Assembly (NCBI RefSeq): GCF_003605635.1
Contig: NZ_QMDW01000001.1
Location: 186,001 to 250,000, forward strand
Length of the DNA stretch: 64,000 nucleotides
Reading direction: 5' to 3'
Origin: Halonotius pteroides
GTDB lineage: Archaea; Halobacteriota; Halobacteria; Halobacteriales; Haloferacaceae
The notes under the pieces are model-generated. The model did no database searches, was not told the DNA's origin, and saw only the letters and a list, made by a program, of their open reading frames with translations. The position numbers and the translations under genes were made by a program. Below, in pieces: positions 1-64,000 of the stretch; position 1 is the first letter of the stretch; every line of letters starts with the position of its first letter.

Positions 1-120
1 GGTGAAGATGAGTTCTCAGAAATGCTGGACAAGGATCAGAAGCAGCGGCTACGAGAAAACCGGAGAAAACGCAGAATGTCCTCTGGAAGCAAAAAATTCG
101 ATTTCGGAGGTGACGACTAA
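1..120 (+). CDS. C-terminal end of an unknown upstream element gene (partial)
   Basis: Frame 1 is open from the window edge to a TAA at 118-120 and encodes the last 39 residues of a longer protein. The tail is very charged: a run of acidic and basic residues, then Gly-Ser-rich sequence ending in Gly-Asp-Asp. The stop codon shares one base with the next start (TAATG), so it is probably translated together with the VirB4-like gene and would be the preceding gene of the transfer operon. The function cannot be read from this fragment. Confidence 0.6.
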   Translation, partial: GEDEFSEMLDKDQKQRLRENRRKRRMSSGSKKFDFGGDD

Positions 121-2252
121 TGACCAGTATCCGCTTCCCCGGCAAACTCGAAGTCTCAACCAAGTTCTTCGGACAGTTCACCGTAAAAGACCTGCTCCGA
201 TTACTGACACCTTCAGGACTGGTTTACATCTTCGTTCCCTCCATCTTCGGCTTCCTACTTGCCGGAGCACTGGGAGTAACCTGGTACTGGTTCACTCCAT
301 ACGGACAACACCTCGACACACTGCTGTACAACCTGATACGGTACAGAACCCACCAGAAAAAGATCGACATGGAATCTGAGCCGACCGCATTCAACGAAAT
401 AATTAGAATGGGTGACGACAGGGCAGCGGCGTTCGTCAAGGTCACACCAACCAACCTCGATATGAAGAGCGAGGACGAAAGAAAAGCACTACACAGCCTG
501 TACCGGAACTTGCTGGACACTGTCAACTACCCTGTCCACGTCATCTCCCGACAAGACCACCTGGATCTAGAAGACTACATCCAGAAACTGGATAAACCTG
601 GTAATACACGTCAAGATATCCGGCATCAGTATATGCTGAAATGCCGGGAGTTCTCCGATCAAGATCTCTCCTACACCACGCACTACATCAAGATCTTCGC
701 GGAGAAAAATGTCGACACCCTAATGCCCAGTTTCCTACAGCTCACCGACAAAGAAGCCGATGAGAAACCACTGACAGAGGAGCTGAACAGCCGGTGCAAC
801 GAAGTTATCGACGCCATCAACTCAGCAGAACTCCAAGCAGAACAGGTCACCGACAGTGATCTGAAAACTCTCAGTAACTTCTACCCAGGAACAGTCAGTG
901 AAAATATAGAACCCGACTGGACTAGCGTTGGAAAGAAATTCAACACGAAAGGCTACAGGAAGTCCCTATACCTCTCCGAGTACCCGTCCACCGTTGAGCT
1001 CGGCTGGCCTCTACAACTGCTGCGTACGGAAGGACTCGTCGACATAACACAAGTTATCGAACCAAGACGCAGTGCGAAAGCCTCAACCAAACTTCAGCGA
1101 CTGTCAGAAAAACTCAACGCCGAGATCGACTCAATCCTTAGTCACGGATACAGAGGCACCAACAAACTCGAAACGCTGCTCGAAGACACCGAATGGATAC
1201 TCGACTTACTGGCTGAAAGACGCAGTACCGCTGTCGACTACGGGGTCTACATCACCGCCAAAGCCAACGATAAAGAAAGCTGTATCCAGACCTACCGGCA
1301 GATACAGAACCGGTTAGATACCCTGCGAAACCAGTACACGAAACCAGTTCTCCGTACTGACGAAGCGTTCAAAACCGATCACCCGGCGTACGGTGACGCA
1401 TTGAACGAAACACATTTAATGCCGTCAACCAGTGCAGCAGCAGGATTCCCATTCGGAACACAGAGCACACAGCAAAACCAAGGAGTAATCTACGGCGTTG
1501 ACACCAGCGACCAGGCACCCGTCCTCGCTGACCGTTTTCAGTGGTCCTCTCACTCAATGGTTAGAATGGGGATGGTCGGCTCCGGCAAAAGCTATGCAGC
1601 CAAAATTGAGCTGCTGCGCTCTGCCGTGGTCTACGACAACCTTCAGATAATCACAGTCGATCCGAAACAGGAGTACAGAACGGTAACCGAGGCTCTTGGA
1701 GGCAGTATAGAGTACCTGGACAGTACTAGTGACTACCATTTCCCGGAAGACCAACACGTCTGCTTTCAAGTAAAAGACAGGGGAGAGGAAGAAAACGTCC
1801 GGGAACTGGTCGAACTGATTCGAGAGATCTACAGCTATGTCAGCCAAGACCAGAGAAAAACACTGGTACTGATCGATGAAGCCCGTATCCTGATGAACGA
1901 TGAAGAAGGCCGGAAAGTATTGAATCAATTCGTCCTCGAAGGCCGAGACACCAACACTGCCGTCACACTGGTTACACAGAACGCCTCCCACTTCACCTAC
2001 TGCCGGGAAGGCCGAGAAATCCTGGACAACGTCCCCGGTAAGGTGTTTATGCGGCACGACCGGGTGCCGGACTCGGTTGTCGACTACTTCCAACTCTCCG
2101 AGAGGGAACGACAGGAACTCTACGAACTCAAAACAGGTACAGATAGCGAGTACAGCGAAGCAATCCTGAAAATCTCCGGTAACCTCGACACCCGAATCAA
2201 GATCGAATCCACACCGGCTGAACACGATGTCATCCACCAGGAGGAACAATGA
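120..2252 (+). CDS. VirB4/TraC-like conjugation ATPase with N-terminal membrane anchor
   Basis: A 710-residue P-loop ATPase predicted to energise a type IV secretion-like DNA transfer machine at the cell membrane. Residues about 30-58 are hydrophobic and could form one or two membrane passes, resembling the VirB3/PrgI-like part sometimes joined to VirB4. A long helical middle follows, then the motor domain: Walker A GMVGSGKS with Lys490, and Walker B LVLIDEAR near residue 585, followed by a Thr-Gln-Asn sensor-like segment. The start overlaps the previous stop, and its own TGA overlaps the next ATG (ATGA at 2249), so it lies in a coupled operon. The VirB4 assignment rests on domain layout and context. 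A HerA-type ATPase is the alternative. Confidence 0.75.
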   Translation: MTSIRFPGKLEVSTKFFGQFTVKDLLRLLTPSGLVYIFVPSIFGFLLAGALGVTWYWFTPYGQHLDTLLYNLIRYRTHQKKIDMESEPTAFNEIIRMGDDRAAAFVKVTPTNLDMKSEDERKALHSLYRNLLDTVNYPVHVISRQDHLDLEDYIQKLDKPGNTRQDIRHQYMLKCREFSDQDLSYTTHYIKIFAEKNVDTLMPSFLQLTDKEADEKPLTEELNSRCNEVIDAINSAELQAEQVTDSDLKTLSNFYPGTVSENIEPDWTSVGKKFNTKGYRKSLYLSEYPSTVELGWPLQLLRTEGLVDITQVIEPRRSAKASTKLQRLSEKLNAEIDSILSHGYRGTNKLETLLEDTEWILDLLAERRSTAVDYGVYITAKANDKESCIQTYRQIQNRLDTLRNQYTKPVLRTDEAFKTDHPAYGDALNETHLMPSTSAAAGFPFGTQSTQQNQGVIYGVDTSDQAPVLADRFQWSSHSMVRMGMVGSGKSYAAKIELLRSAVVYDNLQIITVDPKQEYRTVTEALGGSIEYLDSTSDYHFPEDQHVCFQVKDRGEEENVRELVELIREIYSYVSQDQRKTLVLIDEARILMNDEEGRKVLNQFVLEGRDTNTAVTLVTQNASHFTYCREGREILDNVPGKVFMRHDRVPDSVVDYFQLSERERQELYELKTGTDSEYSEAILKISGNLDTRIKIESTPAEHDVIHQEEQ

Positions 2253-3220
2253 TCGACCGGCTGCATCACTACACAACCAAGCCGACAGAAGAGCAAGCCG
2301 AAATCCTTCAGAAACCACCAGTAAAGTCCTACAGTCTCGAAGTCAAAACACCAAGGAACGGCGACATCCCAGCAGTCCCGGTGAACCTGGTGAAAGCGGT
2401 TACCGAGCTACAGAGTAAACGACTCGGATTCGTGAATACGTCACCGGTCGCCAGCTTCGAGATCCGACGAAGCCACCCGGACAAAATCAAATTCCAGTTC
2501 TCCATACCCACCGTTCGACTGGAGAGAAAACTAAGGACACACCTCACCAACGAAATACCAGGAATACGGTTCGAGAAAGGCTCCCAAGGTATCCCGGTTA
2601 CCTCAGAAGACACGGTCGGCGGAGGACTCCTAACCACGGGAAGACGGGACTGGTACCCGTTAAAACACGAGTTCAAAGACCCGCCCATCAACTCCGTCGT
2701 CTCCGCCTTGCATAGGCACGCGATGCGGGACACCAAGTTCATCGTTCAAATCCTGTTCCAGCCAGTCATAGGAAGACCTTTGCGTCGGTGGTACTGGCGG
2801 CGTCGAGCCTACCAGAGGATCGGCTACCTTCGGAAAGAGAAAGAGAAGCTATGGGGAAGCCGTAACCCGACTCCACGAGAAAAACGGCAGGCCGATGCCA
2901 TCGAAGACAAGGCCGGTACCAACCGGTTCCACACCAGCATCCGCTTCTTGGTGATCGGAGCTGACGAATACACGCAGAGCCGGGTGAAGGAACTCAGCGG
3001 CGGCTACAACATCTTCGAAAACCCGGATACCGGACAATACCTCGACACAGTCACTGTCAAGTCTCTCAGAGAAAACCAGATTCTGGGTTTTGCAGAAACA
3101 GTTGCTAACCGAGAGTTTGGTAGTTGGAGCCACAGATTCCAAACTTCGGTTCCCGAGCTTGCGGCTTTGCTGTCTCTCCCCAGTACTGAGCAGGAAAACA
3201 TTACACAGGCAGAACCATGA
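2249..3220 (+). CDS. Probable N-terminal module of a split TraD/VirD4-like transfer ATPase
   Basis: A 323-residue protein without a P-loop. It has an alternating beta/alpha character and a very basic patch near residues 179-200 (RRWYWRRRAYQR and following lysines). Segments such as FIVQILFQP and the preceding WYPLK region recall the N-terminal half of large haloarchaeal plasmid ATPases, in which such a region precedes a TraD-like motor. Here it is encoded separately and overlaps the motor gene by 4 bp (ATGA at 3217). I infer that the two proteins form one coupling-protein complex. No enzymatic motif is visible. Alternatively it is an independent membrane or DNA adaptor. Confidence 0.55.
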   Translation: MIDRLHHYTTKPTEEQAEILQKPPVKSYSLEVKTPRNGDIPAVPVNLVKAVTELQSKRLGFVNTSPVASFEIRRSHPDKIKFQFSIPTVRLERKLRTHLTNEIPGIRFEKGSQGIPVTSEDTVGGGLLTTGRRDWYPLKHEFKDPPINSVVSALHRHAMRDTKFIVQILFQPVIGRPLRRWYWRRRAYQRIGYLRKEKEKLWGSRNPTPREKRQADAIEDKAGTNRFHTSIRFLVIGADEYTQSRVKELSGGYNIFENPDTGQYLDTVTVKSLRENQILGFAETVANREFGSWSHRFQTSVPELAALLSLPSTEQENITQAEP

Positions 3221-5130
3221 ATCCGGAAGAAACCCGTACCCTGATCGAAAGCACCGAGACCCTGGACACGACGTACCTCGGCTACCGTGAAAGCCAGTTA
3301 GGAGTTGAGGAGAACGTCGGCCTCAGCGACGACTACAGGATGACCCACGTCCTGAACATCGGGCCGACCGGTTACGGCAAGTCCCAGTTACTGACCCACG
3401 TCGCACTACAGGACGCAGAGAAAGACCACGGCCTCTGCATCATCAATCCGAAAGGCGACCTCATAGACGAACTCATCGCCAAACTACCTGAAAACCGGTT
3501 AGACGACATCGTCTACATCAACCCCGCCAGTGAACCCGTGACACCGATCAACGTCCTCGAACCTCAGGTCACGGACGAAATGAACACAGCGCAACGGGAG
3601 AACCAGAAGGAGATCATCGTCTCCGACCTCATCGACCTGTTCAAACGACAGTCGGAGAACTGGGGCGACCAGTTCGGACGAGTCCTCGAAACCCTGCTCA
3701 GAGCACACCTGGACCTGAACATCAAACAAAATGAATCGAAGACATTGGTCGACGTCTTCCGCTGCGTTATCCAAGACGAGCCCTTGACCGAGCTAATCGA
3801 CCAAACCCAGGACTCCGTCATCCGAGAACAACTCGTCCGGGTCAAAGAAGACATGACCAGCTACGAGATGGAGCCCTTGCAGCGACGATTGAACGACTTC
3901 GTGATGAACCCGACAATCCGGAGAGTCATCGGCGCAGAAGAAAGCGGATTAGACTTCAGAAAAGCAGTCAACAACGGGAAAATAGTGCTCGTCGACATTC
4001 AGAAAGGAGAGGTCGGCGGCACCGTCTCAGAACTCGTCGGGTCAATTGTCATCACCAAGATCTGGGCAGCAGCACAAAGCCGGATCACACAACCCCAGGA
4101 ACAACGAACACCGTTCTACCTGTACGTCGACGAACTCCAGAACTTCGCCGGCGAAGGCAGCAACTTCACCAAAATCCTCAGTGAAGCACGAGAATACCGG
4201 CTCGGTTGCTGGCTCGCCACACAGTACCTCCAACAACTTGCACCGGAAATGAAGCGGGCCGTCTCCAACAACTGCCGGACCAAAGTCGTCTTCAACCCCA
4301 GCGGCAGCGAAAACACGGCACAGATCGCAGGAATGCTACAAAACATCAACAAAACCACGTTAACCAGTCTCGGCAAGTACCGAGCCGCCGTCCAGAAACC
4401 CTCGGAAAAGAATCAGAGAAACGCAGTCCTGTTCAACACATACCCGCCCTGGGAAGCCGACCGCTCAGAGGTGGAGAAAATCAAGACGGAGAAAGCCGCT
4501 GCCCGCACCAGCAACAAAACCCAGGTCCAGCTTACGCAAAGCCTCGGGAACCAGGCCAACGCCGGACAAGAAACACATCAGGAGCTCCTCGTAGCAGCCA
4601 AACAAGATCTAGAAAACCGAGGATTCCACGTCAACCTGCTGTACCAAGGTCAGGAAGAAGAGAAACCGGACGGCCACGTCCACCTCCCCGACAACGAAGT
4701 CGCACACCTCGAAGCAGAGAACTCGACACTTACCAAGCCAGGAAAAGTCCTGAAAAACCTGAAACGTGGCGTTGAGCAAGACAGGGAAGTCTTCTATGTC
4801 GTCGAGGAAGGAAAAGCCTCGAAACTGGAGAACATCGTCTCCGACCCCGTCAACCGCCGCGGCTCAGAGCACGAAGACAAGGAAGGTAGCTACAGCTACT
4901 ACAACATCGACGGCGAACCCATCACCCAGATAGACGAACTGAAACAAGCCGAATACCGCGTCCTAGAACTCAGCGGAGACACGCTGGAGGAACACGAAGA
5001 AATCGAGGACGAGTGCCCCGAGCTGGAGCACAACGACCGCAGCGACCTCAAAAACTTCTGCCTCTACCGCGACGAAGATGGATTCTGCTCTGCACTCGAA
5101 ACCCAATGCGTACTACAGGCCGATGACTGA
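3217..5130 (+). CDS. TraD/VirD4-like type IV coupling ATPase (motor half)
   Basis: A 637-residue P-loop ATPase of the FtsK/HerA/TraG class that would pump DNA toward the transfer channel. Walker A is GPTGYGKS with Lys55, very close to the N-terminus. An INPKGDL motif at about residues 72-78 and a Walker B of the form FYLYVDELQNF near residue 305 follow, then a region with the TraD-like signature around LATQYLQQL. The C-terminal 200 residues are acidic and low in conserved structure, ending in a Cys-containing segment. The N-terminal domain usual for this family is missing and is probably supplied by the overlapping upstream gene. The stop overlaps the next start by 8 bp (ATGACTGA). Confidence 0.8.
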   Translation: MNPEETRTLIESTETLDTTYLGYRESQLGVEENVGLSDDYRMTHVLNIGPTGYGKSQLLTHVALQDAEKDHGLCIINPKGDLIDELIAKLPENRLDDIVYINPASEPVTPINVLEPQVTDEMNTAQRENQKEIIVSDLIDLFKRQSENWGDQFGRVLETLLRAHLDLNIKQNESKTLVDVFRCVIQDEPLTELIDQTQDSVIREQLVRVKEDMTSYEMEPLQRRLNDFVMNPTIRRVIGAEESGLDFRKAVNNGKIVLVDIQKGEVGGTVSELVGSIVITKIWAAAQSRITQPQEQRTPFYLYVDELQNFAGEGSNFTKILSEAREYRLGCWLATQYLQQLAPEMKRAVSNNCRTKVVFNPSGSENTAQIAGMLQNINKTTLTSLGKYRAAVQKPSEKNQRNAVLFNTYPPWEADRSEVEKIKTEKAAARTSNKTQVQLTQSLGNQANAGQETHQELLVAAKQDLENRGFHVNLLYQGQEEEKPDGHVHLPDNEVAHLEAENSTLTKPGKVLKNLKRGVEQDREVFYVVEEGKASKLENIVSDPVNRRGSEHEDKEGSYSYYNIDGEPITQIDELKQAEYRVLELSGDTLEEHEEIEDECPELEHNDRSDLKNFCLYRDEDGFCSALETQCVLQADD

Positions 5131-5539
5131 ACCAGAACTCAGAGACAAAGAACAAATCATACTCCAACAGGTCGACAGTGGCAACGACGACGTCCAGAAA
5201 ATCACCCAGGCCACCACCCTCGAAAACCACCACGTCACCTACGCCTTCAAAAAACTTGAGGAACTCGACCTACTGACGGTCTCAAAGCCAGACGGAACAG
5301 TCGAGAGAATCATCGACGGACAAAAACGGGTCTTCCAACACCCCAAACAAGCAGAACTCACAGAGAAAGGAGAACACCACCTTCAACAAGCGGACACACA
5401 AGAGTTAGACGAATACGAGAACCTGAGCCACCACGAACTTGTTAAACAAGTTCATCGGCTAGAACAAGAACTAGCGGAAGTTAGAGAATCATTCCAACTA
5501 TTCAGAGAACAGGTGAAGAGGGAATTAAAAGAAAGGTAA
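5123..5539 (+). CDS. Winged-helix DNA-binding protein of the transfer operon
   Basis: A 138-residue protein. Residues about 5-85 look like a winged helix-turn-helix (an ILQQVDSGNDDVQKITQ helix, a recognition-type segment ENHHVTYAFKKLEEL, then a beta wing). Residues 95-138 are heptad-rich and probably form a coiled coil for dimerisation. The ATG at 5123 is chosen because it makes the 8-bp ATGACTGA overlap with the coupling ATPase. A longer in-frame start at 5078 would lie inside that gene. A role in controlling the transfer operon, or in DNA processing for transfer, is inferred from position only. Confidence 0.7.
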   Translation: MTEPELRDKEQIILQQVDSGNDDVQKITQATTLENHHVTYAFKKLEELDLLTVSKPDGTVERIIDGQKRVFQHPKQAELTEKGEHHLQQADTQELDEYENLSHHELVKQVHRLEQELAEVRESFQLFREQVKRELKER

Positions 5540-5545
5540 CTGTCT

Positions 5546-6904
5546 TCACTCACCCTCTTTTGAGGCCCAGTAATCAAAAGCGAGTGGGTCATCGATTCCG
5601 CCGGGATCTTTTCCGTATATCCAGAGGTTGGAATTCACCCAGTCAGGTGAAGGCTCTCCGCGTGCTTCCGAAAACTGTTCAATCATCTCTTTAACAGCAG
5701 AGACAGCTTTGTAGGCCTCTCTATGATTCGCATACTCGATGACCGGGCTAACATATCCGTAGTCATCTCTTTCTACGAACTCTTCTGTATCTTTCTTGAA
5801 ATGGACAATTTGGTTACGGCACCTAACCGCTCGTGTAAATTTACCGAACGTAGCTTCCCCAGATTCGAACACTTTCCCTCCAGTCACAAGATGGGGTACA
5901 GTCTGCCACTTTGCACGTATATTCGCCTTCTCCAAGTTCTCCCAGTAATCAGGTAACTCCTCCTGCGCAACACCGTTGATATAGGCTTCCAAAGATTGAA
6001 CTGAGAGAATTATCGCCGTTGCAGAGTGCTCCAACTCCTTCTCAATATGGGTTACCTGACGATCCTCCTCCAACTTCTTGTGAGCTTTTCGAGCTTCCAA
6101 CGCCTCTTTAACAGCAGTACGGTATGTGAGTGCTTCCACACTGGTTTTACCGTGCACATTACCTTCTTCATCTACTCTAACCGCTCGATCAATACCGGTT
6201 AGCGTGGGGGGCTTCCTCGGCTTCGGCTGATCTTCGTATTCTGAAACCCGCTCCTGAGAGTATTCATAGATGTCATCATAATACTCCTGGTAAATCTCCC
6301 GGAGTTCATCGTACCGGTCTTGCATCCGTTCACGGCCTTCATTTTTCGATATCTCTTCGGAATTGACCTGGTTGCGGAGGTGGTGTATTTCCTGATGTTT
6401 CCTTTGCGCACGGTAGAAGAGCTCTGGGAACTCGTCTGAAATCTGGAAGCTTCTCTCCCTTGGCGGGAATCTTCCTTCCTGACCTGCTAAGGTGCCTTTG
6501 CGAAGTTCAGCTACCTCCCACTGGTAGATGTCTTCACCGTGTCGAACATACATATTGGATGAAAGGGATGTGATTGGGTCAGCAGTTTCAATGGGATTCC
6601 CTGGCTGAGCGAATGAGTCGCTACTTAGCTTTCCCTCGTTCAACATATTCTCGTTCAGTGGCTCAAAGTAGCTGCCACCGATACCGCGGGTCATTCGCGG
6701 TGTAACTGAGATTGGATCGACCTCATCTAAGACGCTGTAGGGACCAGTGATCAACACCTTTGCCTCAGCTACTATCTTTAGATTCTCATCGGTTAGATCT
6801 AGGTCGTACTCTATCCAATTTTCCGGGGTGAAGAATGATCGGCAGTTTAAACGCTCTAAAGCAACGTGGCGAACCCACCAGTCTGGGAGATCTGAGACGG
6901 CCAT
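5546..6904 (-). CDS. HEPN-domain protein carried by the element (possible RNase toxin or defence factor)
   Basis: A 452-residue protein of unknown function. The C-terminal part has helices resembling a HEPN domain: a segment AIILSVQSLEAYING, then CRNQIVHF, which gives the R-x4-H motif (Arg363, His368) typical of HEPN ribonucleases. The middle (about 170-290) is charged and helical, probably coiled coil. The N-terminal 150 residues are not recognisable. The start at 6904 fits a TATA-like box at 6926-6936 and a leaderless transcript; an upstream in-frame ATG at 6919 is possible. It converges on the transfer operon with a 6-bp gap and has no obvious antitoxin partner. The HEPN assignment is from motif reading only. 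Confidence 0.65.
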   Translation of the reverse strand: MAVSDLPDWWVRHVALERLNCRSFFTPENWIEYDLDLTDENLKIVAEAKVLITGPYSVLDEVDPISVTPRMTRGIGGSYFEPLNENMLNEGKLSSDSFAQPGNPIETADPITSLSSNMYVRHGEDIYQWEVAELRKGTLAGQEGRFPPRERSFQISDEFPELFYRAQRKHQEIHHLRNQVNSEEISKNEGRERMQDRYDELREIYQEYYDDIYEYSQERVSEYEDQPKPRKPPTLTGIDRAVRVDEEGNVHGKTSVEALTYRTAVKEALEARKAHKKLEEDRQVTHIEKELEHSATAIILSVQSLEAYINGVAQEELPDYWENLEKANIRAKWQTVPHLVTGGKVFESGEATFGKFTRAVRCRNQIVHFKKDTEEFVERDDYGYVSPVIEYANHREAYKAVSAVKEMIEQFSEARGEPSPDWVNSNLWIYGKDPGGIDDPLAFDYWASKEGE

Positions 6905-6925
6905 AATTGACCCTATCATACTCGT

Positions 6926-6936
6926 TTTTTAAATCA
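6926..6936 (-). promoter_or_regulatory. TATA-like box of the HEPN gene
   Basis: The minus strand carries an A/T-rich box (ATTTAAAAAAC) centred about 27 bp before the ATG at 6904. This spacing predicts transcription starting at or next to the start codon. Confidence 0.45.
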
Positions 6937-7161
6937 GCTTCCGATTTCATATCTCAATCAGCCCTGATCAACTCACCAGGTACGGAAAACCAGCACCGGA
7001 AACAGCCCCGAACAAATTAACAGGGTCAGAAAAATAGCCCTGAAACAGGTCTCAACCCTACCTCCCTGCTTCGACAGAAAGCTTTGAATCAGGTCCTAAA
7101 CTCGAACGACTTACTGCCGTGTACGGGTTTCACGCAACGAAGAGAGAAGGGGGGGAGAGGT

Positions 7162-8286
7162 TTAGTCTATATTGTTGACCGCGTCCTGCTGCCGTGTCGT
7201 GGAGCTATGCTCGTACTTCTCCGTTGTCCGCTTGGATTTGTGTCGACATTGCTGGGCGGCGACTGCGAGTCCTTCTTCTTCAGCTATGTAGGTCGCAGTA
7301 CTGTGTCGAATGCTGTACGGTGTTAGGTCTCTATTTTCGAGGTCGAGTCCTGCTTCGGATGCGATTTTGCGGAAGACGTCCCGGAAACTGTCTTTGTTGT
7401 ACCTATTTTCGTACATCGTGAGCCAGAGCGCATCCCGATCATCGTATTTTTCTCGTGTCTCTCGTTCTTCGAGCCAGCGTTCGAGTATTTGACTGGTTTC
7501 TTCTTTGAGTGCGACTATCCAGTTTTCCCGGTTCTTACTGCTTTCTTCTCTGGGGATACGGAGGACGCCATTTTCGGTGTCGACCCAGTGAACATTTGAA
7601 CGTTTGATCTCGATAGGACGTAGGCCCGCATCCAAGGCGACGTGGATCATCGAAGTGTACTTGAAGCTGTTTGCTTTTTCCCAGTCCTTCATCGTGATTT
7701 CGTCCTTCGGTTTCTGCAAGCGTTGTGAGAGATATGTCTTCCATCTGTCGCGTTCACTCGGGGTTACACTGTTGTAGTGGGGTACACTTCCGTAGCTCAT
7801 TGCGGCTTCCCGCATTTTCCGGCGGTCGTCTTTGGTTAGGTAGTCCCGAGGAGTGTAAGTCGTACTGGGGTCGCTGTACTGGATCTCAGGTTCCCATTCC
7901 ACGTCTTTGTTGCGGGCCTCGCGTTTCCACTTGAACAATGTGTATGCGGCTTTCTGGTAGTGGTTCTTCGTGGATTCTTTCATCTCCTCGGTCGCAAGGT
8001 GGCGCATCCAGTCGTCGGCGTCGTCCGTGGTCAGGTCTTGTATGAATCGGCCTTTACGATTCCAGACAAACCGGTAGAAGAGGTCTAAACGGTTCATCCT
8101 GTTTTTCGCGGTGCTGTGGCTGTAGCCTTCGGCTTTCTCCGGGTTTTTGCCGAGGGCCAGCATCCATTCTGCCAGGTTGCGGCGGTGTTCGCGGTATGTA
8201 ACTTCTTGTCTCGGGTTCAGGTATTCTTTTGCGTCGTCGGTGACGAGTACGATCCCGTCTACTTTGTTTTCAGAGCTGTACGTCAT
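7162..8286 (-). CDS. Tyrosine recombinase / integrase of the element
   Basis: A 374-residue XerC/D-like site-specific recombinase that would integrate and excise the element at the neighbouring tRNA-Thr. The N-terminal part (about 20-130) has the SAM-like core-binding helices. The catalytic domain shows Arg223 in GLRPIEI, Arg327 in YSIRHS, His349 in CRHKS and the nucleophile Tyr358 in KYEHSS. The start at 8286 is chosen because the stop of the small upstream gene overlaps it (ATGA). An in-frame ATG at 8328 would add 14 basic residues. It lies about 200 bp from the tRNA gene, the usual layout for tRNA-targeting archaeal integrases. Confidence 0.92.
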   Translation of the reverse strand: MTYSSENKVDGIVLVTDDAKEYLNPRQEVTYREHRRNLAEWMLALGKNPEKAEGYSHSTAKNRMNRLDLFYRFVWNRKGRFIQDLTTDDADDWMRHLATEEMKESTKNHYQKAAYTLFKWKREARNKDVEWEPEIQYSDPSTTYTPRDYLTKDDRRKMREAAMSYGSVPHYNSVTPSERDRWKTYLSQRLQKPKDEITMKDWEKANSFKYTSMIHVALDAGLRPIEIKRSNVHWVDTENGVLRIPREESSKNRENWIVALKEETSQILERWLEERETREKYDDRDALWLTMYENRYNKDSFRDVFRKIASEAGLDLENRDLTPYSIRHSTATYIAEEEGLAVAAQQCRHKSKRTTEKYEHSSTTRQQDAVNNID

Positions 8287-8432
8287 AGTTCGATCTCCTG
8301 TACTAGATCTAGATCGTTTGCGTGGCAATCTTTAAATGTATAATGTAATATGCCTGTCTTTTCGTCGAAACCGCTGTAAGGCGTCGGAGTGCCGTTTTTG
8401 ACACCGGGTACTCGTTCTTGCGCGGTGGACAT
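8283..8432 (-). CDS. 49-residue protein translationally coupled to the integrase
   Basis: A small gene between the tRNA and the integrase, reading MSTAQERVPGVKNG at its start and ending in a short acidic tail. Its TGA overlaps the integrase ATG (ATGA), a strong sign of a real coupled pair. The middle contains a short amphipathic stretch (GILHYTFKDC) with one Cys. It is too short for a clear fold. The position between attachment site and integrase suggests a recombination directionality factor or a regulator of the integrase, but this is inference. Confidence 0.6.
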   Translation of the reverse strand: MSTAQERVPGVKNGTPTPYSGFDEKTGILHYTFKDCHANDLDLVQEIEL

Positions 8433-8483
8433 TGTTTCACCGACGAAGAACCCGATAACTACCGGACGTAACAGCCAAAGAGA

Positions 8484-8554
8484 GCCTAGGCCGGGATTTG
8501 AACCCGGGCTCTCGTCCTTACCAAGGACGCGCTTTACCGCTAAGCTACCCAGGC
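8484..8554 (-). tRNA. tRNA-Thr (anticodon GGT)
   Basis: Read on the minus strand, a full cloverleaf is visible. The acceptor stem GCCTGGG pairs with CCTAGGC (one G-U pair), the anticodon stem CGTCC/GGACG encloses the loop TTGGTAA with anticodon GGT, and the T-arm is CCGGG TTCAAAT CCCGG. No intron and no encoded CCA are seen. Its 3' end faces the integrase, so it is the likely attachment site of the element. Confidence 0.93.
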
Positions 8555-8628
8555 ACGCATTCAGTCGTAGTCCGGGTTTGTCTTTAGGCGTTTCGATTCG
8601 GCGGTGCCGCCACGCGGTTTGTGGCCGG

Positions 8629-9291
8629 TCAGCGATCCCCGACCGCCGACGCGGCTGGGTCGTCACCGCCGGCGGTAAGCTCAGTCAGTCGCCGACGAAC
8701 CGGCTCGGTGACAACGTTCGCCGCTGGGGGCAACGTCTCGTAGTTGCGAGCGGCGTCGGCTGCAAACTCAAGTAACGCCTCGGTAGGATCGGTACCGGTA
8801 GCGGTGACACCGGCCCGAACCGCCAAGGTGAAGATGTCGGCTTCGAGGTTGCGATCAAGTGTCGGGGCATCAGCGTCGGGCTCGCGGCGGCGAGTCTGAT
8901 CTCGACCAAACGCCCGGATCGTTTCGACAGCGGCATCGGAGACCTCGGTTCGGGCCAACAGGTGGAACCCCCGAGAAACGAGGATGTCAGCCGCCAGAAT
9001 CTCTAAATCGGCATCGATCTCGCCTGCTTCGGCGGTTGTCCATGGCTCTTCGTGAGCCAACGACCGCGTCAGTCGGAGCCCTTCGTAGATGAGCTGGACA
9101 CCGACACTTCGGTCGACGACGGCCTCCGACGCGAGCGACGGCTTCCGTCCGAGCGCGCTCTCATACACCAAAACACCGGGGGCCATCGACCCCCGTTCAA
9201 GTCGATCAAGCAGGACGGCCCGTAGCCGTGGTGGCTCGATATCCTCAACGGTTTCGCGGGCCGCAGTCCGCGCCCGCACGGCAGCATCCAT
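8629..9291 (-). CDS. Conserved haloarchaeal protein, distant polyprenyl-synthetase-like helical fold
   Basis: A 220-residue, all-helical acidic protein without signal peptide or membrane segment. The segments VQLIYEGLRLTR and DLEILAADILVSRGF resemble helices of trans-isoprenyl diphosphate synthases, but the two DDxxD metal motifs are missing, so isoprenoid synthase activity is unlikely. I recall a haloarchaeal family of this type annotated as DUF7114. It stands alone and begins the normal chromosomal backbone after the element and its tRNA. Confidence 0.65.
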   Translation of the reverse strand: MDAAVRARTAARETVEDIEPPRLRAVLLDRLERGSMAPGVLVYESALGRKPSLASEAVVDRSVGVQLIYEGLRLTRSLAHEEPWTTAEAGEIDADLEILAADILVSRGFHLLARTEVSDAAVETIRAFGRDQTRRREPDADAPTLDRNLEADIFTLAVRAGVTATGTDPTEALLEFAADAARNYETLPPAANVVTEPVRRRLTELTAGGDDPAASAVGDR

Positions 9292-9515
9292 TGCAGTGTA
9301 GTAGACAAGCGACAGTCAAAGACCTTTGGAACCACCCGCTCACCGACGACGCACGACTGCACCCAGCGAGTCGATAGCGGCTCGGCAGAGCTAGCCAACG
9401 CGGGAGGTCGCCATCGTCGGTGAGGAGTATTGTATAGACAGCTGACAGAAACAACGCGTCTTCGGCTTATGAGCCATCCACGCATTGGAAATACAATATG
9501 TTTTTAACATTGTAA

Positions 9516-9548
9516 TACGATAATTGATTTACTAATAAACGTATCGTA
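9516..9548. promoter_or_regulatory. Promoter with flanking inverted repeat before the RHH-type gene
   Basis: A perfect 7-bp inverted repeat TACGATA...TATCGTA (9516-9522 and 9542-9548) encloses an A/T-rich core that would serve as the TATA box, and ends one base before the ATG at 9550. An imperfect repeat TACAATATGT/ACATTGTA lies just upstream (about 9493-9513). This layout fits an operator over a promoter, possibly bound by the protein it precedes. Confidence 0.5.
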
Positions 9549-9549
9549 C

Positions 9550-10791
9550 ATGTCACGTGACCAACTCTCAGATGACGGAACACCCGCGGTCGACACGGAT
9601 GCCCTCGGCGCGTGGGTCGCTGAAACCGCGAGAAAAAAAGGTGTCTCCGAGCGGGAGCTGCTTGATGAGATCCTCTCGTCATACTGGGTACTTGAGGAGC
9701 TTTCCGATGTCGTGCTCAACGGCGACCCGACCGCCGAAGGCAGTGACTACCCATCGAGCCAACATGACGCCCCACCGGAACCGACAGCCCGGACGGCGGC
9801 CGCGGATCGACAGACACAGCCGGCCGACCGGCAGAAACAACCGACCGACAACGTGAGCCGGTCGCCGGATAGCGACACACCGGCCGAATCAGATCAGGTA
9901 ACCGAACCAGAGTCGACGATCGAAGCGAAATCAGACGAAGACTTGGAGCTGTCGGGCATCGAGCAGGAGCTCGAAAAACTCCGGACGGTCATCAACGAGT
10001 TGGCGACCGAGCAGTCGCTGCCAACGCCGGAATCAACAACGCCCGACACCGACCAGAATGAGTCTGCCGCACCGTCACCGTCCGAGAGCGACGACGAATC
10101 CGATGGGTTCGAGGAGTTTACTGCGGCAAAAACGGAGTCGTGGTCGGACAGTCGTGGCGTTGTCGCCGAGTTAGACAATGAGCTTATCGAGATCAGAAGC
10201 CGGCTCTCGGAGCTTGAAGCCGAGCTCACCGACCGACTTGCCGAGGAGTCCGATGAACGGGCAGAGCTCGAAGCGTGGATCGAAACCGAGTTCGACAACG
10301 TCGAAGACGTGCTCCAACACCTCCTGTCGACGACCGACAACCTCGAATACCGGCTTGGATCGGCGATCGACTCCCAGCGTGAGGCACTCGAACCGCTGCA
10401 GGCCGCCAACGCCGAACAGGAACAGTTGCGGACGGTGAAAAACGAGGCGATCGAAAAGGGCGTCGACGCCGCCGACTGCGACGACTGCGGCGAGACAGTC
10501 GATCTTGGGCTGCTCCCGGATCCATACTGTCCGAACTGCGACCAGCAGTTCACCGGCGTCACCGCGAGCAGTTGGTGGCCCTTCGATACGGCGACGCTAC
10601 GAACAGCAACCGCACGGCGATCGCAGACAGAGAACGTCTGGGGAGGCCCACAAGACCAAGGCTCACACACGGCCGACCGACGATCGAACCAGAACGACCA
10701 CTCGTCGGCACCACATACCGACCAACAGGAACGGCCGGAGATCGACGGTCAACAACGAACCGATGGTGGGTTTGATTGGGTTGATGACTGA
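9550..10791 (+). CDS. CopG/RHH-like, coiled-coil and zinc-ribbon protein
   Basis: A 413-residue very acidic protein. Residues about 14-50 (GAWVAETARKKGVSERELLD and following) resemble a ribbon-helix-helix or short helical DNA-binding unit. Residues 60-200 are mostly low-complexity Asp/Ser/Thr linker. Residues about 200-285 are a strong coiled coil. A C4 zinc ribbon (CDDCG ... CPNC) sits near residues 309-328, followed by a short hydrophobic Trp-rich segment and a disordered tail. Homologues in haloarchaea are often called CopG-family regulators. The next gene overlaps its stop by 8 bp (ATGACTGA), so the two are one operon. The function is unknown. A scaffold or sensor linked to the RecA-like partner is my inference. 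Confidence 0.65.
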   Translation: MSRDQLSDDGTPAVDTDALGAWVAETARKKGVSERELLDEILSSYWVLEELSDVVLNGDPTAEGSDYPSSQHDAPPEPTARTAAADRQTQPADRQKQPTDNVSRSPDSDTPAESDQVTEPESTIEAKSDEDLELSGIEQELEKLRTVINELATEQSLPTPESTTPDTDQNESAAPSPSESDDESDGFEEFTAAKTESWSDSRGVVAELDNELIEIRSRLSELEAELTDRLAEESDERAELEAWIETEFDNVEDVLQHLLSTTDNLEYRLGSAIDSQREALEPLQAANAEQEQLRTVKNEAIEKGVDAADCDDCGETVDLGLLPDPYCPNCDQQFTGVTASSWWPFDTATLRTATARRSQTENVWGGPQDQGSHTADRRSNQNDHSSAPHTDQQERPEIDGQQRTDGGFDWVDD

Positions 10792-11713
10792 ACATCCAGA
10801 GCCCGTGTTGGCGGCAACACACAGCAGCAACACACAAGCTTCGATATCACCGATGGCTACTAGCGACTCACACCGCAGCCGCGAGACGGATACCAGCGTC
10901 GGGCAGGTCTTCGCTGCGGCGACATCGGCAGCCGGCGAGGATGCCACAACGGCACCCACACAGTCAGCAAACCGACTATGGGACAATTTTACCGGTGACA
11001 GCGACGCCGAGGAGGAGACAGCGTCGACCACGACCGATGCCAGTACCGCAACACCGTCGCCGACACAGCAGTCCCCAGAGCCGAATCAATCGTTCGACGG
11101 CGTCTTAGACACACTATCTTCGTTTGGGCAGTCAACCTCGCCGACGCAGGTGCTCGTGTTGAGTCCGACGACCCACGGCGTCACCAACGATATCTTCGCG
11201 CAGATCTGTGTGGCTGAGGGGACGGCGACCCAGAATGTCGTCTTCGCAACGGCGACACGGTCGACCAGCGACCGACTGCCGATGGCTAGAAAATTCCAAG
11301 CGTGGGTCGATGGACACACAACGCTGATCGAGGTTGGCCAACCACGGTCAGAGCCGGAGTCAACCCGCAGTACGAATACGCTCGGGCGAAACGTTGACTC
11401 ACACAAGGAGGTGCCAAACCCGCAGAATCTGGCGAAGCTCGGCGTCGTCATCAGTCATGAGTTCAGCCGGATCGACAACCAGTATCCGACGGTGTTGGGG
11501 TTCCATACCCTGTCGTCGATGGTGCAACATCTCGGCACAGAAACGGTGGTACCGTTTTTGTATACGCTCTGTTCAAAGCTCGATGAGTCAGGCGTGATGG
11601 GCTACTGCCATCTCGATCCGGGCCGACACAGCGAGGACGATGTCGAGACGATCAAATCGGTTTTCGATGTGTCGGTGCGGATTCAACCCGATGGTAGCGT
11701 CGATATCGAGTGA
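10784..11713 (+). CDS. Degenerate RecA/KaiC-like protein (DUF7504 type)
   Basis: A 309-residue protein. The first 95 residues are low-complexity and disordered. From about residue 115 the sequence follows a RecA/KaiC-like core (a VLVLSPTTHGVTNDIF segment where a Walker A would be, then alternating strands and helices), but no intact GxxxxGKT is present, so ATP binding is doubtful. The C-terminal pattern, with a central FHTLSSMVQHLG helix and a final FDVSVRIQPDG strand, is typical of the haloarchaeal DUF7504 proteins, as I recall them. The ATG at 10784 is chosen for the 8-bp overlap; ATG 10763 or 10854 are alternatives. A second member of this type is at 61123-61941. Confidence 0.6.
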   Translation: MTEHPEPVLAATHSSNTQASISPMATSDSHRSRETDTSVGQVFAAATSAAGEDATTAPTQSANRLWDNFTGDSDAEEETASTTTDASTATPSPTQQSPEPNQSFDGVLDTLSSFGQSTSPTQVLVLSPTTHGVTNDIFAQICVAEGTATQNVVFATATRSTSDRLPMARKFQAWVDGHTTLIEVGQPRSEPESTRSTNTLGRNVDSHKEVPNPQNLAKLGVVISHEFSRIDNQYPTVLGFHTLSSMVQHLGTETVVPFLYTLCSKLDESGVMGYCHLDPGRHSEDDVETIKSVFDVSVRIQPDGSVDIE

Positions 11714-11847
11714 TCCTGTATCGTACAACGCCGTTATTGTGTGCTGGCTAATCGACCGGTGATAGTCGCTACTAGTTCGGATAGTACCAACGTGTAGAGC
11801 ACCGCCGCTCAGCCGACAAAAAATAAAGGAGTATGACGCCGCGCCGA

Positions 11848-12606
11848 TTAGGCAGTGCCGGTGCCGATGAGGATCCCGTCGATAAGGTCGATGCTACCGA
11901 GGCCGCCGCCCTCGAACGGGTTTCCACCCGAGGCTGACACGTTGCCCTCGACGCCGTTTTCAAATTCTGTCGTTGAACTGAAGTTGATGTCAACGGTTAC
12001 GGAGCCACCGGCAGGAACAGTCACTCTGTTGGCGGGATCCTGATCGGAGTCACTCGCGCCGGAGACACTGGATGGTGAAATCTGGGTATCACCGGTACCA
12101 GCCTCAAAGCTGATTGTCTCGACGACGCTCTGTGCTGTCGGCCCACTGGCTGTCCCGACGTCGGTTCCGAATCCGGCAGTGCTGTCGTCTGTTTGGAAGA
12201 CGATACCAACATCTTCGTCGGTTGAGCCGGTATTGTTGATCTCAAGCACGCCGTCTTTCCGGCCGCTGGCTGTACGGCTGAACGCCAGTTCAACACTTAG
12301 ATCATTGTCTGTGGTACTGCCACCCGCCGTGGCAAGTGGGAAGTCATTGTTGAAATTGGTTGTGTCGACCCCACTGTAGTCAATCTCGTTGTTTCCGCTT
12401 GCATTAACGATATCAACGTTTGAGGAGTTTTGCACACCATCATCGCCATCGAACACACCGTTTGCCTCCAGAGCTGCCTGGGCGAAGACCTGGAAGTCAG
12501 TGTTGCTTACATCCGTCGTATTCGCTAACGCCGCGCCTGTTACTGATGCTGCTCCACTTAGCGTGGCCGCTGTCCCAAGACCGAGAACGAAGTTTCGTCG
12601 ATTCAT
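11848..12606 (-). CDS. Tat-exported, Asp/Ser/Thr-rich secreted protein, possible TasA-like fibre or pilin substrate
   Basis: A 252-residue protein. The N-terminus MNRRNFVLGLG with a following hydrophobic stretch to GAALA is a twin-arginine-type signal, with a plausible cut after residue 28. The mature part is acidic, rich in Gly, Asn, Ser and Thr, has predicted beta strands throughout and no membrane anchor, so it should be outside the cell. It is divergently placed next to a SipW-like signal peptidase, the partner typical of TasA/CalY-like or DUF1102-like secreted proteins. A Shine-Dalgarno-like GAGGT lies 8 bases before the ATG. The exact family is not certain. Confidence 0.6.
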   Translation of the reverse strand: MNRRNFVLGLGTAATLSGAASVTGAALANTTDVSNTDFQVFAQAALEANGVFDGDDGVQNSSNVDIVNASGNNEIDYSGVDTTNFNNDFPLATAGGSTTDNDLSVELAFSRTASGRKDGVLEINNTGSTDEDVGIVFQTDDSTAGFGTDVGTASGPTAQSVVETISFEAGTGDTQISPSSVSGASDSDQDPANRVTVPAGGSVTVDINFSSTTEFENGVEGNVSASGGNPFEGGGLGSIDLIDGILIGTGTA

Positions 12607-12809
12607 TGTACCTCTGAGGGTGAAATTCTTTCTAAATTACTTAATATTTTCCAAATAGGTTCCGGCCTATTAGCTGTCCAGTCGACACCTTTAGTTGAGA
12701 AATAATCATATTAGCTGGTAGATACACATCCGTACGTCGGTAATAGGTAATCAGGGACAGTAGTAGTCAGCCAAACACACGGCCTGATCCGTAATATCAA
12801 TAAATAAAA

Positions 12810-13922
12810 ATGAACCGTAGCGCGATCGTTAACAACGGGCTTACCGTACTTCTGTCGACGATTATCGTCTTTGTTGTGCTATCACAGGTCTTCGGCTTTC
12901 CGTCGCCGATTGCGTTCGTTGCGACCGATAGCATGGAGCCGGCGATGAATCCCGGAGCGGGGTTTGTCGGTATTCCCGCGCCACTCGCTGGAGAGATATC
13001 GGAGGGGGATGTAGTCACATATAGGGCACAGACGATACAGGATGGTGGCTTGACGACCCACCGCATCGAGGATCGCCGTGAGAATGGCTATATCACAAAA
13101 GGTGATGCGAATGCGGTCACAGATCAAGCGAACGGGGAGCCGATTGTTACCGACGCACAGATTGAGTTGGTTGCACTCCAACTTGACGGTCAAGTCGTCA
13201 CCATCCCTGGTGTTGGATCTGCTGCACAGGCCAGTTCAGCACTACTGTCGAACGTTGCCACGGTAATTGGACTCGGCGGAACACCCTCAGCCAACGTGGG
13301 GCTGACAATCGGGCTTGTTGGCATTCTTGTTGTGGGTGTTGGACTTGCCGTTGAGTGGATCGCTGGTGGCAACTCCAGAACACCCTCACGCCAGACAAAC
13401 CGGCGAGAAACGATTGACAGCCGGCTTATCTTAGTGGTGATTTTACTTGCGCTCTCGCTACCGGTAACGGCAGTGATGGCTATCCCCAGTGGTAGTGAGG
13501 AACTCACCGTCCTTAGCACTGCGTTTGAACCAAGCGGCGGCCCGCTACAGATAGAGGCAGGTGGACGCTCACAGATTCAATCCACCATTGAAAACAGTCA
13601 ACCGTTTCCGATAGTAGTTATTCTACAACCCCAAACAGACGGGATTCGGTACTCTCAACAGGTGTTGCGGGTTCCACCTGGGGAAACCGCTGAAACACAG
13701 GTCACCATTTCGGCACCGGAGGAGGTTGGATCACATGTCCGTGTTCGATCTGAGCATCATTATATCCATGTGCTTCCAGCTACCGGTATACGGGCATTAC
13801 ACGACGTTCACCCGTTCGTAGCAGTAGCAAGCGTAAACAGTGTGATACTGATCCCGGTCGCGGTGCTGTTTTATTTGTTTTTTGGCTTCCGTCAGATTAC
13901 AATTCGGGACACGGCTCGGTGA
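12810..13922 (+). CDS. SipW/archaeal S26B-type signal peptidase with extra C-terminal beta domain
   Basis: A 370-residue membrane protease. After an N-terminal membrane segment (about 9-28) comes the S26 core: Ser41 in ATDSMEPAMNPG, the general-base position His84 in LTTHRI, and the conserved GDAN at 98-101 with acidic Asp99 and Asp105. This Ser-His arrangement is that of archaeal/ER and SipW enzymes, not the bacterial Ser-Lys type. Further membrane segments are near 160-182 and 207-230, then an extracellular beta-sandwich-like region (about 235-335) and a final membrane helix. It faces the secreted protein at 11848-12606, which suggests that this is a dedicated substrate pair. Confidence 0.8.
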   Translation: MNRSAIVNNGLTVLLSTIIVFVVLSQVFGFPSPIAFVATDSMEPAMNPGAGFVGIPAPLAGEISEGDVVTYRAQTIQDGGLTTHRIEDRRENGYITKGDANAVTDQANGEPIVTDAQIELVALQLDGQVVTIPGVGSAAQASSALLSNVATVIGLGGTPSANVGLTIGLVGILVVGVGLAVEWIAGGNSRTPSRQTNRRETIDSRLILVVILLALSLPVTAVMAIPSGSEELTVLSTAFEPSGGPLQIEAGGRSQIQSTIENSQPFPIVVILQPQTDGIRYSQQVLRVPPGETAETQVTISAPEEVGSHVRVRSEHHYIHVLPATGIRALHDVHPFVAVASVNSVILIPVAVLFYLFFGFRQITIRDTAR

Positions 13923-13958
13923 GTGAGTAAGGCTGTTGACCACACAACATGTCGCAGA

Positions 13959-15338
13959 TCAGGACGTTTCACCGTCACCGACCGCGCTCTCACCGACGGC
14001 ATCGTGGCCCTCGATCAGTTCCTGTCCACCCATGTATGGTCGCAACGGCTCCGGCACCCTCACGGTGCCGTCCTCGTTTTGATAATACTCCAAGATCGCT
14101 ACCATCACCCGCGGCACCGCCAGCCCCGAGCCGTTGAGCGTGTGTAGATACGCCGCCGATTCGTGTTGCTCAGGTCGGTACCGAATCCCCGCCCGCCGGG
14201 CCTGAAACGCCCGGAAGTTTGACACTGAGGAGACCTCCAGCCACCGCCCACCCACAGCAGGGCCGTCCGCCATGTCGTCGCCAGGGGCCCAGACCTCGAT
14301 GTCGTACTTTTTCGCCTGTGTGAAGCCGAGGTCGCCGGTACACATCTCCAAAACCCGGTACGGAAGCCCGAGTTCCTGAAGCACGGATTCGGCCTCGCTA
14401 ACAAGGCCTTCGAACCGCTCGTCGCTGTTCTCCGGGCGAACAAAGTTCACCAACTCAACCTTGTTGAACTGGTGGACGCGAACGATCCCCCGCGTTTCGG
14501 TGCCGTGTTCGCCGGCCTCCTGTCGGAAGTTCGGTGAGTAGGCCTGATATTTCAGCGGGAGGTCGTCATCCAGCAGGATCTCATCGCGGTGGAGATTGGT
14601 GACCGGCACCTCAGCGGTCGGCAGCAACCAGAGATCATCGTCGTCGTAGGGGTCGTTGTTGTCGCCCTCAATCCGGTAGGCGTCCTCGGTGAACTTCGGA
14701 AACTGGCCGGTGCCACGCATCGACGCGCTGTTGACTGCCAGCGGCGGGAAGATATCGGTATACCCCTGCTCGCGGTGGAGATCAAGCATAAATTGAATCA
14801 GCGCATGTTCGAGACGCGCGCCGTCACCCTTCGCAACGTAGAATCCACCACCGGAGACCTTCGCACCACGGTCGAAATCCAGAATTTCAAGTGTCTCACC
14901 GAGATCGTAGTGTGGTTCGATCTCGTCGGGACGCTCTCTGAGCTCGTCGAAGCCGTTGCGGCGACGCTCGACGTTTTCGCTTTCGTCCGCGCCGACCGGC
15001 ACCGAATCGTCGGGTAGCTGTGGCAGCGTCAGCAGCGCGGCTTCCAGCTCGGCTTCCAGCTCGTCGGCACGGGCTTCGATTGCTTGGAGCTCGTCTTTGA
15101 GCTCCGAGGAGCGTTCGATGGCTTCCTCGGCTTCCTCATCCTTCCCATCGGCTTTGAGCTGGCCGATCGTGCTTGAGACCTCGTTGCGCTCATGCCGGAG
15201 ATCGTCGCCCTCACTTTTGAGCGATCGCCATTCCTCGTCGATCTCTAAGATTCGGTCGAGGTCGACATCAACACCCTTCTGTTCGAGGGCAGCACGAACG
15301 GCCGCGGAATTCTCGCGGACGAACTGTCTACGCAGCAT
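13959..15338 (-). CDS. serS: Serine--tRNA ligase
   Basis: A 459-residue class II aminoacyl-tRNA synthetase that charges tRNA-Ser and tRNA-Sec-type acceptors with serine in the cytoplasm. The N-terminal 30-110 region is the long antiparallel coiled-coil arm that holds the tRNA. The catalytic core shows motif 2 around [17 protein letters not shown] and motif 3 around [16 protein letters not shown] near the C-terminus. Length and order match the common (bacterial-type) SerRS, not the methanogen-specific form. It lies 39 bp downstream of rnr in the same direction. A T/A-rich box near 15360-15371 could give it its own promoter. Confidence 0.97.
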
Positions 15339-15377
15339 TGCCGGAACGTTTTGCCGTCGGTGTAAAAACGGTATCTA

Positions 15378-16718
15378 TTATTGCTGGGTTTCGGGCACCT
15401 GATTAATATTTTCGCGTTCGTCGTCATCCATCGCCGCAAAGTCGGCGTCGTCGACGACTTCCAGCCCGCGGTCGTTGATCGCGTGGCCTTCGAGATGGAG
15501 TTCCTCCATATGTTGCTTGTAGAGGCGTTCGACTGTTTCTCCGTCTTTCTCTTTGTCGGAGGCACGATCACAGAGCTCGATCAGATCCTCGGGCACGTCG
15601 TTTTCGGCGACGATCCAGTGGTTGATCAGATCCGACAGCCGCCGGATCGGACTCGTGAAGTGGCCGTAGATATCGAAGTTCAGTGCGTGGTGGCCGCCGA
15701 AGGGGTCGTTCATGTATTTCGCGCGCGGCATCACCTTGAGGACGGCCCGCTGAATCTTGTTGAGCTGTCGCCCCGGCGACTCCTCCAGTGCGGCGTTGAC
15801 AGCCTTCCGCGGTTCGTCCCATGAGCCACCTGGGATCGACACGCCGTCGAGATCCTGAATCTCCTTGAGCGCCTCATTCCACTGGTCAGGCGTCGGCTGT
15901 GGGTGAACGCGGTACATCGCCTCAACGCCGCGATCCCACATCAGCTCGTGGGTGACGGCTTTGTTCGCTTTCAGCATGGACTCCTCGACGATGGTGTGAG
16001 CGCGATCCCGTGAGGGGTTGAGCACGAGCGAGCCGTCCGCCTTGCGCTGCTCGTGGAGTTGGTCGGCCAACTCGTAGACGAGATTGCACTCCTCGTGGAG
16101 TCCCGCGTCGCCCTCCTCGATTCGGTTTTCGGCTTCGGTGTAGGTCAGTCGCTCGTCGCTGTGGATGACGGACTTGTAGATGTCGACATCCTCAAACGAC
16201 AGGGTCTCGCGGTCGATGGTCATCTCGACGGTGTGGGCCAGCCGATCCTCCTCGGGGACGAGCGAGCAGACGGTCTCTGCTAACACCGGCGGCAACATGT
16301 GAACCGTGTAAGCGGGCAGATAGACGGTGTTACAGCGTTCGACCGCCTCGGCCCACATCTCCGAGCCCGGATGTACATAGTGGCTGACATCGGCGATATG
16401 CACCCACAACGTGTAGGTGTCTTCGTCGGCGTCGATGCTGATCGCGTCGTCAAAATCCTGGGCGTCGGCGGGGTCGGTCGTCCACGCCGTGAGATCGCGG
16501 AGGTCGCGCCGCTCGTCGAGTTCAGCCTCGATCTCGTCGTACACGTCTTCGGTTCGCTTCCGGGCTTCGACGAGCACCTCGCTGGGAAACTCGTCGTTGA
16601 TCTCGAACTCCTCGAAGAGGTCAGCCCGTTTTTCGGCGAGGCGGTCGGCAACAGCCTCGGTGATCCGAACCGGGCCTTGGCCCTCGGCGGTGCCGGCGTC
16701 GGCTTGGGCATCTGACAT
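15378..16718 (-). CDS. rnr: RNase R/II-type exoribonuclease (RNB domain)
   Basis: A 446-residue 3'-5' exoribonuclease made almost only of the RNB catalytic domain. The acidic metal-binding motif TTDPADAQDFDDAIS lies near residues 79-93 and the conserved SPIRRLSDLINHW near 357-370. The N-terminal cold-shock and C-terminal S1 RNA-binding domains of bacterial RNase R are absent, which is usual for the haloarchaeal enzyme. Haloarchaea lack the exosome-free bacterial degradosome, and this enzyme is known to be important in Haloferax. It is upstream of serS and probably shares its transcript. Confidence 0.93.
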   Translation of the reverse strand: MSDAQADAGTAEGQGPVRITEAVADRLAEKRADLFEEFEINDEFPSEVLVEARKRTEDVYDEIEAELDERRDLRDLTAWTTDPADAQDFDDAISIDADEDTYTLWVHIADVSHYVHPGSEMWAEAVERCNTVYLPAYTVHMLPPVLAETVCSLVPEEDRLAHTVEMTIDRETLSFEDVDIYKSVIHSDERLTYTEAENRIEEGDAGLHEECNLVYELADQLHEQRKADGSLVLNPSRDRAHTIVEESMLKANKAVTHELMWDRGVEAMYRVHPQPTPDQWNEALKEIQDLDGVSIPGGSWDEPRKAVNAALEESPGRQLNKIQRAVLKVMPRAKYMNDPFGGHHALNFDIYGHFTSPIRRLSDLINHWIVAENDVPEDLIELCDRASDKEKDGETVERLYKQHMEELHLEGHAINDRGLEVVDDADFAAMDDDERENINQVPETQQ

Positions 16719-16777
16719 GGCCGATCAAACGGGTGGCCGGGTGAAAGGCGTGTCGGGCGGCCGTGATACTGGTGAAG

Positions 16778-16785
16778 TTTTATAC
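16778..16785 (+). promoter_or_regulatory. TATA box of the small winged-helix gene
   Basis: The box TTTATACT is centred about 28 bp before the ATG at 16810, predicting a leaderless transcript. Confidence 0.6.
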
Positions 16786-16809
16786 TGCTGTCGCTCGGAA
16801 TCGGTATCG

Positions 16810-17082
16810 ATGGCTGGAACAGACGACGAAACGCTTGACGATCTTCCCCCGAGCGCAAAGCTGGTTTTCAAAGTCTTAGAGTACAACGGTACCCTTACCC
16901 AGAAGGGGATCGTCGAAGAATCGATGCTTTCGGCACGTACCGTCCGGTATGCCCTCGAACGCCTCGAACGGATCGGCCTCGTCGAAGAGGATGTCTACTT
17001 TGCCGACGCCAGACAGAACATCTACGAGCTCACCCCACAGGCTATCGAGGCCATCGAAAACAGCGAAGCGGCCGCTGACTAG
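16810..17082 (+). CDS. Small MarR-like winged-helix transcription factor
   Basis: A 90-residue cytoplasmic DNA-binding protein. Residues about 14-70 form a winged helix: helix PPSAKLVFKVLEYNG, helix KGIVEESM, the recognition helix SARTVRYALERLERIG and a beta wing. A short helix closes the C-terminus. It matches the widespread haloarchaeal one-domain MarR-type regulators. The start is fixed by the TATA box at 16778-16785. It diverges from rnr and converges on a small membrane protein gene 1 bp away. Targets are unknown. Confidence 0.85.
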   Translation: MAGTDDETLDDLPPSAKLVFKVLEYNGTLTQKGIVEESMLSARTVRYALERLERIGLVEEDVYFADARQNIYELTPQAIEAIENSEAAAD

Positions 17083-17083
17083 C

Positions 17084-17386
17084 TCACACGTTTTTTGAGA
17101 GCCGTACCGCTCGGATCGCGGTCAACACGACGACAACGCCGAGTGCCGTCGCCGACGCAAACACGATCGCCAACAGCAGAAACCAGGCCTCTGGGCCGAC
17201 GATCGGGTACGTCCGCTCGAACCCAACCGGGCCAAGCAGCTCAAAGATACGGACAGCGTATGCCAGCGCGGCAACGCCGATCCCGACACCGACACCGACC
17301 AGCGTGTTTCGTTTCACCGCCAGCGCGTCAAGGAGGGCCGCTGTCGGCGGGCCATCCGCGTCCGCGTCAGCGTCGGACTCACTCAT
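17084..17386 (-). CDS. Small two-helix membrane protein
   Basis: A 100-residue protein with an acidic Asp/Ala-rich N-terminus (1-20) and two hydrophobic segments at about 31-52 and 66-92 joined by a loop with Gly-Pro. Both should cross the cytoplasmic membrane. It looks like a conserved haloarchaeal membrane protein of unknown function (DUF7536-like from memory). It is convergent with the winged-helix gene with practically no space between the stops. Confidence 0.7.
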   Translation of the reverse strand: MSESDADADADGPPTAALLDALAVKRNTLVGVGVGIGVAALAYAVRIFELLGPVGFERTYPIVGPEAWFLLLAIVFASATALGVVVVLTAIRAVRLSKNV

Positions 17387-17464
17387 AACAGCCGCTATGA
17401 ACGCGATGATAAAAGCGGCACCGACTGCCGGCCACCATACTCAGTCGCAGCTGCCGACCCCCAA

Positions 17465-18811
17465 TCACTGGTAGGCGGTAAACTCCTCGCCAGCGACGAG
17501 AAAGTAGCCGGTGCCAACGAGGCCGATCACGGTCGCAGCAGCGAACGCCAGCGTGGGCGCACCGGCGATGAGTTGGCCCGCGCCGAAGGGGTTCGGCAAC
17601 CCGCCGTAAAGCGCGCCACCAAGCGCCCCACTCGGGATCACGATCAGATTCCGAAGTAGATAGTACGCACCGGTCACGCGCCCGCCAGCGTCGGACTTGG
17701 CCGGGCCGACAATCAACGCCTTATGTGCTGGGAGGCCGGCGAACCGAAGCCCAGAGAACGCAAAGAGAGCTGTAAGCACAACGGCATCGGGGGGCGCGCT
17801 GATCAACAACGCCGGAAAGATCGCATACACCGCAAACCCGGTTGCAACGACCGGTTTGAGCCCGACCCGCTCGGCGAGGGCGGCGGCCGGAGCCATCACC
17901 AACAGCGCGACGATCATCTCGACGCCCAGCAAGAGGCCGAAAAATGTCGCCGGCGCGAGGTCGACACCGCCGACACCCGGCAGTGAGAGCGACAGCCCGA
18001 CGTCGAGAAACTCGGTGACGACGATGATGAAAAAGACGTAGACCATGCCGTTGGCAAACCGAACCAAGGTGTCGCCGATGAGCAGCGGTCGGAGCGTCGA
18101 CGGCAACGACCGGAGATCCGAGCGCAGTTGCGACAGCCCCTCAACTGAGTCGCCGAAACTATCATCGCTCGCATCGTACAGGGTGTGTTGGACAGCGGTG
18201 GCAACGACACCGACGACAACGGCGACAGCAAGGATATAGCGGAAACTCACGGTAAAATCGGGGTGTAACGCAAGGAGGCCGGCAGCAAGTACGGGCCCCA
18301 ACAGAAACGCACTTCGGCGGAAGGTCTCAGTGCTGGCAAAGCCACGAGCCAGCTGCTCAGCTGAAACGCTCTGTTTGACGATCGCAAACGTCGCCCCCAG
18401 CCCAAACGACTTCCACGCTTGTGCGAGGACGAGGCCGACAAACACCCAGAGCCACGGCTGAATCGTGAGCCCGCCGATCGCAATTGTCCCAAAAGACGGC
18501 GCGATCGCCCACACCAGAAAGCCGAGTGTTGAGGCCGCCCCAAAGAGGGTCAGCGCATACCGAGAGCCGATCCGATCAGAGACCGCCCCACCAGGGTACG
18601 GGTACAGCGCGCTGATGAGATTCCCAACCGTCCCGAAGAGCCCGATGACGAAGCCACTGGCACCAAGAACACGAAGATACTCCGGGAGAAACCGGGTTGT
18701 CATCTGAAAACCGAGGCTGAAAGCAAACATGGCGATTGAGAGGACGAACACGTCGCCGGAGAGGGCGAAAAACTGGCGGTAGCCGTCGAGGGGGCTGGCC
18801 TCCGCATCCAT
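17465..18811 (-). CDS. Major facilitator superfamily transporter
   Basis: A 448-residue permease with about 12 hydrophobic segments and the MFS loop signature after helix 2 (around YPYPGGAVSDRIGSRYAL). A central cytoplasmic loop rich in charged residues separates two six-helix halves. The substrate cannot be told from the sequence. The divergent neighbour is an aspartoacylase-like hydrolase, which makes an N-acylated amino acid or similar solute thinkable but unproven. The start at 18811 gives an N-terminus directly before helix 1; in-frame ATGs at 18823 and 18880 are possible. Confidence 0.85.
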   Translation of the reverse strand: MDAEASPLDGYRQFFALSGDVFVLSIAMFAFSLGFQMTTRFLPEYLRVLGASGFVIGLFGTVGNLISALYPYPGGAVSDRIGSRYALTLFGAASTLGFLVWAIAPSFGTIAIGGLTIQPWLWVFVGLVLAQAWKSFGLGATFAIVKQSVSAEQLARGFASTETFRRSAFLLGPVLAAGLLALHPDFTVSFRYILAVAVVVGVVATAVQHTLYDASDDSFGDSVEGLSQLRSDLRSLPSTLRPLLIGDTLVRFANGMVYVFFIIVVTEFLDVGLSLSLPGVGGVDLAPATFFGLLLGVEMIVALLVMAPAAALAERVGLKPVVATGFAVYAIFPALLISAPPDAVVLTALFAFSGLRFAGLPAHKALIVGPAKSDAGGRVTGAYYLLRNLIVIPSGALGGALYGGLPNPFGAGQLIAGAPTLAFAAATVIGLVGTGYFLVAGEEFTAYQ

Positions 18812-18924
18812 TATCAACCTCATCAACCTATCACGGCAAAATGATAGCGTGAGAGTCAGTAGCACGGTTGGGGTGCTCACGTGGGATCGAACCGCTAAAG
18901 AACGGGGCGTCCCTCACTTCGCCA

Positions 18925-19884
18925 ATGACGATTACGCTTGGAACCGCCGCGGCCGATCCCGGAGCGATCGACACCGGTCGGCTTGCGGTTGGTGAGACCC
19001 GCGACGGCAGCCCGGCGCGGCTCCCGGTTGCGGTCATCAACGGGGCCGACGACGGCAAGCGGCTCTATCTGCAGGCGGTCAGCGACGGCAACGAGCTCAA
19101 TGGCCTCGGCGTCATTCGAGAGGTGGTGCCACAGCTTGACCCGGCTGAGATCGCCGGCGAGATCATGGTCGTCGGCATCGTCAACTATCACGGCTTTCAG
19201 ATCGCCGAACACCGCAACCCGATCGACGACCGCAAGCTCAACCGGACGTTCCCCGGCGACGGCGAGGGCACCGCCAGCGAGCGGATCGCCGATGCCGTCT
19301 TTGACGTTGCTAACACAGCAGATCTGATCTTGGATCTCCACCAGGGCTCGACTAGTCGCATGATCAACGAGGTGCGGGTGCGCTGTGGTCGGCGACACAC
19401 GATGCACAGCGAGTGCCTCCGCTTGGCGAAGGTCTTCAACTGCGGCTACGTTCTCGATCAGAAAGGCCCGGAGGGACAACTCGCCCGCGTCGCCCCGGAT
19501 GAAGGGATTCCAACCGTCGACCCCGAACTCGGCGGCTCGGTCGGGTTCGACCCCGAGAGCGTGCAAGCCGGTGTCGACGGCGTGTACAATGTTCTTCGGC
19601 ACTACGAGTTTCTTGACGGCGGACCCTCGATGGAACGGCAAACCAGAGCCAAGCGGTTCGATCAGTATGGCGCGTCGGCCGGCGGGTTGGTCGAGTACCG
19701 TGCCGCCCTCGGCGACCGCATCGATGCCGGCGACACGCTGTTTACCGTCACCGACACGTTCGGACGTGTCAAGGCTGAGGCCACCGCCGACAACAGCGGC
19801 ATTCTCTGGCGGTCACGGCGGCTGCCGCAGGTCGCCAGCGGCGAGTACGTCTGTTCGGTCGGCACCAACGTCGACAGCTACTGA
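18925..19884 (+). CDS. Succinylglutamate desuccinylase/aspartoacylase-like hydrolase
   Basis: A 319-residue member of the M14-type zinc family that cuts N-acyl groups from amino acids. Usually the zinc site begins with a HGxE motif. Here that position reads SDGNELNG (Asp54, Glu57), so His is replaced by Asp, while the third ligand region LDLHQGS (His139) and the NPIDDRKLNR region are kept. The C-terminal 90 residues form the beta-rich lid domain. Related haloarchaeal proteins share the Asp variant in my memory, so it may define a subfamily. It diverges from the MFS gene. The substrate is unknown. Confidence 0.75.
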   Translation: MTITLGTAAADPGAIDTGRLAVGETRDGSPARLPVAVINGADDGKRLYLQAVSDGNELNGLGVIREVVPQLDPAEIAGEIMVVGIVNYHGFQIAEHRNPIDDRKLNRTFPGDGEGTASERIADAVFDVANTADLILDLHQGSTSRMINEVRVRCGRRHTMHSECLRLAKVFNCGYVLDQKGPEGQLARVAPDEGIPTVDPELGGSVGFDPESVQAGVDGVYNVLRHYEFLDGGPSMERQTRAKRFDQYGASAGGLVEYRAALGDRIDAGDTLFTVTDTFGRVKAEATADNSGILWRSRRLPQVASGEYVCSVGTNVDSY

Positions 19885-20009
19885 TCTCGCCGCCGTCGTC
19901 GGGCTGTCGAGCAGCCGTGACCGTCGGCTCAGTCAGTGAGAACCCGCCCAGAGGAGACGCAAAAATAAGTAGTCGGGACACATAGCGTCGATAACGGAGT
20001 ATTCGGGCG

Positions 20010-20075
20010 ATGACACACCACCAACACACAGGGCACGACAGCGGGCCAAAACCCCCCGAGGAGCCACAGGGATGA
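20010..20075 (+). CDS. Possible 21-residue leader peptide overlapping the receiver gene
   Basis: A short frame starting MTHHQHTGHDSG, rich in His and Pro, ends with a TGA that overlaps the receiver ATG (ATGA at 20072). An A/T-rich box near 19960-19972 and a GGAG 10 bases before its ATG fit a short leadered transcript. Coupled translation with the receiver is the main support. Its length makes chance possible. Confidence 0.35.
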   Translation: MTHHQHTGHDSGPKPPEEPQG

Positions 20076-20476
20076 CCGCACCCAAGATACTGCTGGTCGA
20101 AGACAGCGAGTTCATGTCGATGCGGGTTGTCGACGCGCTGGAATCGAACCACGAGATGGAGCTGACAGCCGTCAAAACAGCCAGCGAGGCACGAACCTGT
20201 CTCGAAACCAATAGCTTCGATGTGATCGTCGTCAACTACGAGCTCCCGGATGAGACCGGCATCGAGTTTGCTGGCTCGCTTAACAAATCTGGTACCGAGC
20301 CGTCAGTCCCGATTATCCTCCTGACGGGCAAGAAGCTCGAACCGCTCGCCAGCGACGCCGTCGACAACGGCGTCACCGAGTTTGTCTACAAGGGCGACCA
20401 CGCCGCCGCGGATATGGATGTGCTGGCCAACCGCATCGAAACCGTGATAGCTGCCTACGGCACCACGGCCGCGTAG
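20072..20476 (+). CDS. CheY-like receiver domain protein lacking the phosphoacceptor Asp
   Basis: A 134-residue stand-alone receiver fold. The acidic pair is Glu10-Asp11 (VEDSE), the conserved Thr (LLTGKK) and Lys (FVYKGD) are present, but the phosphorylation site reads VVNYELP, with Asn55 (codon AAC) where Asp is normal. It therefore cannot be phosphorylated in the usual way and may act as a constitutive or ligand-controlled pseudo-receiver. No kinase gene is adjacent. The upstream 21-residue frame overlaps its start. It converges on tiaS. Confidence 0.85.
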   Translation: MTAPKILLVEDSEFMSMRVVDALESNHEMELTAVKTASEARTCLETNSFDVIVVNYELPDETGIEFAGSLNKSGTEPSVPIILLTGKKLEPLASDAVDNGVTEFVYKGDHAAADMDVLANRIETVIAAYGTTAA

Positions 20477-20490
20477 TCGAGTCCGCCCAT

Positions 20491-21804
20491 CTATCGTTCC
20501 GGATGTGTGGGCGCGTCGAACCCGCCGCGAACGAGCGGTTTGGCGATGTGGCGACGCGCAGACGGCGGCACCTCATACCAGCCCTGCTCTAGTTCTCGAT
20601 CGATCTGTCGGGTTACCTTCCCTGGGACCGACGTGCCGCAGTCCCGACACCGATACCCCTGTCCGCGGCCGGCGGACTTCATTCGTCGACCGCAGCCCCC
20701 ACAGGTCGGGGTCACACGCTCGGTACGGTGGAGTGCCCGAACAGCGAACTTTTCGAGTTTGATCGTGCCGTCGCTGTACTCGCCACAGACCGTGAGTCGG
20801 TCGCCGACTCGGAGCGAACGCACCCGCTCGCGGAACTGTTTCGTTGGCTCAAAGGCGACGCAGTCGGCGGTGGTGGCACTGTCGCCGTCGTCAGGGCTAT
20901 CGCCCTGTGACGACCCGAGTGTAAAGAATACGTGGCCGCCTGCTCGTGTGTTCGGCGGCTCGGTGACGACGCCGTCGACACGATAGGCCACGCCATCATG
21001 CAGCGAGCCAAGCGTGCCTGCCTGCAGGTGCAGGTCGGTTCCCTGATTCGTCACAAAACAGCGGGTTCGTTCGACTGTTTCGCTGTCGATGGCGTCGGCA
21101 ACACGGGCGACGGCATCAGGGTCGTCGCCACGAATCCCATAGAGGATCGGGCCGGGGGCGTTTGGCACACAAACTGCCTGGCCCGCCTCACGACCGACGG
21201 TATCCCAGACGGTCGGATAGCCGCGGTCGGCGGCCGCAAACACCGAGTTGAGGTCAACATCGCGGGGGGAGCCACAACGATCGAACTCGCGGTAGGCGAT
21301 CTGTTCGTACGTCCATTCGTCGAACGCCGTCCACGCGCCGACAGCCGCCAGCGCGCCGATCCGGCCGCGGCCGACGACACCGCTTTCGCCGGCCCAGCCA
21401 CGATGCTCATAGCCTGCCGCGTCGGCGATATCGACCGCGGTGGTGAGGCTGAGTTGATCGCACATTGCGTGCGCGGCAAAATCGGCGACAGCGTCGGGGA
21501 CGGTCTCGGAACCGTCGTCGGCGACAACGAGCCCGGGACTTGTTCGGGCGTCGGTGTCGACAGCGAGCGATTCGATCTGCTTGACAGCGATCCCGGTCGC
21601 GTCGGCGACCGGAAGATCGGTGTGAATCGCCAACGCGGCGTTGCCACGCGTTTTGTGCTTGACAGCCGGGTTCAGCCGAACGAGCAATGTGTGGGTGACC
21701 TGCCCGCCGGCGTCGACGATCGACTCGGCCACTCGGGCGGCAAGGTAGGTTGTACACATCCCCTGCGTTCGAGAGTCGGTATCGTCGAGCCCGATAACGG
21801 TCAT
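20491..21804 (-). CDS. tiaS: tRNA(Ile2) 2-agmatinylcytidine synthetase
   Basis: A 437-residue enzyme that attaches agmatine to C34 of tRNA-Ile(CAU) so that it reads AUA, an essential archaeal step. The N-terminus MTVIGLDDTDSRTQGM is the signature of TiaS. An OB-fold-like RNA-binding part comes after residue 300, and a C4 zinc ribbon (CGGCGRR ... CRDCG) lies near 380-400. The ATG at 21804 is chosen because it puts the signature at the N-terminus. A strong TATA-like run (TTTATATAAA) about 50 bp upstream would give a short leader. Confidence 0.93.
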   Translation of the reverse strand: MTVIGLDDTDSRTQGMCTTYLAARVAESIVDAGGQVTHTLLVRLNPAVKHKTRGNAALAIHTDLPVADATGIAVKQIESLAVDTDARTSPGLVVADDGSETVPDAVADFAAHAMCDQLSLTTAVDIADAAGYEHRGWAGESGVVGRGRIGALAAVGAWTAFDEWTYEQIAYREFDRCGSPRDVDLNSVFAAADRGYPTVWDTVGREAGQAVCVPNAPGPILYGIRGDDPDAVARVADAIDSETVERTRCFVTNQGTDLHLQAGTLGSLHDGVAYRVDGVVTEPPNTRAGGHVFFTLGSSQGDSPDDGDSATTADCVAFEPTKQFRERVRSLRVGDRLTVCGEYSDGTIKLEKFAVRALHRTERVTPTCGGCGRRMKSAGRGQGYRCRDCGTSVPGKVTRQIDRELEQGWYEVPPSARRHIAKPLVRGGFDAPTHPER

Positions 21805-21935
21805 CGATGGCTGTACCGCCGCGACGCGAAAATCGGTTTCGGGTCGGCCGAGCCGGTTTATATAAAATCGTATCGGTGCTGTGACCGGAGAAATCAACTG
21901 ACGTGACGCCGACAGCCGGCTCTCGGTGCCGCAAC

Positions 21936-21944
21936 GTATATATG
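21936..21944 (+). promoter_or_regulatory. TATA box of the XRE-type regulator
   Basis: GTATATATG is centred 27 bp before the ATG at 21967, so a leaderless transcript is expected. Confidence 0.6.
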
Positions 21945-21966
21945 TGATAACAGGCTAGCCTCGGTT

Positions 21967-22935
21967 ATGTCACGGACAGCACTGGTCGGTAACGTCACCG
22001 CGATGCTGGAGGATGCCGACTTCCTTGTCAGCGACCGGTGTTCCGTCCGGCCGAAGAGCTTCGATCTCGCGGCCCGTCGCGGGGAGGATCTCGTGCTGTT
22101 GAAGATACTCGGCAATATCGACGCATTCAACGCCGGAACCGGTGCGGAGCTCCGCCGACTCGGCGAGTATCTGTCGGCGACGCCGATGGTGATCGGATTA
22201 CGAACGCGCAACGAGGATCTCAAACCCGGCGTCGTCTACTTCCGCCACGGCGTCCCGGTGTTCAACCCCGATACCGCCTACGACCTGTTCGTCGAAGCAG
22301 TTCCACCCCTGATCTACGCCGCTCCCGGTGGCCTCTACGTCAGCATCGACGGCGATCTGCTGGCCGACGAACGCGAAGACCGCGGCTGGAGTTTGGGCCG
22401 GCTGGCGACCGAACTCGGTGTCTCCCGGCGAACTGTCTCAAAGTACGAGGACGGGATGAACGCCTCGATCGAGGTGGCGATCCAGCTGGAGGAGCTGTTT
22501 GATCAGCCGTTCTCGAATCCGGTCTCCGTGCTTGATGGCGCGGAGGATGTCCACGACGCTGACCCGGTTCCGGACGAGCCCGACGCCGACCCTGACGACG
22601 AACACGTGTTGACAGTGTTGGCGGAGGCTGGCTTCGACGTGCATCCGACGACGCGCTCGCCGTTTAAGGCCGTCAGCATGGCGACCGGGCGGCGAGCCAG
22701 CGACGTGTTGACCGGTCACTCATCGTTTACCGAAAGCGCCGAAAAGCGAGCCGAACTCATGGGGTCGATCGGTCGCGTCACAAAAACCCGGTCAGTATAC
22801 TTCACGACCGACCGAACGAAACGAGAGTCCGTCGGTGGGACGGCGATCGTCTCCTGTGAGGAGTTGGCCGGGATCTCAGATCCGGAAGCGATCCGAGAGC
22901 TGATCCAGGAACGAGCGGCCGAACCTGAGGCTTAG
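21967..22935 (+). CDS. Archaeal XRE-family HTH transcriptional regulator
   Basis: A 322-residue protein of the conserved archaeal family annotated as putative HTH-type transcriptional regulatory protein (HAMAP MF_00584 as I recall). The N-terminal 130 residues form a nuclease-like alpha/beta domain without visible catalytic residues. Residues about 138-180 are a Cro/CI-type HTH ([20 protein letters not shown] with the following recognition helix). The C-terminal 120 residues are a further conserved domain. Its targets are unknown. The stop overlaps the convergent glutaredoxin stop by 4 bp. Confidence 0.9.
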
Positions 22936-23177
22936 GCGTAGTGTTCGTCGAGATGGGCGACGATATCGTCGCTCTCGGGCATCCCGTCGATATCGTGTTC
23001 CTCGTCGATCAACACCGGCACCCCGGTTTGACCGCTGACCTCCTTGACCTCGGTGCGCTCGCTGTGTGAGCGCGGCACCTCTCGGGACTCATACGCAAGC
23101 CCGAGGTCGTCGAGTTTTGAGGTGACTTTCGCACAGTACGGACAGCCCGGCAGTTCATAGAGGATGAGATCTGACAT
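22932..23177 (-). CDS. Glutaredoxin
   Basis: An 81-residue thioredoxin-fold protein with the dithiol motif CPYC (Cys12, Cys15) after the first strand, a cis-Pro in TGVPVLID and an acidic surface. It should reduce disulfides or handle small thiols (gamma-glutamylcysteine in haloarchaea) in the cytoplasm. Length is that of a single-domain glutaredoxin. It overlaps the end of the XRE regulator on the other strand by 4 bp. Confidence 0.93.
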
Positions 23178-23290
23178 CAGCCGTTTTACGGACGGGGTGC
23201 AAATGAAGCCACTGGTGTTGTGTGTAAAACCGCCTCGAGCGCGAGATCCCGACCGGTTGGGCGGCGTCGGATCGGCTGCGACGACCGCAA

Positions 23291-23698
23291 TCAGGCGTTA
23301 GCTTGGCTGTACAACACGATCGCACTGATCGCCAGTGCGGCCTCAGCTGCCTTGCTGATCACAGCAATCGGGTTGAGGCTTCCGCCCATGTAGAACGCCT
23401 CGATGCTCCAGCCCTGAAACGCAAACAGCGCGAGGATCGTGATGATCGCATACGCCGCGGCGACAAGAAACAGCGAGCGTCGCCAGTAGCGGGTGAGATA
23501 GATCCCGACCCCGCCCAGAAAGCCCGCCCCATTGAGCGCAAACAGGATCGCAAGCATCTGGCTGAACTGGATGGCTCTGGTGACAGCCAGCAGGTGAACG
23601 ACGCCAGTGATGATGGCAGCGATGATAGCGACGTACCCCAGTGTGTTGGTAGGCCACTGAATTCCTGTGGGACTCGACGTTGCAGCGGTGTTTGACAT
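23291..23698 (-). CDS. Four-helix membrane protein, conserved in haloarchaea
   Basis: A 135-residue protein with four hydrophobic segments at about 17-38, 45-68, 72-93 and 105-130 and short loops, so an integral membrane protein. One Tyr-Trp-Arg-Arg loop follows helix 2. I recall similar proteins called DUF7475. The start at 23698 gives a short polar N-terminus (MSNTAATSS); a longer in-frame start at 23749 is less likely. It is the last gene of a minus-strand series with NCS2 upstream, but 129 bp separate them. Confidence 0.7.
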   Translation of the reverse strand: MSNTAATSSPTGIQWPTNTLGYVAIIAAIITGVVHLLAVTRAIQFSQMLAILFALNGAGFLGGVGIYLTRYWRRSLFLVAAAYAIITILALFAFQGWSIEAFYMGGSLNPIAVISKAAEAALAISAIVLYSQANA

Positions 23699-23827
23699 AT
23701 GTGTGGTAATGAAGCAATCGCGCAAAAGCGGTCTGGTACAGTCCTGCAATGCGTCGCACGCTTCTAACGGGGCAGATCACTGTCTCAGCATGGCGTCGTA
23801 GCGAGATCAAAGGATAGCAGCCCCAGG

Positions 23828-25234
23828 CTACAGCAGCATCCCGCTGGTCTGAACGTAGAAGTAGACGACCAACACGGCCGCAAGTAGCCACTGGCCAAGC
23901 CGAATCTCGTCGGCTTCGCCGGCGGCGGCCTTCACCAGCGGGTAGCTGATGATCCCGGCGGCCAGCCCGTCGGCGATCGAGTACGTCAGCGGCATGATCG
24001 TGATCGTCAACGCCGCCGAGATCGACCACGCCGGATCGCGCCAATCGATATCGACGACGCCCTCAAACATGATGACGCCGACGATCACCAGCGCGATAAA
24101 CGAGGCGTAACTCGGAATCGCCGACGCGATGGCGACAAACGGGATCATCAACAGAAAGAGCCCGGCGACAACGAGCGTGGTGAGCCCGGTGCGGCCGCCG
24201 GCTTCGACACCGGTCGAGGACTCGATGTAGGTCGTCACCGTTGAGGTGCCGAGCATCGCGCCGACGGTTGTGCCGACGGCGTCAGCCATCAACGGTTTGT
24301 CCATCTCCGGGAGTTCGCCGTTCTCATCGAGGAAGTCGCCGAACTGTGCGATCCCGATCAGCGTGCCGGCCGTATCGAAGAAATCGACGAAAAAGAAGGT
24401 CAGTACGACGAAGCCGAAGGTAAGTGGTTCGACCCGTGAGAGGCCATCGATGAACGCGCCAGCCAGCGGTGTGATGTCGTACTGAATCCCGGTGATCACA
24501 CCAACGACACCCTGTTGTTCGACCGCCGACAGCACCGATTCGTTGACAAGCACGCCGCGGTCAACGACGCCGCCGAGGGTGAGCCCCCAGCCGGCGATGG
24601 CGGTCGTGAGAATCCCGATGATGATCGAACCGGTGATACCGCGGGCCCACAACAGCAGCGTTAGCACAACGCCGGATAGTCCGAGGATCGCCACCGGATT
24701 TGAGCCAACCGAGCCGAGCGTCACCAGCGTCGCATCATCGTTGACGATCACCTGAAACTCCTGTAACCCGATAAACAACAGAAAGACGCCGATCCCCGCG
24801 CCGACAGCGAACTTGACCGGTTCGGGGAAGAGGTTGATAATGTACTCCCGTGCGCCGATAGCGGTCAACACGATGAAGATGATCCCCTCAACAAAGACGG
24901 CGGCGAGTGCCGTCTGCCACGGGATGCCTAAGCCGAGAACGACGGTGAACGCGAAGAAGGCGTTCAGCCCCAACCCCGGGGCAAGCCCGAACGGCCGGTT
25001 TGCATACAGCGCCATCACCAACATCGCGGCCACCGAGGCGAGGATCGTCGTGATGGCGATCATCTGGAAGACCTCGGGGTCGCTGTAGCCTTCGATACTG
25101 ATCGCGTTCGACAACACCGTCGGGTTGACGACGATGATGTACGCCATTGCGAGGAACGTTGTCGCGCCGGCGATCACCTCCGAGTTGACATCGGTGTCGT
25201 GATCGTCAAGATCGAAAAACGAGTTGAGTCCCAT
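23828..25234 (-). CDS. NCS2-family nucleobase permease (guanine/hypoxanthine/adenine type)
   Basis: A 468-residue transporter with about 13 hydrophobic segments. The N-terminal sequence NSEVIAGATTFLAMAYII, with NPTVLS close behind, and the later FFFVDFFDTAGTL and TTYIESSTGVEAGGRTGLT motifs are typical of the AzgA/PbuG branch that takes up purines with protons. The gene directly upstream on the same strand encodes the PRTase-like regulator GfcR, which fits purine or PRPP-linked control. A TATA-like ACTTAAAAAT lies about 36 bp before the start. Confidence 0.92.
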   Translation of the reverse strand: MGLNSFFDLDDHDTDVNSEVIAGATTFLAMAYIIVVNPTVLSNAISIEGYSDPEVFQMIAITTILASVAAMLVMALYANRPFGLAPGLGLNAFFAFTVVLGLGIPWQTALAAVFVEGIIFIVLTAIGAREYIINLFPEPVKFAVGAGIGVFLLFIGLQEFQVIVNDDATLVTLGSVGSNPVAILGLSGVVLTLLLWARGITGSIIIGILTTAIAGWGLTLGGVVDRGVLVNESVLSAVEQQGVVGVITGIQYDITPLAGAFIDGLSRVEPLTFGFVVLTFFFVDFFDTAGTLIGIAQFGDFLDENGELPEMDKPLMADAVGTTVGAMLGTSTVTTYIESSTGVEAGGRTGLTTLVVAGLFLLMIPFVAIASAIPSYASFIALVIVGVIMFEGVVDIDWRDPAWSISAALTITIMPLTYSIADGLAAGIISYPLVKAAAGEADEIRLGQWLLAAVLVVYFYVQTSGMLL

Positions 25235-25265
25235 TTGTGGTATGTAGCGGTTGCTTGCGACACTG

Positions 25266-25275
25266 ACTTAAAAAT
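25266..25275 (-). promoter_or_regulatory. TATA-like box of the NCS2 permease gene
   Basis: The minus strand reads ATTTTTAAGT about 36 bp before the ATG at 25234. This predicts a leader of about 10 bases and transcription independent of gfcR. Confidence 0.45.
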
Positions 25276-25383
25276 TCGCATAATTGTGTGGTGGACTACT
25301 AGATCGCCGTCGAATTCGGATGAACGATCGTGATATGCTGAGAAACGAAGTGTCGAGCGTGGGAACGATCGCTACCGCATAGG

Positions 25384-26097
25384 CTACTCAACGGTCGTGA
25401 GTGCTGCCACCGGCGCGTCAGTGCGGCCGCGAGCGCGGGCCAACCCCTCGTCGCCGACAGCGATCAGCGTGAAAACACCGACAACTGCGGCGTCAGCCTG
25501 GGCAGCGATATCCAACAACAGCTCCTGGGTTTCCCCCGATCGAATCAGATCGTCGACAATGAGCACCGATTCACCCGCAGCGAGTCCGGCAGCCGGCAGG
25601 TAGTAGGTGAGCTCTATCCCTGAGGAGAGCCGCTGGCGAGCCTCAATAAACTCCTCGACGGCGGTCTCCTTTGATTTCTTGGCGTAGGCGAGCCGGGCAT
25701 CAAAGTACGATGCCATCGCCGCCCCAAGGGTGATGCCGTCGGTGGCGGCGGTCAACACCACATCCGGGCGCTCGAAGCCAACGCTGGTGGCGGCGACCGG
25801 TGCGACACGGTCGAGAAACGACTGATCGAAGACAATCGCCGAGTTGTCGACATACCCCTCGTCATCGACGCTGACCCGGGATCGAAGTTCCTGTGCGATA
25901 GCTTCCTGGCCGATTTCGCCGACGATCCTCTCGGCGCGGTCGGCTCCGGGAAGCACGTGGCCGTTGACGTATCGGTTGAGATCGCCATCCGGCAGGCCGG
26001 TCTCCGCGGCGAGTTCCGCGTAGGTGCGGTCGGTTTTCAGCATCCGAAGGACAGCAACAGCCTGTAGCTGGAGGGCTGCCTTCTCGGCGCGATTCAT
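25384..26097 (-). CDS. gfcR: PRTase-like transcriptional regulator GfcR
   Basis: A 237-residue DNA-binding regulator. An HTH (about 15-45, with TYAELAAETGLPDGDLN) precedes a type I phosphoribosyltransferase fold with the PRPP-binding signature VLIVDDLIRSGET near residue 180. In Haloferax volcanii the family member GfcR activates genes of the semiphosphorylative Entner-Doudoroff pathway. These proteins were once annotated as orotate phosphoribosyltransferase-like. The start at 26097 gives the family's MNRAEKAALQLQ N-terminus. Its place beside a purine permease hints at a purine-related signal, which is inference. Confidence 0.88.
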   Translation of the reverse strand: MNRAEKAALQLQAVAVLRMLKTDRTYAELAAETGLPDGDLNRYVNGHVLPGADRAERIVGEIGQEAIAQELRSRVSVDDEGYVDNSAIVFDQSFLDRVAPVAATSVGFERPDVVLTAATDGITLGAAMASYFDARLAYAKKSKETAVEEFIEARQRLSSGIELTYYLPAAGLAAGESVLIVDDLIRSGETQELLLDIAAQADAAVVGVFTLIAVGDEGLARARGRTDAPVAALTTVE

Positions 26098-26263
26098 ACC
26101 AACGCTTCGAGATTGTGCAACTATGAATACATCGGTACGGAGACACCGACGAGCAGCCGGTGTCGTAGACACTGTCGGCGGAATCAGCGAACTAACCAGA
26201 CGGGAGTGAGCCAACTGTGTAATGACACCGCTCGCCGGAGTTCGTTACTTTCGCAAACAATAG

Positions 26264-26279
26264 TTTTTGAAATCAAAAA
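26264..26279. promoter_or_regulatory. Inverted repeat upstream of the dpsA promoter
   Basis: TTTTTGA-AA-TCAAAAA is a perfect 7-bp inverted repeat with a 2-bp centre, ending 18 bp before the TATA box of dpsA. Its place upstream of the TATA/BRE is where an archaeal activator would bind. A/T-rich composition makes chance occurrence possible. Confidence 0.4.
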
Positions 26280-26297
26280 AGCTATTTCTGTATCCCA

Positions 26298-26307
26298 AAT
26301 ATTTAAG
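26298..26307 (+). promoter_or_regulatory. TATA box of dpsA
   Basis: AATATTTAAG lies about 32 bp before the ATG at 26335, so the transcript should start about 6 bases before the coding region. Confidence 0.6.
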
Positions 26308-26334
26308 TGGATGGCAGTCTAGTAACTAATTGCT

Positions 26335-26883
26335 ATGAGCACCCAAAAGACAGTTCGCCAGCAGTTCGATGCGGTCGAGCAGTCGGAGGCACTGCGTCTC
26401 GATGGCGACAAGGCCGAGCAGATCATCGACGCGTTGAATACAGATATCGCCAACGCGTACGTGATGTATCACCAGATCAAGAAGCATCACTGGAACGTTG
26501 AGGGCGCGGAGTTCAACGACATCCACGAACTCCTCGGCGAAGCCGCCGAAACGCTTGAGGAAGGTGCCGACGAGATCGCCGAGCGCGCCCAGGCCATCGG
26601 CGGTGTGCCGATCGCTGGCCCGACCAGTCAGGAAGACCATGCCACCATCGAGTTTGAGGGTGAGGATGTCTACGACATCAGAACCTCGCTCGCAAACGAC
26701 ATGGAAGCCTACGGTGATATTATCGAAGGCATGCGCGACCACATCCAGCTGGCGGCCAACCTTGGTGACCCGACAACCGAGCATCTCCTCAAGGAGCAGC
26801 TCATCGAGATCGAGGAAGACGCCCACCATATCGAACACTACCTCGAAGACGACACGCTTGTCGTTGAGTCGGCAACCAACTAA
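26335..26883 (+). CDS. dpsA: DNA-protecting ferritin DpsA
   Basis: A 182-residue ferritin-like four-helix protein that forms a 12-subunit shell, oxidises Fe(II) and stores iron, protecting DNA from peroxide. The intersubunit ferroxidase ligands are visible: His in KKHHWNVEG, and Asp/Glu in DIHELLGEAAETLEEGADE. Length and sequence fit the DpsA of Halobacterium salinarum. An A/T palindrome lies upstream of its TATA box. A T6 tract 20 bases after the stop may end transcription. The next gene on the other strand has a DtxR/Idr-like operator, so the locus looks iron-linked. Confidence 0.95.
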   Translation: MSTQKTVRQQFDAVEQSEALRLDGDKAEQIIDALNTDIANAYVMYHQIKKHHWNVEGAEFNDIHELLGEAAETLEEGADEIAERAQAIGGVPIAGPTSQEDHATIEFEGEDVYDIRTSLANDMEAYGDIIEGMRDHIQLAANLGDPTTEHLLKEQLIEIEEDAHHIEHYLEDDTLVVESATN

Positions 26884-26902
26884 CGACCGCCGCGACCTCT
26901 CA

Positions 26903-26908
26903 TTTTTT
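26903..26908 (+). terminator. T6 tract after dpsA
   Basis: Six T residues follow the dpsA stop by about 20 bases. Oligo-T runs end transcription in archaea without a hairpin. Confidence 0.4.
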
Positions 26909-26998
26909 AGCGTACCGAACAGCCACCACACAGCTGTCTAACAAGTAACTAACGCGGAGTCACAACTACATCTATCGATTACAACAGAAACAAACGGC

Positions 26999-27163
26999 TT
27001 ACTCTGTGACAGTGACGCTGCAGTCAGTGGCGATCCAGCCGTCCTCATTACCTTCTTCGGTGAACACGGTTCGATCAGGTGTCGCGTTACAGACTGTGAC
27101 ATGTGGCGTGTCATCCGGGACTTCAGCCGTAGTCGTTGACTCGGTTACGTCGGTAGTTGCCAT
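26999..27163 (-). CDS. 54-residue acidic protein under a DtxR/Idr-like operator
   Basis: A small gene encoding MATTDVTEST at its start and the pattern NEDGWIATDCSVTVTE at its end. The N-terminal half is disordered and Thr/Asp-rich. The second half could form a small beta unit with two Cys (25 and 48) and one Trp. It resembles short haloarchaeal proteins ending in a W(I/L)xSD-type motif (DUF7331-like from memory). A TATA box and a perfect TTAGGCATGCCTAA palindrome sit directly before its ATG, arguing for a real, iron- or manganese-regulated, leaderless gene. Function unknown. Confidence 0.65.
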   Translation of the reverse strand: MATTDVTESTTTAEVPDDTPHVTVCNATPDRTVFTEEGNEDGWIATDCSVTVTE

Positions 27164-27171
27164 ACAACTTC

Positions 27172-27185
27172 TTAGGCATGCCTAA
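27172..27185. promoter_or_regulatory. DtxR/Idr-type operator palindrome
   Basis: TTAGGCATGCCTAA is a perfect 14-bp palindrome between the TATA box (27188-27196, minus strand) and the ATG at 27163. It closely resembles the TTAGG...CCTAA sites of DtxR-family metal regulators, including the haloarchaeal Idr proteins. Its place over the transcription start suggests repression when metal is plentiful. A DtxR-family gene is present at 48046-48720. Confidence 0.65.
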
Positions 27186-27187
27186 AG

Positions 27188-27196
27188 GGATATACG
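27188..27196 (-). promoter_or_regulatory. TATA box of the 54-residue gene
   Basis: The minus strand reads CGTATATCC, centred about 29 bp before the ATG at 27163, so the transcript is probably leaderless. Confidence 0.5.
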
Positions 27197-27267
27197 TTTT
27201 GGTCGGCCTAACATCGTGCGGCGAACAATCAGCACCCCGTCGCGGTGTCGTACTGTCGACCGAGGTG

Positions 27268-29334
27268 CTATGCCGTTGTCGATGGGGTTGGAAGTCGAAT
27301 CTCGATGACGGTTCCTTGCTGTGATTTTGGGACGCTGATCTCGCCATCGAGGGTCGTGATGATCCAGTAGGTAAGCCACAGACCAAGCCCTTGACCGTGG
27401 ACGAGCGGCTCCTCTTTCCCCTCAGCCAACACCTGCCGTTCATCCTCCGGTATCCCCGGGCCGTCATCGCTAATCGTGATCCGAAGTTGCTCGTCAGTTT
27501 CGGTGACACCAAGGGTTACCGCTGGATGTTCACCACCGTGGACAGCGGCGTTTTCGAGCAGTTCCCACAGCGGGGTCTCGATCCGTGGCAACGTCATTGC
27601 GGTCGCAGCGGCTGGAATCTCAGCCGTGACCGACGCCTCGGGGTACCGTGTGTTGAGTTGGTCGATAGCGTCGTGTAGTACCGGGGCGAGATCAACTGCC
27701 TCTAACTCCGGGGAGAGCTCACGATTGTCCTCGATCTGGCGTGCGGATTTGGTGAGATCGAGCAACCGATCAGCGGTGCCGACGATCTGTTCGGCCTTTT
27801 CGGCATCGTCACCATCCAGCTCGGCCGCCAACATATTGGCGTAGCCAGTAATTACGGTCAGTTTGTTGCGGACGTTGTGCCGCAACACGCGGTTGATGAC
27901 ACTGATAAGCCCCTCACGCTGGCGTCGATCACTCGCGTCTTGAACCATCACCTGAGCACCGACGATATCAGCGGGTGTCCGCGCCTCGAGTGCAACATCG
28001 GCCGCATAGATCGGAACCGCCCGGACATCGGCGTACACCGTCTGACCGGAACGAGCCTCAATTGGGAAGTCACGAATCTGAACTGATTCACCGTTTGCGA
28101 CCTCCTCAAGGGAGTTCTCAGCAAGCTCAGCTGTGTCGTCATCCGGTGTGAGCATCACCACCGAGTTGCCGATGAGCTCGTCGGGTTCGTACCCAAGAAA
28201 CCCCTCAACCGACGGTGAGACAAACTCGTACCGGCCGTCGAGATCAAGCCGAAACACAAACGCAAAGCTGGCGGCGATAATAGCCCGATACAGTTCGGTT
28301 TGCTCGTCAAGCTCGCGCTCGCGCTCGATGAGCGTGCGTCGCTGCCGTTCGATATCCGTGACATCGGTGAGGGCGAGCACCTCGACTGCGGCATCGCCAA
28401 GGGTCATCGACCGCGGGGAGACAAGATAGTACTCCGTCCCCGTATCGCTGTCACGTGTAACGATCTGCTCGTTGTCGCGTTCGCGGGTGGCGGCGACCGC
28501 CGGGAGCACGTCGGCAAGCGACCCGCCGGTCGACGCTACAAGTTCAGGAAAGGCGGCTTCGGCAGCCGGCGAGTAATCCTGAATCCGGCCGCTGTCATCG
28601 AGAATGATCGCCGCCTCATCACCCTGGGCGGTGGTTCGGACAGCCAGAAACTGTTCGCCAAAGATGAACAGCGTGCCGATGGCGAAGGCGGCGACCCCGA
28701 TCGGGGCATAGATGAAGTTGATCAGCTCCGGGCTCGCAATCGCAACAATATCAAGTGTAACCGGGAGGGCAAGCAGCCCGGTCAGGATCCCTATCGGTTT
28801 GGTGTCGTACCCTGACTCGACATACAGCTCAAAAACCATGAACAGGCCGACAGCAGCGAGCACGTACGACAGGCTTGTTGCGACCCAGTGGACGATGCCG
28901 TGGTTGATCGCCAGATAGCGGAACGGCGTTGTCACCAGCGTCGTGGTGAAGTAGAGCTCATGAAATGGGTTTGTGAGCTTTATAAAGACGACCGTAAGGA
29001 ACACGGCGACACTGAGTCGGCGAAGTGTGGCATTCTTATGCAGCGACCGACCGGTGTAGGCAGACGCGAAGTACAGCCACGCCCAGACGGTGGCAAACCC
29101 TGAAACGAGGCCGACAATGTAGGTTGCCTCTCGGAGCGGATCAGGGACGATAAAAAACGCAGTCTTAAACATCGCCCAGATACCGGTTGTCGCAAGCAGG
29201 CCGACCAGTCCATACCGCATCTCGACATCGTTGAAGCTGCGGGCTCGTGGAATCGAGGCAAAACAGGCGAGGCCGCTGAGACAAAACAGCCCCATGTAGG
29301 CAACGCCAGCGGAAGTCGTCCATGGTGCGGCCAT
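27268..29334 (-). CDS. Membrane sensor histidine kinase (7TM-PAS-PAS-HisKA-HATPase)
   Basis: A 688-residue sensor kinase. Residues 1-225 contain seven hydrophobic segments (histidine-kinase 7TM type). Two PAS domains follow (about 235-345 and 365-470); the second has the typical FVSPSVEGFLGYEPDELIG. The H-box is NRVLRHNVRNKLT near residue 500. The ATPase part shows the N-box WELLENAAVHGG, G1 DDGPGIPEDE and G2 HGQGLGLWL. No response regulator is adjacent, which is common in haloarchaea. The signal may be light, redox or a membrane-soluble ligand and cannot be read from sequence. The start at 29334 puts the first helix directly after the N-terminus. Confidence 0.9.
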   Translation of the reverse strand: MAAPWTTSAGVAYMGLFCLSGLACFASIPRARSFNDVEMRYGLVGLLATTGIWAMFKTAFFIVPDPLREATYIVGLVSGFATVWAWLYFASAYTGRSLHKNATLRRLSVAVFLTVVFIKLTNPFHELYFTTTLVTTPFRYLAINHGIVHWVATSLSYVLAAVGLFMVFELYVESGYDTKPIGILTGLLALPVTLDIVAIASPELINFIYAPIGVAAFAIGTLFIFGEQFLAVRTTAQGDEAAIILDDSGRIQDYSPAAEAAFPELVASTGGSLADVLPAVAATRERDNEQIVTRDSDTGTEYYLVSPRSMTLGDAAVEVLALTDVTDIERQRRTLIERERELDEQTELYRAIIAASFAFVFRLDLDGRYEFVSPSVEGFLGYEPDELIGNSVVMLTPDDDTAELAENSLEEVANGESVQIRDFPIEARSGQTVYADVRAVPIYAADVALEARTPADIVGAQVMVQDASDRRQREGLISVINRVLRHNVRNKLTVITGYANMLAAELDGDDAEKAEQIVGTADRLLDLTKSARQIEDNRELSPELEAVDLAPVLHDAIDQLNTRYPEASVTAEIPAAATAMTLPRIETPLWELLENAAVHGGEHPAVTLGVTETDEQLRITISDDGPGIPEDERQVLAEGKEEPLVHGQGLGLWLTYWIITTLDGEISVPKSQQGTVIEIRLPTPSTTA

Positions 29335-29340
29335 TGGTAT

Positions 29341-29422
29341 ACATATTCTATGTGTCCGAGAATCATAAGAAGCCGGTTTACGTCGGCTATATTCTGATGT
29401 TGATTTTATTGTAGAATATGTC
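29341..29422. repeat. Repeated ATATTCTA boxes upstream of the histidine kinase gene
   Basis: ACATATTCTA (29341-29350) and its exact reverse complement TAGAATATGT (29413-29422) flank the kinase promoter region, with a related TATATTCT near 29389 between them. The spacing suggests multiple binding sites of one regulator, though A/T bias could produce them by chance. Confidence 0.35.
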
Positions 29423-29560
29423 GAAAAAGGGCAGAAGAGAGCCTCTAACAAGTAATCAACTCGGAGGGGTACAACAGCGTAAGCGACGAAGAAAACACAC
29501 ATAGCCGATCAAACAGGTAATACTGCTTGTGTATTCTACTGTGCCTATACCGCTGCCACA

Positions 29561-29570
29561 GTCTTAACAG
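29561..29570 (+). promoter_or_regulatory. TATA-like box of the 29593 gene
   Basis: GTCTTAACAG is centred 27 bp before the ATG at 29593, giving a leaderless transcript. Confidence 0.4.
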
Positions 29571-29592
29571 AGTTGCGGCCCAACAACAGTGT

Positions 29593-30372
29593 ATGACCCC
29601 GTCCGCAGACACCCCGTCCGATCCACCGGACAACGATGAGTTGGCGGCGCAACTTGACGAGTTAGAGGCGACACTCACAGACCTGCGGAGTGAGCTTCGC
29701 AGCGAAGAGCAGCGTGGGCCACCACAGCCGCCGCGGCTGAGCGAACTGCTCCGATTTACCGAGCAGTATACGATCCCGACGCTGATCGCGATTCTTGAGG
29801 CGACGGTTCGCTCACTCGAACTGCTGCGACGAACGCTTCGGTTGGCCGATCCCGAACGTGCTGCCAGCGAGGAAAGTGCTGCCGTCCGAGGCCGGCTTGA
29901 CGAGGCCGGCAGCGAGGCCGGACGGCAGCTTGCCGACGCGTTGACCGAACTTCGCACCGCACTGTCCGACGCTGATCTTCCGGAAAACGCCGAATCCCGC
30001 GATCTCATCACCGACGCCCGTGAGTTAACCGGCGAGATCGAAGCGCGGCTTCGCGACGCCGAACAAACTGTCAACGATCAGTGGGATCGTGAACGAGACA
30101 GAAAATCGACCCGGAAGCGACAGTCGAACGCCGCCGAAGCCAACGACGGCGTGATGATCGACGTTAGCGATGGCGGTGACGACAGCGACGACAGCAGCCG
30201 GTCGCCGGCTGACGACGGCAACAACGCCGATGACGACACCCCATCGGTCGATGTCGACGCCGAACTCGAATCGATCAAAGACGAACTCGACGAGGCCGAA
30301 CAGGCGATCGACGACGCGGAGCGTGATGAGACCCCGGACAACTCGACGGAAGACGACGACACCGACGAATAG
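29593..30372 (+). CDS. Coiled-coil haloarchaeal protein (DUF7547-like)
   Basis: A 259-residue soluble acidic protein. Residues about 15-40 and 90-160 are heptad-rich helices. A conserved central segment (PPRLSELLRFTEQYTIPTLI) could form a short amphipathic or membrane-near helix pair. The last 90 residues are low-complexity Asp/Ser with a final short coiled coil. No catalytic motif is visible. I recall related proteins called DUF7547. The ATG at 29593 matches the TATA spacing. It converges on the OB-fold gene with no gap. Confidence 0.65.
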   Translation: MTPSADTPSDPPDNDELAAQLDELEATLTDLRSELRSEEQRGPPQPPRLSELLRFTEQYTIPTLIAILEATVRSLELLRRTLRLADPERAASEESAAVRGRLDEAGSEAGRQLADALTELRTALSDADLPENAESRDLITDARELTGEIEARLRDAEQTVNDQWDRERDRKSTRKRQSNAAEANDGVMIDVSDGGDDSDDSSRSPADDGNNADDDTPSVDVDAELESIKDELDEAEQAIDDAERDETPDNSTEDDDTDE

Positions 30373-30777
30373 TTACTTGACCGGACGGAACCGATACCCA
30401 TCCCATGACTGACTGTCAGGCTCGCGAATCCCGGCGTCGGGATCGCGGAGCTCCGGCGCATAGACTGGTTCAACGGCATCGCCGATCGCAACCTCGTCGG
30501 TGGTGAGCTGGCCGATCGCTCGCACCGATTCGCCGTCAACGGTGAACTCGACGATAGCGAGGTGGTTCGGCTCACGGACACCCGAGGGTGTCGCCGTTGA
30601 GGTTGTCCACGTCACAACGGTCGCACGGTACTCACTGAGATCGACCATCTCGATCGGCTCTTGGCCATCGGGGCCGAGCGGATGCGCCGGATACAGGATC
30701 GACCCGTCGGGGTAGCGGGCGGCTTCCATCGGCGGCTCGTCGCTCTTAGCGTCGTGTGTCTTCTCTCGGTCGCTCAT
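30373..30777 (-). CDS. OB-fold (DUF35-type) small subunit of the thiolase
   Basis: A 134-residue protein with an OB-fold of the DUF35 type (YRATVVTWTTSTATPSG, then HLAIVEFTVDGESVRAIGQL). Members normally carry an N-terminal C4 rubredoxin-like zinc ribbon. Here the corresponding region (about 18-40) has no cysteines, so zinc is probably lost. The gene overlaps the thiolase by 4 bp and follows it, the arrangement of haloarchaeal two-subunit beta-ketothiolases, where this small subunit is needed for activity. It may act in acyl-CoA channelling or structure. Confidence 0.8.
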   Translation of the reverse strand: MSDREKTHDAKSDEPPMEAARYPDGSILYPAHPLGPDGQEPIEMVDLSEYRATVVTWTTSTATPSGVREPNHLAIVEFTVDGESVRAIGQLTTDEVAIGDAVEPVYAPELRDPDAGIREPDSQSWDGYRFRPVK

Positions 30778-31928
30778 TGGCCTGCCTCCATGATCGTCGT
30801 AATCACACAGTTGCCAAAGCCACCGACGTTACAGGCGAGGCCGGTTTCGGCGTCGACTTGGCGCGGCCCGGCGGTGCCGGTGAGTTGTTTGTAGATCTCA
30901 TACACCTGTGCGACACCGCTGGCACCGAGCGGATGGCCCTTCGATTTCAGGCCGCCGGAGGTGTTGATCGGGAGTTCGCCGTCGCGGTCGGTGACACCCT
31001 CCTCAACGGCTTTCCAGCCTTCGCCCTGCTCGAAGAAGCCTAACCCCTCCGACTGGAGGAACTCAAGAATCGTGAACATGTCGTGCAGTTCGGCTACGTC
31101 GATGTCGTTTGGACCGAGACCGGCCTGTTCGTAGGCGATCGTACTGGAATCCACGACGCCACCCATGACGGTCGGATCCGCGCGCTCGTGGACGACGTGG
31201 GTGTCGGTCGCGCCGCCGATCCCGGAGATGACGGCGTACTCGTCGGCGTACTCGCTGGCGACTGATTCGGGACACATGAGCAGGGCAGCCGAGCCGTCGG
31301 TGATGGGGCAGAAATCATAGAGCCGCAGCGGGTCGGCAACGATCGGCGACTCCATGACGGTGTCGAGGTCAACCTCCTTCTGGAACTGGGCGTGGGGGTT
31401 GTCGACGCCGTTTTTGTGATTTTTCACGGCGACCTTGGCGAGACTTTCGCGTGGGGCGTCGTACTCGTGGAGGTATCGGCGGGCGGTCAGCCCAGCAAAG
31501 GAGGGCAGCGTGACGCCGTGTTTGTACTCCGCGGGGTGGGTCAGCGAGGCGATCACGTCGGTCGCCTCGGCGGTAGAGCGGTGAGTCATCTTCTCGCCGC
31601 CGATCAGCAGCGTCAGGTCGCTCGCGCCGGAGGCAACCGACTGCCACGCACTGTGGACGCCCGCGCCGCCGGAGGAGCTTGTCTGATCGATCCGGGCGGT
31701 GTAGGCCGGCAGCGCGTCGAGGTCGTGGGCAACGGCGTTGGCAACCCCGGTTTGGCCCTCGAACTCGCCGCTGGCCATGTTCGATACGTAGAGATGCTCA
31801 AGGTCGTCGCCGTCGATACCGGCGGTGGCCAAGCAGTCCCGACCAGCTTCCGCGAGCAGCTCGCGGATCCAGCCCTCGCGTTGGCCAAACTGAGTCATCG
31901 ACGCGCCGACGATCGCAACGCGATCCAT
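30774..31928 (-). CDS. Haloarchaeal-type thiolase, catalytic subunit with Ser nucleophile position
   Basis: A 384-residue thiolase-fold acyl-CoA acyltransferase. The usual nucleophile Cys motif (CxSG) reads SSSG here: Ser84 in DQTSSSGGAG. The two catalytic His positions are present in AELHDMF and KSKGHPLGASG. The C-terminal GGFG loop has a Cys just before it (ACNVGGFG). Haloferax mediterranei PhaA/BktB ketothiolases are reported, as I remember, to use a Ser-His-His set with a DUF35-like second subunit, which this gene pair matches. It probably works in ketoacyl-CoA formation or cleavage (fatty acid, PHA or isoprenoid metabolism). Confidence 0.85.
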   Translation of the reverse strand: MDRVAIVGASMTQFGQREGWIRELLAEAGRDCLATAGIDGDDLEHLYVSNMASGEFEGQTGVANAVAHDLDALPAYTARIDQTSSSGGAGVHSAWQSVASGASDLTLLIGGEKMTHRSTAEATDVIASLTHPAEYKHGVTLPSFAGLTARRYLHEYDAPRESLAKVAVKNHKNGVDNPHAQFQKEVDLDTVMESPIVADPLRLYDFCPITDGSAALLMCPESVASEYADEYAVISGIGGATDTHVVHERADPTVMGGVVDSSTIAYEQAGLGPNDIDVAELHDMFTILEFLQSEGLGFFEQGEGWKAVEEGVTDRDGELPINTSGGLKSKGHPLGASGVAQVYEIYKQLTGTAGPRQVDAETGLACNVGGFGNCVITTIMEAGQ

Positions 31929-31983
31929 ACCACGTCTCTCACGGCGGGGTAGTTACCGATTTCCCTTCCAGCTCATCTCGGGC

Positions 31984-31991
31984 GATTTAAC
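31984..31991 (+). promoter_or_regulatory. TATA-like box of the 32016 gene
   Basis: GATTTAAC lies about 29 bp before the ATG at 32016, fitting a leaderless transcript. Confidence 0.4.
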
Positions 31992-32015
31992 AGGACGGCC
32001 GGCCGAGCACTCGGT

Positions 32016-32429
32016 ATGGAGCCGGATCGCACGCTGCCGTATCTCGGAGCCGTGGCGTCACTCGTTTTCACCGTGGTCGCCGCCGCGCCGTATGTGCTTG
32101 TTACCGGACAGACGGAGCTGTTGGGTGCCTACTACGCGGCCGGCCCGTTTGGTCTCACCGGCGGGATCTTTCTGGCAATCCTCGGGGTCGTGATCTTCCT
32201 CTCGGGCGTTCGCGGGCAGGCGGATCCGACGCTTGTCGCCGGGATCATGCTCGCGGTTGGGCTGGCTATCTTTGGGTTGACAGCCGCCTGGACGCTGCTG
32301 GTTCCGTCGGAGGTCATCTACAGCTTCCCGACACAGTACGACTGGCTGGAGTTCCATCCCTGGGCAGCCCTCGTTGCCAGCGGGCTCATCGGTGGTGCCG
32401 CGGCGGGATACGCGTTCGTCGTCAACTGA
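32016..32429 (+). CDS. Four-helix haloarchaeal membrane protein
   Basis: A 137-residue integral membrane protein with four hydrophobic segments at about 8-31, 42-64, 72-93 and 113-135. The longest loop (about 94-112), with FPTQYDWLEFHP, has conserved aromatic residues and probably lies outside. It belongs to a haloarchaeal family of unknown function (DUF7548-like from memory). It diverges from the thiolase operon and converges on the MDR reductase. Confidence 0.7.
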   Translation: MEPDRTLPYLGAVASLVFTVVAAAPYVLVTGQTELLGAYYAAGPFGLTGGIFLAILGVVIFLSGVRGQADPTLVAGIMLAVGLAIFGLTAAWTLLVPSEVIYSFPTQYDWLEFHPWAALVASGLIGGAAAGYAFVVN

Positions 32430-32455
32430 GTTTGGTACTATAGCCGCCCGGCTGC

Positions 32456-33418
32456 TCAGGGGGTGACAACGAGTTTACCGAGGAAGCTCTCTTCGAGCAC
32501 CGCACGCTGAGCCTCGGCTGCACCGCCAAGGTCGTACTGCTGAGCGATCTCAATATCCAGGTCGCCCGACGCCAGTAGTCGCGATACATCTCGGAGCGGA
32601 TCTCGCAGATCTGGCGTGTTGAACATGCTCATCAGCGTCAGCTGCAGATCCTTTCGGCGAACGGCTGCAGACTGGTTGAAGCCAACCGATTGCTCCTTTT
32701 CGCCGATGCCGACGACCCGACAGCCGGTGGCGGCCACGTCGGCATCGAGCTGGAGGTACTCATGCATGCGATGGTCAAGAATCACATCGGCACCTCCGTC
32801 GCTGGCGTCAACGATTGCGTCGGCGAGATCATCGCGGTGATAGTCGAAGACGTGATCCGCGCCAAGCTCGCCGAGCTCGTCGTGATACCCTGGGCTGGCA
32901 GTTGTGATGACTTCCGCGCCCGCGGCGGCTGCGATTTGGACAGCCACGTGGCCGACGCCGCCGCTTCCCCCGTGGATCAGACAGCAATCACCGAGTTGGA
33001 GGTTTGCGTGATCGATGAGTGCGCGCCAGGCGGTGACGGCTGCAACGCCTGCCGCGCCGGCTTCGACGGTGTCAACGCCGTCGAGAAGGGTGACGACTCG
33101 GTCGTCGGGAATCGCGGCGTACTCCGCGTAGCCGCCGTAGTGGGCCTTGCCGATGCCGGTAGCCATGACAGTATCGCCCTCGCTGAAGCCGGTCACGTCG
33201 TCGCCGACGGCACTGATCTCGCCGGCGGCGTCGATTCCGGGGATCATCGGCAGCGTGAACGGCTCGTAGGAGCCCTCCCGAAAGTAGGTGTCGACAGGGT
33301 TGACGGCTGCACCGTCGACGACGATCAGCACCTCGTCGGCCGCCGGTTCGGGGCGGTCGATCTCGTCTACCTGGAGTACGTCGGTGCCACCATGGCTGTG
33401 GAATCTGACGGCGCGCAT
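32456..33418 (-). CDS. Medium-chain dehydrogenase/reductase, NADPH:quinone oxidoreductase type
   Basis: A 320-residue MDR-family protein. The N-terminal GroES-like domain (1-125) begins MRAVRFHSHGG. The nucleotide-binding domain shows the glycine-rich HGGSGGVGHVAVQ near 143-155. The four structural-zinc cysteines and catalytic zinc ligands of true alcohol dehydrogenases are missing, so it should act as a zinc-free quinone or enone reductase using NADPH. The start at 33418 fits a TATA box on the minus strand at 33443-33450. The natural substrate is unknown. Confidence 0.88.
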   Translation of the reverse strand: MRAVRFHSHGGTDVLQVDEIDRPEPAADEVLIVVDGAAVNPVDTYFREGSYEPFTLPMIPGIDAAGEISAVGDDVTGFSEGDTVMATGIGKAHYGGYAEYAAIPDDRVVTLLDGVDTVEAGAAGVAAVTAWRALIDHANLQLGDCCLIHGGSGGVGHVAVQIAAAAGAEVITTASPGYHDELGELGADHVFDYHRDDLADAIVDASDGGADVILDHRMHEYLQLDADVAATGCRVVGIGEKEQSVGFNQSAAVRRKDLQLTLMSMFNTPDLRDPLRDVSRLLASGDLDIEIAQQYDLGGAAEAQRAVLEESFLGKLVVTP

Positions 33419-33442
33419 ACCAGCACTGATGGAGAGGAGTCG

Positions 33443-33450
33443 AATAAACA
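33443..33450 (-). promoter_or_regulatory. TATA box of the MDR reductase gene
   Basis: The minus strand reads GTTTATTC about 28 bp before the ATG at 33418, so a leaderless transcript is expected. Confidence 0.45.
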
Positions 33451-33486
33451 CCGCGGCGAGGTCGGGTCGTCGGTAACGCGACTCGC

Positions 33487-35418
33487 TCAGTCGACGAAGT
33501 CGGGTGCTTCGCGTTTCTCGGCGCGTTCGTCGGTGAGGTGATCGATGAAGGAGTCAAGGTCTACGTCCTGCTGTTCGCGCTCCTTGCGATCCCGCACTGA
33601 GACGGTGCCGGCCTCGGCTTCGTCGCTGCCGACGACGAGCATGTACGGCACCCGGTCGTCCTGTGCCTCACGGATCTTTCGACCGAGCGTCCAGGAGCGA
33701 TCCTCGATGTCGACGCGGAAATCGGCGGCTTCGAGGTCGTTTTTTAGCCGGTGGGCGTAGCCGAGTTCGTCGTCGCTGATCGGGAGGATCCGCACCTGTT
33801 CGGGTGCGAGCCACAGCGGGAACTTCCCGTCGTAGTGCTCGATGAGCACCATGAAGAACCGCTCGAAACTGCCGTAGAGCGCGCGGTGGATCATCACCGG
33901 GCGGTGATCCTCGTTGTCCTTGCCCGTATAGGAGAGATCGAACCGCTCGGGCATGTTGAAATCGAGTTGGACGGTCGGGCCGTCCCATTTGCGACCGAGC
34001 GCGTCGGTGAAGGCGAAATCGATCTTCGGGCCATAGAACGCACCATCGCCGGCCTCAAGCTCGTAGTCCATGTTCGCACTTTCGAGGACGCTTTCGAGCT
34101 GGGATTCGGCTTGCTCCCAGATCTCGTCGCTGCCGACGGATTTCTCCGGCCGCGTGGCGAGAGCGACCTCGTAGTCAAGATCGAACGTCTCCAGTACGTC
34201 GTTGATCATCGCCATGATGTCGTTGACCTCCGATTCGATCTGTTCGGGCCGGACGAACAGGTGGCCGTCGTCGATGGTGAACGCCCAGACGCGGGAGAGC
34301 CCCGAAAGTTCGCCGCGTTGTTCCTTGCGATAGACTTTGCCGTTTTCGGCGTAGCGGACGGGCAGATCACGGTACGACCAGGAGTTCTGCTCGAAGATCG
34401 TCGCGTGGCCGGGGCAGTTCATCGGTTTGAGGCCGTACTCCTCGTCGTTGACATCGAGCAGGAACATATCGTCAACGTAGTTGTCGTAATGCCCCGACTG
34501 CTTCCAGAGTTCCGTACGGAAGAGGTGCGGCGTCTCGACGTACTCGTAGCCGTACTCGTCGTTCATCGACTCGCCGTATGCCTCTAGCTCTCGGAGGATG
34601 GTTTTGCCGTTGGGGTGATACAGCGGCAGGCCGGGGCCGGTGACGGTCGGAATCGAGAATAGATCGAGTTCCTGCCCGAGTTTGCGGTGGTCGCGCTCCT
34701 TGGCCTCCTCGCGCATCGTGAGGAACGCTTCGAGATCTGATTCGCTCTCGAAAGCGGTGCCGTGAACGCGGGTCAGGGTATCGTTTTCTTCGTCGCCGCG
34801 CCAGTACGAAGAGGAGATGTTGAGGAGCTTGAACGCACCGATCTCGCCGGTCGATTCGACGTGCGGCCCCTTGCAGAGGTCCTCGAATTCGGCCTGTTCG
34901 TAGAAGGAGATCTCGTCGCTGTCGCTGGCTTCGGCCTCCAGAATATCGAGTTTGTACTCGTTGTCGCTCTCGTACTTGTCGACGGCCGCCTCGCGGTCGT
35001 AGACGACGCGCTCGATATCGTAGTCGGCCTCAACGATCTCCTGCATCTCGTTCTCGATCTCGCGGAGGTCGTCCTCGTCGAGATCGACGCCCGTGATGTC
35101 GTAGTAGAAGCCCTCGTCGGTCCACGGGCCGATGGTGAGTTTGGCGTCGTCGTAGAGCCGCAGCAGGGCCTGTGCGAAGACGTGGGCCGCCGAGTGCCGC
35201 AGCACCGAGAGGTATTCGTCGCTTTGGTCGGTGACGATCTCGACTCGGTCGCCGTCGCTGACGGGGGTTGCTTTGTCGACTAATTCGCCTTCAATCTTGC
35301 CGGCGACGGTGTCGTCGCCGAGGCCGGGGCCGATCTCGTAGGCAACATCCTCCAGCGTCGCTCCTTCGGGCACGCCCAGTTCAGAGCCGTCCGGCAGGAC
35401 GACAGCGATTTCGCTCAT
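33487..35418 (-). CDS. thrS: Threonine--tRNA ligase
   Basis: A 643-residue class II synthetase. Domains in order: TGS (about 1-62), the editing-like second domain with [11 protein letters not shown] and the later CKGPHV motif, the catalytic core with [10 protein letters not shown] (zinc-binding Cys) and motif 2 around [15 protein letters not shown], and the C-terminal anticodon-binding domain from about 540. It is the bacterial-type layout, which haloarchaea use instead of the archaeal editing domain. The start at 35418 ([11 protein letters not shown]) agrees with a TATA-like box at 35441-35450. It is the last gene in its direction before the PIN toxin-antitoxin pair. Confidence 0.97.
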
Positions 35419-35440
35419 GTATTCGGGAAACTGATATGCG

Positions 35441-35450
35441 GGGATAAGTG
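35441..35450 (-). promoter_or_regulatory. TATA-like box of thrS
   Basis: The minus strand reads CACTTATCCC, centred about 28 bp before the ATG at 35418, predicting a leaderless transcript. Confidence 0.45.
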
Positions 35451-35528
35451 TTGTTGGATGCGGTTGTGGACAGTGATAGATCGCACCCAACTCCAGTCGG
35501 AGGTTCTCCCAGTCCGTTGGCTCAGGAA

Positions 35529-35948
35529 CTACACCGGTTCAGATGACTGTTCGAGAAACGCCGTCGGCGAGACAATCTCGATATCACGAAACGCTCCAAG
35601 GCCGGTGAGATGTGGGTCGCCGGAAACAATGTATTCCGCCTCGGCTTCGAGCGCGATCTCCAGAAACAGGTCATCGTCCGGATCGTCGTCGATCACCTGA
35701 ACTGACTGAGTGGGATCGACAACTGTTGCCTCTTCACGAATCAGTGTGGGATACTGCTCTCGTTCGGCCTCGGTAAATGGGAGGCGGTCGTAGCCGAGAA
35801 CACGCTCGAATTCGGCTACCGCCGCGTCGGCCGTGACCATTTCGACATCACCAACGAACGCCACCACGAGACAGTCCCATGGCTTGCCCCCGAAGCCGAT
35901 CGCCGAAACGAGCACGTTCGTATCGAAGATTACTCCGAGCGAGCCCAT
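35529..35948 (-). CDS. PIN-domain toxin-like nuclease
   Basis: A 139-residue PIN-domain protein of the COG1569 type. Acidic residues that would bind Mg(II) are visible: Asp9 in FDTNVLVS, Glu in AVAEFERVL, Asp in [11 protein letters not shown] and Asp in IVSGDPHL. Such proteins are ribonuclease toxins of type II toxin-antitoxin pairs. The upstream gene overlaps it by 19 bp and encodes a likely antitoxin. Targets are unknown. Confidence 0.85.
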
Positions 35949-36307
35949 TCGATTGCCTCGTCGACTACGTCCTTGTCGATCGCTTCGTCCTCGAATCGTT
36001 TCTGTGTCTCACTGGCCAACCGAATGAAATGGGCCGTCGACTCCATGTCCTGTAACTGGCTCACGAGCGTCGCCGTCTCGTGGATGTCGTCGATCTCTTC
36101 GGCTACGTCTTCAATGCGTGCTGCCTGCTCTGCGAGTTCGTCGATCTCGTTAAGCTGTTGTCGGAGTTTTTCGCTCGCTCGGAGGTGTTCGATGAGATTT
36201 ACGAGCGCGTCGGAATACGTGTCACCCTCACCGGACAGCCCAGTCGTCTCATCGACGACGGTGATTCGATTTCCGCGTTCGATTTTCCGAATTTCTTTTG
36301 TGCTCAT
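35930..36307 (-). CDS. Probable antitoxin partner of the PIN protein
   Basis: A 125-residue acidic protein. The N-terminal 45 residues have a HicB-like strand-strand-helix pattern (GLSGEGDTYSDALVNLIEHL). The rest is a long helix or coiled coil rich in Glu, with a C-terminal segment that could wrap the toxin. It overlaps the PIN gene by 19 bp, the classic antitoxin-first order. No separate DNA-binding domain is obvious. The start at 36307 is preferred over an in-frame ATG at 36346. Confidence 0.75.
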   Translation of the reverse strand: MSTKEIRKIERGNRITVVDETTGLSGEGDTYSDALVNLIEHLRASEKLRQQLNEIDELAEQAARIEDVAEEIDDIHETATLVSQLQDMESTAHFIRLASETQKRFEDEAIDKDVVDEAIEWARSE

Positions 36308-36445
36308 TGGTAGGGCTGAATCGTCGTTCCGCCGAACGAGACTCACCGTACCTAGCGGTTCGACTGATAACAGTTTTACTGTGCTGGACGTTGACTGGGG
36401 CGGCCCAACACACTACTAAGCGTGTTCAGACCAATAGTATGGAAC

Positions 36446-37864
36446 GTGCCATCAACCACTGACCTCGCTGTCATCGGTGCCGGCCCGGGCGGCTACACCG
36501 CAGCCATCCGCGGCGCACAGAAGGGACTGGATGTCGTCCTCGTCGAACGCGAAACCGTCGGCGGCGTCTGTCTCAACCACGGCTGTATCCCCGCAAAGGC
36601 GTTGATCCACGCCGCCGGCTTCCAGAAGGATATCGACCACTGGAACGCCCTCGGCATCGAGACCGGCCCGGTCGACGTCGACTACGACGCTATCCAAAAC
36701 TGGAAGGATAGCGTGGTCGACACACTTGATCAGCAGGTGCTCGATAGTCTTGATCACCACGGCGTCGAGTTGATCGAGGGTACCGCTCGCTTCGCCGATT
36801 CAGATACCCTTCACGTCGACAGCGACGGTCAAAACACTGACACCAGCAACGATTCCCGAACCATCGACTTCGAGACGGCGATTATCGCCACCGGCTCCGA
36901 TCCCATCGAGATTCCTGGCCTCGAATACGAGCAAGATGGCGTTATCTCCTCCCGAGAGATTCTGCAGGTCGACGAGGTGCCCGACGAGATCGTCGTCGTT
37001 GGCGGCGGCTACATCGGGATGGAAGCGGTCACCAAGTTCACCAAGTTCGGCGCACGCGTCAAGATCGTCGAGGCACTTGACCGCGTGCTCACCCAGTTCG
37101 AGCCGGAGATCGTCGATTCGATCCAGGAGACCAGCGAGATGTACGACGACGAGATTTATACCTCCACACTGGCTCAAGGCATCGAATACGACAACGGAAC
37201 ACCTGTGCTCGTCGCCGAACAGGACGACGAGGAAATCCGGCTCTCAGGCGACTACATCGTTGTCGCCGCCGGCCGGAAGCCGAACGCGGCGTACAAGCGG
37301 CTGAGGCTGGATACGACCGGTGTCGAACGTACCGAGGACGGCTTCATCGAGGTCGACGACCAGCTTCGGACGGCTGACGACGACATCATGGCTATCGGTG
37401 ACGCCGCCGGCCCGCCGTATCTGGCACACGTCGCCGCCCACGAGGGGAAGGTCGCCGCCGCGGTCGCCGCCGGCGAGGAGCGCGCTGTCGACACGGAGTA
37501 TATGCCGACAGTCATGTACACCGACCCGGAGGTCGCCACCGTCGGCCTCTCGGAGGCCGAGGCCACCGAGCAGCACAACGACGTGCTGGTCGGTCGTGTA
37601 TCGATGGCAACATCCGGGCGCGCGCTGACGACCGACAAAACGTCGGGCTACCTCAAGCTCATCGCCGATGGTGACGAACAACTGCTGGGTGTGCGGATCG
37701 TCGGTGCACGTGCCTCCGATACGATCGCCGAGGCAACGTTAGCCCTCAAAATGGGTGCCTCACTTGATGATCTCGCAACAACGATGCACGCCCATCCGAC
37801 ATTCCCCGAAACACTCGTCGAGGCCGCCGAGGCGGCACGCGGCGAAGCGATCCACGCTCGCTGA
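36446..37864 (+). CDS. lpdA: Dihydrolipoyl dehydrogenase
   Basis: A 472-residue flavoprotein (E3) that reoxidises dihydrolipoamide of 2-oxoacid dehydrogenase or glycine cleavage complexes with NAD. Visible are the N-terminal FAD motif VIGAGPGGYTAA, the redox disulfide GGVCLNHGCIPAKAL, the NAD-binding GGGYIGME and the C-terminal catalytic HAHPTFPET. GTG 36446 is chosen because a CTACTAAGC box lies about 30 bp upstream; GTG 36422 is also in frame. No E1 or E2 genes are in the window, so it is a separate copy of unclear complex partnership. Confidence 0.93.
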   Translation: MPSTTDLAVIGAGPGGYTAAIRGAQKGLDVVLVERETVGGVCLNHGCIPAKALIHAAGFQKDIDHWNALGIETGPVDVDYDAIQNWKDSVVDTLDQQVLDSLDHHGVELIEGTARFADSDTLHVDSDGQNTDTSNDSRTIDFETAIIATGSDPIEIPGLEYEQDGVISSREILQVDEVPDEIVVVGGGYIGMEAVTKFTKFGARVKIVEALDRVLTQFEPEIVDSIQETSEMYDDEIYTSTLAQGIEYDNGTPVLVAEQDDEEIRLSGDYIVVAAGRKPNAAYKRLRLDTTGVERTEDGFIEVDDQLRTADDDIMAIGDAAGPPYLAHVAAHEGKVAAAVAAGEERAVDTEYMPTVMYTDPEVATVGLSEAEATEQHNDVLVGRVSMATSGRALTTDKTSGYLKLIADGDEQLLGVRIVGARASDTIAEATLALKMGASLDDLATTMHAHPTFPETLVEAAEAARGEAIHAR

Positions 37865-38253
37865 GTCACCCGTCGCTGGTGACCTTACCGACTTGGGTAG
37901 GTGATACTGGCTGAGTTGGCACTGTTGCAACGACACAAACCAGGGTGAGGTCAGAAGGCCTCCGGAGCACCCAGCAACCGATCTGAAGAGCCATCAGCGG
38001 TACTGCCAAACAGGGAATCAATCAGTCACATCTCACCACCGAACCGGCACAAAATACGGTGTATGTGAGCGAGACACACGAATACGTCGACAGTCGAAAC
38101 AGGTAGTCGATCTCAGCGGCGCAGTTGATCATGATCGATCACGTCGAACCGGTGTGGACGCCTGAAACCCGGAAAACCAGCGGTTTTGTTGTATAGCGCG
38201 GTTCGACGAACGACGTAGCCCACATTTATAATTGTCGAAGCTAAGGGGTAGAT
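37865..38253. other. Intergenic stretch without a recognisable gene
   Basis: Nearly 390 bp between lpdA and the small winged-helix gene. I see no convincing reading frame. It contains a short hairpin AAAACC-AGC-GGTTTT (38173-38187) followed by T residues, the palindrome GTTCG-A-CGAAC (38201-38211) 13 bp before the next TATA box, and a GATCATGATC palindrome near 38129. The second could be an operator of the following gene. Confidence 0.4.
38224..38233 (+). promoter_or_regulatory. TATA box of the 72-residue winged-helix gene
   Basis: ATTTATAATT is centred about 26 bp before the ATG at 38254, predicting a leaderless transcript. The palindrome at 38201-38211 lies just upstream. Confidence 0.6.
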
Positions 38254-38472
38254 ATGATCGCAGAGACGGCGTCGCAGATCGCGTTGCCGGGCGAACTCGA
38301 ATCGCCCCGAGCGAAGCTCGTGTATCTGTTCCTGTCGATGAACGGTACCGTGACAATCAACGAACTCCAAAATGGCCTCGATATGAAGAAAATATCACTG
38401 TACAGCGTGCTCAAATGTCTCGAAAAAGAGGATCTCATCTCAAAGAACGGCGATAGCTACGCGTTGGCCTGA
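38254..38472 (+). CDS. Small winged-helix DNA-binding protein
   Basis: A 72-residue protein that is almost only a winged helix: SPRAKLVYLFLSMNG, TINELQNGLDM, the recognition helix ISLYSVLKCLEKEDLI and a wing SKNGDSYALA. It resembles the one-domain haloarchaeal MarR/ArsR-like regulators and the protein at 16810-17082. Promoter spacing supports this start. It stands between two gene-poor stretches, so its targets cannot be guessed. Confidence 0.75.
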   Translation: MIAETASQIALPGELESPRAKLVYLFLSMNGTVTINELQNGLDMKKISLYSVLKCLEKEDLISKNGDSYALA

Positions 38473-38926
38473 TCGTCGGCAACAAGAAGTAAAACCCTGC
38501 CTATATTGTGGTTTCGGTCTCTCGCTCCCGCTGTTACTCTCGTTTAGCTTCGTCCTGAGTTGCGATCGTCGACAATCGGCTCGCCTGGATCCAAACTTCG
38601 GTCGCTTTGCTCACTTTGTTGTGCCGCTCTCTGCTTCGAACCTGCGCTCACAAAAAATCAACCACGATTCACGTCGTTCACAGAGTTGAGTGGGCTCGCC
38701 TGGATTCGAACCAGAACCCGACATGCTCGCTCCGCTGTGCGTGTTGGGTAAGGCTGCGAATCCGCGCTCGCAGTGGCTAAAATACTACTCACGTCGTTCG
38801 CAGAATTGAGTGGGCTCGCCCGGATTCGAACCTCGGTCGCTCCGCTCACGGTGTTCGCGTCGCTCCCTGCTTCGAATCCGCGTTCACGAGAAATCAAACA
38901 CAACTCGCTTCACTCGTCAGTTTGAT
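38473..38926. repeat. Tandem decayed copies of the tRNA-Pro 3' end
   Basis: Downstream of the tRNA-Pro 3' end, three partial copies of its last part (acceptor plus T-arm; plus-strand GGGCTCGCCCGGATTCGAAC) begin at about 38577, 38692 and 38812, and the true tRNA at 38927, giving a period of 115-120 bp. Each copy is followed by a related filler with a second TTCGAA box (near 38633, 38754 and 38871) and a CGTCGTTCGCAGAATTGAGT-like end. The copies drift with distance from the tRNA. They look like accumulated integration scars or tandem duplications, not a CRISPR. There is no gene in the stretch 38473-38926. Confidence 0.75.
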
Positions 38927-38999
38927 GGGCTCGCCCGGATTCGAACCGGGGTCACGGGCACCCAAGGCCCGAAGTATGGCCAAGCTAACCCACGAGCCC
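38927..38999 (-). tRNA. tRNA-Pro (anticodon TGG)
   Basis: The minus strand folds as a tRNA: acceptor GGGCTCG/CGAGCCC fully paired, anticodon stem CGGGC/GCCCG with loop CTTGGGT (anticodon TGG, codon CCA), and T-arm CCCGG TTCGAAT CCGGG. The D-arm is weaker (GGTT with TACT). No intron and no encoded CCA are seen. Three partial copies of its 3' end lie downstream. Confidence 0.9.
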
Positions 39000-39044
39000 G
39001 CGGCTTACGATACCGGGGTCGTGGTGTAAAGCGTTTCGTTTGGC

Positions 39045-40280
39045 TCACCGAACGGTGCAGTCGTCGCCGACGCCGGGCGCGCTGGCGTCAACCCCCTCCG
39101 CACGCAGTTCCGCGGCAAATTCCCCACAGGTATCGCCGTGGTTGACGAGCACTGTCGCCTCCTCGTAGGCAGCAAGGAACGATCGCAGCCCATCGCGGTC
39201 GGCGTGAGCAGAAAAATCAAAGAGGGCTGTTTGGGCGGCAACCGGCCGAACGCCACCGTTGAGCTCACATCGGCCCGTCTCAAGCAGTTCCCGTCCCGGC
39301 GTCCCCTCGACCTGATAGCCGGTCAGCGAGATCCGGTTGGTCGGATCAGTTCGAATCTCCGGAATGTAGGTCATCGCCGGCCCACCGGAAAGCATCCCAC
39401 TGGTGGTGATGATAACGGTGTTTTTTGCGGCGATCCGCTTGCGCTGGCCGTCCCGACCGGTGACAGTGCGCGCGTGGCTGGCGGCGCGATCAAGCGCGTC
39501 GGCGTCCCGCAAAAAGGCAGGATGTTCCCGGAGCATGTCGAGAACCTCAACCCCCATCCCGTCGACATAGCAGTCGATGTCGTGGGCGGCACAGACCATG
39601 AGCAACTCCTGTGTGCGCCCGATCCCAAAGGCCGGAACGACGACGGTGCCACCCTCCCACAGCGTCGTCCGCGTCGTCTCTGCGAAGCGGGCTTCGACCG
39701 ACTGGCGGTTCTCGTGGGTCACGTCTGCGTAAGTTGATTCACAGATAACAACATCCGCCGCAGGTCGCGCTGTCGATCCCGACAACAGCCTAGTGTCGTC
39801 GGTGTGAAAATCCGCGGTGTACAGCAGCCGTGTGTCGCCGTCGTCGACAAGAACGTGCGCGCTGCCGGGGATGTGGCCGGCGTCGTAGAAGGTAATCTCG
39901 TGGCCTGCCGCCTCGAAAGATTCGCGGTAGCCGTGTCGACACTCAACTTCCCCGAGGCGTGCGACGTGCGTTTGAGTAAAGGGACACTGCATCGTGCCGC
40001 CATGGAGTTTGAGCGTATCGCGGGCAAGCGTTCGGGTCAGTGCCGCGGTCGGCGGCGTCCAGTGGATCTCGGGGCGGCGATCACCGGAGAGCAGCGTCGG
40101 CACCGCGCCGGCGTGGTCGAGATGACCGTGTGAGACAACGACAGCCTCGGGCGCAACGTCACCGACGGGGTACTGCATCGGCGTCGCCGACTGAACCCCG
40201 TAATCAAGCAGCAGGCGGTCGTTGACGAGGATCGCACTGCGGCCGACCTCGCCGGCTCCGCCGAGAAACTGTACATCCAT
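39045..40280 (-). CDS. Beta-CASP metallo-beta-lactamase RNase (aCPSF-like, without KH domains)
   Basis: A 411-residue RNA-processing nuclease. The metallo-beta-lactamase part has SHGHLDHAGAVP (the HxHxDH zinc motif), AGHIPGSAHV and an ADFHTDD-type motif. The beta-CASP insertion runs from about 180 to 330, and the closing DFSAHADRDGL and LVNHGDT motifs are present. The N-terminal KH domains of archaeal CPSF1 are absent, so it is of the shorter CPSF2-like kind, acting in mRNA or other RNA 3'-end cleavage or 5'-3' decay. The start at 40280 (MDVQFLGGAGEVG) is the family N-terminus. Confidence 0.92.
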   Translation of the reverse strand: MDVQFLGGAGEVGRSAILVNDRLLLDYGVQSATPMQYPVGDVAPEAVVVSHGHLDHAGAVPTLLSGDRRPEIHWTPPTAALTRTLARDTLKLHGGTMQCPFTQTHVARLGEVECRHGYRESFEAAGHEITFYDAGHIPGSAHVLVDDGDTRLLYTADFHTDDTRLLSGSTARPAADVVICESTYADVTHENRQSVEARFAETTRTTLWEGGTVVVPAFGIGRTQELLMVCAAHDIDCYVDGMGVEVLDMLREHPAFLRDADALDRAASHARTVTGRDGQRKRIAAKNTVIITTSGMLSGGPAMTYIPEIRTDPTNRISLTGYQVEGTPGRELLETGRCELNGGVRPVAAQTALFDFSAHADRDGLRSFLAAYEEATVLVNHGDTCGEFAAELRAEGVDASAPGVGDDCTVR

Positions 40281-40331
40281 TAGCAACTGGTTGTTGCTGG
40301 CGACGGTTTCATCCGTCGATCCGCGATCGCG

Positions 40332-40625
40332 TTACGTGCCGGGTGCTGGATCGTCTGTGCTCGCTTGAACGGTGAACTGCTGGTAGCCACCGTAGGCGAG
40401 GTCGAGTGCACCCAGCCACCAGTTCCAGCGGTCAACGAGATCCGCACCGTCGGGAGCGTCCTGCAGGTTGTCGACGATGTCGTCGACGGTGAGGGCAACG
40501 CCGCGATCAGCGTTCGGCTTGCCGACAGCGGCGAGGTCGGTTGCTTGGCGGACGACGACGCGACGGTCGGCTGTTGTGCTATCGAAGGCCGCTCGCAGGG
40601 CGTCGTCGAGATGAGTCGCGTCCAC
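40332..40625 (-). CDS. Small conserved haloarchaeal protein
   Basis: A 97-residue soluble acidic protein. The first half (1-50) is helix-strand, with RRVVVRQATDLAAVG, and the second half has a conserved aromatic segment DRWNWWLGALDLAYGGYQ. No catalytic motif, signal or membrane segment is seen. It lies between the beta-CASP RNase and pyrC, all on the same strand, with 66 bp to pyrC, so it may share the pyrC transcript. Function unknown. Confidence 0.65.
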   Translation of the reverse strand: MDATHLDDALRAAFDSTTADRRVVVRQATDLAAVGKPNADRGVALTVDDIVDNLQDAPDGADLVDRWNWWLGALDLAYGGYQQFTVQASTDDPAPGT

Positions 40626-40691
40626 AGTTGATCAACGGGCGCAGTGTATATGAGTCCAGTGGCCGCCCCACGGCTGGTGGAGCGTAACCCC

Positions 40692-42020
40692 TCAGGCGCG
40701 GACATTTTCGCCGTCGATATCGCTGAACTGCTCGTCGTCGCCGCCGCGGCCACGTCCACCGGCCGGCGTGCGCTCATAGACGACCTGACCGCGAACCATC
40801 GTGAGTTCCGGGAAGACGCCCTGCCGGCCCGCAAACGGTGTCCACTCGCATCTGCTGTGCGTGTCGTCGCCGCGGATCGCTCGGGGGTCGTCAGGGTCGA
40901 CGAGCACGAGGTCGGCGTCGTAGCCGGGGGCGATCCGCCCCTTCGATTCCAGATCGAAGATCTCAGCCGGGTTGTGAGCCACGAGGTCGACGACGCGCTC
41001 GTAGGTGAACTCTCCTTTGCGAGCCGATTCCAACAGCAGCGGCAGCATCGTCTCGACGCCGGGGACGCCGCTGGGGGCGTCCCACAGGCCAGCATTCTTC
41101 TCTTCGCGCGTGTGTGGCGCGTGATCGGTTGCAACGATGTCGACGGTGCCGTCGGCGACGCGCTCAAACACGGCCCGGCGGCGATTTTCGCTCCGGAGCG
41201 GCGGGTTCATCCGGCCGTGGGTGCCGAGCTCGTCGAGATCCGCACGGGAGAGATAGAGATGATGTGGACAGACCTCACAGGTCGCGCCGCCGTCGACCGC
41301 GGCATCGATCCCCTCCGGCGTCGACGTATGGGCGATGTGGATATCAGCACCCGTTTCCTGACCCACGTCGGTTGCATAGTCGACGGCCGCCGCCTCGGCC
41401 GCTGCTGTGCGGTAGGCACTCCAGAGGTCGGCGTTGGCAGCTCGTCCCGGCCCACCGGCGTCGCCATCGCGGGCGGCGGCGTCGAAGCGGGTTTCATCCT
41501 CAGCGTGAACGGTGACGGTTACCCCCTCGTCGACGGCACGGTCGACGGCGTCAGCGAAGTCATCAGAAGCGACGCCCATATCACCGGTCGAATCCGCGAG
41601 GAAGACCTCACCAAGCGCACAGAGCGGGCGGTCGAACAGCGAGTCAGGCTCCCAGTCGCCGGTGACGCCGCCGTTGATCCCATAATCGATACAGGCCTGC
41701 TCGGCGACTGTGGCCTTAGCGTCGAAACCCTCGCCGGTCGTCGTCGGTGGCGACGTGTTCGGCATGTCGATGACGGTGGTCACGCCGCCGGCAGCCGCAC
41801 TCCGGGTGCCGGTTGTCCATGTTTCCTTATGTTGGTATCCGGGCTCACGGAAGTGGACGTGGGCGTCGATTGCACCCGGCAAAAGCAGGTTGCCGGCGGC
41901 GTCGATCACCGACTCGTTGGGGGCTGGATCAAGCGCGGCGTCAACCGCGGCGATCTGTTCGCCGTCGATACGGCAGTCGACGGTGTGACCATCAACGAGT
42001 TCGGCGTTCGTGAGGAGCAT
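40692..42020 (-). CDS. pyrC: Dihydroorotase
   Basis: A 442-residue amidohydrolase for the third step of pyrimidine synthesis (carbamoyl-aspartate to dihydroorotate). The zinc-site motif DAHVHFREPG lies near residue 50, the substrate motif DMPNTSPPT near 86 and VATDHAPHTREEK near 301-313. This class I layout is that of long (400+ residue) dihydroorotases. The start at 42020 (MLLTNAELVDG) matches the family. The last 30 residues are Gly/Arg-rich and probably disordered. Confidence 0.95.
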   Translation of the reverse strand: MLLTNAELVDGHTVDCRIDGEQIAAVDAALDPAPNESVIDAAGNLLLPGAIDAHVHFREPGYQHKETWTTGTRSAAAGGVTTVIDMPNTSPPTTTGEGFDAKATVAEQACIDYGINGGVTGDWEPDSLFDRPLCALGEVFLADSTGDMGVASDDFADAVDRAVDEGVTVTVHAEDETRFDAAARDGDAGGPGRAANADLWSAYRTAAAEAAAVDYATDVGQETGADIHIAHTSTPEGIDAAVDGGATCEVCPHHLYLSRADLDELGTHGRMNPPLRSENRRRAVFERVADGTVDIVATDHAPHTREEKNAGLWDAPSGVPGVETMLPLLLESARKGEFTYERVVDLVAHNPAEIFDLESKGRIAPGYDADLVLVDPDDPRAIRGDDTHSRCEWTPFAGRQGVFPELTMVRGQVVYERTPAGGRGRGGDDEQFSDIDGENVRA

Positions 42021-42256
42021 GCTGTGGGCTGTGGGTGGGAGGCTCCTAAGTGTCGCGGATGGCGCGGTCGCAATACGGCCGCAGCCGGTAGGGATTTCTG
42101 TGCGGAGCCACTCGTTTGGTATACTGTGACAGGACACGACACACGAGCGACCGACAGGTCGCCAGCAGGGGCGGCGGTCTGTGGGCGATCACCCCGGGTA
42201 GCAACAGGCTTATCAGCCGACCGAACCGACAATCTGGTAATTACTGAGAGACAATC

Positions 42257-44479
42257 ATGAACGAAGTGCAACTTGAAGTGGCGAAAGCGTACCCGAACGA
42301 CTCGGGTCGCGGGATCGCCCGTCTTGACCCCGATACACTGCTGCATCTCAAGCTCTCGCCGGGCGATATCATTGAGATCGAAGGCGCGGAGACGACGGCC
42401 GCAAAGGTCTGGCGGGCCGACCGACAGGACTGGAACACAGACACCGTCCGCATCGACGGCTTCACCCGCCAGAACGCGGATGTCGGCATCGGCGAACGCG
42501 TCTCGATCCGCAAAGCCGAGGCCGAGAAGGCCGAAACACTCGTGCTCGCACCGCCGGAGGAGGCCAGTGTCCAGTTCGGCAGCGACGCCGCGGGCATGGT
42601 CAAACGACAGATCTTGAAGCGGCCGGTTGTCGAACGCGATATTGTTCCCGTGATGAGTTCGACGAACCACCCCTTCATGCGGTCGCCGGGCCAAGCGATC
42701 CCGCTGATCGCCGTCGAGACAGAGCCGGAGGGTGTCTGTCTGATTACCGAGGACACCGACGTGGAGCTCCGCGAGGAGCCAATCAGCGGCTTCGAGAAGA
42801 CCGGCGGCGGGATCACCTACGAGGATATCGGCGGGCTCGAAAACGAGATCCAGCGCGTTCGCGAGATGGTCGAGCTGCCGATGAAACACCCCCAGATCTT
42901 CCAGAAGCTCGGCATCGAGCCGCCACAAGGGGTGTTGTTACACGGGCCACCGGGCACCGGGAAAACGTTGCTGGCGAAGGCTGTCGCCAACGAAACGTCG
43001 GCGAGTTTCTTCTCTATCGCCGGCCCGGAGATCATCTCGAAGTACTACGGCGAATCAGAACAACAGCTCAGGGAGATCTTCGAGGACGCAAAGGAGGAGT
43101 CGCCGTCGATCATCTTCATCGACGAACTCGACTCGATCGCGCCGAAACGCGAGGATGTCACCGGCGAGGTCGAACGCCGCGTTGTCGCCCAACTGTTGAC
43201 GATGATGGACGGGCTTGAAGCCCGCGGCCAGGTCGTCGTCATCGCCGCGACCAACCGTGTCGACAGCGTCGATCCCGCGCTGCGTCGGCCGGGGCGGTTT
43301 GATCGGGAGATCGAGATCGGTGTGCCCGACGAGGTCGGCCGCAAGGAAATCCTCCAGATCCACACCCGTGGCATGCCGCTGTCGGATGATGTGTCGCTGG
43401 GCCATCTTGCCGGCGAAACGCATGGCTTTGTCGGGGCTGATGTCCAAAGTCTGACCAAGGAGGCGGCGATGAAGGCCCTCCGGCGGTACCTCCCGGAGAT
43501 CGATCTCGACGAGGAGGATATCCCGCCGAGTTTGATCGATCGTATGATCGTCAAGCGTGAGGATTTCCGAAGCGCGCTCAACGAGGTCGAACCCTCGGCG
43601 ATGCGGGAGGTGCTCGTCGAGTTACCCAAGATCACCTGGGACGACGTGGGCGGGCTTGAATCCCCACAACAACAGGTCAAAGAGGCCGTCGAGTGGCCGC
43701 TGACAACGCCAGAAAAGTTCGACCGCATGGGCGTCGAGGCACCGAAAGGCGTGCTGCTGTACGGCCCGCCGGGAACCGGCAAGACGTTGATGGCGAAGGC
43801 TGTCGCCAGCGAAACCAACGCCAACTTCATCTCGGTGCGGGGGCCACAGCTGCTCTCGAAATGGGTCGGCGAAAGCGAAAAGGCGATCCGCCAGACCTTC
43901 CGGAAGGCCCGACAGGTTGATCCGACGATCATCTTCTTCGATGAGCTCGACAGCCTCGCGCCCGCTCGCGGGCAGGATATGGGCAACAACGTCTCCGAAC
44001 GCGTTGTCAACCAACTCCTCACAGAGCTCGACGGGCTCGAAGAGATGGGTAATGTGATGGTCATCGGCGCGACCAACCGCCCGGATATGATCGACCCCGC
44101 CCTCTTGCGATCAGGGCGGTTCGATCGGCTTGTAAAGGTCGCCCAACCCGGTGAAGAGGGTCGCGAACAGATTCTCAAGATTCATACCGACGATACGCCG
44201 TTGTCACCCGATGTTAGCCTTCGTGAGGTGGCCGAGATCACCGACGGCTACGTCGGCTCGGATCTGGAATCGATCGCCCGCGAAAGCGCGATCGAAGCTC
44301 TTCGGGATGACGACGACGCGACGGAAGTCGAGATGCAGCACTTCCGGCGGGCGCTTGAATCGGTGCGCCCGACAGTCACCGACGAGATCGAAACCTACTA
44401 CGAGGATATCGAAGAGCAGTTCCAAGGCGGCGGCGACCAACTCGGCGATCGCCGTGGCGGCCGCGTCGGCTTCCAGTAG
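42257..44479 (+). CDS. CDC48/VCP-like AAA+ ATPase
   Basis: A 740-residue segregase/unfoldase that extracts proteins from complexes and feeds the proteasome. The N-domain (about 1-190) is a double-psi barrel plus 4-stranded part. D1 has Walker A GPPGTGKT near 231-238 and Walker [14 protein letters not shown]2 has a second GPPGTGKT near 504-511 and [12 protein letters not shown]. Arg fingers and pore loops are in place. The C-terminal tail ends in a Gly-Arg-rich disordered segment and does not show the eukaryotic HbYX-like end. It is a single gene, with a T6 tract behind the stop. Confidence 0.95.
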
Positions 44480-44522
44480 GACTGGGCGTCGACGCCGGTA
44501 TCTGTTGAGCAGCTACAACCGA

Positions 44523-44528
44523 TTTTTT
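44523..44528 (+). terminator. T6 tract after cdc48-type gene
   Basis: Six T residues 43 bases after the stop codon fit an archaeal oligo-T terminator. Confidence 0.4.
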
Positions 44529-44606
44529 GACCGGAGAGCCAACCAATCAACAACAGCGACTGTCGATCGAGCACGCACCGAGAACAGCAGCCACGCTGTG
44601 AGCCAG

Positions 44607-45056
44607 TTACACTAACAGCGCGTCAAGCAGCGGCTCATACAGGAACGGCAGGCTGTAGTAGGCGGCATACACCAACACGAGCAGTGAGATCGCAATGCCG
44701 GCCTTCGGCCGTTCAAATGTCATATCGTTGCGAGCTTCGACCGCTCGTGACTCGTACTCGAAGAAGTCGGTGATGAACACGCCGATCACCGGCAGCATGA
44801 GGATCATCCCGCTGGTCGGTCGGTACACCGTGAACAGCAGCCCGAGGATGACCAGCCCGGTGGTGGTGAACACGTGTGGCGGATACCGATTGAGCCCATC
44901 GTCGTCGCCGGTTTGCTCAACCTGTTGTTTGTGTGTGCGGTGGCTCAACAGCCGGGTGACGATGTTGCCAACCGCGAGGGTAAGGATGGCAATCGGGAGC
45001 ATCGGCCCGACCGTCTCGATCCAGCCGAGGGGAACGAGAAACTGTAATGCGTACAT
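44607..45056 (-). CDS. Membrane protein with four to five helices (haloarchaeal, unknown)
   Basis: A 149-residue integral membrane protein with hydrophobic segments at about 14-36, 62-82, 84-100 and 118-147. The loop around 40-58 is His/Gln-rich and polar. The segment ITDFFEYESRAVEARND is a conserved-looking cytoplasmic loop. I recall similar proteins called DUF7313. It is 2 bp from the end of the NAD-kinase-like gene on the same strand, so it is the last gene of a short operon. Confidence 0.65.
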   Translation of the reverse strand: MYALQFLVPLGWIETVGPMLPIAILTLAVGNIVTRLLSHRTHKQQVEQTGDDDGLNRYPPHVFTTTGLVILGLLFTVYRPTSGMILMLPVIGVFITDFFEYESRAVEARNDMTFERPKAGIAISLLVLVYAAYYSLPFLYEPLLDALLV

Positions 45057-45058
45057 AC

Positions 45059-45805
45059 CTAGCCCTGTGGCGACGACTCATTAGAGTTTTTCCAATTGCG
45101 GCCGCGCTCGGCGAGTCGGCGACGGTCAACAACGGTAATCGATCCCGCAACCGACACGGAAACTGTGAGGTCGGCACCACCGCTGGCGACCTCGCGGCCG
45201 TCGGCGAGAACGGTCACGGCGTCGTCACGCTCGACCCGGAGCGTCAGCGGCGGGCTGGCAACCCACTGATCGGCTGTCATCGCAAACGGCGCGATCGGAA
45301 CGACCGCGAGTCCGGTATCGGGGGCGAGCCGCGGCCCACCGGCAGCCCGACTGTAGGTGGCCGTTCCCAACGGCGTGGCGACGACGACGCCGTCGGCACG
45401 AAACGTCGTCACCGTCGTCTCCTCGCTCATCACTCGGTACTCCGAGATCCGGGCTGGATCGGTCGTCACGATCGCACAGTCCCGAACAGCACGCGTCGCC
45501 GTATCATCGGCCTGCACTGACAACACCCGGCGGCTAGTTGTTGGCACTGTCGTTGCGTGGGCCGCAAGATTGGCGAGCACGGTCGAACGATCGGCTGGCG
45601 CAGCATCGCTGTCGCTTGCTGGCAGCACGAGCAACGGTCGGCCATGCTCGCTGTCGACAGCCGCTCGAAGGGTAGCGTCGTCGACAGCGAGCAGCACGTC
45701 AGCAGCCGCCGGGTCGACACCGTTGAGCCCGTCGATCGCCGCAATCGCTTCACGCAACTGGTCGGCCACCGCGTCAGCCGGGGGCTGGGCGACGGCAACG
45801 TTCAT
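45059..45805 (-). CDS. NAD-kinase-like protein lacking the GGDG motif
   Basis: A 248-residue protein. The C-terminal beta domain matches NAD kinases clearly (FRADGVVVATPLGTATYS, then AAGGPRLAP and VVPIAPFA). The N-terminal alpha/beta domain is short, and the GGDGT substrate motif is replaced by VDDAT (residues 41-45) in the matching position ADVLLAVDDATLRAA. ATP phosphoryl transfer is therefore doubtful; it may bind NAD(H) or another nucleotide for sensing. A functional NAD kinase must be elsewhere in the genome. The start at 45805 is the first ATG giving this fold. Confidence 0.75.
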   Translation of the reverse strand: MNVAVAQPPADAVADQLREAIAAIDGLNGVDPAAADVLLAVDDATLRAAVDSEHGRPLLVLPASDSDAAPADRSTVLANLAAHATTVPTTSRRVLSVQADDTATRAVRDCAIVTTDPARISEYRVMSEETTVTTFRADGVVVATPLGTATYSRAAGGPRLAPDTGLAVVPIAPFAMTADQWVASPPLTLRVERDDAVTVLADGREVASGGADLTVSVSVAGSITVVDRRRLAERGRNWKNSNESSPQG

Positions 45806-45893
45806 CGAGATCGCTCCCACGCTACGTGCCGCATGCTCGGAGGCTGCGGCCGCACCGACAAAAGTCCCGCGTCGGCGAGGGCGTTGCACGCCA

Positions 45894-46517
45894 TCAGGCG
45901 GCCACGAACTCGTAGGCGTAGACGTGGTTGAGCAGTAGGTAGGTGACAACGCCCAACGCTAAGGAGAGAATCCACGTGCCTGCGGCGACGCGGCCGACAG
46001 TGCGGTGGGGCGTCTGTGTACGAAGTTCTTCGGGCGTATGCGTCAGTCCAAGCACGACAGCGTACAGGACGAGCGGCATCGCCAGAATCGACAGCAGGAT
46101 GTGGATCGCCAACATGGCGAGATAGGCCGGATACACCCACTCCCACAGCGGCACCCAGCCGTACGCCGAGTCAAGCACGAACTCCTTGGTGCCGCCGCCG
46201 GCGACCTTCGGGAGGTACATGCCCAGAAACAGGAGGATGAGGACAAACGCCGAGAGCATCGCGTGGGCGTGTTTGCTCACCTCGTCGTTGCGAATCCAGT
46301 ACCAGCCGGCGGCCAGCGACGTGACCGCGAGTGTGTTGACGACCGCAATCGCGTGAGCCAGCAGATTGACCTGTCCAAGACTCAGTTCCGGAAAGAGGGC
46401 CTGTACCGAGGGCACCGCGAACACGCCGACGACGGCCGCGTAGCCAACAACGGCCAACAGGAGTGTCGTCGCCCGCGGATGCGCACGAACCCGTCCACCG
46501 ACCATCGGAGTCTCCAT
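45894..46517 (-). CDS. DUF420/CtaM-like heme-oxidase assembly membrane protein
   Basis: A 207-residue protein with five or six hydrophobic segments and several conserved membrane-near His residues (NLLAHAIAV, SKHAHAML, AIHILLS, LGLTHTPEE, PHRTVGR). The pattern is that of DUF420, which in Gram-positive bacteria (CtaM) supports maturation of heme-copper oxidase. In haloarchaea it is often near respiratory genes, but none are adjacent here. The start at 46517 (METPMVGG) is the first in-frame ATG before helix 1. Confidence 0.82.
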   Translation of the reverse strand: METPMVGGRVRAHPRATTLLLAVVGYAAVVGVFAVPSVQALFPELSLGQVNLLAHAIAVVNTLAVTSLAAGWYWIRNDEVSKHAHAMLSAFVLILLFLGMYLPKVAGGGTKEFVLDSAYGWVPLWEWVYPAYLAMLAIHILLSILAMPLVLYAVVLGLTHTPEELRTQTPHRTVGRVAAGTWILSLALGVVTYLLLNHVYAYEFVAA

Positions 46518-46594
46518 ACCTGCTGTTGGAACGTGGTGGTAATGCGGGTTTCGACTCACCCCGAGTAGCGACCAGCAGCGGCGCGGTGAGGCCC

Positions 46595-47650
46595 CTACTC
46601 GCGGTCGATGACACCGGTCGCCGTCGCCGTCTCGACGGCGGCATCGAGATCGACGCCGTTGCCAAGGATCGTATACCGATCCCGAATCTCGTGGGCTGTC
46701 GTCAGCGCCTCCAGCACCTCGTCGTCGCTGACGCCGAGTTCGTCGGCTGTTGTCGGCGCGTCGATACTGTCGAGGGCCTGTCGGATCGCCCGCCACCGAC
46801 CACCGTCGCCGCTGTGGAGGTATTCGGTCAAAATCGAGCCGACGCCGACTTGGTGGCCATGGAGCGCTTTGTTCGGTGCGATACGGTCGAGTTGGTGCGA
46901 AAACAGGTGTTCCGCGCCCGAAGCGGGGCGGGAGGAGCCCGCGATCGACATGGCGACGCCGGAGGAAACGAGCGCTTTCACCACGATCCACGCTGACTCT
47001 TCGAGGTTCGGCCGGATCGAGGCGGCGTTGTCGACCAACATCTCGGCGGTCATCTCCGAGAGCGCGGCCGCGTACTCGGAGTATTCGACATTTTTGAGTC
47101 GCTGGGCGAGCCGCCAGTCTTGGACGGCGGTGTAGTTCGAGATGATGTCGGCACAGCCGGCGGTTGTGAGTTCCCATGGGGCCTCGGCGATGACTTCGGT
47201 GTCGGCGACAACCGCCAGCGGCGGATCGGCGGCGATCGAGTGGCGGCTGTCGCCCTCCGGCACCGACGAACGGCCGGAGACGATGCCGTCATGGCTGGCG
47301 GCGGTCGGCACCGAGACGAAGCCGCGGTCGATCTCGTCGGCGGCCATCTTGGCGATGTCGATCGGTTTGCCGCCGCCCAGCGCGATCAGGTAGCCGGCGT
47401 CGATATCACGGGCGAGCTCGGTAACACGCTCGATAGAATCAAAGCTGGCTGACTCGATGGTTACCGTCGTCGGGTCGTCGAGTTGGGCACGGAGCCGGTC
47501 GCCCGCGAGCTCGTTCGGCGTCGGGCTGGTGACGACAAGCGGGTCACCGTGGAGGTGGAGTTCGGCGACCGCCTGACCAAGCTCCTCGATGACGCCGTGG
47601 CCGACGACCACGTTCCGCGGAAGCTTGATCCAGGTCGATTTATCGAACAT
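46595..47650 (-). CDS. egsA: sn-Glycerol-1-phosphate dehydrogenase
   Basis: A 351-residue NAD(P)-dependent enzyme that reduces dihydroxyacetone phosphate to sn-glycerol-1-phosphate, the stereospecific backbone of archaeal lipids. The Rossmann-like part has LIALGGGKPIDIAK near 89-102 and TAASHDGIVSGRSS near 117-130. The metal ligands are an Asp and two His (the FSHQLDR and KALHGHQVGVG regions). Length and motifs match archaeal EgsA. It stands alone on the minus strand. Confidence 0.96.
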   Translation of the reverse strand: MFDKSTWIKLPRNVVVGHGVIEELGQAVAELHLHGDPLVVTSPTPNELAGDRLRAQLDDPTTVTIESASFDSIERVTELARDIDAGYLIALGGGKPIDIAKMAADEIDRGFVSVPTAASHDGIVSGRSSVPEGDSRHSIAADPPLAVVADTEVIAEAPWELTTAGCADIISNYTAVQDWRLAQRLKNVEYSEYAAALSEMTAEMLVDNAASIRPNLEESAWIVVKALVSSGVAMSIAGSSRPASGAEHLFSHQLDRIAPNKALHGHQVGVGSILTEYLHSGDGGRWRAIRQALDSIDAPTTADELGVSDDEVLEALTTAHEIRDRYTILGNGVDLDAAVETATATGVIDRE

Positions 47651-47812
47651 ATACGGGTCATCAACCGCCGACCATGAAACCGTTTGGTGTCATATAGCCG
47701 ATTACAGTTTTTGCCATGAAGAGCTGCCTGCAGGCGTGTGAACCGATCGGAACCGACGCTCGGAGTTTGGTTCACAGCGCCGCGTTCGGGATGAGAAGCC
47801 ACAATCGGGTCA

Positions 47813-47820
47813 GATATATT
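47813..47820 (+). promoter_or_regulatory. TATA box of the zinc-finger micro-protein gene
   Basis: GATATATT is centred about 29 bp before the GTG at 47846, predicting a leaderless transcript that begins at the GTG. Confidence 0.55.
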
Positions 47821-47845
47821 GAACCGAACGACGTAGGTACACACC

Positions 47846-47992
47846 GTGAACGTCGAATTCGAGTGCATCATCTGTGGCGAAACAGCGGTCGCATCGGTCG
47901 ACGGCGATGGGGTATCGGACGACAACGAGCCGATGGAGACGCTCCACGACTGTCCGAGCTGTGGGATCGAAACGATCTGGGTTGAAGCCTAA
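47846..47992 (+). CDS. 48-residue zinc-finger micro-protein
   Basis: A small gene with GTG start encoding MNVEFECIICGE at the N-terminus and DCPSCGIETIWVEA at the C-terminus. Two CxxCG knuckles (Cys7/Cys10 and Cys36/Cys39) form a likely zinc ribbon around an acidic loop. Such CPxCG-type micro-proteins are numerous in Haloferax, where several affect motility, biofilm or stress growth. The TATA box fixes the leaderless GTG start. Partner and role are unknown. Confidence 0.7.
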   Translation: MNVEFECIICGETAVASVDGDGVSDDNEPMETLHDCPSCGIETIWVEA

Positions 47993-48045
47993 CACACCGC
48001 GTCACGTATTGTCTTGCTTGTGTCGCGGTGGCCACTGCTCACAGC

Positions 48046-48720
48046 TCAGGCCACAGCCTCATCAACCGGCTCAACTCGGATCGACCGCGCAACCGACTCC
48101 GGCAAGCTCTGCTCGTCGCCGCTGGCGGTTTCGACGGTGATCATGCCGAACGGCGCGATATCGGTGAGTTCGAGTTCCGTGCCGGGCGTGATGCCAGCCG
48201 CTTCGAGATAGGTCAACTCTTCCTCGTCGCGGTCACTGACACGGCTGACGACAACGTGATCGCCGGTCGCAAACTCGGTGAGCCGGACGGCATCATCGCC
48301 CTCGATCGGGTCGAGTTCGACACCCGGAATCGGGTCGCCATGGGGGTCGACAGTTGGATTATCGAGGGCCTCAGCGACGCGGCGTTCGAACTCCTCGGAG
48401 ATGTGATGTTCTAAGGCGTCGGCCTCGTCGTGAACCTCGTGCCAGTCGTAGTCGAGCTGCTCGGTGAGATACGTTTCTAACAGGCGGTGGTGGCGAATCA
48501 CCTCTAAGGCGACGGTTTCGCCCTCCGCGGTCAACTCGACGCCGTTGTACTTCTCGTGGTCGATAAGCCCGTCTTCGGCCAGCGAACTCACCATGCTGGT
48601 GACCGTCGGCGGGGTTTTCTCAAGATACTCCGCGATTTCGGAGGTCGACACCGGCGGCCCGCCCTCGGTCTGAAGCACGTAGATCGCCTTCAGGTAGTCC
48701 TCCATGGTGTCGCTGAACAT
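48046..48720 (-). CDS. DtxR-family metal-dependent transcriptional repressor
   Basis: A 224-residue regulator. Residues 1-65 are the winged helix (MEDYLKAIYVLQTEGG, then TVTSMVSSLAEDGLI). Residues 66-140 are the dimerisation and metal-binding domain with VIRHHRLLETYL and ADALEHHISEE, where His and Glu would bind Fe(II) or Mn(II). The C-terminal part (about 150-220) is an SH3-like FeoA domain. It belongs to the SirR/Idr/TroR group of haloarchaea. A TTAGG...CCTAA palindrome in front of the small gene near dpsA is a candidate target. Confidence 0.92.
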   Translation of the reverse strand: MFSDTMEDYLKAIYVLQTEGGPPVSTSEIAEYLEKTPPTVTSMVSSLAEDGLIDHEKYNGVELTAEGETVALEVIRHHRLLETYLTEQLDYDWHEVHDEADALEHHISEEFERRVAEALDNPTVDPHGDPIPGVELDPIEGDDAVRLTEFATGDHVVVSRVSDRDEEELTYLEAAGITPGTELELTDIAPFGMITVETASGDEQSLPESVARSIRVEPVDEAVA

Positions 48721-48777
48721 ACGGGGGCTAGCGGTGTCGGGGGCAAATAGCTACCGGGAGGCAGCGACGGCCGCAGC

Positions 48778-50007
48778 TTATCCACCGGGGCCCATCAGAT
48801 GACTGCGGAGAATATCCGGGGTCTTGGTACCGGATTCGGTGTTGAGCAACACTACCGTCTCGTCGCCACCGAAGCCACCGTCATCGGCGTACCGCCACGC
48901 GCCAGCCGGGGCCGCGCCGCCGGCCGCCCCCATCTCGATGACCTCGTTGCTGGCGACGGCGACCGCCGATTCGAGGATCGCATCGTCGTCGACGGTGACA
49001 GCCGCCCCGTCAAGTTCCTCCAAGGCGGCGACAGCCTGCGAGCCACCGGCCGGATCAGGCACCTCTAGCTCGCCGACGATCGTATCCGGAACGGCCCACG
49101 GCTCGGGCGCGCTCGCGCCGCTGTCGACCGCGGTGGCGATCGGCGCACACCCCGTCGGCTGTACCGCAACCAGGGTTGGCGTCTCGTCAGCAACGCCAAT
49201 CGTGACCAACTCCTCGAAGCCAGCAGCAACCCCAACAACCACCTCGCCGGTGCTTGCTGGGACAAAAACGACATCCGGAACCGCGCCGAGATCCGCATAC
49301 AGCTCGAAGGCCAGGGTTTTCGCGCCCTCCTGTCGGTACGGCGTGGTAAACTCCTGCAGCGAGTAGTAGTCGCCGGCCAACTGCTCGTCGACAGCGTCAG
49401 CGGCATCCGAGTACCGCCCACCGACGACCTGCATCTCCCCGCCGTGGACGTTGATCATCGCCTTGTTCGAAAACGCCGACCGCGAGGGAACGAACGCGTA
49501 GCTCCGAACGCCGAGGCGGCGCAGATACGCCGCTGCCGACTGCCCGCTGTTGCCGGTTGTCGCCAGTGCAGCCGGTTCGACAGCCTCGGGAGCTGCTCTG
49601 GCTGCGATCGCGGTCGCCGCGACACTCATGCCGCGATCATAGACCGTTCCGGTTGGATTTCGGCTCTCGTCTTTGATGTAAACGCTGTCGACGCTGAGCT
49701 CGTCGGCCAGCCGATCGGCGGCGACCAGCGGCGTCGCCCCCTCGCCGGCGGTGACGGTGTCGGCGGCGTCGAACGGCAACAAGGCGTCATACTGCCACTG
49801 TCCGCGTGCGGACTGGCTCCCGGTGGTCACGGCTGTGTCGCGGGGAGGTGCACCGCGGTCGAACAACGCGGCAGCGTCGACCGCGTCGTAGTCGTAGGCG
49901 ACAGTGCAGGCAGTGCCGCAGGTCGGACAGCCCTGATCGGCATCAAGCGGGTGGATCGTCTCGCAGTCCGGACACCGTAGGCCCTGAACAGCCCCCGTTG
50001 GTTCCAT
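48778..50007 (-). CDS. Threonine-synthase-like protein without the PLP lysine
   Basis: A 409-residue fold-type II PLP-enzyme homologue. The N-terminus has a C4 zinc ribbon (Cys12, 15, 27, 30). The region that in threonine synthase reads SFKDRG, or TFKxRG with the Schiff-base Lys, reads GTVYDRG here: Tyr123 (TAT codon) replaces Lys. The phosphate-binding TTGNSGQSAAA and the C-terminal NTESGTKTPD are kept. Without Lys it cannot form the internal aldimine, so it is probably a pseudoenzyme or uses PLP differently. A true threonine synthase should be elsewhere. It stands alone, with no amino-acid genes next to it. Confidence 0.85.
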   Translation of the reverse strand: MEPTGAVQGLRCPDCETIHPLDADQGCPTCGTACTVAYDYDAVDAAALFDRGAPPRDTAVTTGSQSARGQWQYDALLPFDAADTVTAGEGATPLVAADRLADELSVDSVYIKDESRNPTGTVYDRGMSVAATAIAARAAPEAVEPAALATTGNSGQSAAAYLRRLGVRSYAFVPSRSAFSNKAMINVHGGEMQVVGGRYSDAADAVDEQLAGDYYSLQEFTTPYRQEGAKTLAFELYADLGAVPDVVFVPASTGEVVVGVAAGFEELVTIGVADETPTLVAVQPTGCAPIATAVDSGASAPEPWAVPDTIVGELEVPDPAGGSQAVAALEELDGAAVTVDDDAILESAVAVASNEVIEMGAAGGAAPAGAWRYADDGGFGGDETVVLLNTESGTKTPDILRSHLMGPGG

Positions 50008-50079
50008 ACACGGCGTTGGACACCGACACCCTAAGCCCTTCCCGTCGCTTCTGGGTGGTGTGAGAAACCTGATGGCAAG

Positions 50080-50089
50080 CTATTATGTA
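50080..50089 (+). promoter_or_regulatory. TATA-like box of the lipoprotein gene
   Basis: CTATTATGTA is centred about 28 bp before the ATG at 50112, fitting a leaderless transcript. Confidence 0.4.
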
Positions 50090-50111
50090 TGCGGCAGCGT
50101 AGCCCACAGCG

Positions 50112-51104
50112 ATGGGTTCCCCACTGTCCCGGCGACAGACACTCGGGTTGACCGCAACCGCCATCGCCGGCGGCACAGCCGGCTGTCTCGGCGGCGATCA
50201 ACCGGATGGAACGGTCGATTACTCGGTGCTGGATGCCATCGACTGGGCGACTGCCCCGCCACCAAAGGAGACAACCGCGGGCACACAAAAACCGGTGTTC
50301 CGGGAGTATCCGGCCGACGGCGATCCGGACACCGTCTTGATTCTGTATCATAACGCCACCCTCGATAGCCGAATGCTCACGCCACTGGCCGCGGCGATTG
50401 CCGAAAGCGGGGGTGCCCACGTCATCACCCCTGATATTCGGGGCCACGGGCCGAACCCGATTCGTCGTGGTGACAGCGAGTATGTGGGGCAACTCAGCGA
50501 CGATCTTGAAGCGGTCATCGCCACCGCAAACAGCCTCCAGCGACCGACGCCGCTCGATGAGTTTGACACGGTCATCATCGGCGGCCACGGTGCCGGCGGG
50601 GGGTTTGCGGCCCAGATCGGCGCGGATCCACTCGGCGACAGCCTCGCCGACGCCTATCTGTTTTTGGCACCGCATCTCGGGCGGCTGCTCACCCCGACAA
50701 GCCGACGCGCCCTCGGCGGGTGGCAGCGGTTCAACCTCCAGTCGGCCCTGGTGGCCGGGCTGTTCAACGGCCTCGGCGGTGGGCTCTACAATGACACCGA
50801 GGTCGTCAGCTACGAGATGCCGGAAGCCGCCCGCTATGGGGGTGAAACGCGCTCCTACACGTTCCGCCTCGCCACCGATCTGGTGCCGGATGAGCATACC
50901 GCAATCACCGAGATCGAACAGCCGGTGCTCACGCTTGTCGGCACCGACGACGAGGCCGTGATCCCGACGGCCTACGAGTCGTTGCTGGCTGACACCGAGG
51001 GGAGTCAGGTGTCGATTCTTGAGGGCCTCTCGCATCTCGAACTGATGGCTCACCCGAAGACCCTTAGGGCAACGCTCCCGTGGATTGAGTCACTCGGTGG
51101 GTAG
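50112..51104 (+). CDS. Tat lipoprotein with alpha/beta-hydrolase fold lacking the nucleophile Ser
   Basis: A 330-residue exported lipoprotein. The N-terminus SRRQTLGLTATAIAGGTAGC is a twin-arginine signal ending in a lipobox (Cys25). The mature part has an alpha/beta-hydrolase core: VLILYHNATLD, PDIRGHGPN, the nucleophile elbow GGHGAGGG near 157-164, an acid position in GTDDEAV and a His in LSHLELM. The elbow has Gly160 where the family has Ser (GHSxGG), so classical hydrolysis is unlikely. It may bind a ligand at the outer membrane face. It is 67 bp upstream of a flavin oxidoreductase in the same direction. Confidence 0.8.
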   Translation: MGSPLSRRQTLGLTATAIAGGTAGCLGGDQPDGTVDYSVLDAIDWATAPPPKETTAGTQKPVFREYPADGDPDTVLILYHNATLDSRMLTPLAAAIAESGGAHVITPDIRGHGPNPIRRGDSEYVGQLSDDLEAVIATANSLQRPTPLDEFDTVIIGGHGAGGGFAAQIGADPLGDSLADAYLFLAPHLGRLLTPTSRRALGGWQRFNLQSALVAGLFNGLGGGLYNDTEVVSYEMPEAARYGGETRSYTFRLATDLVPDEHTAITEIEQPVLTLVGTDDEAVIPTAYESLLADTEGSQVSILEGLSHLELMAHPKTLRATLPWIESLGG

Positions 51105-51170
51105 GTTAACGCTGCTGCAGCCCGAGGGGAGTCCGGGTGCTTCTTTGTCCCCGCCACCCGATATAGCGGT

Positions 51171-52442
51171 ATGAGTCGTTCTGTTGTCGTTATCGGCGGC
51201 GGACTCGCCGGGTTGGTCGCCGCACGCCATCTCGCAGACGGTGGTGTGGCTGTCACGCTGTATGAGGCCGACGAGACAGTCGGGGGTCGCGTCACCACTC
51301 ACACCGAAGGTGGCTATACGCTGGATCGTGGCTTTCAGGTGCTGTTTACCGCCTACCCGGCGGTACAACGGGAGCTTGATCTTGCTGCCCTCGATCTCCG
51401 GCGGTTTTCCCCGGGCGCAACGATCGCTCGGCCCGGCAGTCGGTCGGTGTTGGCCGACCCACTGGGTGATCCGAGTGCCGCCCTTGCCAGTCTACTCACT
51501 ACTGAGGTCACCACGACCGACAAACTGCGAACGCTCGCGCTCCGGCAGGATCTTTCGACGCGAACCTACGACGACCTGCTCCAGCGACCCGACACATCGA
51601 TCCGTGGGTGGCTTCGTGAATGGGGCTTCTCCGAGCAGTACATCAACAACTTCATCGCGCCGTTCTACGGCGGGATCACGCTGGATCGGTCGCTGTCGAC
51701 CTCGAAGCGCGTCTTCGAGTACACGTTTAAGTCTCTCAGCGACGGCGACAGCGCGGTGCCGGCCGACGGGATGGCCGCGATCCCGCGGCAACTCGCCGCG
51801 GCCGCCGCCGACGCCGGGGCAACGATCCAGACCGACGAGGCGGTCACAGAGCTCCGACAAAAACGCCGCCACGCGGTCGTCGTCACCGACAACGATCGCC
51901 GCGCGGTCGACGCCGTCGTCGTGGCAACCGGCCCGCGACAGGCGGCGCGGCTCACCGACTGTGCGGCGATCCCGACCGATGGCGTCGGCTGTGTCACCCA
52001 ACACTATCGGCTCCCAGCGGCCGACGGTCTCGACACCGGGCGGCGACTCCTGTTGAACGCCGGCGGCAGCGCGCCGAATACGGTTGTACCGATGTCGACG
52101 GTTGCGCCCGAGTACGCGCCCGACGATACGTTGCTGCTGAATGCGACGTTCCTCGGCGACGACGCCATCGACACCGACAGCCAGCAACTCGCTGCCAAGA
52201 CACGCAAGACGCTGTCGGCGTGGTACCCCGAGCGGCAGTTTGACGGTCTCGAACCCCTACGAACCGACCGGATCCCGTTTGCGCAGTTCGCCCAACCACC
52301 CGGGGTGCACGAATCACTGCCAGCCGTTCGAGATGGCGGGCGACGCACCTATCTGGCCGGTGAGTACACCGAGTGGTCGGCGATTCAGGGCGCGATGAAA
52401 AGCGGCCGTGAGGCTGCCCGTGCGGTGCTTGATGACCGCTGA
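51171..52442 (+). CDS. FAD-dependent amine oxidase/phytoene-desaturase-like oxidoreductase
   Basis: A 423-residue flavoprotein. The N-terminal FAD motif VVVIGGGLAGLVAARHL is followed by the VGGRV motif (41-45) typical of amine oxidases, protoporphyrinogen oxidases and phytoene desaturases. The C-terminus has the FAD-closing segment TYLAGEYTEWSAIQGAMKSG. The middle substrate domain (about 85-330) is specific for a haloarchaeal NAD(P)/FAD family of unknown substrate. Carotenoid or porphyrin genes are not adjacent, so the reaction is open. Confidence 0.85.
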   Translation: MSRSVVVIGGGLAGLVAARHLADGGVAVTLYEADETVGGRVTTHTEGGYTLDRGFQVLFTAYPAVQRELDLAALDLRRFSPGATIARPGSRSVLADPLGDPSAALASLLTTEVTTTDKLRTLALRQDLSTRTYDDLLQRPDTSIRGWLREWGFSEQYINNFIAPFYGGITLDRSLSTSKRVFEYTFKSLSDGDSAVPADGMAAIPRQLAAAAADAGATIQTDEAVTELRQKRRHAVVVTDNDRRAVDAVVVATGPRQAARLTDCAAIPTDGVGCVTQHYRLPAADGLDTGRRLLLNAGGSAPNTVVPMSTVAPEYAPDDTLLLNATFLGDDAIDTDSQQLAAKTRKTLSAWYPERQFDGLEPLRTDRIPFAQFAQPPGVHESLPAVRDGGRRTYLAGEYTEWSAIQGAMKSGREAARAVLDDR

Positions 52443-52449
52443 GACGCCG

Positions 52450-53163
52450 TCACAACAACCGCTGTAACTGCCGGAGTGGGGGGAACCACAGTGTGTCGTT
52501 ATCTCCATCATCCCAGACCACCGGCTGCAGCGAGCCCAGCGTTGACACCAGCGGCGACGGCAGATCGCCTGCCCGCCGGTCGCTGATATCGACGCCGCCA
52601 GCCAGGGTGGTAAACGCCGGGAGCACCAGCAACTCACCGCCGCGGTACGCCGCGTCGCCAAACAGATAGCAGGGTCGTTTCACCCCCTCGATCGTGATCG
52701 CCGGATGAGCATGGCCGATCACGTAGCGATGACCCCGCTGTTCGGGCGGGGCGTGGCCATGGCAGACGACAGTGCCATCAGCAAGTGTGACCGCGTCAGC
52801 AACCGAGCCTGGCCAACAGTCGGCTAGCCGGCTGTCGTGGTTGCCCTCGACAGCGAGCACCTCGACGCCGGCGTCGACACAGTTGGCCCACAGCCCCTCG
52901 ATAGCGTCGGCGGCAGTTCGTGGCAGCCGGTCAAAGCTGTGAAGCAGATCACCAGCAAAAACGATCGTTGCCGGCTCAAATCGATCCAGCAGGGTGCGAA
53001 CGCGCTGGCGGATCGACTCACCAGCGTCGATCGGCGCCGCAACACGGGAGGCATCGCCCCGGCCACAGTGGAGATCAGCGAGCACCACCGCGTCGGCGTC
53101 ATCAAGGTACACCGCCCGGTCGGCGACCGTCAGTGCCTCAGCAGCCGGTGGGCGGATGGCCAT
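52450..53163 (-). CDS. ICC-like metallophosphoesterase
   Basis: A 237-residue calcineurin-like phosphoesterase of the COG1407 type. Metal-site motifs appear in order: VLADLHCGRG (DxH), FAGDLLHSFD (GDxxH), VEGNHDSR (GNHD) and VIGHAHPAI (GHxH). In archaea these genes are often next to an Lhr-type helicase, but here the neighbours are a flavoprotein (convergent) and a regulator (divergent). The probable role is DNA or RNA phosphoester cleavage in repair; evidence is by family only. Confidence 0.87.
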   Translation of the reverse strand: MAIRPPAAEALTVADRAVYLDDADAVVLADLHCGRGDASRVAAPIDAGESIRQRVRTLLDRFEPATIVFAGDLLHSFDRLPRTAADAIEGLWANCVDAGVEVLAVEGNHDSRLADCWPGSVADAVTLADGTVVCHGHAPPEQRGHRYVIGHAHPAITIEGVKRPCYLFGDAAYRGGELLVLPAFTTLAGGVDISDRRAGDLPSPLVSTLGSLQPVVWDDGDNDTLWFPPLRQLQRLL

Positions 53164-53234
53164 ACCCACGTGTTGGTGTCAATGAACAAAACCCTCCCGT
53201 CGGGCTTTTTACCGTGCCGCCGAAAGCAGCCGGT

Positions 53235-54014
53235 ATGAGCAATGCGCTCGCGGACAAGCGAACGGCCACGCGGTTTCGCGTGCTGGTGGAGATCGCCGAC
53301 CGCCAGCCGGCGGTGAGCCAAGGCGAGATCGCCGACTCGGTCGGCGTCACCAGCCAAGCGGTCTCCGAGTACATCCGCGAGCTCGTCGACGACGGCCTCG
53401 TCCGCAAGGAGGGACGCTCCCGGTATGCCGTCACCAAGGAGGGCGTCGACTGGCTGTTTCAGGAGGCCAGATCCCTCCAGCGGTTCGCCAACCACGTCAC
53501 CGACGATGTGTTGGGCAGCGTTCAGGAGGATACCGCGATCGCCACGGACACGATCGAGGCCGGCCAGCAGGTGACACTCTCACTGGCGGAGGGATTGCTG
53601 CATGCGACCCCTGGCGACGAGGGGCCGGCAACCGGGGTCGCCACGACCGACGCTGACGCCGGTACCGACGTGAGCGTCACCTCATTCGAGGGGATCATCG
53701 AGATGACAACCGGCACAGTCACCGTCGCACAGGTGCCGCCGGCTCGTGATGGCGGCAGTCGCGAAGCCGATACCGACGCGTTGGCCGACGAGTGTGAGAC
53801 CGCCGATCAGTGTCTGGCGGCCGACGTCGAGGGCGTTGTCTCCCTCCGGGAGGCGGGCTACGAACCGGCAGTGACGGTTGCTGCCGGCGAGGTCGCCGCC
53901 GCGGCGGCCGCCGTCGGAATGGCTGTTGTCGTCGTCGCCGCAACCGACACGGTTGGTCGTGTCACCGACACACTCCGCGATGGCGACACAGATTATGATG
54001 TCACGACACTGTAA
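53235..54014 (+). CDS. Winged-helix regulator with acidic, Gly/Ala-rich C-terminal part
   Basis: A 259-residue protein. Residues 8-75 are a clear winged helix (FRVLVEIADRQPAVSQGEIA, then VTSQAVSEYIRELV and a wing RSRYAVTKEG). The rest has a beta-rich domain with a TIEAGQQVTLSLAEGLLHA segment and a hydrophobic Ala/Val-rich stretch near 220-240 that could be a membrane-like helix or a buried domain core. It is a haloarchaeal MarR-type family (COG2512-like) of unknown targets. The start at 53235 follows a T-rich box by about 30 bp. It diverges from the phosphoesterase. Confidence 0.75.
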   Translation: MSNALADKRTATRFRVLVEIADRQPAVSQGEIADSVGVTSQAVSEYIRELVDDGLVRKEGRSRYAVTKEGVDWLFQEARSLQRFANHVTDDVLGSVQEDTAIATDTIEAGQQVTLSLAEGLLHATPGDEGPATGVATTDADAGTDVSVTSFEGIIEMTTGTVTVAQVPPARDGGSREADTDALADECETADQCLAADVEGVVSLREAGYEPAVTVAAGEVAAAAAAVGMAVVVVAATDTVGRVTDTLRDGDTDYDVTTL

Positions 54015-54037
54015 ACGCACGCTGTCGCACCAAGCGC

Positions 54038-54652
54038 TCAGGCGGTGCCCTCGGCGTGATCTTTCACGGTCGCGTAGGCCTCCTGGAGCTGTTTGAACTC
54101 CTCGCTGCTGCCGCCGCGATCAGGGTGGGTCTCCTTGGCTCGCGAGCGGTAGGCATCCCGAACCTCGGTGGCGGTGGCATCAGGTGTGATCCCAAGCTGC
54201 TCGTAGGCCTGATCTACCGGGTCGTTGCTGGTCGGTGGGGTACGGACATCATCCGGGATCTCAAACGGTAGCCGGCGACCAAGGTTGGCCGCGGGCATCT
54301 CAGCCTCACAGAGAATGACGTGGGTCGTGGTCTCCTCAAGTCCAAAGAGGACGCGTGGATCGAACGTGAGGCCGACATCCCGCTGCGGGAGGTAGAAATC
54401 CAGGCTGTGGCCGGCACGATCATGGGCTTCAAGATACGGTTCGTTGATCGCGGTCAGGTAGTCTCTGTACTCGGCGCGACGACGCTCCGTGCCGCTGGTG
54501 TGGTGGGTGTGGTCGTTGTGGCCGTGATCTGTGGCAGGAAACAATCGATCGCCAACATAGAAGAGCGCGGCGACGATCGCGGAAGCAACCAGCCCAAAGA
54601 GGAGCCCAAAGACGACCCACGCCGGCAGCGTGGCCTGCAGCACGGAAAGCAC
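54038..54652 (-). CDS. Membrane-anchored J-domain protein
   Basis: A 204-residue protein. A hydrophobic segment at about 11-36 anchors it to the membrane. A His-rich linker (DHGHNDHTHH, about 42-51) follows, then a middle alpha/beta region and a C-terminal J-domain from about 144, with the HPD motif in KETHPDRGG. It would stimulate a DnaK-type chaperone locally at the membrane. The G/F and zinc domains of DnaJ are absent, so it is a specialised co-chaperone. It converges on the winged-helix gene. Confidence 0.8.
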   Translation of the reverse strand: MLSVLQATLPAWVVFGLLFGLVASAIVAALFYVGDRLFPATDHGHNDHTHHTSGTERRRAEYRDYLTAINEPYLEAHDRAGHSLDFYLPQRDVGLTFDPRVLFGLEETTTHVILCEAEMPAANLGRRLPFEIPDDVRTPPTSNDPVDQAYEQLGITPDATATEVRDAYRSRAKETHPDRGGSSEEFKQLQEAYATVKDHAEGTA

Positions 54653-54698
54653 ATTTGCCGTTTACGCTCCACAATAAAGAACGTCTCGCCGCTGTCGA

Positions 54699-54956
54699 TC
54701 AGATCACGTCCTCGGCTTTCAGGCCCGCGATCGCGTCGTCAACGAGTGACTCAACATCCTCGTAGGGAAACTCTTGGTGGCCGCTGAGATCCGAGGCAAG
54801 CTCCATGGCGGTGAGCGTTCGCTCTCCGGCAGTAAACGTTGTCCTCGGGCCGTTTGGGAGCGCCGGAACCAGATCCATCTGGCCGGTGATCGGGTAGTCA
54901 GCTCCAGTGAAGGCCTCGGTGAACTGCTCGCGGAGTTCGGCTTCGACTGATGACAT
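54699..54956 (-). CDS. MTH865-like small protein
   Basis: An 85-residue soluble helical protein. The pattern (ADYPITGQMDLVPALPNG, then TTFTAGERTLTAMELASDL and FPYEDVESLVDDAIAGL) agrees with the MTH865-like family, whose structure from Methanothermobacter is a small helical domain of unknown function. It precedes the J-domain gene on the same strand by 46 bp and may be co-transcribed. No enzymatic motif is visible. Confidence 0.75.
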   Translation of the reverse strand: MSSVEAELREQFTEAFTGADYPITGQMDLVPALPNGPRTTFTAGERTLTAMELASDLSGHQEFPYEDVESLVDDAIAGLKAEDVI

Positions 54957-55079
54957 GGGCGAATGTGTCGGGATTGGCAGTAAAAGCGTTCCGAAACGGG
55001 TGACACGCGGGGAGGCTCACCACCGGGTGGGCGGCTGCGAACCAACATATTCACTACACCCGATCACGAAGGGCGAAAT

Positions 55080-55715
55080 ATGAGCGACAACGACGCGGTC
55101 TCGCGGCGAGGGCTGCTTCGAACAGCGGCCGGCGGCGTTGCCGCGGCGGGAGCCACAACGGCCACGGCAGGTACCGCGGCTGGGCAGTCGGAGATGGCTG
55201 ATTTCGGGAGTCATCTACAGGGCGTCGACGGCGGCACCGAAGACCTTCGCGGAAACGATGAAGTTACCGTCGAAGTCGGTGCCAGCGGCAACGGCGGCAA
55301 TCTCGCTTTCGGCCCCGCCGGCATCTGGATCGACCCGGGAACGACCGTCATCTGGGAGTGGACCGGCAACGGCGGCGGCCACAACGTCGAGGCTGTTGAG
55401 GGGCCAGCCGGGCTTGGAAGTGAGACAGTGAGCGAGGCCGGCTTTAGCTACGAGTTCACCTTCACCGAGGAACACACCGGCATCACCAACTATCAGTGTG
55501 TCCCCCACTCCTCGCTCGGGATGCTCGGAGCGGTCGCGGTCGGCGGCGACGTGCCGACAGTCGAGACCGGCGGCGGTGGCGGCGGTGGCGGCGCGCCACA
55601 GATCCCGGATACGGCCAAAACCCTTGGGCTGGCAACGTTCGTGGCGATGGTCTCGACGCTCTCGTTTGCCTTCTTCTTCCTCAAATACGGTGGCGACTAC
55701 GAGGACGCCGCCTGA
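55080..55715 (+). CDS. Halocyanin-type blue copper protein, membrane-anchored
   Basis: A 211-residue exported electron carrier. The N-terminus SRRGLLRTAAGGVAAAGATT is a Tat signal. The cupredoxin domain (about 60-158) carries the type 1 copper ligands: His in GGGHNVEA, and Cys, His and Met in YQCVPHSSLGML. A Gly linker (GGGGGGGG) and a C-terminal membrane helix (about 182-203) hold it at the outer membrane face, so it does not rely on a lipobox. It should pass electrons between respiratory complexes. Its stop codon directly abuts the stop of the convergent glycosyltransferase. Confidence 0.92.
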   Translation: MSDNDAVSRRGLLRTAAGGVAAAGATTATAGTAAGQSEMADFGSHLQGVDGGTEDLRGNDEVTVEVGASGNGGNLAFGPAGIWIDPGTTVIWEWTGNGGGHNVEAVEGPAGLGSETVSEAGFSYEFTFTEEHTGITNYQCVPHSSLGMLGAVAVGGDVPTVETGGGGGGGGAPQIPDTAKTLGLATFVAMVSTLSFAFFFLKYGGDYEDAA

Positions 55716-56789
55716 TCACAACAGGCCGTAGTTATCGATCGCCTGCCGGTAGCAGGTGAGATACCGGTCGACGATACTGCTGTAATCGTAACGTTCGTAC
55801 GCTGGATCGATGGTTCGCTGTTCAAGCGAACCCGCGGCGACGATCTCATCAGCAAACTCCTGTGGTGTCGAGACGAGTTCGCCGCGGGTCGCCGCAAGCC
55901 GGGATTTCTCCTCGATCAGCTCATGGGCCGCCGAATCGGTCTGATACTCCGCGATGCCGACACAGCCACAGGCCAACCCCCACAGCAGATTCGTCGCAAA
56001 CGGCTCTTGTTCGGCGGTCTGGGCGAACACGTGGGCCCCTTTCAAAACGGCGACACGCTGTTGGTTGCCTAACTCGCCGAGAAAGGAGACTCGATCGCGG
56101 ATGCGGAGGTCGCGGGCCGTCCGCTCGATATCCGACGCCGCGTCCCCGTTGCCGATGATCGCCGCCGACCAGTCACGGTCGCGGAGCTCGGCCAACGCGA
56201 GCAGAAACGTCTCGGCGTTGGCATGGGAGTCCAGCCGACGGCTGTAGACCAGATCAAACTCGTCGTTGACAGGGGCGGATTCGATCACCGAGAAGTCCAA
56301 TCCCTCGGGGATGACGCTGATCGTCGACTCGGCGGCCCCATACTCACGGACGACCGTTTCAACCGTTTGGGAGGGGGCGATGATCCGGTCGGCCTTGCTG
56401 GCGACGCGCCGGCAGTCGTTGTCGCTGTCGCCGTCGTCGACCGCCCACCAGTCGACGACCAACGGCACCCGCAGCAGTCGGCACACCGCTTTGGCGGCGC
56501 GGGCGTGTCGGGCCGGCGTGTTCGGCATGTGGACGACATCCGGGTCGGCCCGTCGAATGGCCAACGGGAGTTTGGCGACAAAACGGTTCGTCGAGAAGTC
56601 GCCGTCGACCGCGCGGTAAGAAATACCGTCTTGCTCGAAGGTGGGGTGGTCGCCGTCCCACCAGCGGCTACAGAGTACCACAACCTCGTGGTCAGTGCGG
56701 CTGAGCAGCTGAATCAGTCGCGTTCGCCGTCGAATCCCAGGAGTGTCGCGGGTGTGGTGGGTGTGCATCGAGACAAACGCGACACGCAT
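55716..56789 (-). CDS. Family 4 glycosyltransferase
   Basis: A 357-residue GT-B-fold enzyme. The N-terminus MRVAFVSMHTHHTRDT begins the acceptor domain. The C-terminal domain has a ligand segment RLDSHANAETFLLAL, and the EX7E-like region reads EQEPFATNLLWGLACG. It would transfer a sugar from a nucleotide donor to a lipid or protein acceptor at the cytoplasmic membrane side. No other cell-surface genes are adjacent. The start at 56789 is the first ATG of the fold. An A/T segment upstream is not clearly a promoter. Confidence 0.88.
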   Translation of the reverse strand: MRVAFVSMHTHHTRDTPGIRRRTRLIQLLSRTDHEVVVLCSRWWDGDHPTFEQDGISYRAVDGDFSTNRFVAKLPLAIRRADPDVVHMPNTPARHARAAKAVCRLLRVPLVVDWWAVDDGDSDNDCRRVASKADRIIAPSQTVETVVREYGAAESTISVIPEGLDFSVIESAPVNDEFDLVYSRRLDSHANAETFLLALAELRDRDWSAAIIGNGDAASDIERTARDLRIRDRVSFLGELGNQQRVAVLKGAHVFAQTAEQEPFATNLLWGLACGCVGIAEYQTDSAAHELIEEKSRLAATRGELVSTPQEFADEIVAAGSLEQRTIDPAYERYDYSSIVDRYLTCYRQAIDNYGLL

Positions 56790-56994
56790 ACCTGAAGGGT
56801 GCCACCCGTTGATTAAAAACCTACGCGAAACGCAACCGATCGACCGCAAGCATCGATCGCTGCCCACGCGGGCGACCGGGTGGCTGTCGCTCCGTATCTA
56901 CGGTGTCGCGTCTGTGTTCGTTGGTGTCAGAACCTACCTACAGAGGTGATCGTCGCAGGCTGCGATGCCTGCCGTGGACGGTTGGAGCGGCGAT

Positions 56995-57225
56995 TCAGTG
57001 CGTTCGGTCAGTCGATGTCACCGGCTGCATGTCCGGCCCCGAGAGCCGGCTGAGGCCAACGACCAGCGAGAGGGTCATCACAACCAACAGTGCAGCCAAG
57101 GCGAACGCAAACGTCGTCACGCCGAGGGAAACGACTGCGGTGACACCAGCCAGCTCACCGCTGATGGTAGTGAGGAGGGCCACAACGGCGAGTTCGAGGA
57201 GTCGATCTTCAACTTCCGTGGTCAT
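56995..57225 (-). CDS. Small membrane protein, two helices
   Basis: A 76-residue protein with hydrophobic segments at about 11-33 and 36-61, an acidic N-terminus (MTTEVEDRLLELA) and a polar C-terminal tail. It could be a small membrane protein of unknown function. Evidence is the sequence character and a plausible start, and there is no clear family. Intergenic DNA on both sides (56790-56994 and 57226-57344) shows nothing else. Confidence 0.5.
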   Translation of the reverse strand: MTTEVEDRLLELAVVALLTTISGELAGVTAVVSLGVTTFAFALAALLVVMTLSLVVGLSRLSGPDMQPVTSTDRTH

Positions 57226-57344
57226 ACTTTTGTTTGGGGCTGGAAGGTCATAAGCCGCGCCCGAGGCCTGCGGTCGTGTCTCACACTAACATGGCCGGTC
57301 GGATCAGATCATTCACAACACGTCCAACGACAATCAAGAACGAT

Positions 57345-57737
57345 CTAGTCTCGAAGATTCGTGATGTCGATTTTCGACCCAACTGCGTCAGTTTGAAAAT
57401 CCGCGTCAGCAACCACGAGCTGATCGCCAGTTGAACGCGCTGTGGCAGCGATAAGACAATCACGGGCTGCCATTCGCACACCGTCTGCTAGCAGTTCGTC
57501 TTGGAGCCGAGCCGCTTCCACCGCGAGGTCGTCGGTGAGTTCGATCGCCCGAACACCACCGAATCGCTGGCGTTCGGCAACGATATCTGTCGATCCGCTG
57601 CCGAGAACGCCATCAAGCACCTCATAGACGCAGATCGAGGAGGTGAGTAGTTGATCGTCCCGCGATCGAATGAACCCGACCGTTGCATCAACACCTTCGA
57701 GCAGGTCGATGATGACCGACGAATCGAGAAATGTCAC
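57345..57737 (-). CDS. PIN-domain toxin (VapC-like)
   Basis: A 130-residue PIN nuclease. Acidic residues are in place: Asp5 in FLDSSVII, Glu39 in CVYEVLDG, Asp93 in ARDCLIAAT and Asp111/113 in VVADADF. The GTG start at 57737 overlaps the antitoxin stop (GTGA), the typical vapBC arrangement, and a longer frame upstream is not needed. It should cleave RNA when freed from its antitoxin. Confidence 0.87.
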   Translation of the reverse strand: MTFLDSSVIIDLLEGVDATVGFIRSRDDQLLTSSICVYEVLDGVLGSGSTDIVAERQRFGGVRAIELTDDLAVEAARLQDELLADGVRMAARDCLIAATARSTGDQLVVADADFQTDAVGSKIDITNLRD

Positions 57738-57931
57738 CGCTCGAAACTCTCCCGAGAACGGTCGATCGCCTCGCGGGCGCGGTCGGCCGTCTCCGAATCC
57801 CACGCCCCGATCTCGATCGGCTGTTCGTCGGCTGCCAGCCGACGCAGTAGCTCGTCGAAACTCTCGCTGTCGCGTTTGAGCCGATCGAGTTTCTCCTTTG
57901 TCTGCTCGGAAACACGGATGGATGTGCTCAT
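57734..57931 (-). CDS. VapB-like antitoxin (DUF7557-like)
   Basis: A 65-residue protein. The N-terminus MSTSIRVSEQTKEKLDRLKR is a ribbon-helix-helix-type DNA-binding unit, and the acidic C-terminus would inhibit the toxin. The stop overlaps the toxin GTG by 4 bp. An inverted repeat TATGCA...TGCATA (57931-57949) covers the start region and is a likely operator for autoregulation. ATG 57937 or 57952 are alternative starts. Confidence 0.8.
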   Translation of the reverse strand: MSTSIRVSEQTKEKLDRLKRDSESFDELLRRLAADEQPIEIGAWDSETADRAREAIDRSRESFER

Positions 57932-57949
57932 ATGCATGCATTGTGCATA
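57931..57949. promoter_or_regulatory. Operator-like inverted repeat of the VapBC-like pair
   Basis: TATGCA-TGCATTG-TGCATA (57931-57949), with an inner ATGCATGCAT palindrome, lies at the antitoxin start and just downstream of an ACTTAG-type TATA region. RHH antitoxins normally bind such repeats to repress their own operon. Confidence 0.5.
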
Positions 57950-58036
57950 CATCAGCTAAGTAGCTTTGCCAACAGCAGGCGAGGGATGAGACTGCTGGCC
58001 GGTAGAATCAAACCGTTCTCGCCCAAATCAGCAGTT

Positions 58037-58453
58037 ATGAGCGTGGAATCGACACAGCGGGCGATCCGGTGTTTGATCGCTAAGGTTGGCCTCGATGGCC
58101 ACGACCGCGGCGCGCAGGTCATCGCTCGGGCGTTCCGGGATGCCGGCTTCGAGGTGGTGTACTCCGGGCTCCACCGCGCCCCCGAGGAAATCGTCCAAGC
58201 CGCCGTCCAAGAGGACGTGGATGTGCTTGGCATCTCGATCCTCTCAGGGGCCCACAACACGCTGATCCCGACGATCATCGACGGTCTCGAATCCTACGGC
58301 GCGCTCGATGACACCCTGATCCTCGTCGGTGGCATCATCCCCGAGGAAGATACAACGACGCTCAAAGAGATGGGCGTCGCCGAGATCTTCGGCCCCGGGA
58401 CGCCGATGGAAGAGACCGTCGCGTTCGTCCGCGAACACGCCGGAGCGGAGTAG
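58037..58453 (+). CDS. Methylmalonyl-CoA mutase, cobalamin-binding (small) subunit
   Basis: A 138-residue B12-binding domain. The cobalamin motif KVGLDGHDRGAQV (DxHxxG) and the matching SGLHRAPEEIV and LVGGIIPEED segments are those of the C-terminal part of methylmalonyl-CoA mutase. In archaea this part is a separate protein that joins a large catalytic subunit, which is not in this window. MeaB follows after 2 bp. Together they serve propionyl-CoA/methylmalonyl-CoA conversion to succinyl-CoA. The start at 58037 fits the family N-terminus. Confidence 0.93.
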   Translation: MSVESTQRAIRCLIAKVGLDGHDRGAQVIARAFRDAGFEVVYSGLHRAPEEIVQAAVQEDVDVLGISILSGAHNTLIPTIIDGLESYGALDDTLILVGGIIPEEDTTTLKEMGVAEIFGPGTPMEETVAFVREHAGAE

Positions 58454-58455
58454 CG

Positions 58456-59724
58456 ATGGGCGACGACACCCCCCAGACCGCCGGCGGCAGCAGTGGCAAT
58501 GACGTGGCCAACAGTGATCCCACAGCATCGCTCCCGGATGCGTTGCTGGCGACCCGTTCAGCGGCTCCGCGTGAGCAGCTTTCGGCGTCGAATACAGCGT
58601 TGCTGGACGGTCTCTTGGACGGCGACCAGCGCGCGCTTGCACGCGTGCTCACGAAGATAGAAGATCGGACAGCGGGAGCCCGTGACCTCCTGGCCGCATT
58701 ATACACCCACGCCGGGACGACACCGGTGCTCGGGGTCACCGGCAGTCCCGGCGCGGGCAAATCCACACTGGTCGACAAACTCACTGACTACTACCGCGAG
58801 CGCGGCGAGACTGTCGGCGTGTTGGCGGTCGATCCCGCCTCCCCGTACACCGGCGGGTCGGTGTTGGGCGATCGGATCCGAATGGGGTCGACCGCCGGCG
58901 ACGAGGGCGTCTTCGTCCGCTCGATGAGCGCGCGCGGCCGCCTCGGCGGGCTCTCGATGGCGACGACCGACGCCGTCACCGCCTTCGAGGCCTTCGGCAT
59001 GGATCGGATCATCATCGAAACCGTCGGTGCGGGCCAAAACGAGGTCGACATCGTCGAAACCGCCGACACCGTCGCGGTCGTCGTCCAGCCAGGCTCCGGC
59101 GATGATGTCCAGCTGCTGAAAGCCGGCATCCTCGAGATCGGTGACATTTTCGTCGTCAACAAGGCCGATATGGACGAGGCCGCTCAGACAGTCGCAGATC
59201 TGGAGGCGATGGTACACGGGTCGAAGGCGACCGGGAGCGTTGCTGGCCACCACACCGCTGATATCGGCCCTGGTGCCCACGGTAGCGACGACAGCGAGCC
59301 CCCAAGCGAGTCCAACATCAGCGACGATAGTGAAGCGCCGAGGTCGTGGACGCCCACAGTCGTCGAGACAATCGCCACGACCGGCGAGGGGGTTGAGGAG
59401 TTCGCCGATGCTGTCGCTGCACACACGACTCACCTCAATGGGTCAGCCGGAGCGACCAGCCGCCGGCACCGGCGGGCAGCAGCAACCCTGCAGCGACTCC
59501 TCCGGAGCGATCTGCGTGCGATCAGCGAACGCCTGCTGGAGGCCAACGGCGGCCTCGATGCGGTGGCCACCGCCGTCGCAGGACGCGACGTTGACCCATA
59601 CACGCTCGTCGACCGGCTTGTCGCGCCGCTTGATGCGGCCGTCACATCGGATCCCACCGACGACGATACCACGGGCGATGGGCCGGAAGCTGACACCAAC
59701 GGCGACAACAACTCCTCAAGCTGA
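58456..59724 (+). CDS. meaB: Methylmalonyl-CoA mutase-associated GTPase MeaB
   Basis: A 422-residue G3E-family GTPase (ArgK/MeaB) that protects and reloads adenosylcobalamin on the mutase. Walker A GVTGSPGAGKST is near residue 95, switch-type DPASPYTGGSVLGD near 128, ETVGAGQNEVD near 190, and the base motif NKADMDEA near 232-240. The N-terminal 60 residues and the C-terminal tail are disordered and acidic. A poorly conserved insertion around 260-300 is also disordered. It starts 2 bp after the cobalamin subunit stop, so they are one operon. Confidence 0.94.
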   Translation: MGDDTPQTAGGSSGNDVANSDPTASLPDALLATRSAAPREQLSASNTALLDGLLDGDQRALARVLTKIEDRTAGARDLLAALYTHAGTTPVLGVTGSPGAGKSTLVDKLTDYYRERGETVGVLAVDPASPYTGGSVLGDRIRMGSTAGDEGVFVRSMSARGRLGGLSMATTDAVTAFEAFGMDRIIIETVGAGQNEVDIVETADTVAVVVQPGSGDDVQLLKAGILEIGDIFVVNKADMDEAAQTVADLEAMVHGSKATGSVAGHHTADIGPGAHGSDDSEPPSESNISDDSEAPRSWTPTVVETIATTGEGVEEFADAVAAHTTHLNGSAGATSRRHRRAAATLQRLLRSDLRAISERLLEANGGLDAVATAVAGRDVDPYTLVDRLVAPLDAAVTSDPTDDDTTGDGPEADTNGDNNSSS

Positions 59725-59866
59725 GTTCACGCAGTTCAAACCGGCCACCTGTCGGGTTCCTACAGGCTTATTATAGTTCAGTTGTAAGCGATCACATACG
59801 TTGAATCGATAGCGGCGGTAAGCGTGCCGCTGTCGACCCGGGCAACACCAGCTTTCAGAGGACGCA

Positions 59867-61120
59867 ATGGACGACCAACCACAGACCACACAGCCGGATT
59901 TCCTCTATACACTGGCGACCAACGGCCAGTTCGACCGGATCGCCCGCTACCTCGGGAGCAACGACTCGTTGGGTGTTCGACTGGGGGCCGCCGGCATCCT
60001 CGCCGAGTTCGGCGACGGGGTAAGACGGGCAGACAACGGTGAGATCAAACAACAACTCATCAGTGGCGTTCTCAACGAGAACAACGAAACGGTTCGGGCT
60101 CGCATCGTCGAGGCGCTGCTGTACATCCACGACGAGGACATCATTGAGACGCTCGTCCGAAAGGTCGCCGCCGACACCGAGCCGACGCCGACCGACTCGC
60201 CACACCCGTTGGTGTTAGTCGAGTGGCTCGGTAGCGACCACCCTGAACTCCGCCTGCTGGCGGTCGCTGGGCTCGGCGATGTCGGCACCCACACCGTCGT
60301 CCCAAAGCTGGCCTCCGCATGTACGGACGACGACTACCGCGTTCGGGCCAGAGCGATCGAGGAATGCGGCCGGGTTGGCGACCATCGTTGTGTCGACGCG
60401 CTTGTCGACGCCCTCGACAGCTACGACGAGGCGATCAAGATGAAGGCGGCCCGATCGCTCGCACAGATCGGCGGCGATACCGCCATCGAGGCGCTTATCG
60501 ACGCCGCGAAAACTGACAACACGGAACTCCGGCGGACGGTTATCGAAAGCCTCGGGACACTCGGGTCGCTTGATGTGCTCACAATCTTGCTCAACGGGAT
60601 CGACGATAGTGATGACGCCGTCCAACAGGCGGCCGCCGAATCCGTTGTCGAGTTGGTGTATCAAGCCCCCTTCGAGGAGAGCCATACAGTTCGCGAAACG
60701 GTCGTCGAGGAGCTCCAGGCCAACACCGACAGCGACACCGTTCCGATCTTTCTGCGACTTTTTGCGGAGAGCGACCGGCGGGCGATCCGCCGAAACACAG
60801 CGTGGCTGCTTGGTCACATTGCTAACCCGCATCCGCGCGAGGAGACAGTCGAGACACTCATCGACGCGCTGGATGCCGACGACGGTACCACCGCACAGAT
60901 CGCCGCCACCAGTCTCGTCCGGATCGGCGGCATCGATCTTGAAGACCAGCTTGCGGACGCCATCGACAGCTACGAGACCAGCGAGGACGCCCGCCAGCGC
61001 GCAAAATTCGTCCACAGCCAGATCACCGACAGCGATGCCGAGGAGCTGTTAAAGGAAACTGTCGAGTACGTACGGGTGACTGAACCCGCCGACTACACCG
61101 CCCAGAAGCGCGATGAGTAA
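59867..61120 (+). CDS. HEAT-repeat protein
   Basis: A 417-residue soluble protein built of about eight to ten HEAT/PBS-lyase-type helix pairs (for example RVRARAIEECGRVGDHRCVD and KMKAARSLAQIGGDTAIEAL). No catalytic residues are seen. It would act as a scaffold for protein-protein binding. The start follows an A/T-rich TTATTATAG box by about 95 bases, so a leader is likely. It converges on a DUF7504-like protein with only 2 bp between the stops. Confidence 0.85.
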   Translation: MDDQPQTTQPDFLYTLATNGQFDRIARYLGSNDSLGVRLGAAGILAEFGDGVRRADNGEIKQQLISGVLNENNETVRARIVEALLYIHDEDIIETLVRKVAADTEPTPTDSPHPLVLVEWLGSDHPELRLLAVAGLGDVGTHTVVPKLASACTDDDYRVRARAIEECGRVGDHRCVDALVDALDSYDEAIKMKAARSLAQIGGDTAIEALIDAAKTDNTELRRTVIESLGTLGSLDVLTILLNGIDDSDDAVQQAAAESVVELVYQAPFEESHTVRETVVEELQANTDSDTVPIFLRLFAESDRRAIRRNTAWLLGHIANPHPREETVETLIDALDADDGTTAQIAATSLVRIGGIDLEDQLADAIDSYETSEDARQRAKFVHSQITDSDAEELLKETVEYVRVTEPADYTAQKRDE

Positions 61121-61122
61121 GC

Positions 61123-61941
61123 TCACTCCTGGAGGAACAACGGGCCGTCGGCTTTGATCTGCATATCAAACACCGGATCTAGCACGTTCATACTGGAGGC
61201 CATCCGGTCGCGGTTGACAAAGAAATGCGACAGCGCGGTTACATCCTCCAATCGGGCCGTCAGCAGGTGGAGGAACTTGAAGATGCGCTGAAGCTTTGCC
61301 TTCTGGATGAGTTCGGTGAGGATATCGAACTCGAAGGCGATCTTCCGACCGGGCGCTTGTTGCTCTTCAAGCACGCGTGAGATGGTTTCGGTGAGACTGC
61401 CTAACCCCATCTGTTTGTCGAGATGGACGATCTCAACGGGGATATCCATCAGCTGGACGCCGCTGAGCCCCTCCAGTGGGTTTTCCTTCGTCGTCAAGAG
61501 AACCGTCCACTCCGGCCATTCGCTGAGTTTGGAACGCAACAGGTCGATCCGCGCTGCCGGATCTGTGGTGACGATGACGACGACATCACCCGGCGAGAGA
61601 AAATGAACTCTGGCGTTGTTGGCACCGGTCGACGCAACAGGCGACAGCACCGCGATCGACCCTGTTCCGTTGATCTCGTCGGCGACGTGGAGGCCCGACT
61701 CCAACAGCGGTTTTTTGTGTGAAAACAGGTGCTGTTTGAACGTTTCAAGCGCGACGTGCTCGTCGTGGGCGGAGTTGCGGCGATCACAGTAGGGACACGA
61801 CCAGCCGACCATCACCCCCTCCTGTGTGAGGCGGCGCTGATTGCGTTTGGCGATGTAGGTTTTCACCCGCTCGACGGTCTCCTCGCGGCTGGCCGACCAG
61901 ACGGTGAACTCCCCGCTTCGCGCACGCCATCGGTACACCAT
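61123..61941 (-). CDS. Second degenerate RecA/KaiC-like protein, with N-terminal zinc finger
   Basis: A 272-residue protein. Residues 49-76 contain a Cys-x2-Cys...His...His finger (CPYCDRRNSAHDEHV ... QHLFSH). The rest follows a RecA-like core: the Walker A position (VLSPVASTGANNARV) has no GKT, and strands such as VVVIVTTDP and VEIVHLD follow. The C-terminal pattern FEFDILTELIQKAKLQR ... FDMQIKADG parallels the protein at 10784-11713. ATP binding is unlikely. It is probably a member of the DUF7504 group. A TATA box at 61968-61977 precedes it. Confidence 0.65.
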   Translation of the reverse strand: MVYRWRARSGEFTVWSASREETVERVKTYIAKRNQRRLTQEGVMVGWSCPYCDRRNSAHDEHVALETFKQHLFSHKKPLLESGLHVADEINGTGSIAVLSPVASTGANNARVHFLSPGDVVVIVTTDPAARIDLLRSKLSEWPEWTVLLTTKENPLEGLSGVQLMDIPVEIVHLDKQMGLGSLTETISRVLEEQQAPGRKIAFEFDILTELIQKAKLQRIFKFLHLLTARLEDVTALSHFFVNRDRMASSMNVLDPVFDMQIKADGPLFLQE

Positions 61942-61967
61942 CGACTACCTCATCGGAATCGTGTAGC

Positions 61968-61977
61968 ATACTTAAAA
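61968..61977 (-). promoter_or_regulatory. TATA box of the second DUF7504-like gene
   Basis: The minus strand reads TTTTAAGTAT about 32 bp before the ATG at 61941. Confidence 0.45.
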
Positions 61978-62085
61978 CTCACCATGAGCCAAGTAGTACC
62001 GTTCAGCCCCTGAGACGGCCGTTAGTTGGTGAGTGCCGATCAAACCACAGGTATCGGTCGACGGCCCGAATTCGATCACGGCGGG

Positions 62086-62880
62086 TTAGGCTTCGACGGT
62101 GAGGCCAGCCGCACTGAGTGCGTCCTCGGCGTCGTGGTCGTCGTGGACAACTGCCGAGACAGCACGGGTGATCGCCTCGGGTGTGTCGTGTTGGAAGATC
62201 GATCGCCCCATCGAGACGCCCGCCGCGCCGGCATCCATCGCGCCGCGAACCATCTCAACGGTTTCGGCGTCAGTCCCCTTCGAGCCACCGGCGATTACAA
62301 TCGGCAGGCTCGTCGACGCACAGACGTGTTGAAAGCTCTCGGCGTCGCCGCTGTAGCCGGTTTTGACAACGTCCGCGCCAAGTTCCTCGGCGAGCCGAAC
62401 GGCGTGGCCGAGGGCCTCAGGTTCATCGCCCTGAATCCCGGGGCCACGGGCGTAGGCCATCGCCAACACCGGCATTCCAAAGCGTTCGGCCTCGCCGGTA
62501 ATCTCGGCGAGTTCTTCGATCTGTTTTGGTTCGTAGTTCGAGCCGACGTTGATATGGAAGGAGACAGCATCAGCCCCCGCGCGGATCGCTTCCTCGACAC
62601 TGCAGGTGAGGCGTTTGTCGTTTTCATCCGGGCCGATCGTCGTTGAGCCGTTAACATGGACGATGTAGCCGCCCCCGTTGGTGTTGCCGTGAACGCGGTC
62701 GGCGACGCCCTTCTGGGTAAGGACGGCGTCGGCACCGCCGCTGGTGACACCGTCGACGGTCGCCTCCAGCTCCTTGAGGCCGGTAACCGCGCCCATTGTG
62801 ATCCCGTGATCCATCGGGACGATCAGATACCGGCCCCCGGTGGAGATACGATCGAGCCGCGCGCTGATTCCTGCGGACAT
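62086..62880 (-). CDS. 2-Amino-3,7-dideoxy-D-threo-hept-6-ulosonate synthase
   Basis: A 264-residue class I aldolase-type TIM barrel for the archaeal start of aromatic amino acid synthesis (the DHQ route from aspartate semialdehyde and 6-deoxy-5-ketofructose phosphate). The motif LIVPMDHGITMG lies near 19-30, and the Schiff-base region DVVKTGYSG near 171-179. The MAYARGPG segment and the glycine-rich IVIAGGSKG (phosphate loop) are also present. It follows trpA on the same strand by 54 bp, a common haloarchaeal order, so it belongs to an aromatic/tryptophan operon. Confidence 0.93.
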   Translation of the reverse strand: MSAGISARLDRISTGGRYLIVPMDHGITMGAVTGLKELEATVDGVTSGGADAVLTQKGVADRVHGNTNGGGYIVHVNGSTTIGPDENDKRLTCSVEEAIRAGADAVSFHINVGSNYEPKQIEELAEITGEAERFGMPVLAMAYARGPGIQGDEPEALGHAVRLAEELGADVVKTGYSGDAESFQHVCASTSLPIVIAGGSKGTDAETVEMVRGAMDAGAAGVSMGRSIFQHDTPEAITRAVSAVVHDDHDAEDALSAAGLTVEA

Positions 62881-62934
62881 AACTGTTGTGTGAACCTCTG
62901 TCAGTAAGCGGGTATGTAGCTTGCGACTCCGAGC

Positions 62935-63870
62935 CTACTCCTCGCCGGTCGTCGGCGTCGGTCGCCCGCGGTTCGCACCATCGGCCAACTCGCTGGCTTT
63001 CGCTTCCAGCTTTGTAGCGGTTTCCGCGGTCGACCAGTCGTTGTCGACACCGTCGGCAACGATGTCAACCAAGGCGGAGCCGACGATGATCCCATCGGCT
63101 CCGCTGGCGACGATTCGCTCGGCCTGCTCGCCGCTGGAAATGCCGAAGCCGACGGCTTTCGGGACATCCCACCCACTGAGCCGCTGGAGGCTCCGATCGG
63201 TCTGATCGGACACGTCGCTTTTCGCGCCGGTCGTGCCGAGCCGAGCCTGTACGTAGACGTATCCAGAAACGCGCTCCATCATCGATTCCAAGCGGTCGCC
63301 CTCGGTCGTCGGTGCGACGATAAAGACGAGATCCAACCCGTGTTCATCACAGGCCGCCCGCAGCGGGTCGGCTTCCTCGGCGGGGAGATCAGGAACGACA
63401 AGCCCCGAGATGCCGGCGTCGGCGGCGCGGGCGACGAAGGCGGCTGGCCCCGTGTTCGCGGCTGTGCCGTTCGCACCCGAGGCGCGTCGCGCCTCGCTGT
63501 CGCCGTCGTTGCTATACTGGTAGATGAGATTGTAGTAGGTCATACAGACCAGCGGGACGTCAACATCGACAGCCTCAACGAACTCGAAGAACAGCTCGGG
63601 CGTCATCCCGCCTTCCAGGGCGCGGACAATCGCCCCCTGAATCGTTGAGCCCTCGGCGATCGGCTCAGAAAACGGCAACCCGAGTTCGATCACATCCGCG
63701 CCGCCGCGGGCAAGGGCTTCGACGTATGCCTTTGAGGCCTCATAGCTTGGGTCGCCGACAGCGAGATACGGGACAAACGCGGGGCCGTCGGCGAAGGCAG
63801 CGGCGATCTCGCTGTTGGCGGCCGCGCCGTCGCTCCGACGGGTCTCGGCCGACTGCCCACCCTCGGTCAT
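62935..63870 (-). CDS. trpA: Tryptophan synthase alpha chain
   Basis: A 311-residue TIM-barrel subunit that splits indole-3-glycerol phosphate and passes indole to TrpB. The catalytic Glu is in [11 protein letters not shown]. The position of the second acidic residue reads EPIAEG (Glu in place of the common Asp), which may be usual for haloarchaea. Phosphate-binding GFGISSGEQ and the C-terminal loop are present. An Ala/Gly/Asn-rich insertion near residues 130-150 lengthens it. It starts directly after the trpB stop and precedes the hept-6-ulosonate synthase. Confidence 0.96.
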
Positions 63871-64000
63871 TCAGATGCCCCCTGAAAACATCGACATATC
63901 CGGCGCGTTCGGCACGTCGCGGGCCTCGGTCTCCTCGATGGCCGCCTGCAGATCCTTGTCGCCGCGGCCGGAGACGTTGACGACGACGGTGCCAGATAGC
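63871..64000 (-). CDS. trpB: Tryptophan synthase beta chain (C-terminal end)
   Basis: The minus strand is open from the window edge to a TGA at 63871-63873. The end reads [14 protein letters not shown], the usual closing strand and phosphate-region of TrpB, then an acidic helix and a short tail ending in SMFSGGI. Only the last 42 residues are in the window. It is directly upstream of trpA, the normal operon order. Confidence 0.93.

Follow-up and report, generated by a model that had tools for sequence, protein, structure and literature searches.

The window, the whole stretch of 64,000 nucleotides of Halonotius pteroides DNA that was analysed, encodes a threonine-synthase-like protein with Tyr at the position of the Schiff-base Lys that binds PLP. 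The locus raises the question of whether such a protein is still a threonine synthase, or a PLP protein at all, and what it is kept for if it is neither. The reading frame named in a preliminary description of this DNA was found, and its product (Table 1) belongs to the PALP family (PF00291, E 1.6e-60) and, by homology, to the fold-type-II PLP superfamily. The best NCBIfam models were threonine synthases, with scores under every cut-off listed, including 244.9 bits for PRK08197 (NF006050; cut-off 303) and 109.4 bits for TIGR00260 (cut-off 167.1). The S/T-F-K-D-R-G motif with the Schiff-base Lys of threonine synthases reads NPTGTVYDRG here, and Y123 (codon TAT, 49639–49641, minus strand) falls on the Schiff-base Lys of solved threonine synthases in the sequence alignment. 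A change from Lys to Tyr takes two base changes, as had been pointed out. Since Tyr is common to all five Halonotius rows of the alignment (the window protein and L038–L041) and to the Halohasta row L098, it is not an assembly slip. The PLP phosphate loop, GNAGN in canonical ThrC and GGG in the PRK08197 group, is STGEV in the window protein. The preliminary description had regarded the phosphate loop as kept; the TGN loop (T151-G-N153) is indeed retained, but the PLP phosphate loop itself reads STGE where Lys-bearing relatives have GGG.

Compared with ThrC (EC 4.2.3.1; TIGR00260; PDB 2d1f, 2zsj, 6nmx, 1uim), the window protein has the same PALP fold, NPTG..DRG motif, TGN loop, substrate-side Arg and C-terminal Thr, but differs in the absent Schiff-base Lys, the changed phosphate loop and the scores below the threonine synthase cut-offs. 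The PRK08197 'threonine synthase' group comprises Lys-bearing haloarchaeal orthologs and copies at a second locus. The window protein resembles the orthologs in this group in the gene neighbourhood of many of them, in identity (~44–48%) and in the LRSHLM C-terminus, but scores 245 bits against the cut-off of 303, whereas the Lys-bearing L065 and L084 reach 379 and 388 bits, respectively. The zinc ribbon described earlier was also found, as an N-terminal region with four Cys (C12, C15, C27 and C30). Some of the ribbon cysteines are gone in several Haloferacaceae orthologs (L031, L032, L033, L036, L037, L060, L061), and zinc binding is therefore not kept throughout.

Table 1 Features of the Lys-less gene and two of its neighbours in the window.
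Feature	Position	Strand	Basis or remark
Lys-less threonine-synthase-like protein, P0001, 409 aa	48778..50007	minus	Open reading frame and PALP homology
N-terminal zinc-ribbon-like region, C12, C15 ... C27, C30	49918..49974	minus	Translation and ortholog alignment
Motif N117-P-T-G-T-V-Y123-D-R-G126	49630..49659	minus	Y123 at the Schiff-base Lys position of relatives
Loop T151-G-N153-S-G-Q156, retained	49540..49557	minus	N153 falls on the Asn of TGN in threonine synthases
Former PLP phosphate loop P250-A-S-T253-G-E255-V256	49240..49260	minus	GGGVG in Lys-bearing relatives
E255 codon	49243..49245	minus	Helix start in the model
E313	49069..49071	minus	Lys-bearing relatives have Gly; Glu recurs in those without Lys
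T390	48838..48840	minus	Falls on the Thr in TLTG, a C-terminal segment of threonine synthases
C-terminus L400-R-S-H-L-M-G-P-G408	48784..48810	minus	Common to Lys-bearing orthologs; not in second-locus Lys-bearing copies
DtxR/MntR-type metal regulator (SirR-like)	48046..48720	minus	Next gene downstream, same strand
FAD amine-oxidoreductase-like gene (HVO_0817-like)	51171..52442	plus	Conserved divergent neighbour

AlphaFold2 gave confident models, with a pLDDT of 91.4 for the window protein and 90.1 for an ortholog that has the Lys. The best solved relatives of the window model in Foldseek were threonine synthases, and among the ten best matches the TM-scores to threonine synthase chains were 0.76–0.85, normalised by target length. 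The predicted fold thus agrees with the earlier claim that the overall fold is kept. Helix 255–269 of the window model starts at E255, and we take this helix start to correspond to the PLP phosphate loop of relatives. The segment with E313 aligns with the TIATAI segment, which packs against the PLP ring in related enzymes, and E313 would accordingly face the ring. A search for literature on PLP ring-sandwich residues returned nothing.

The absence of the Lys extends far beyond Halonotius. A search of 60 relatives gave a match at E<=1e-20 in all 60, canonical ThrC matches included. With a profile built from 33 Lys-less orthologs (A1), all 170 Haloferacaceae genomes matched at E<=1e-90, and the best match was below 1e-140 in 164 of them. 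Wherever the motif was read in Haloferacaceae orthologs, which covers part of the 170 genomes, the residue was never Lys but Leu, Tyr, Thr, His, Phe, Val or Ile. Many orthologs of other haloarchaeal families keep the Lys, as do second-locus copies in some Haloferacaceae genomes. Eleven low or split cases were looked at individually. Among the six genomes above 1e-140 (G016, G034, G155, G193, G206, G162), G016 has only a fragment at a contig end, G034 (70% complete) has copies with Lys only, and the G162 match (G162:C1:2774571-2775593) carries three stops; the Lys-less frame is split over frames in G155, G193, G206 and also G092. The motifs that could be read in Lys-less frames among these cases had His, Val, Leu or Phe. 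The interrupted or split genes in these few Haloferacaceae genomes may represent either assembly errors or recent loss.

For a wider count, 150 homologs were collected and three canonical ThrC set aside. Lys was absent in 100 of the remaining 147, in which some genomes are represented twice, and 12 different residues occupied the position. We considered Tyr as a functional replacement for Lys and rejected this, as orthologs have Leu, Thr, Val, His, Phe or Ile and the rows with Tyr fall into two distinct places in the phylogeny.

The Lys was lost more than once. We calculated an IQ-TREE phylogeny of 105 rows from which the columns around residues 120–124 and 250–257 had been removed; long-branch Lys-less rows (L073, L074, L076, L077, L083, L091, L092, L096, L097), L150, the divergent Lys-bearing L075 and L090, the partial L030 and near-identical rows were left out. 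This tree has six changes between Lys and non-Lys, at least five of them forced by supported branches, and none of 200 bootstrap trees had a single change. The changes lie at the Haloferacaceae, at L066, at L165 beside Halostella, at Halococcus, at a Natrialbaceae group (Natronorubrum, Natrialba, Natrarchaeobius, Natronolimnohabitans and Natrinema) and at L140, which has Lys within that group. Forcing a single Lys-less clade cost 313 log units (p-AU 3.7e-6), and one ancient loss of the Lys is rejected by the tree and the AU test for the rows covered, long-branch rows being left out. An earlier quick tree of 70 rows, with the long rows in (except L030 and L150) and no named loci, had two changes. 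In L140 (Natrinema salsiterrestre), where the loop reads GTG and E313 is present, the Lys seems to have returned by chance substitution. Ten genomes whose locus is Lys-less or falls in the Lys-less Natrialbaceae/Halococcus set were searched, that of L140 included and that of L165 not. In nine, no other match scored above the level of canonical ThrC; in G063 there is, in addition, a copy with Lys (L193, motif NPTNTFKDRG).

A second feature of the site varies with the Lys. Among the 47 Lys forms, 46 have GGG as phosphate loop, and among the 100 Lys-less forms 98 have another sequence there; when rows were dereplicated at 93% identity, these numbers became 43 of 44 and 76 of 78, respectively. The three exceptions to this pairing are L134 (Arg with GGG), L165 (Asn with GGG) and L140 (Lys with GTG). 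By these counts the PLP site decays as one unit, with joint loss of the Lys and the GGG loop. The sequences give strong support to a loss of covalent PLP binding. A relocated Schiff-base Lys is not indicated: no newly fixed Lys was found in the 76 Haloferacaceae rows, and conserved Lys residues such as K112 and K395, one of which might still serve, also occur in Lys-bearing relatives.

Because the Lys was lost several times while the gene was kept, the protein probably has another job, one that probably differs from that of threonine synthase. With moderate confidence, we propose a PLP-free pseudoenzyme that derives from a fold-type-II enzyme, similar to threonine synthase and with the Lys in place, encoded at this chromosomal locus; its role would be non-catalytic, probably the binding of a ligand or a partner. 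As in a pseudoenzyme, a catalytic residue is lost and the protein is conserved. The ancestor would have been a Lys-bearing fold-type-II enzyme at this locus, from which the Lys and the GGG phosphate loop were repeatedly lost. By alignment and the structures of related enzymes, carboxylates of the protein itself may then have come to occupy the empty cofactor pocket, with E255 where the former phosphate helix begins and E313 at the ring site. The remaining cleft, with its invariant Thr92, NPT, DR and Arg225, could bind an amino-acid-like ligand or interact with a partner. Less certainly, the non-catalytic job may already have existed before the Lys was lost, most likely involving an amino-acid-like ligand or a partner protein. 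The preliminary description named the right set of options in a sensor, a pseudoenzyme or a new activity, but overlooked that the loss concerns the whole family and took place more than once. The clade of TVYDRG proteins for which it proposed a test does not capture the natural unit: all Haloferacaceae orthologs read lack the Lys, further losses happened in other groups, and the GGG loop is lost as well.

Next, we compared residues in 76 Lys-less rows from Haloferacaceae, 17 Lys-less rows from elsewhere, 33 rows with Lys and 11 Lys-bearing rows from the second locus. The comparison omitted nine divergent rows and L140, and L113, L116, L124 and L150, whose records have no family name, were counted as Haloferacaceae by our placement. 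E255 and E313 were present in all 76 Haloferacaceae rows, where all 33 and all 11 Lys-bearing rows had Val and Gly. E313 also occurred in 11 of the 17 other Lys-less rows and in four of seven divergent Lys-less rows; E255 was missing in most other Lys-less rows. These two carboxylates could serve as acid/base or metal ligands of a new enzyme, with the old PLP pocket turned into a PLP-independent catalytic site. Their invariance in Haloferacaceae, the recurrence of E313 and the invariant substrate-side motifs such as R225, NPT and DR speak for such an enzyme. E255 is missing in most other Lys-less rows, however, and no PLP-independent enzyme of the PALP fold was found in our searches; we regard this reading as rather unlikely. 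The order of events also bears on E313. The Natrialbaceae rows L134, L142 and L153 lack the Lys and keep G313, and their sister group has E313, which suggests that the Lys was lost first and Glu313 may have been gained later. Convergence on E313 was rejected as proof, since it was not significant with five independent pairs (median p 0.5), and five pairs cannot reach 0.05.

A different set of residues may tie the Lys-less proteins to their locus. N186, R198, P307, I310, G312, E315, M405 and G408 are common to Lys-bearing and Lys-less orthologs and different in most second-locus copies. The sharing of N186, R198, the PDTI-G-E segment and the LRSHLM C-terminus between both kinds of ortholog, and not with most second-locus copies, fits a locus-specific role that would be older than the Lys loss.

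We then asked where the organism obtains threonine synthase activity. The assembly (115 contigs, 99.49% complete, 3.87% contamination) holds five PALP genes. L002 is the ThrC of this genome (motif NPTGAFKDRG; TIGR00260 293 bits, cut-off 167), and a homoserine kinase match scores over its cut-off. Hence, a normal threonine synthase exists elsewhere in the genome, and the finding that the preliminary description had set against its own reading, a genome with no other threonine synthase, does not apply. Judged by frame reading alone, L004, L006 and L008 look like threonine dehydratase, cysteine synthase and TrpB, respectively. Canonical ThrC with Lys was likewise found in the other genomes in which its motif was read. 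The coexistence of the two proteins would suit a dead subunit that joins normal ThrC, or some other PLP enzyme, in a mixed oligomer and adjusts its activity. Enzymes activated by a catalytically dead paralog are known, for example trypanosomatid deoxyhypusine synthase (PMC3663545). The window protein shares just 34% identity with its own ThrC, however, and the two genes lie on separate contigs, so that we think a dead subunit unlikely.

The Lys-less protein might instead still take up PLP or PLP adducts non-covalently, with no Schiff base, and use them in signalling or chemistry. Equivalents of N153 and T390 are retained in 85 and 65 of the 100 Lys-less rows, respectively, and part of the PLP site thus seems to remain. 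The phosphate loop is gone from nearly all of these rows, however, with Glu in its place in Haloferacaceae, and the Phe preceding the Lys is found in 15 of 100 Lys-less rows compared with 46 of 47 Lys rows. Non-covalent PLP binding is accordingly a quite unlikely reading; from the pattern of residues, complete loss of PLP is likely.

Nei-Gojobori pairwise dN/dS had a median of 0.200 in Lys-less (145 pairs, 0.069–0.318) and 0.189 in Lys-bearing forms (93 pairs, 0.077–0.317), with pairs that are not independent, and was 0.111 and 0.164 for the window gene against L038 and L039, respectively. The Lys-less gene is under purifying selection. Neutral decay towards a pseudogene, which the few interrupted frames described above might indicate, is highly improbable given a dN/dS as low as in Lys forms and a strong match in 164 of 170 family genomes.

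The pseudoenzyme reading places the ancestor at the same locus, and the gene neighbourhood was compared with this in view. Lys-bearing and Lys-less orthologs have upstream neighbours in common (the divergent FAD amine oxidoreductase, a metallophosphoesterase, a DUF7839 regulator and a DnaJ-like gene) as well as downstream ones (a DtxR-type regulator, GDT1 and LysE-type genes). Counts were restricted to loci flanked by 4 kb on either side. There, the amine oxidoreductase lay upstream at 48 of 55 Lys-less loci of Haloferacaceae, at 6 of the 19 remaining Lys-less loci and at 9 of the 25 with Lys; for the same-strand downstream DtxR gene, these numbers were 31 of 55, 1 of 19 and 7 of 25. The Haloferax order of amine oxidoreductase, Lys-less gene, DtxR, GDT1 and LysE is also found in Halobacterium (L133) and Halostella (L152), which keep the Lys. 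The Natronorubrum loci L128, L131 and L176 have none of these neighbours. Given that an MntR/DtxR-type metal regulator, a GDT1 cation antiporter and a LysE-type exporter are among the conserved genes around it, a divalent cation or an amine might be what the pocket now accommodates. The repeated, independent conversion of a PLP enzyme across haloarchaea would then have produced a cofactor-free protein with a two-carboxylate pocket that acts as a metal- or amino-acid-responsive member of the cluster, an idea that we offer as speculative and unlikely to hold as a whole.

In Haloferax volcanii the amine oxidoreductase is HVO_0817 and SirR is HVO_0819, according to PMC4300041 and PMC11349517, respectively. 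As these two genes flank it, the ortholog of the window gene would, by gene order alone, be HVO_0818. The HVO_0817-like neighbour is called phytoene-dehydrogenase-like in H. volcanii in PMC4300041; the best NCBIfam match of the 51171–52442 product was HpnE, with 112 bits against a cut-off of 283. PMC4300041 also reports that an insertion in thrC3 (HVO_2969) leaves a requirement that is satisfied by supplying glycine, serine and threonine together. This need for added amino acids suggests that a Lys-less gene, which should be present at another locus of H. volcanii, does not replace thrC3. The accessible text of a 2021 review of open H. volcanii function assignments (PMC8305020) has no mention of HVO_0817, HVO_0818 or HVO_2969, and no description of the Lys-less family was found in the available portions of the open-licence literature on haloarchaeal and H. 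volcanii threonine synthase, HVO and thrC names, and PLP pseudoenzymes.

PDX1.2 is reportedly a catalytically dead enzyme paralog. Like PDX1.2 and the dead deoxyhypusine synthase paralog, the Lys-less protein has lost a catalytic residue with fold and gene kept; unlike them, it shows repeated loss at one orthologous locus. This locus provides a natural series from enzyme to non-enzyme: Lys forms, forms with loss of the Lys only, forms that have also lost the phosphate loop, and forms with the ring-site Glu in addition. Cofactor loss thereby becomes testable in a genetically tractable archaeon, H. volcanii. For this gene of nearly all Haloferacaceae, annotation as threonine synthase is to be avoided. 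Several Haloferax genomes also carry a further paralog (~34% identity) with a single in-frame stop within the match, for example at G074:C2:1645479-1646549 and G081:C1:242405-243499.
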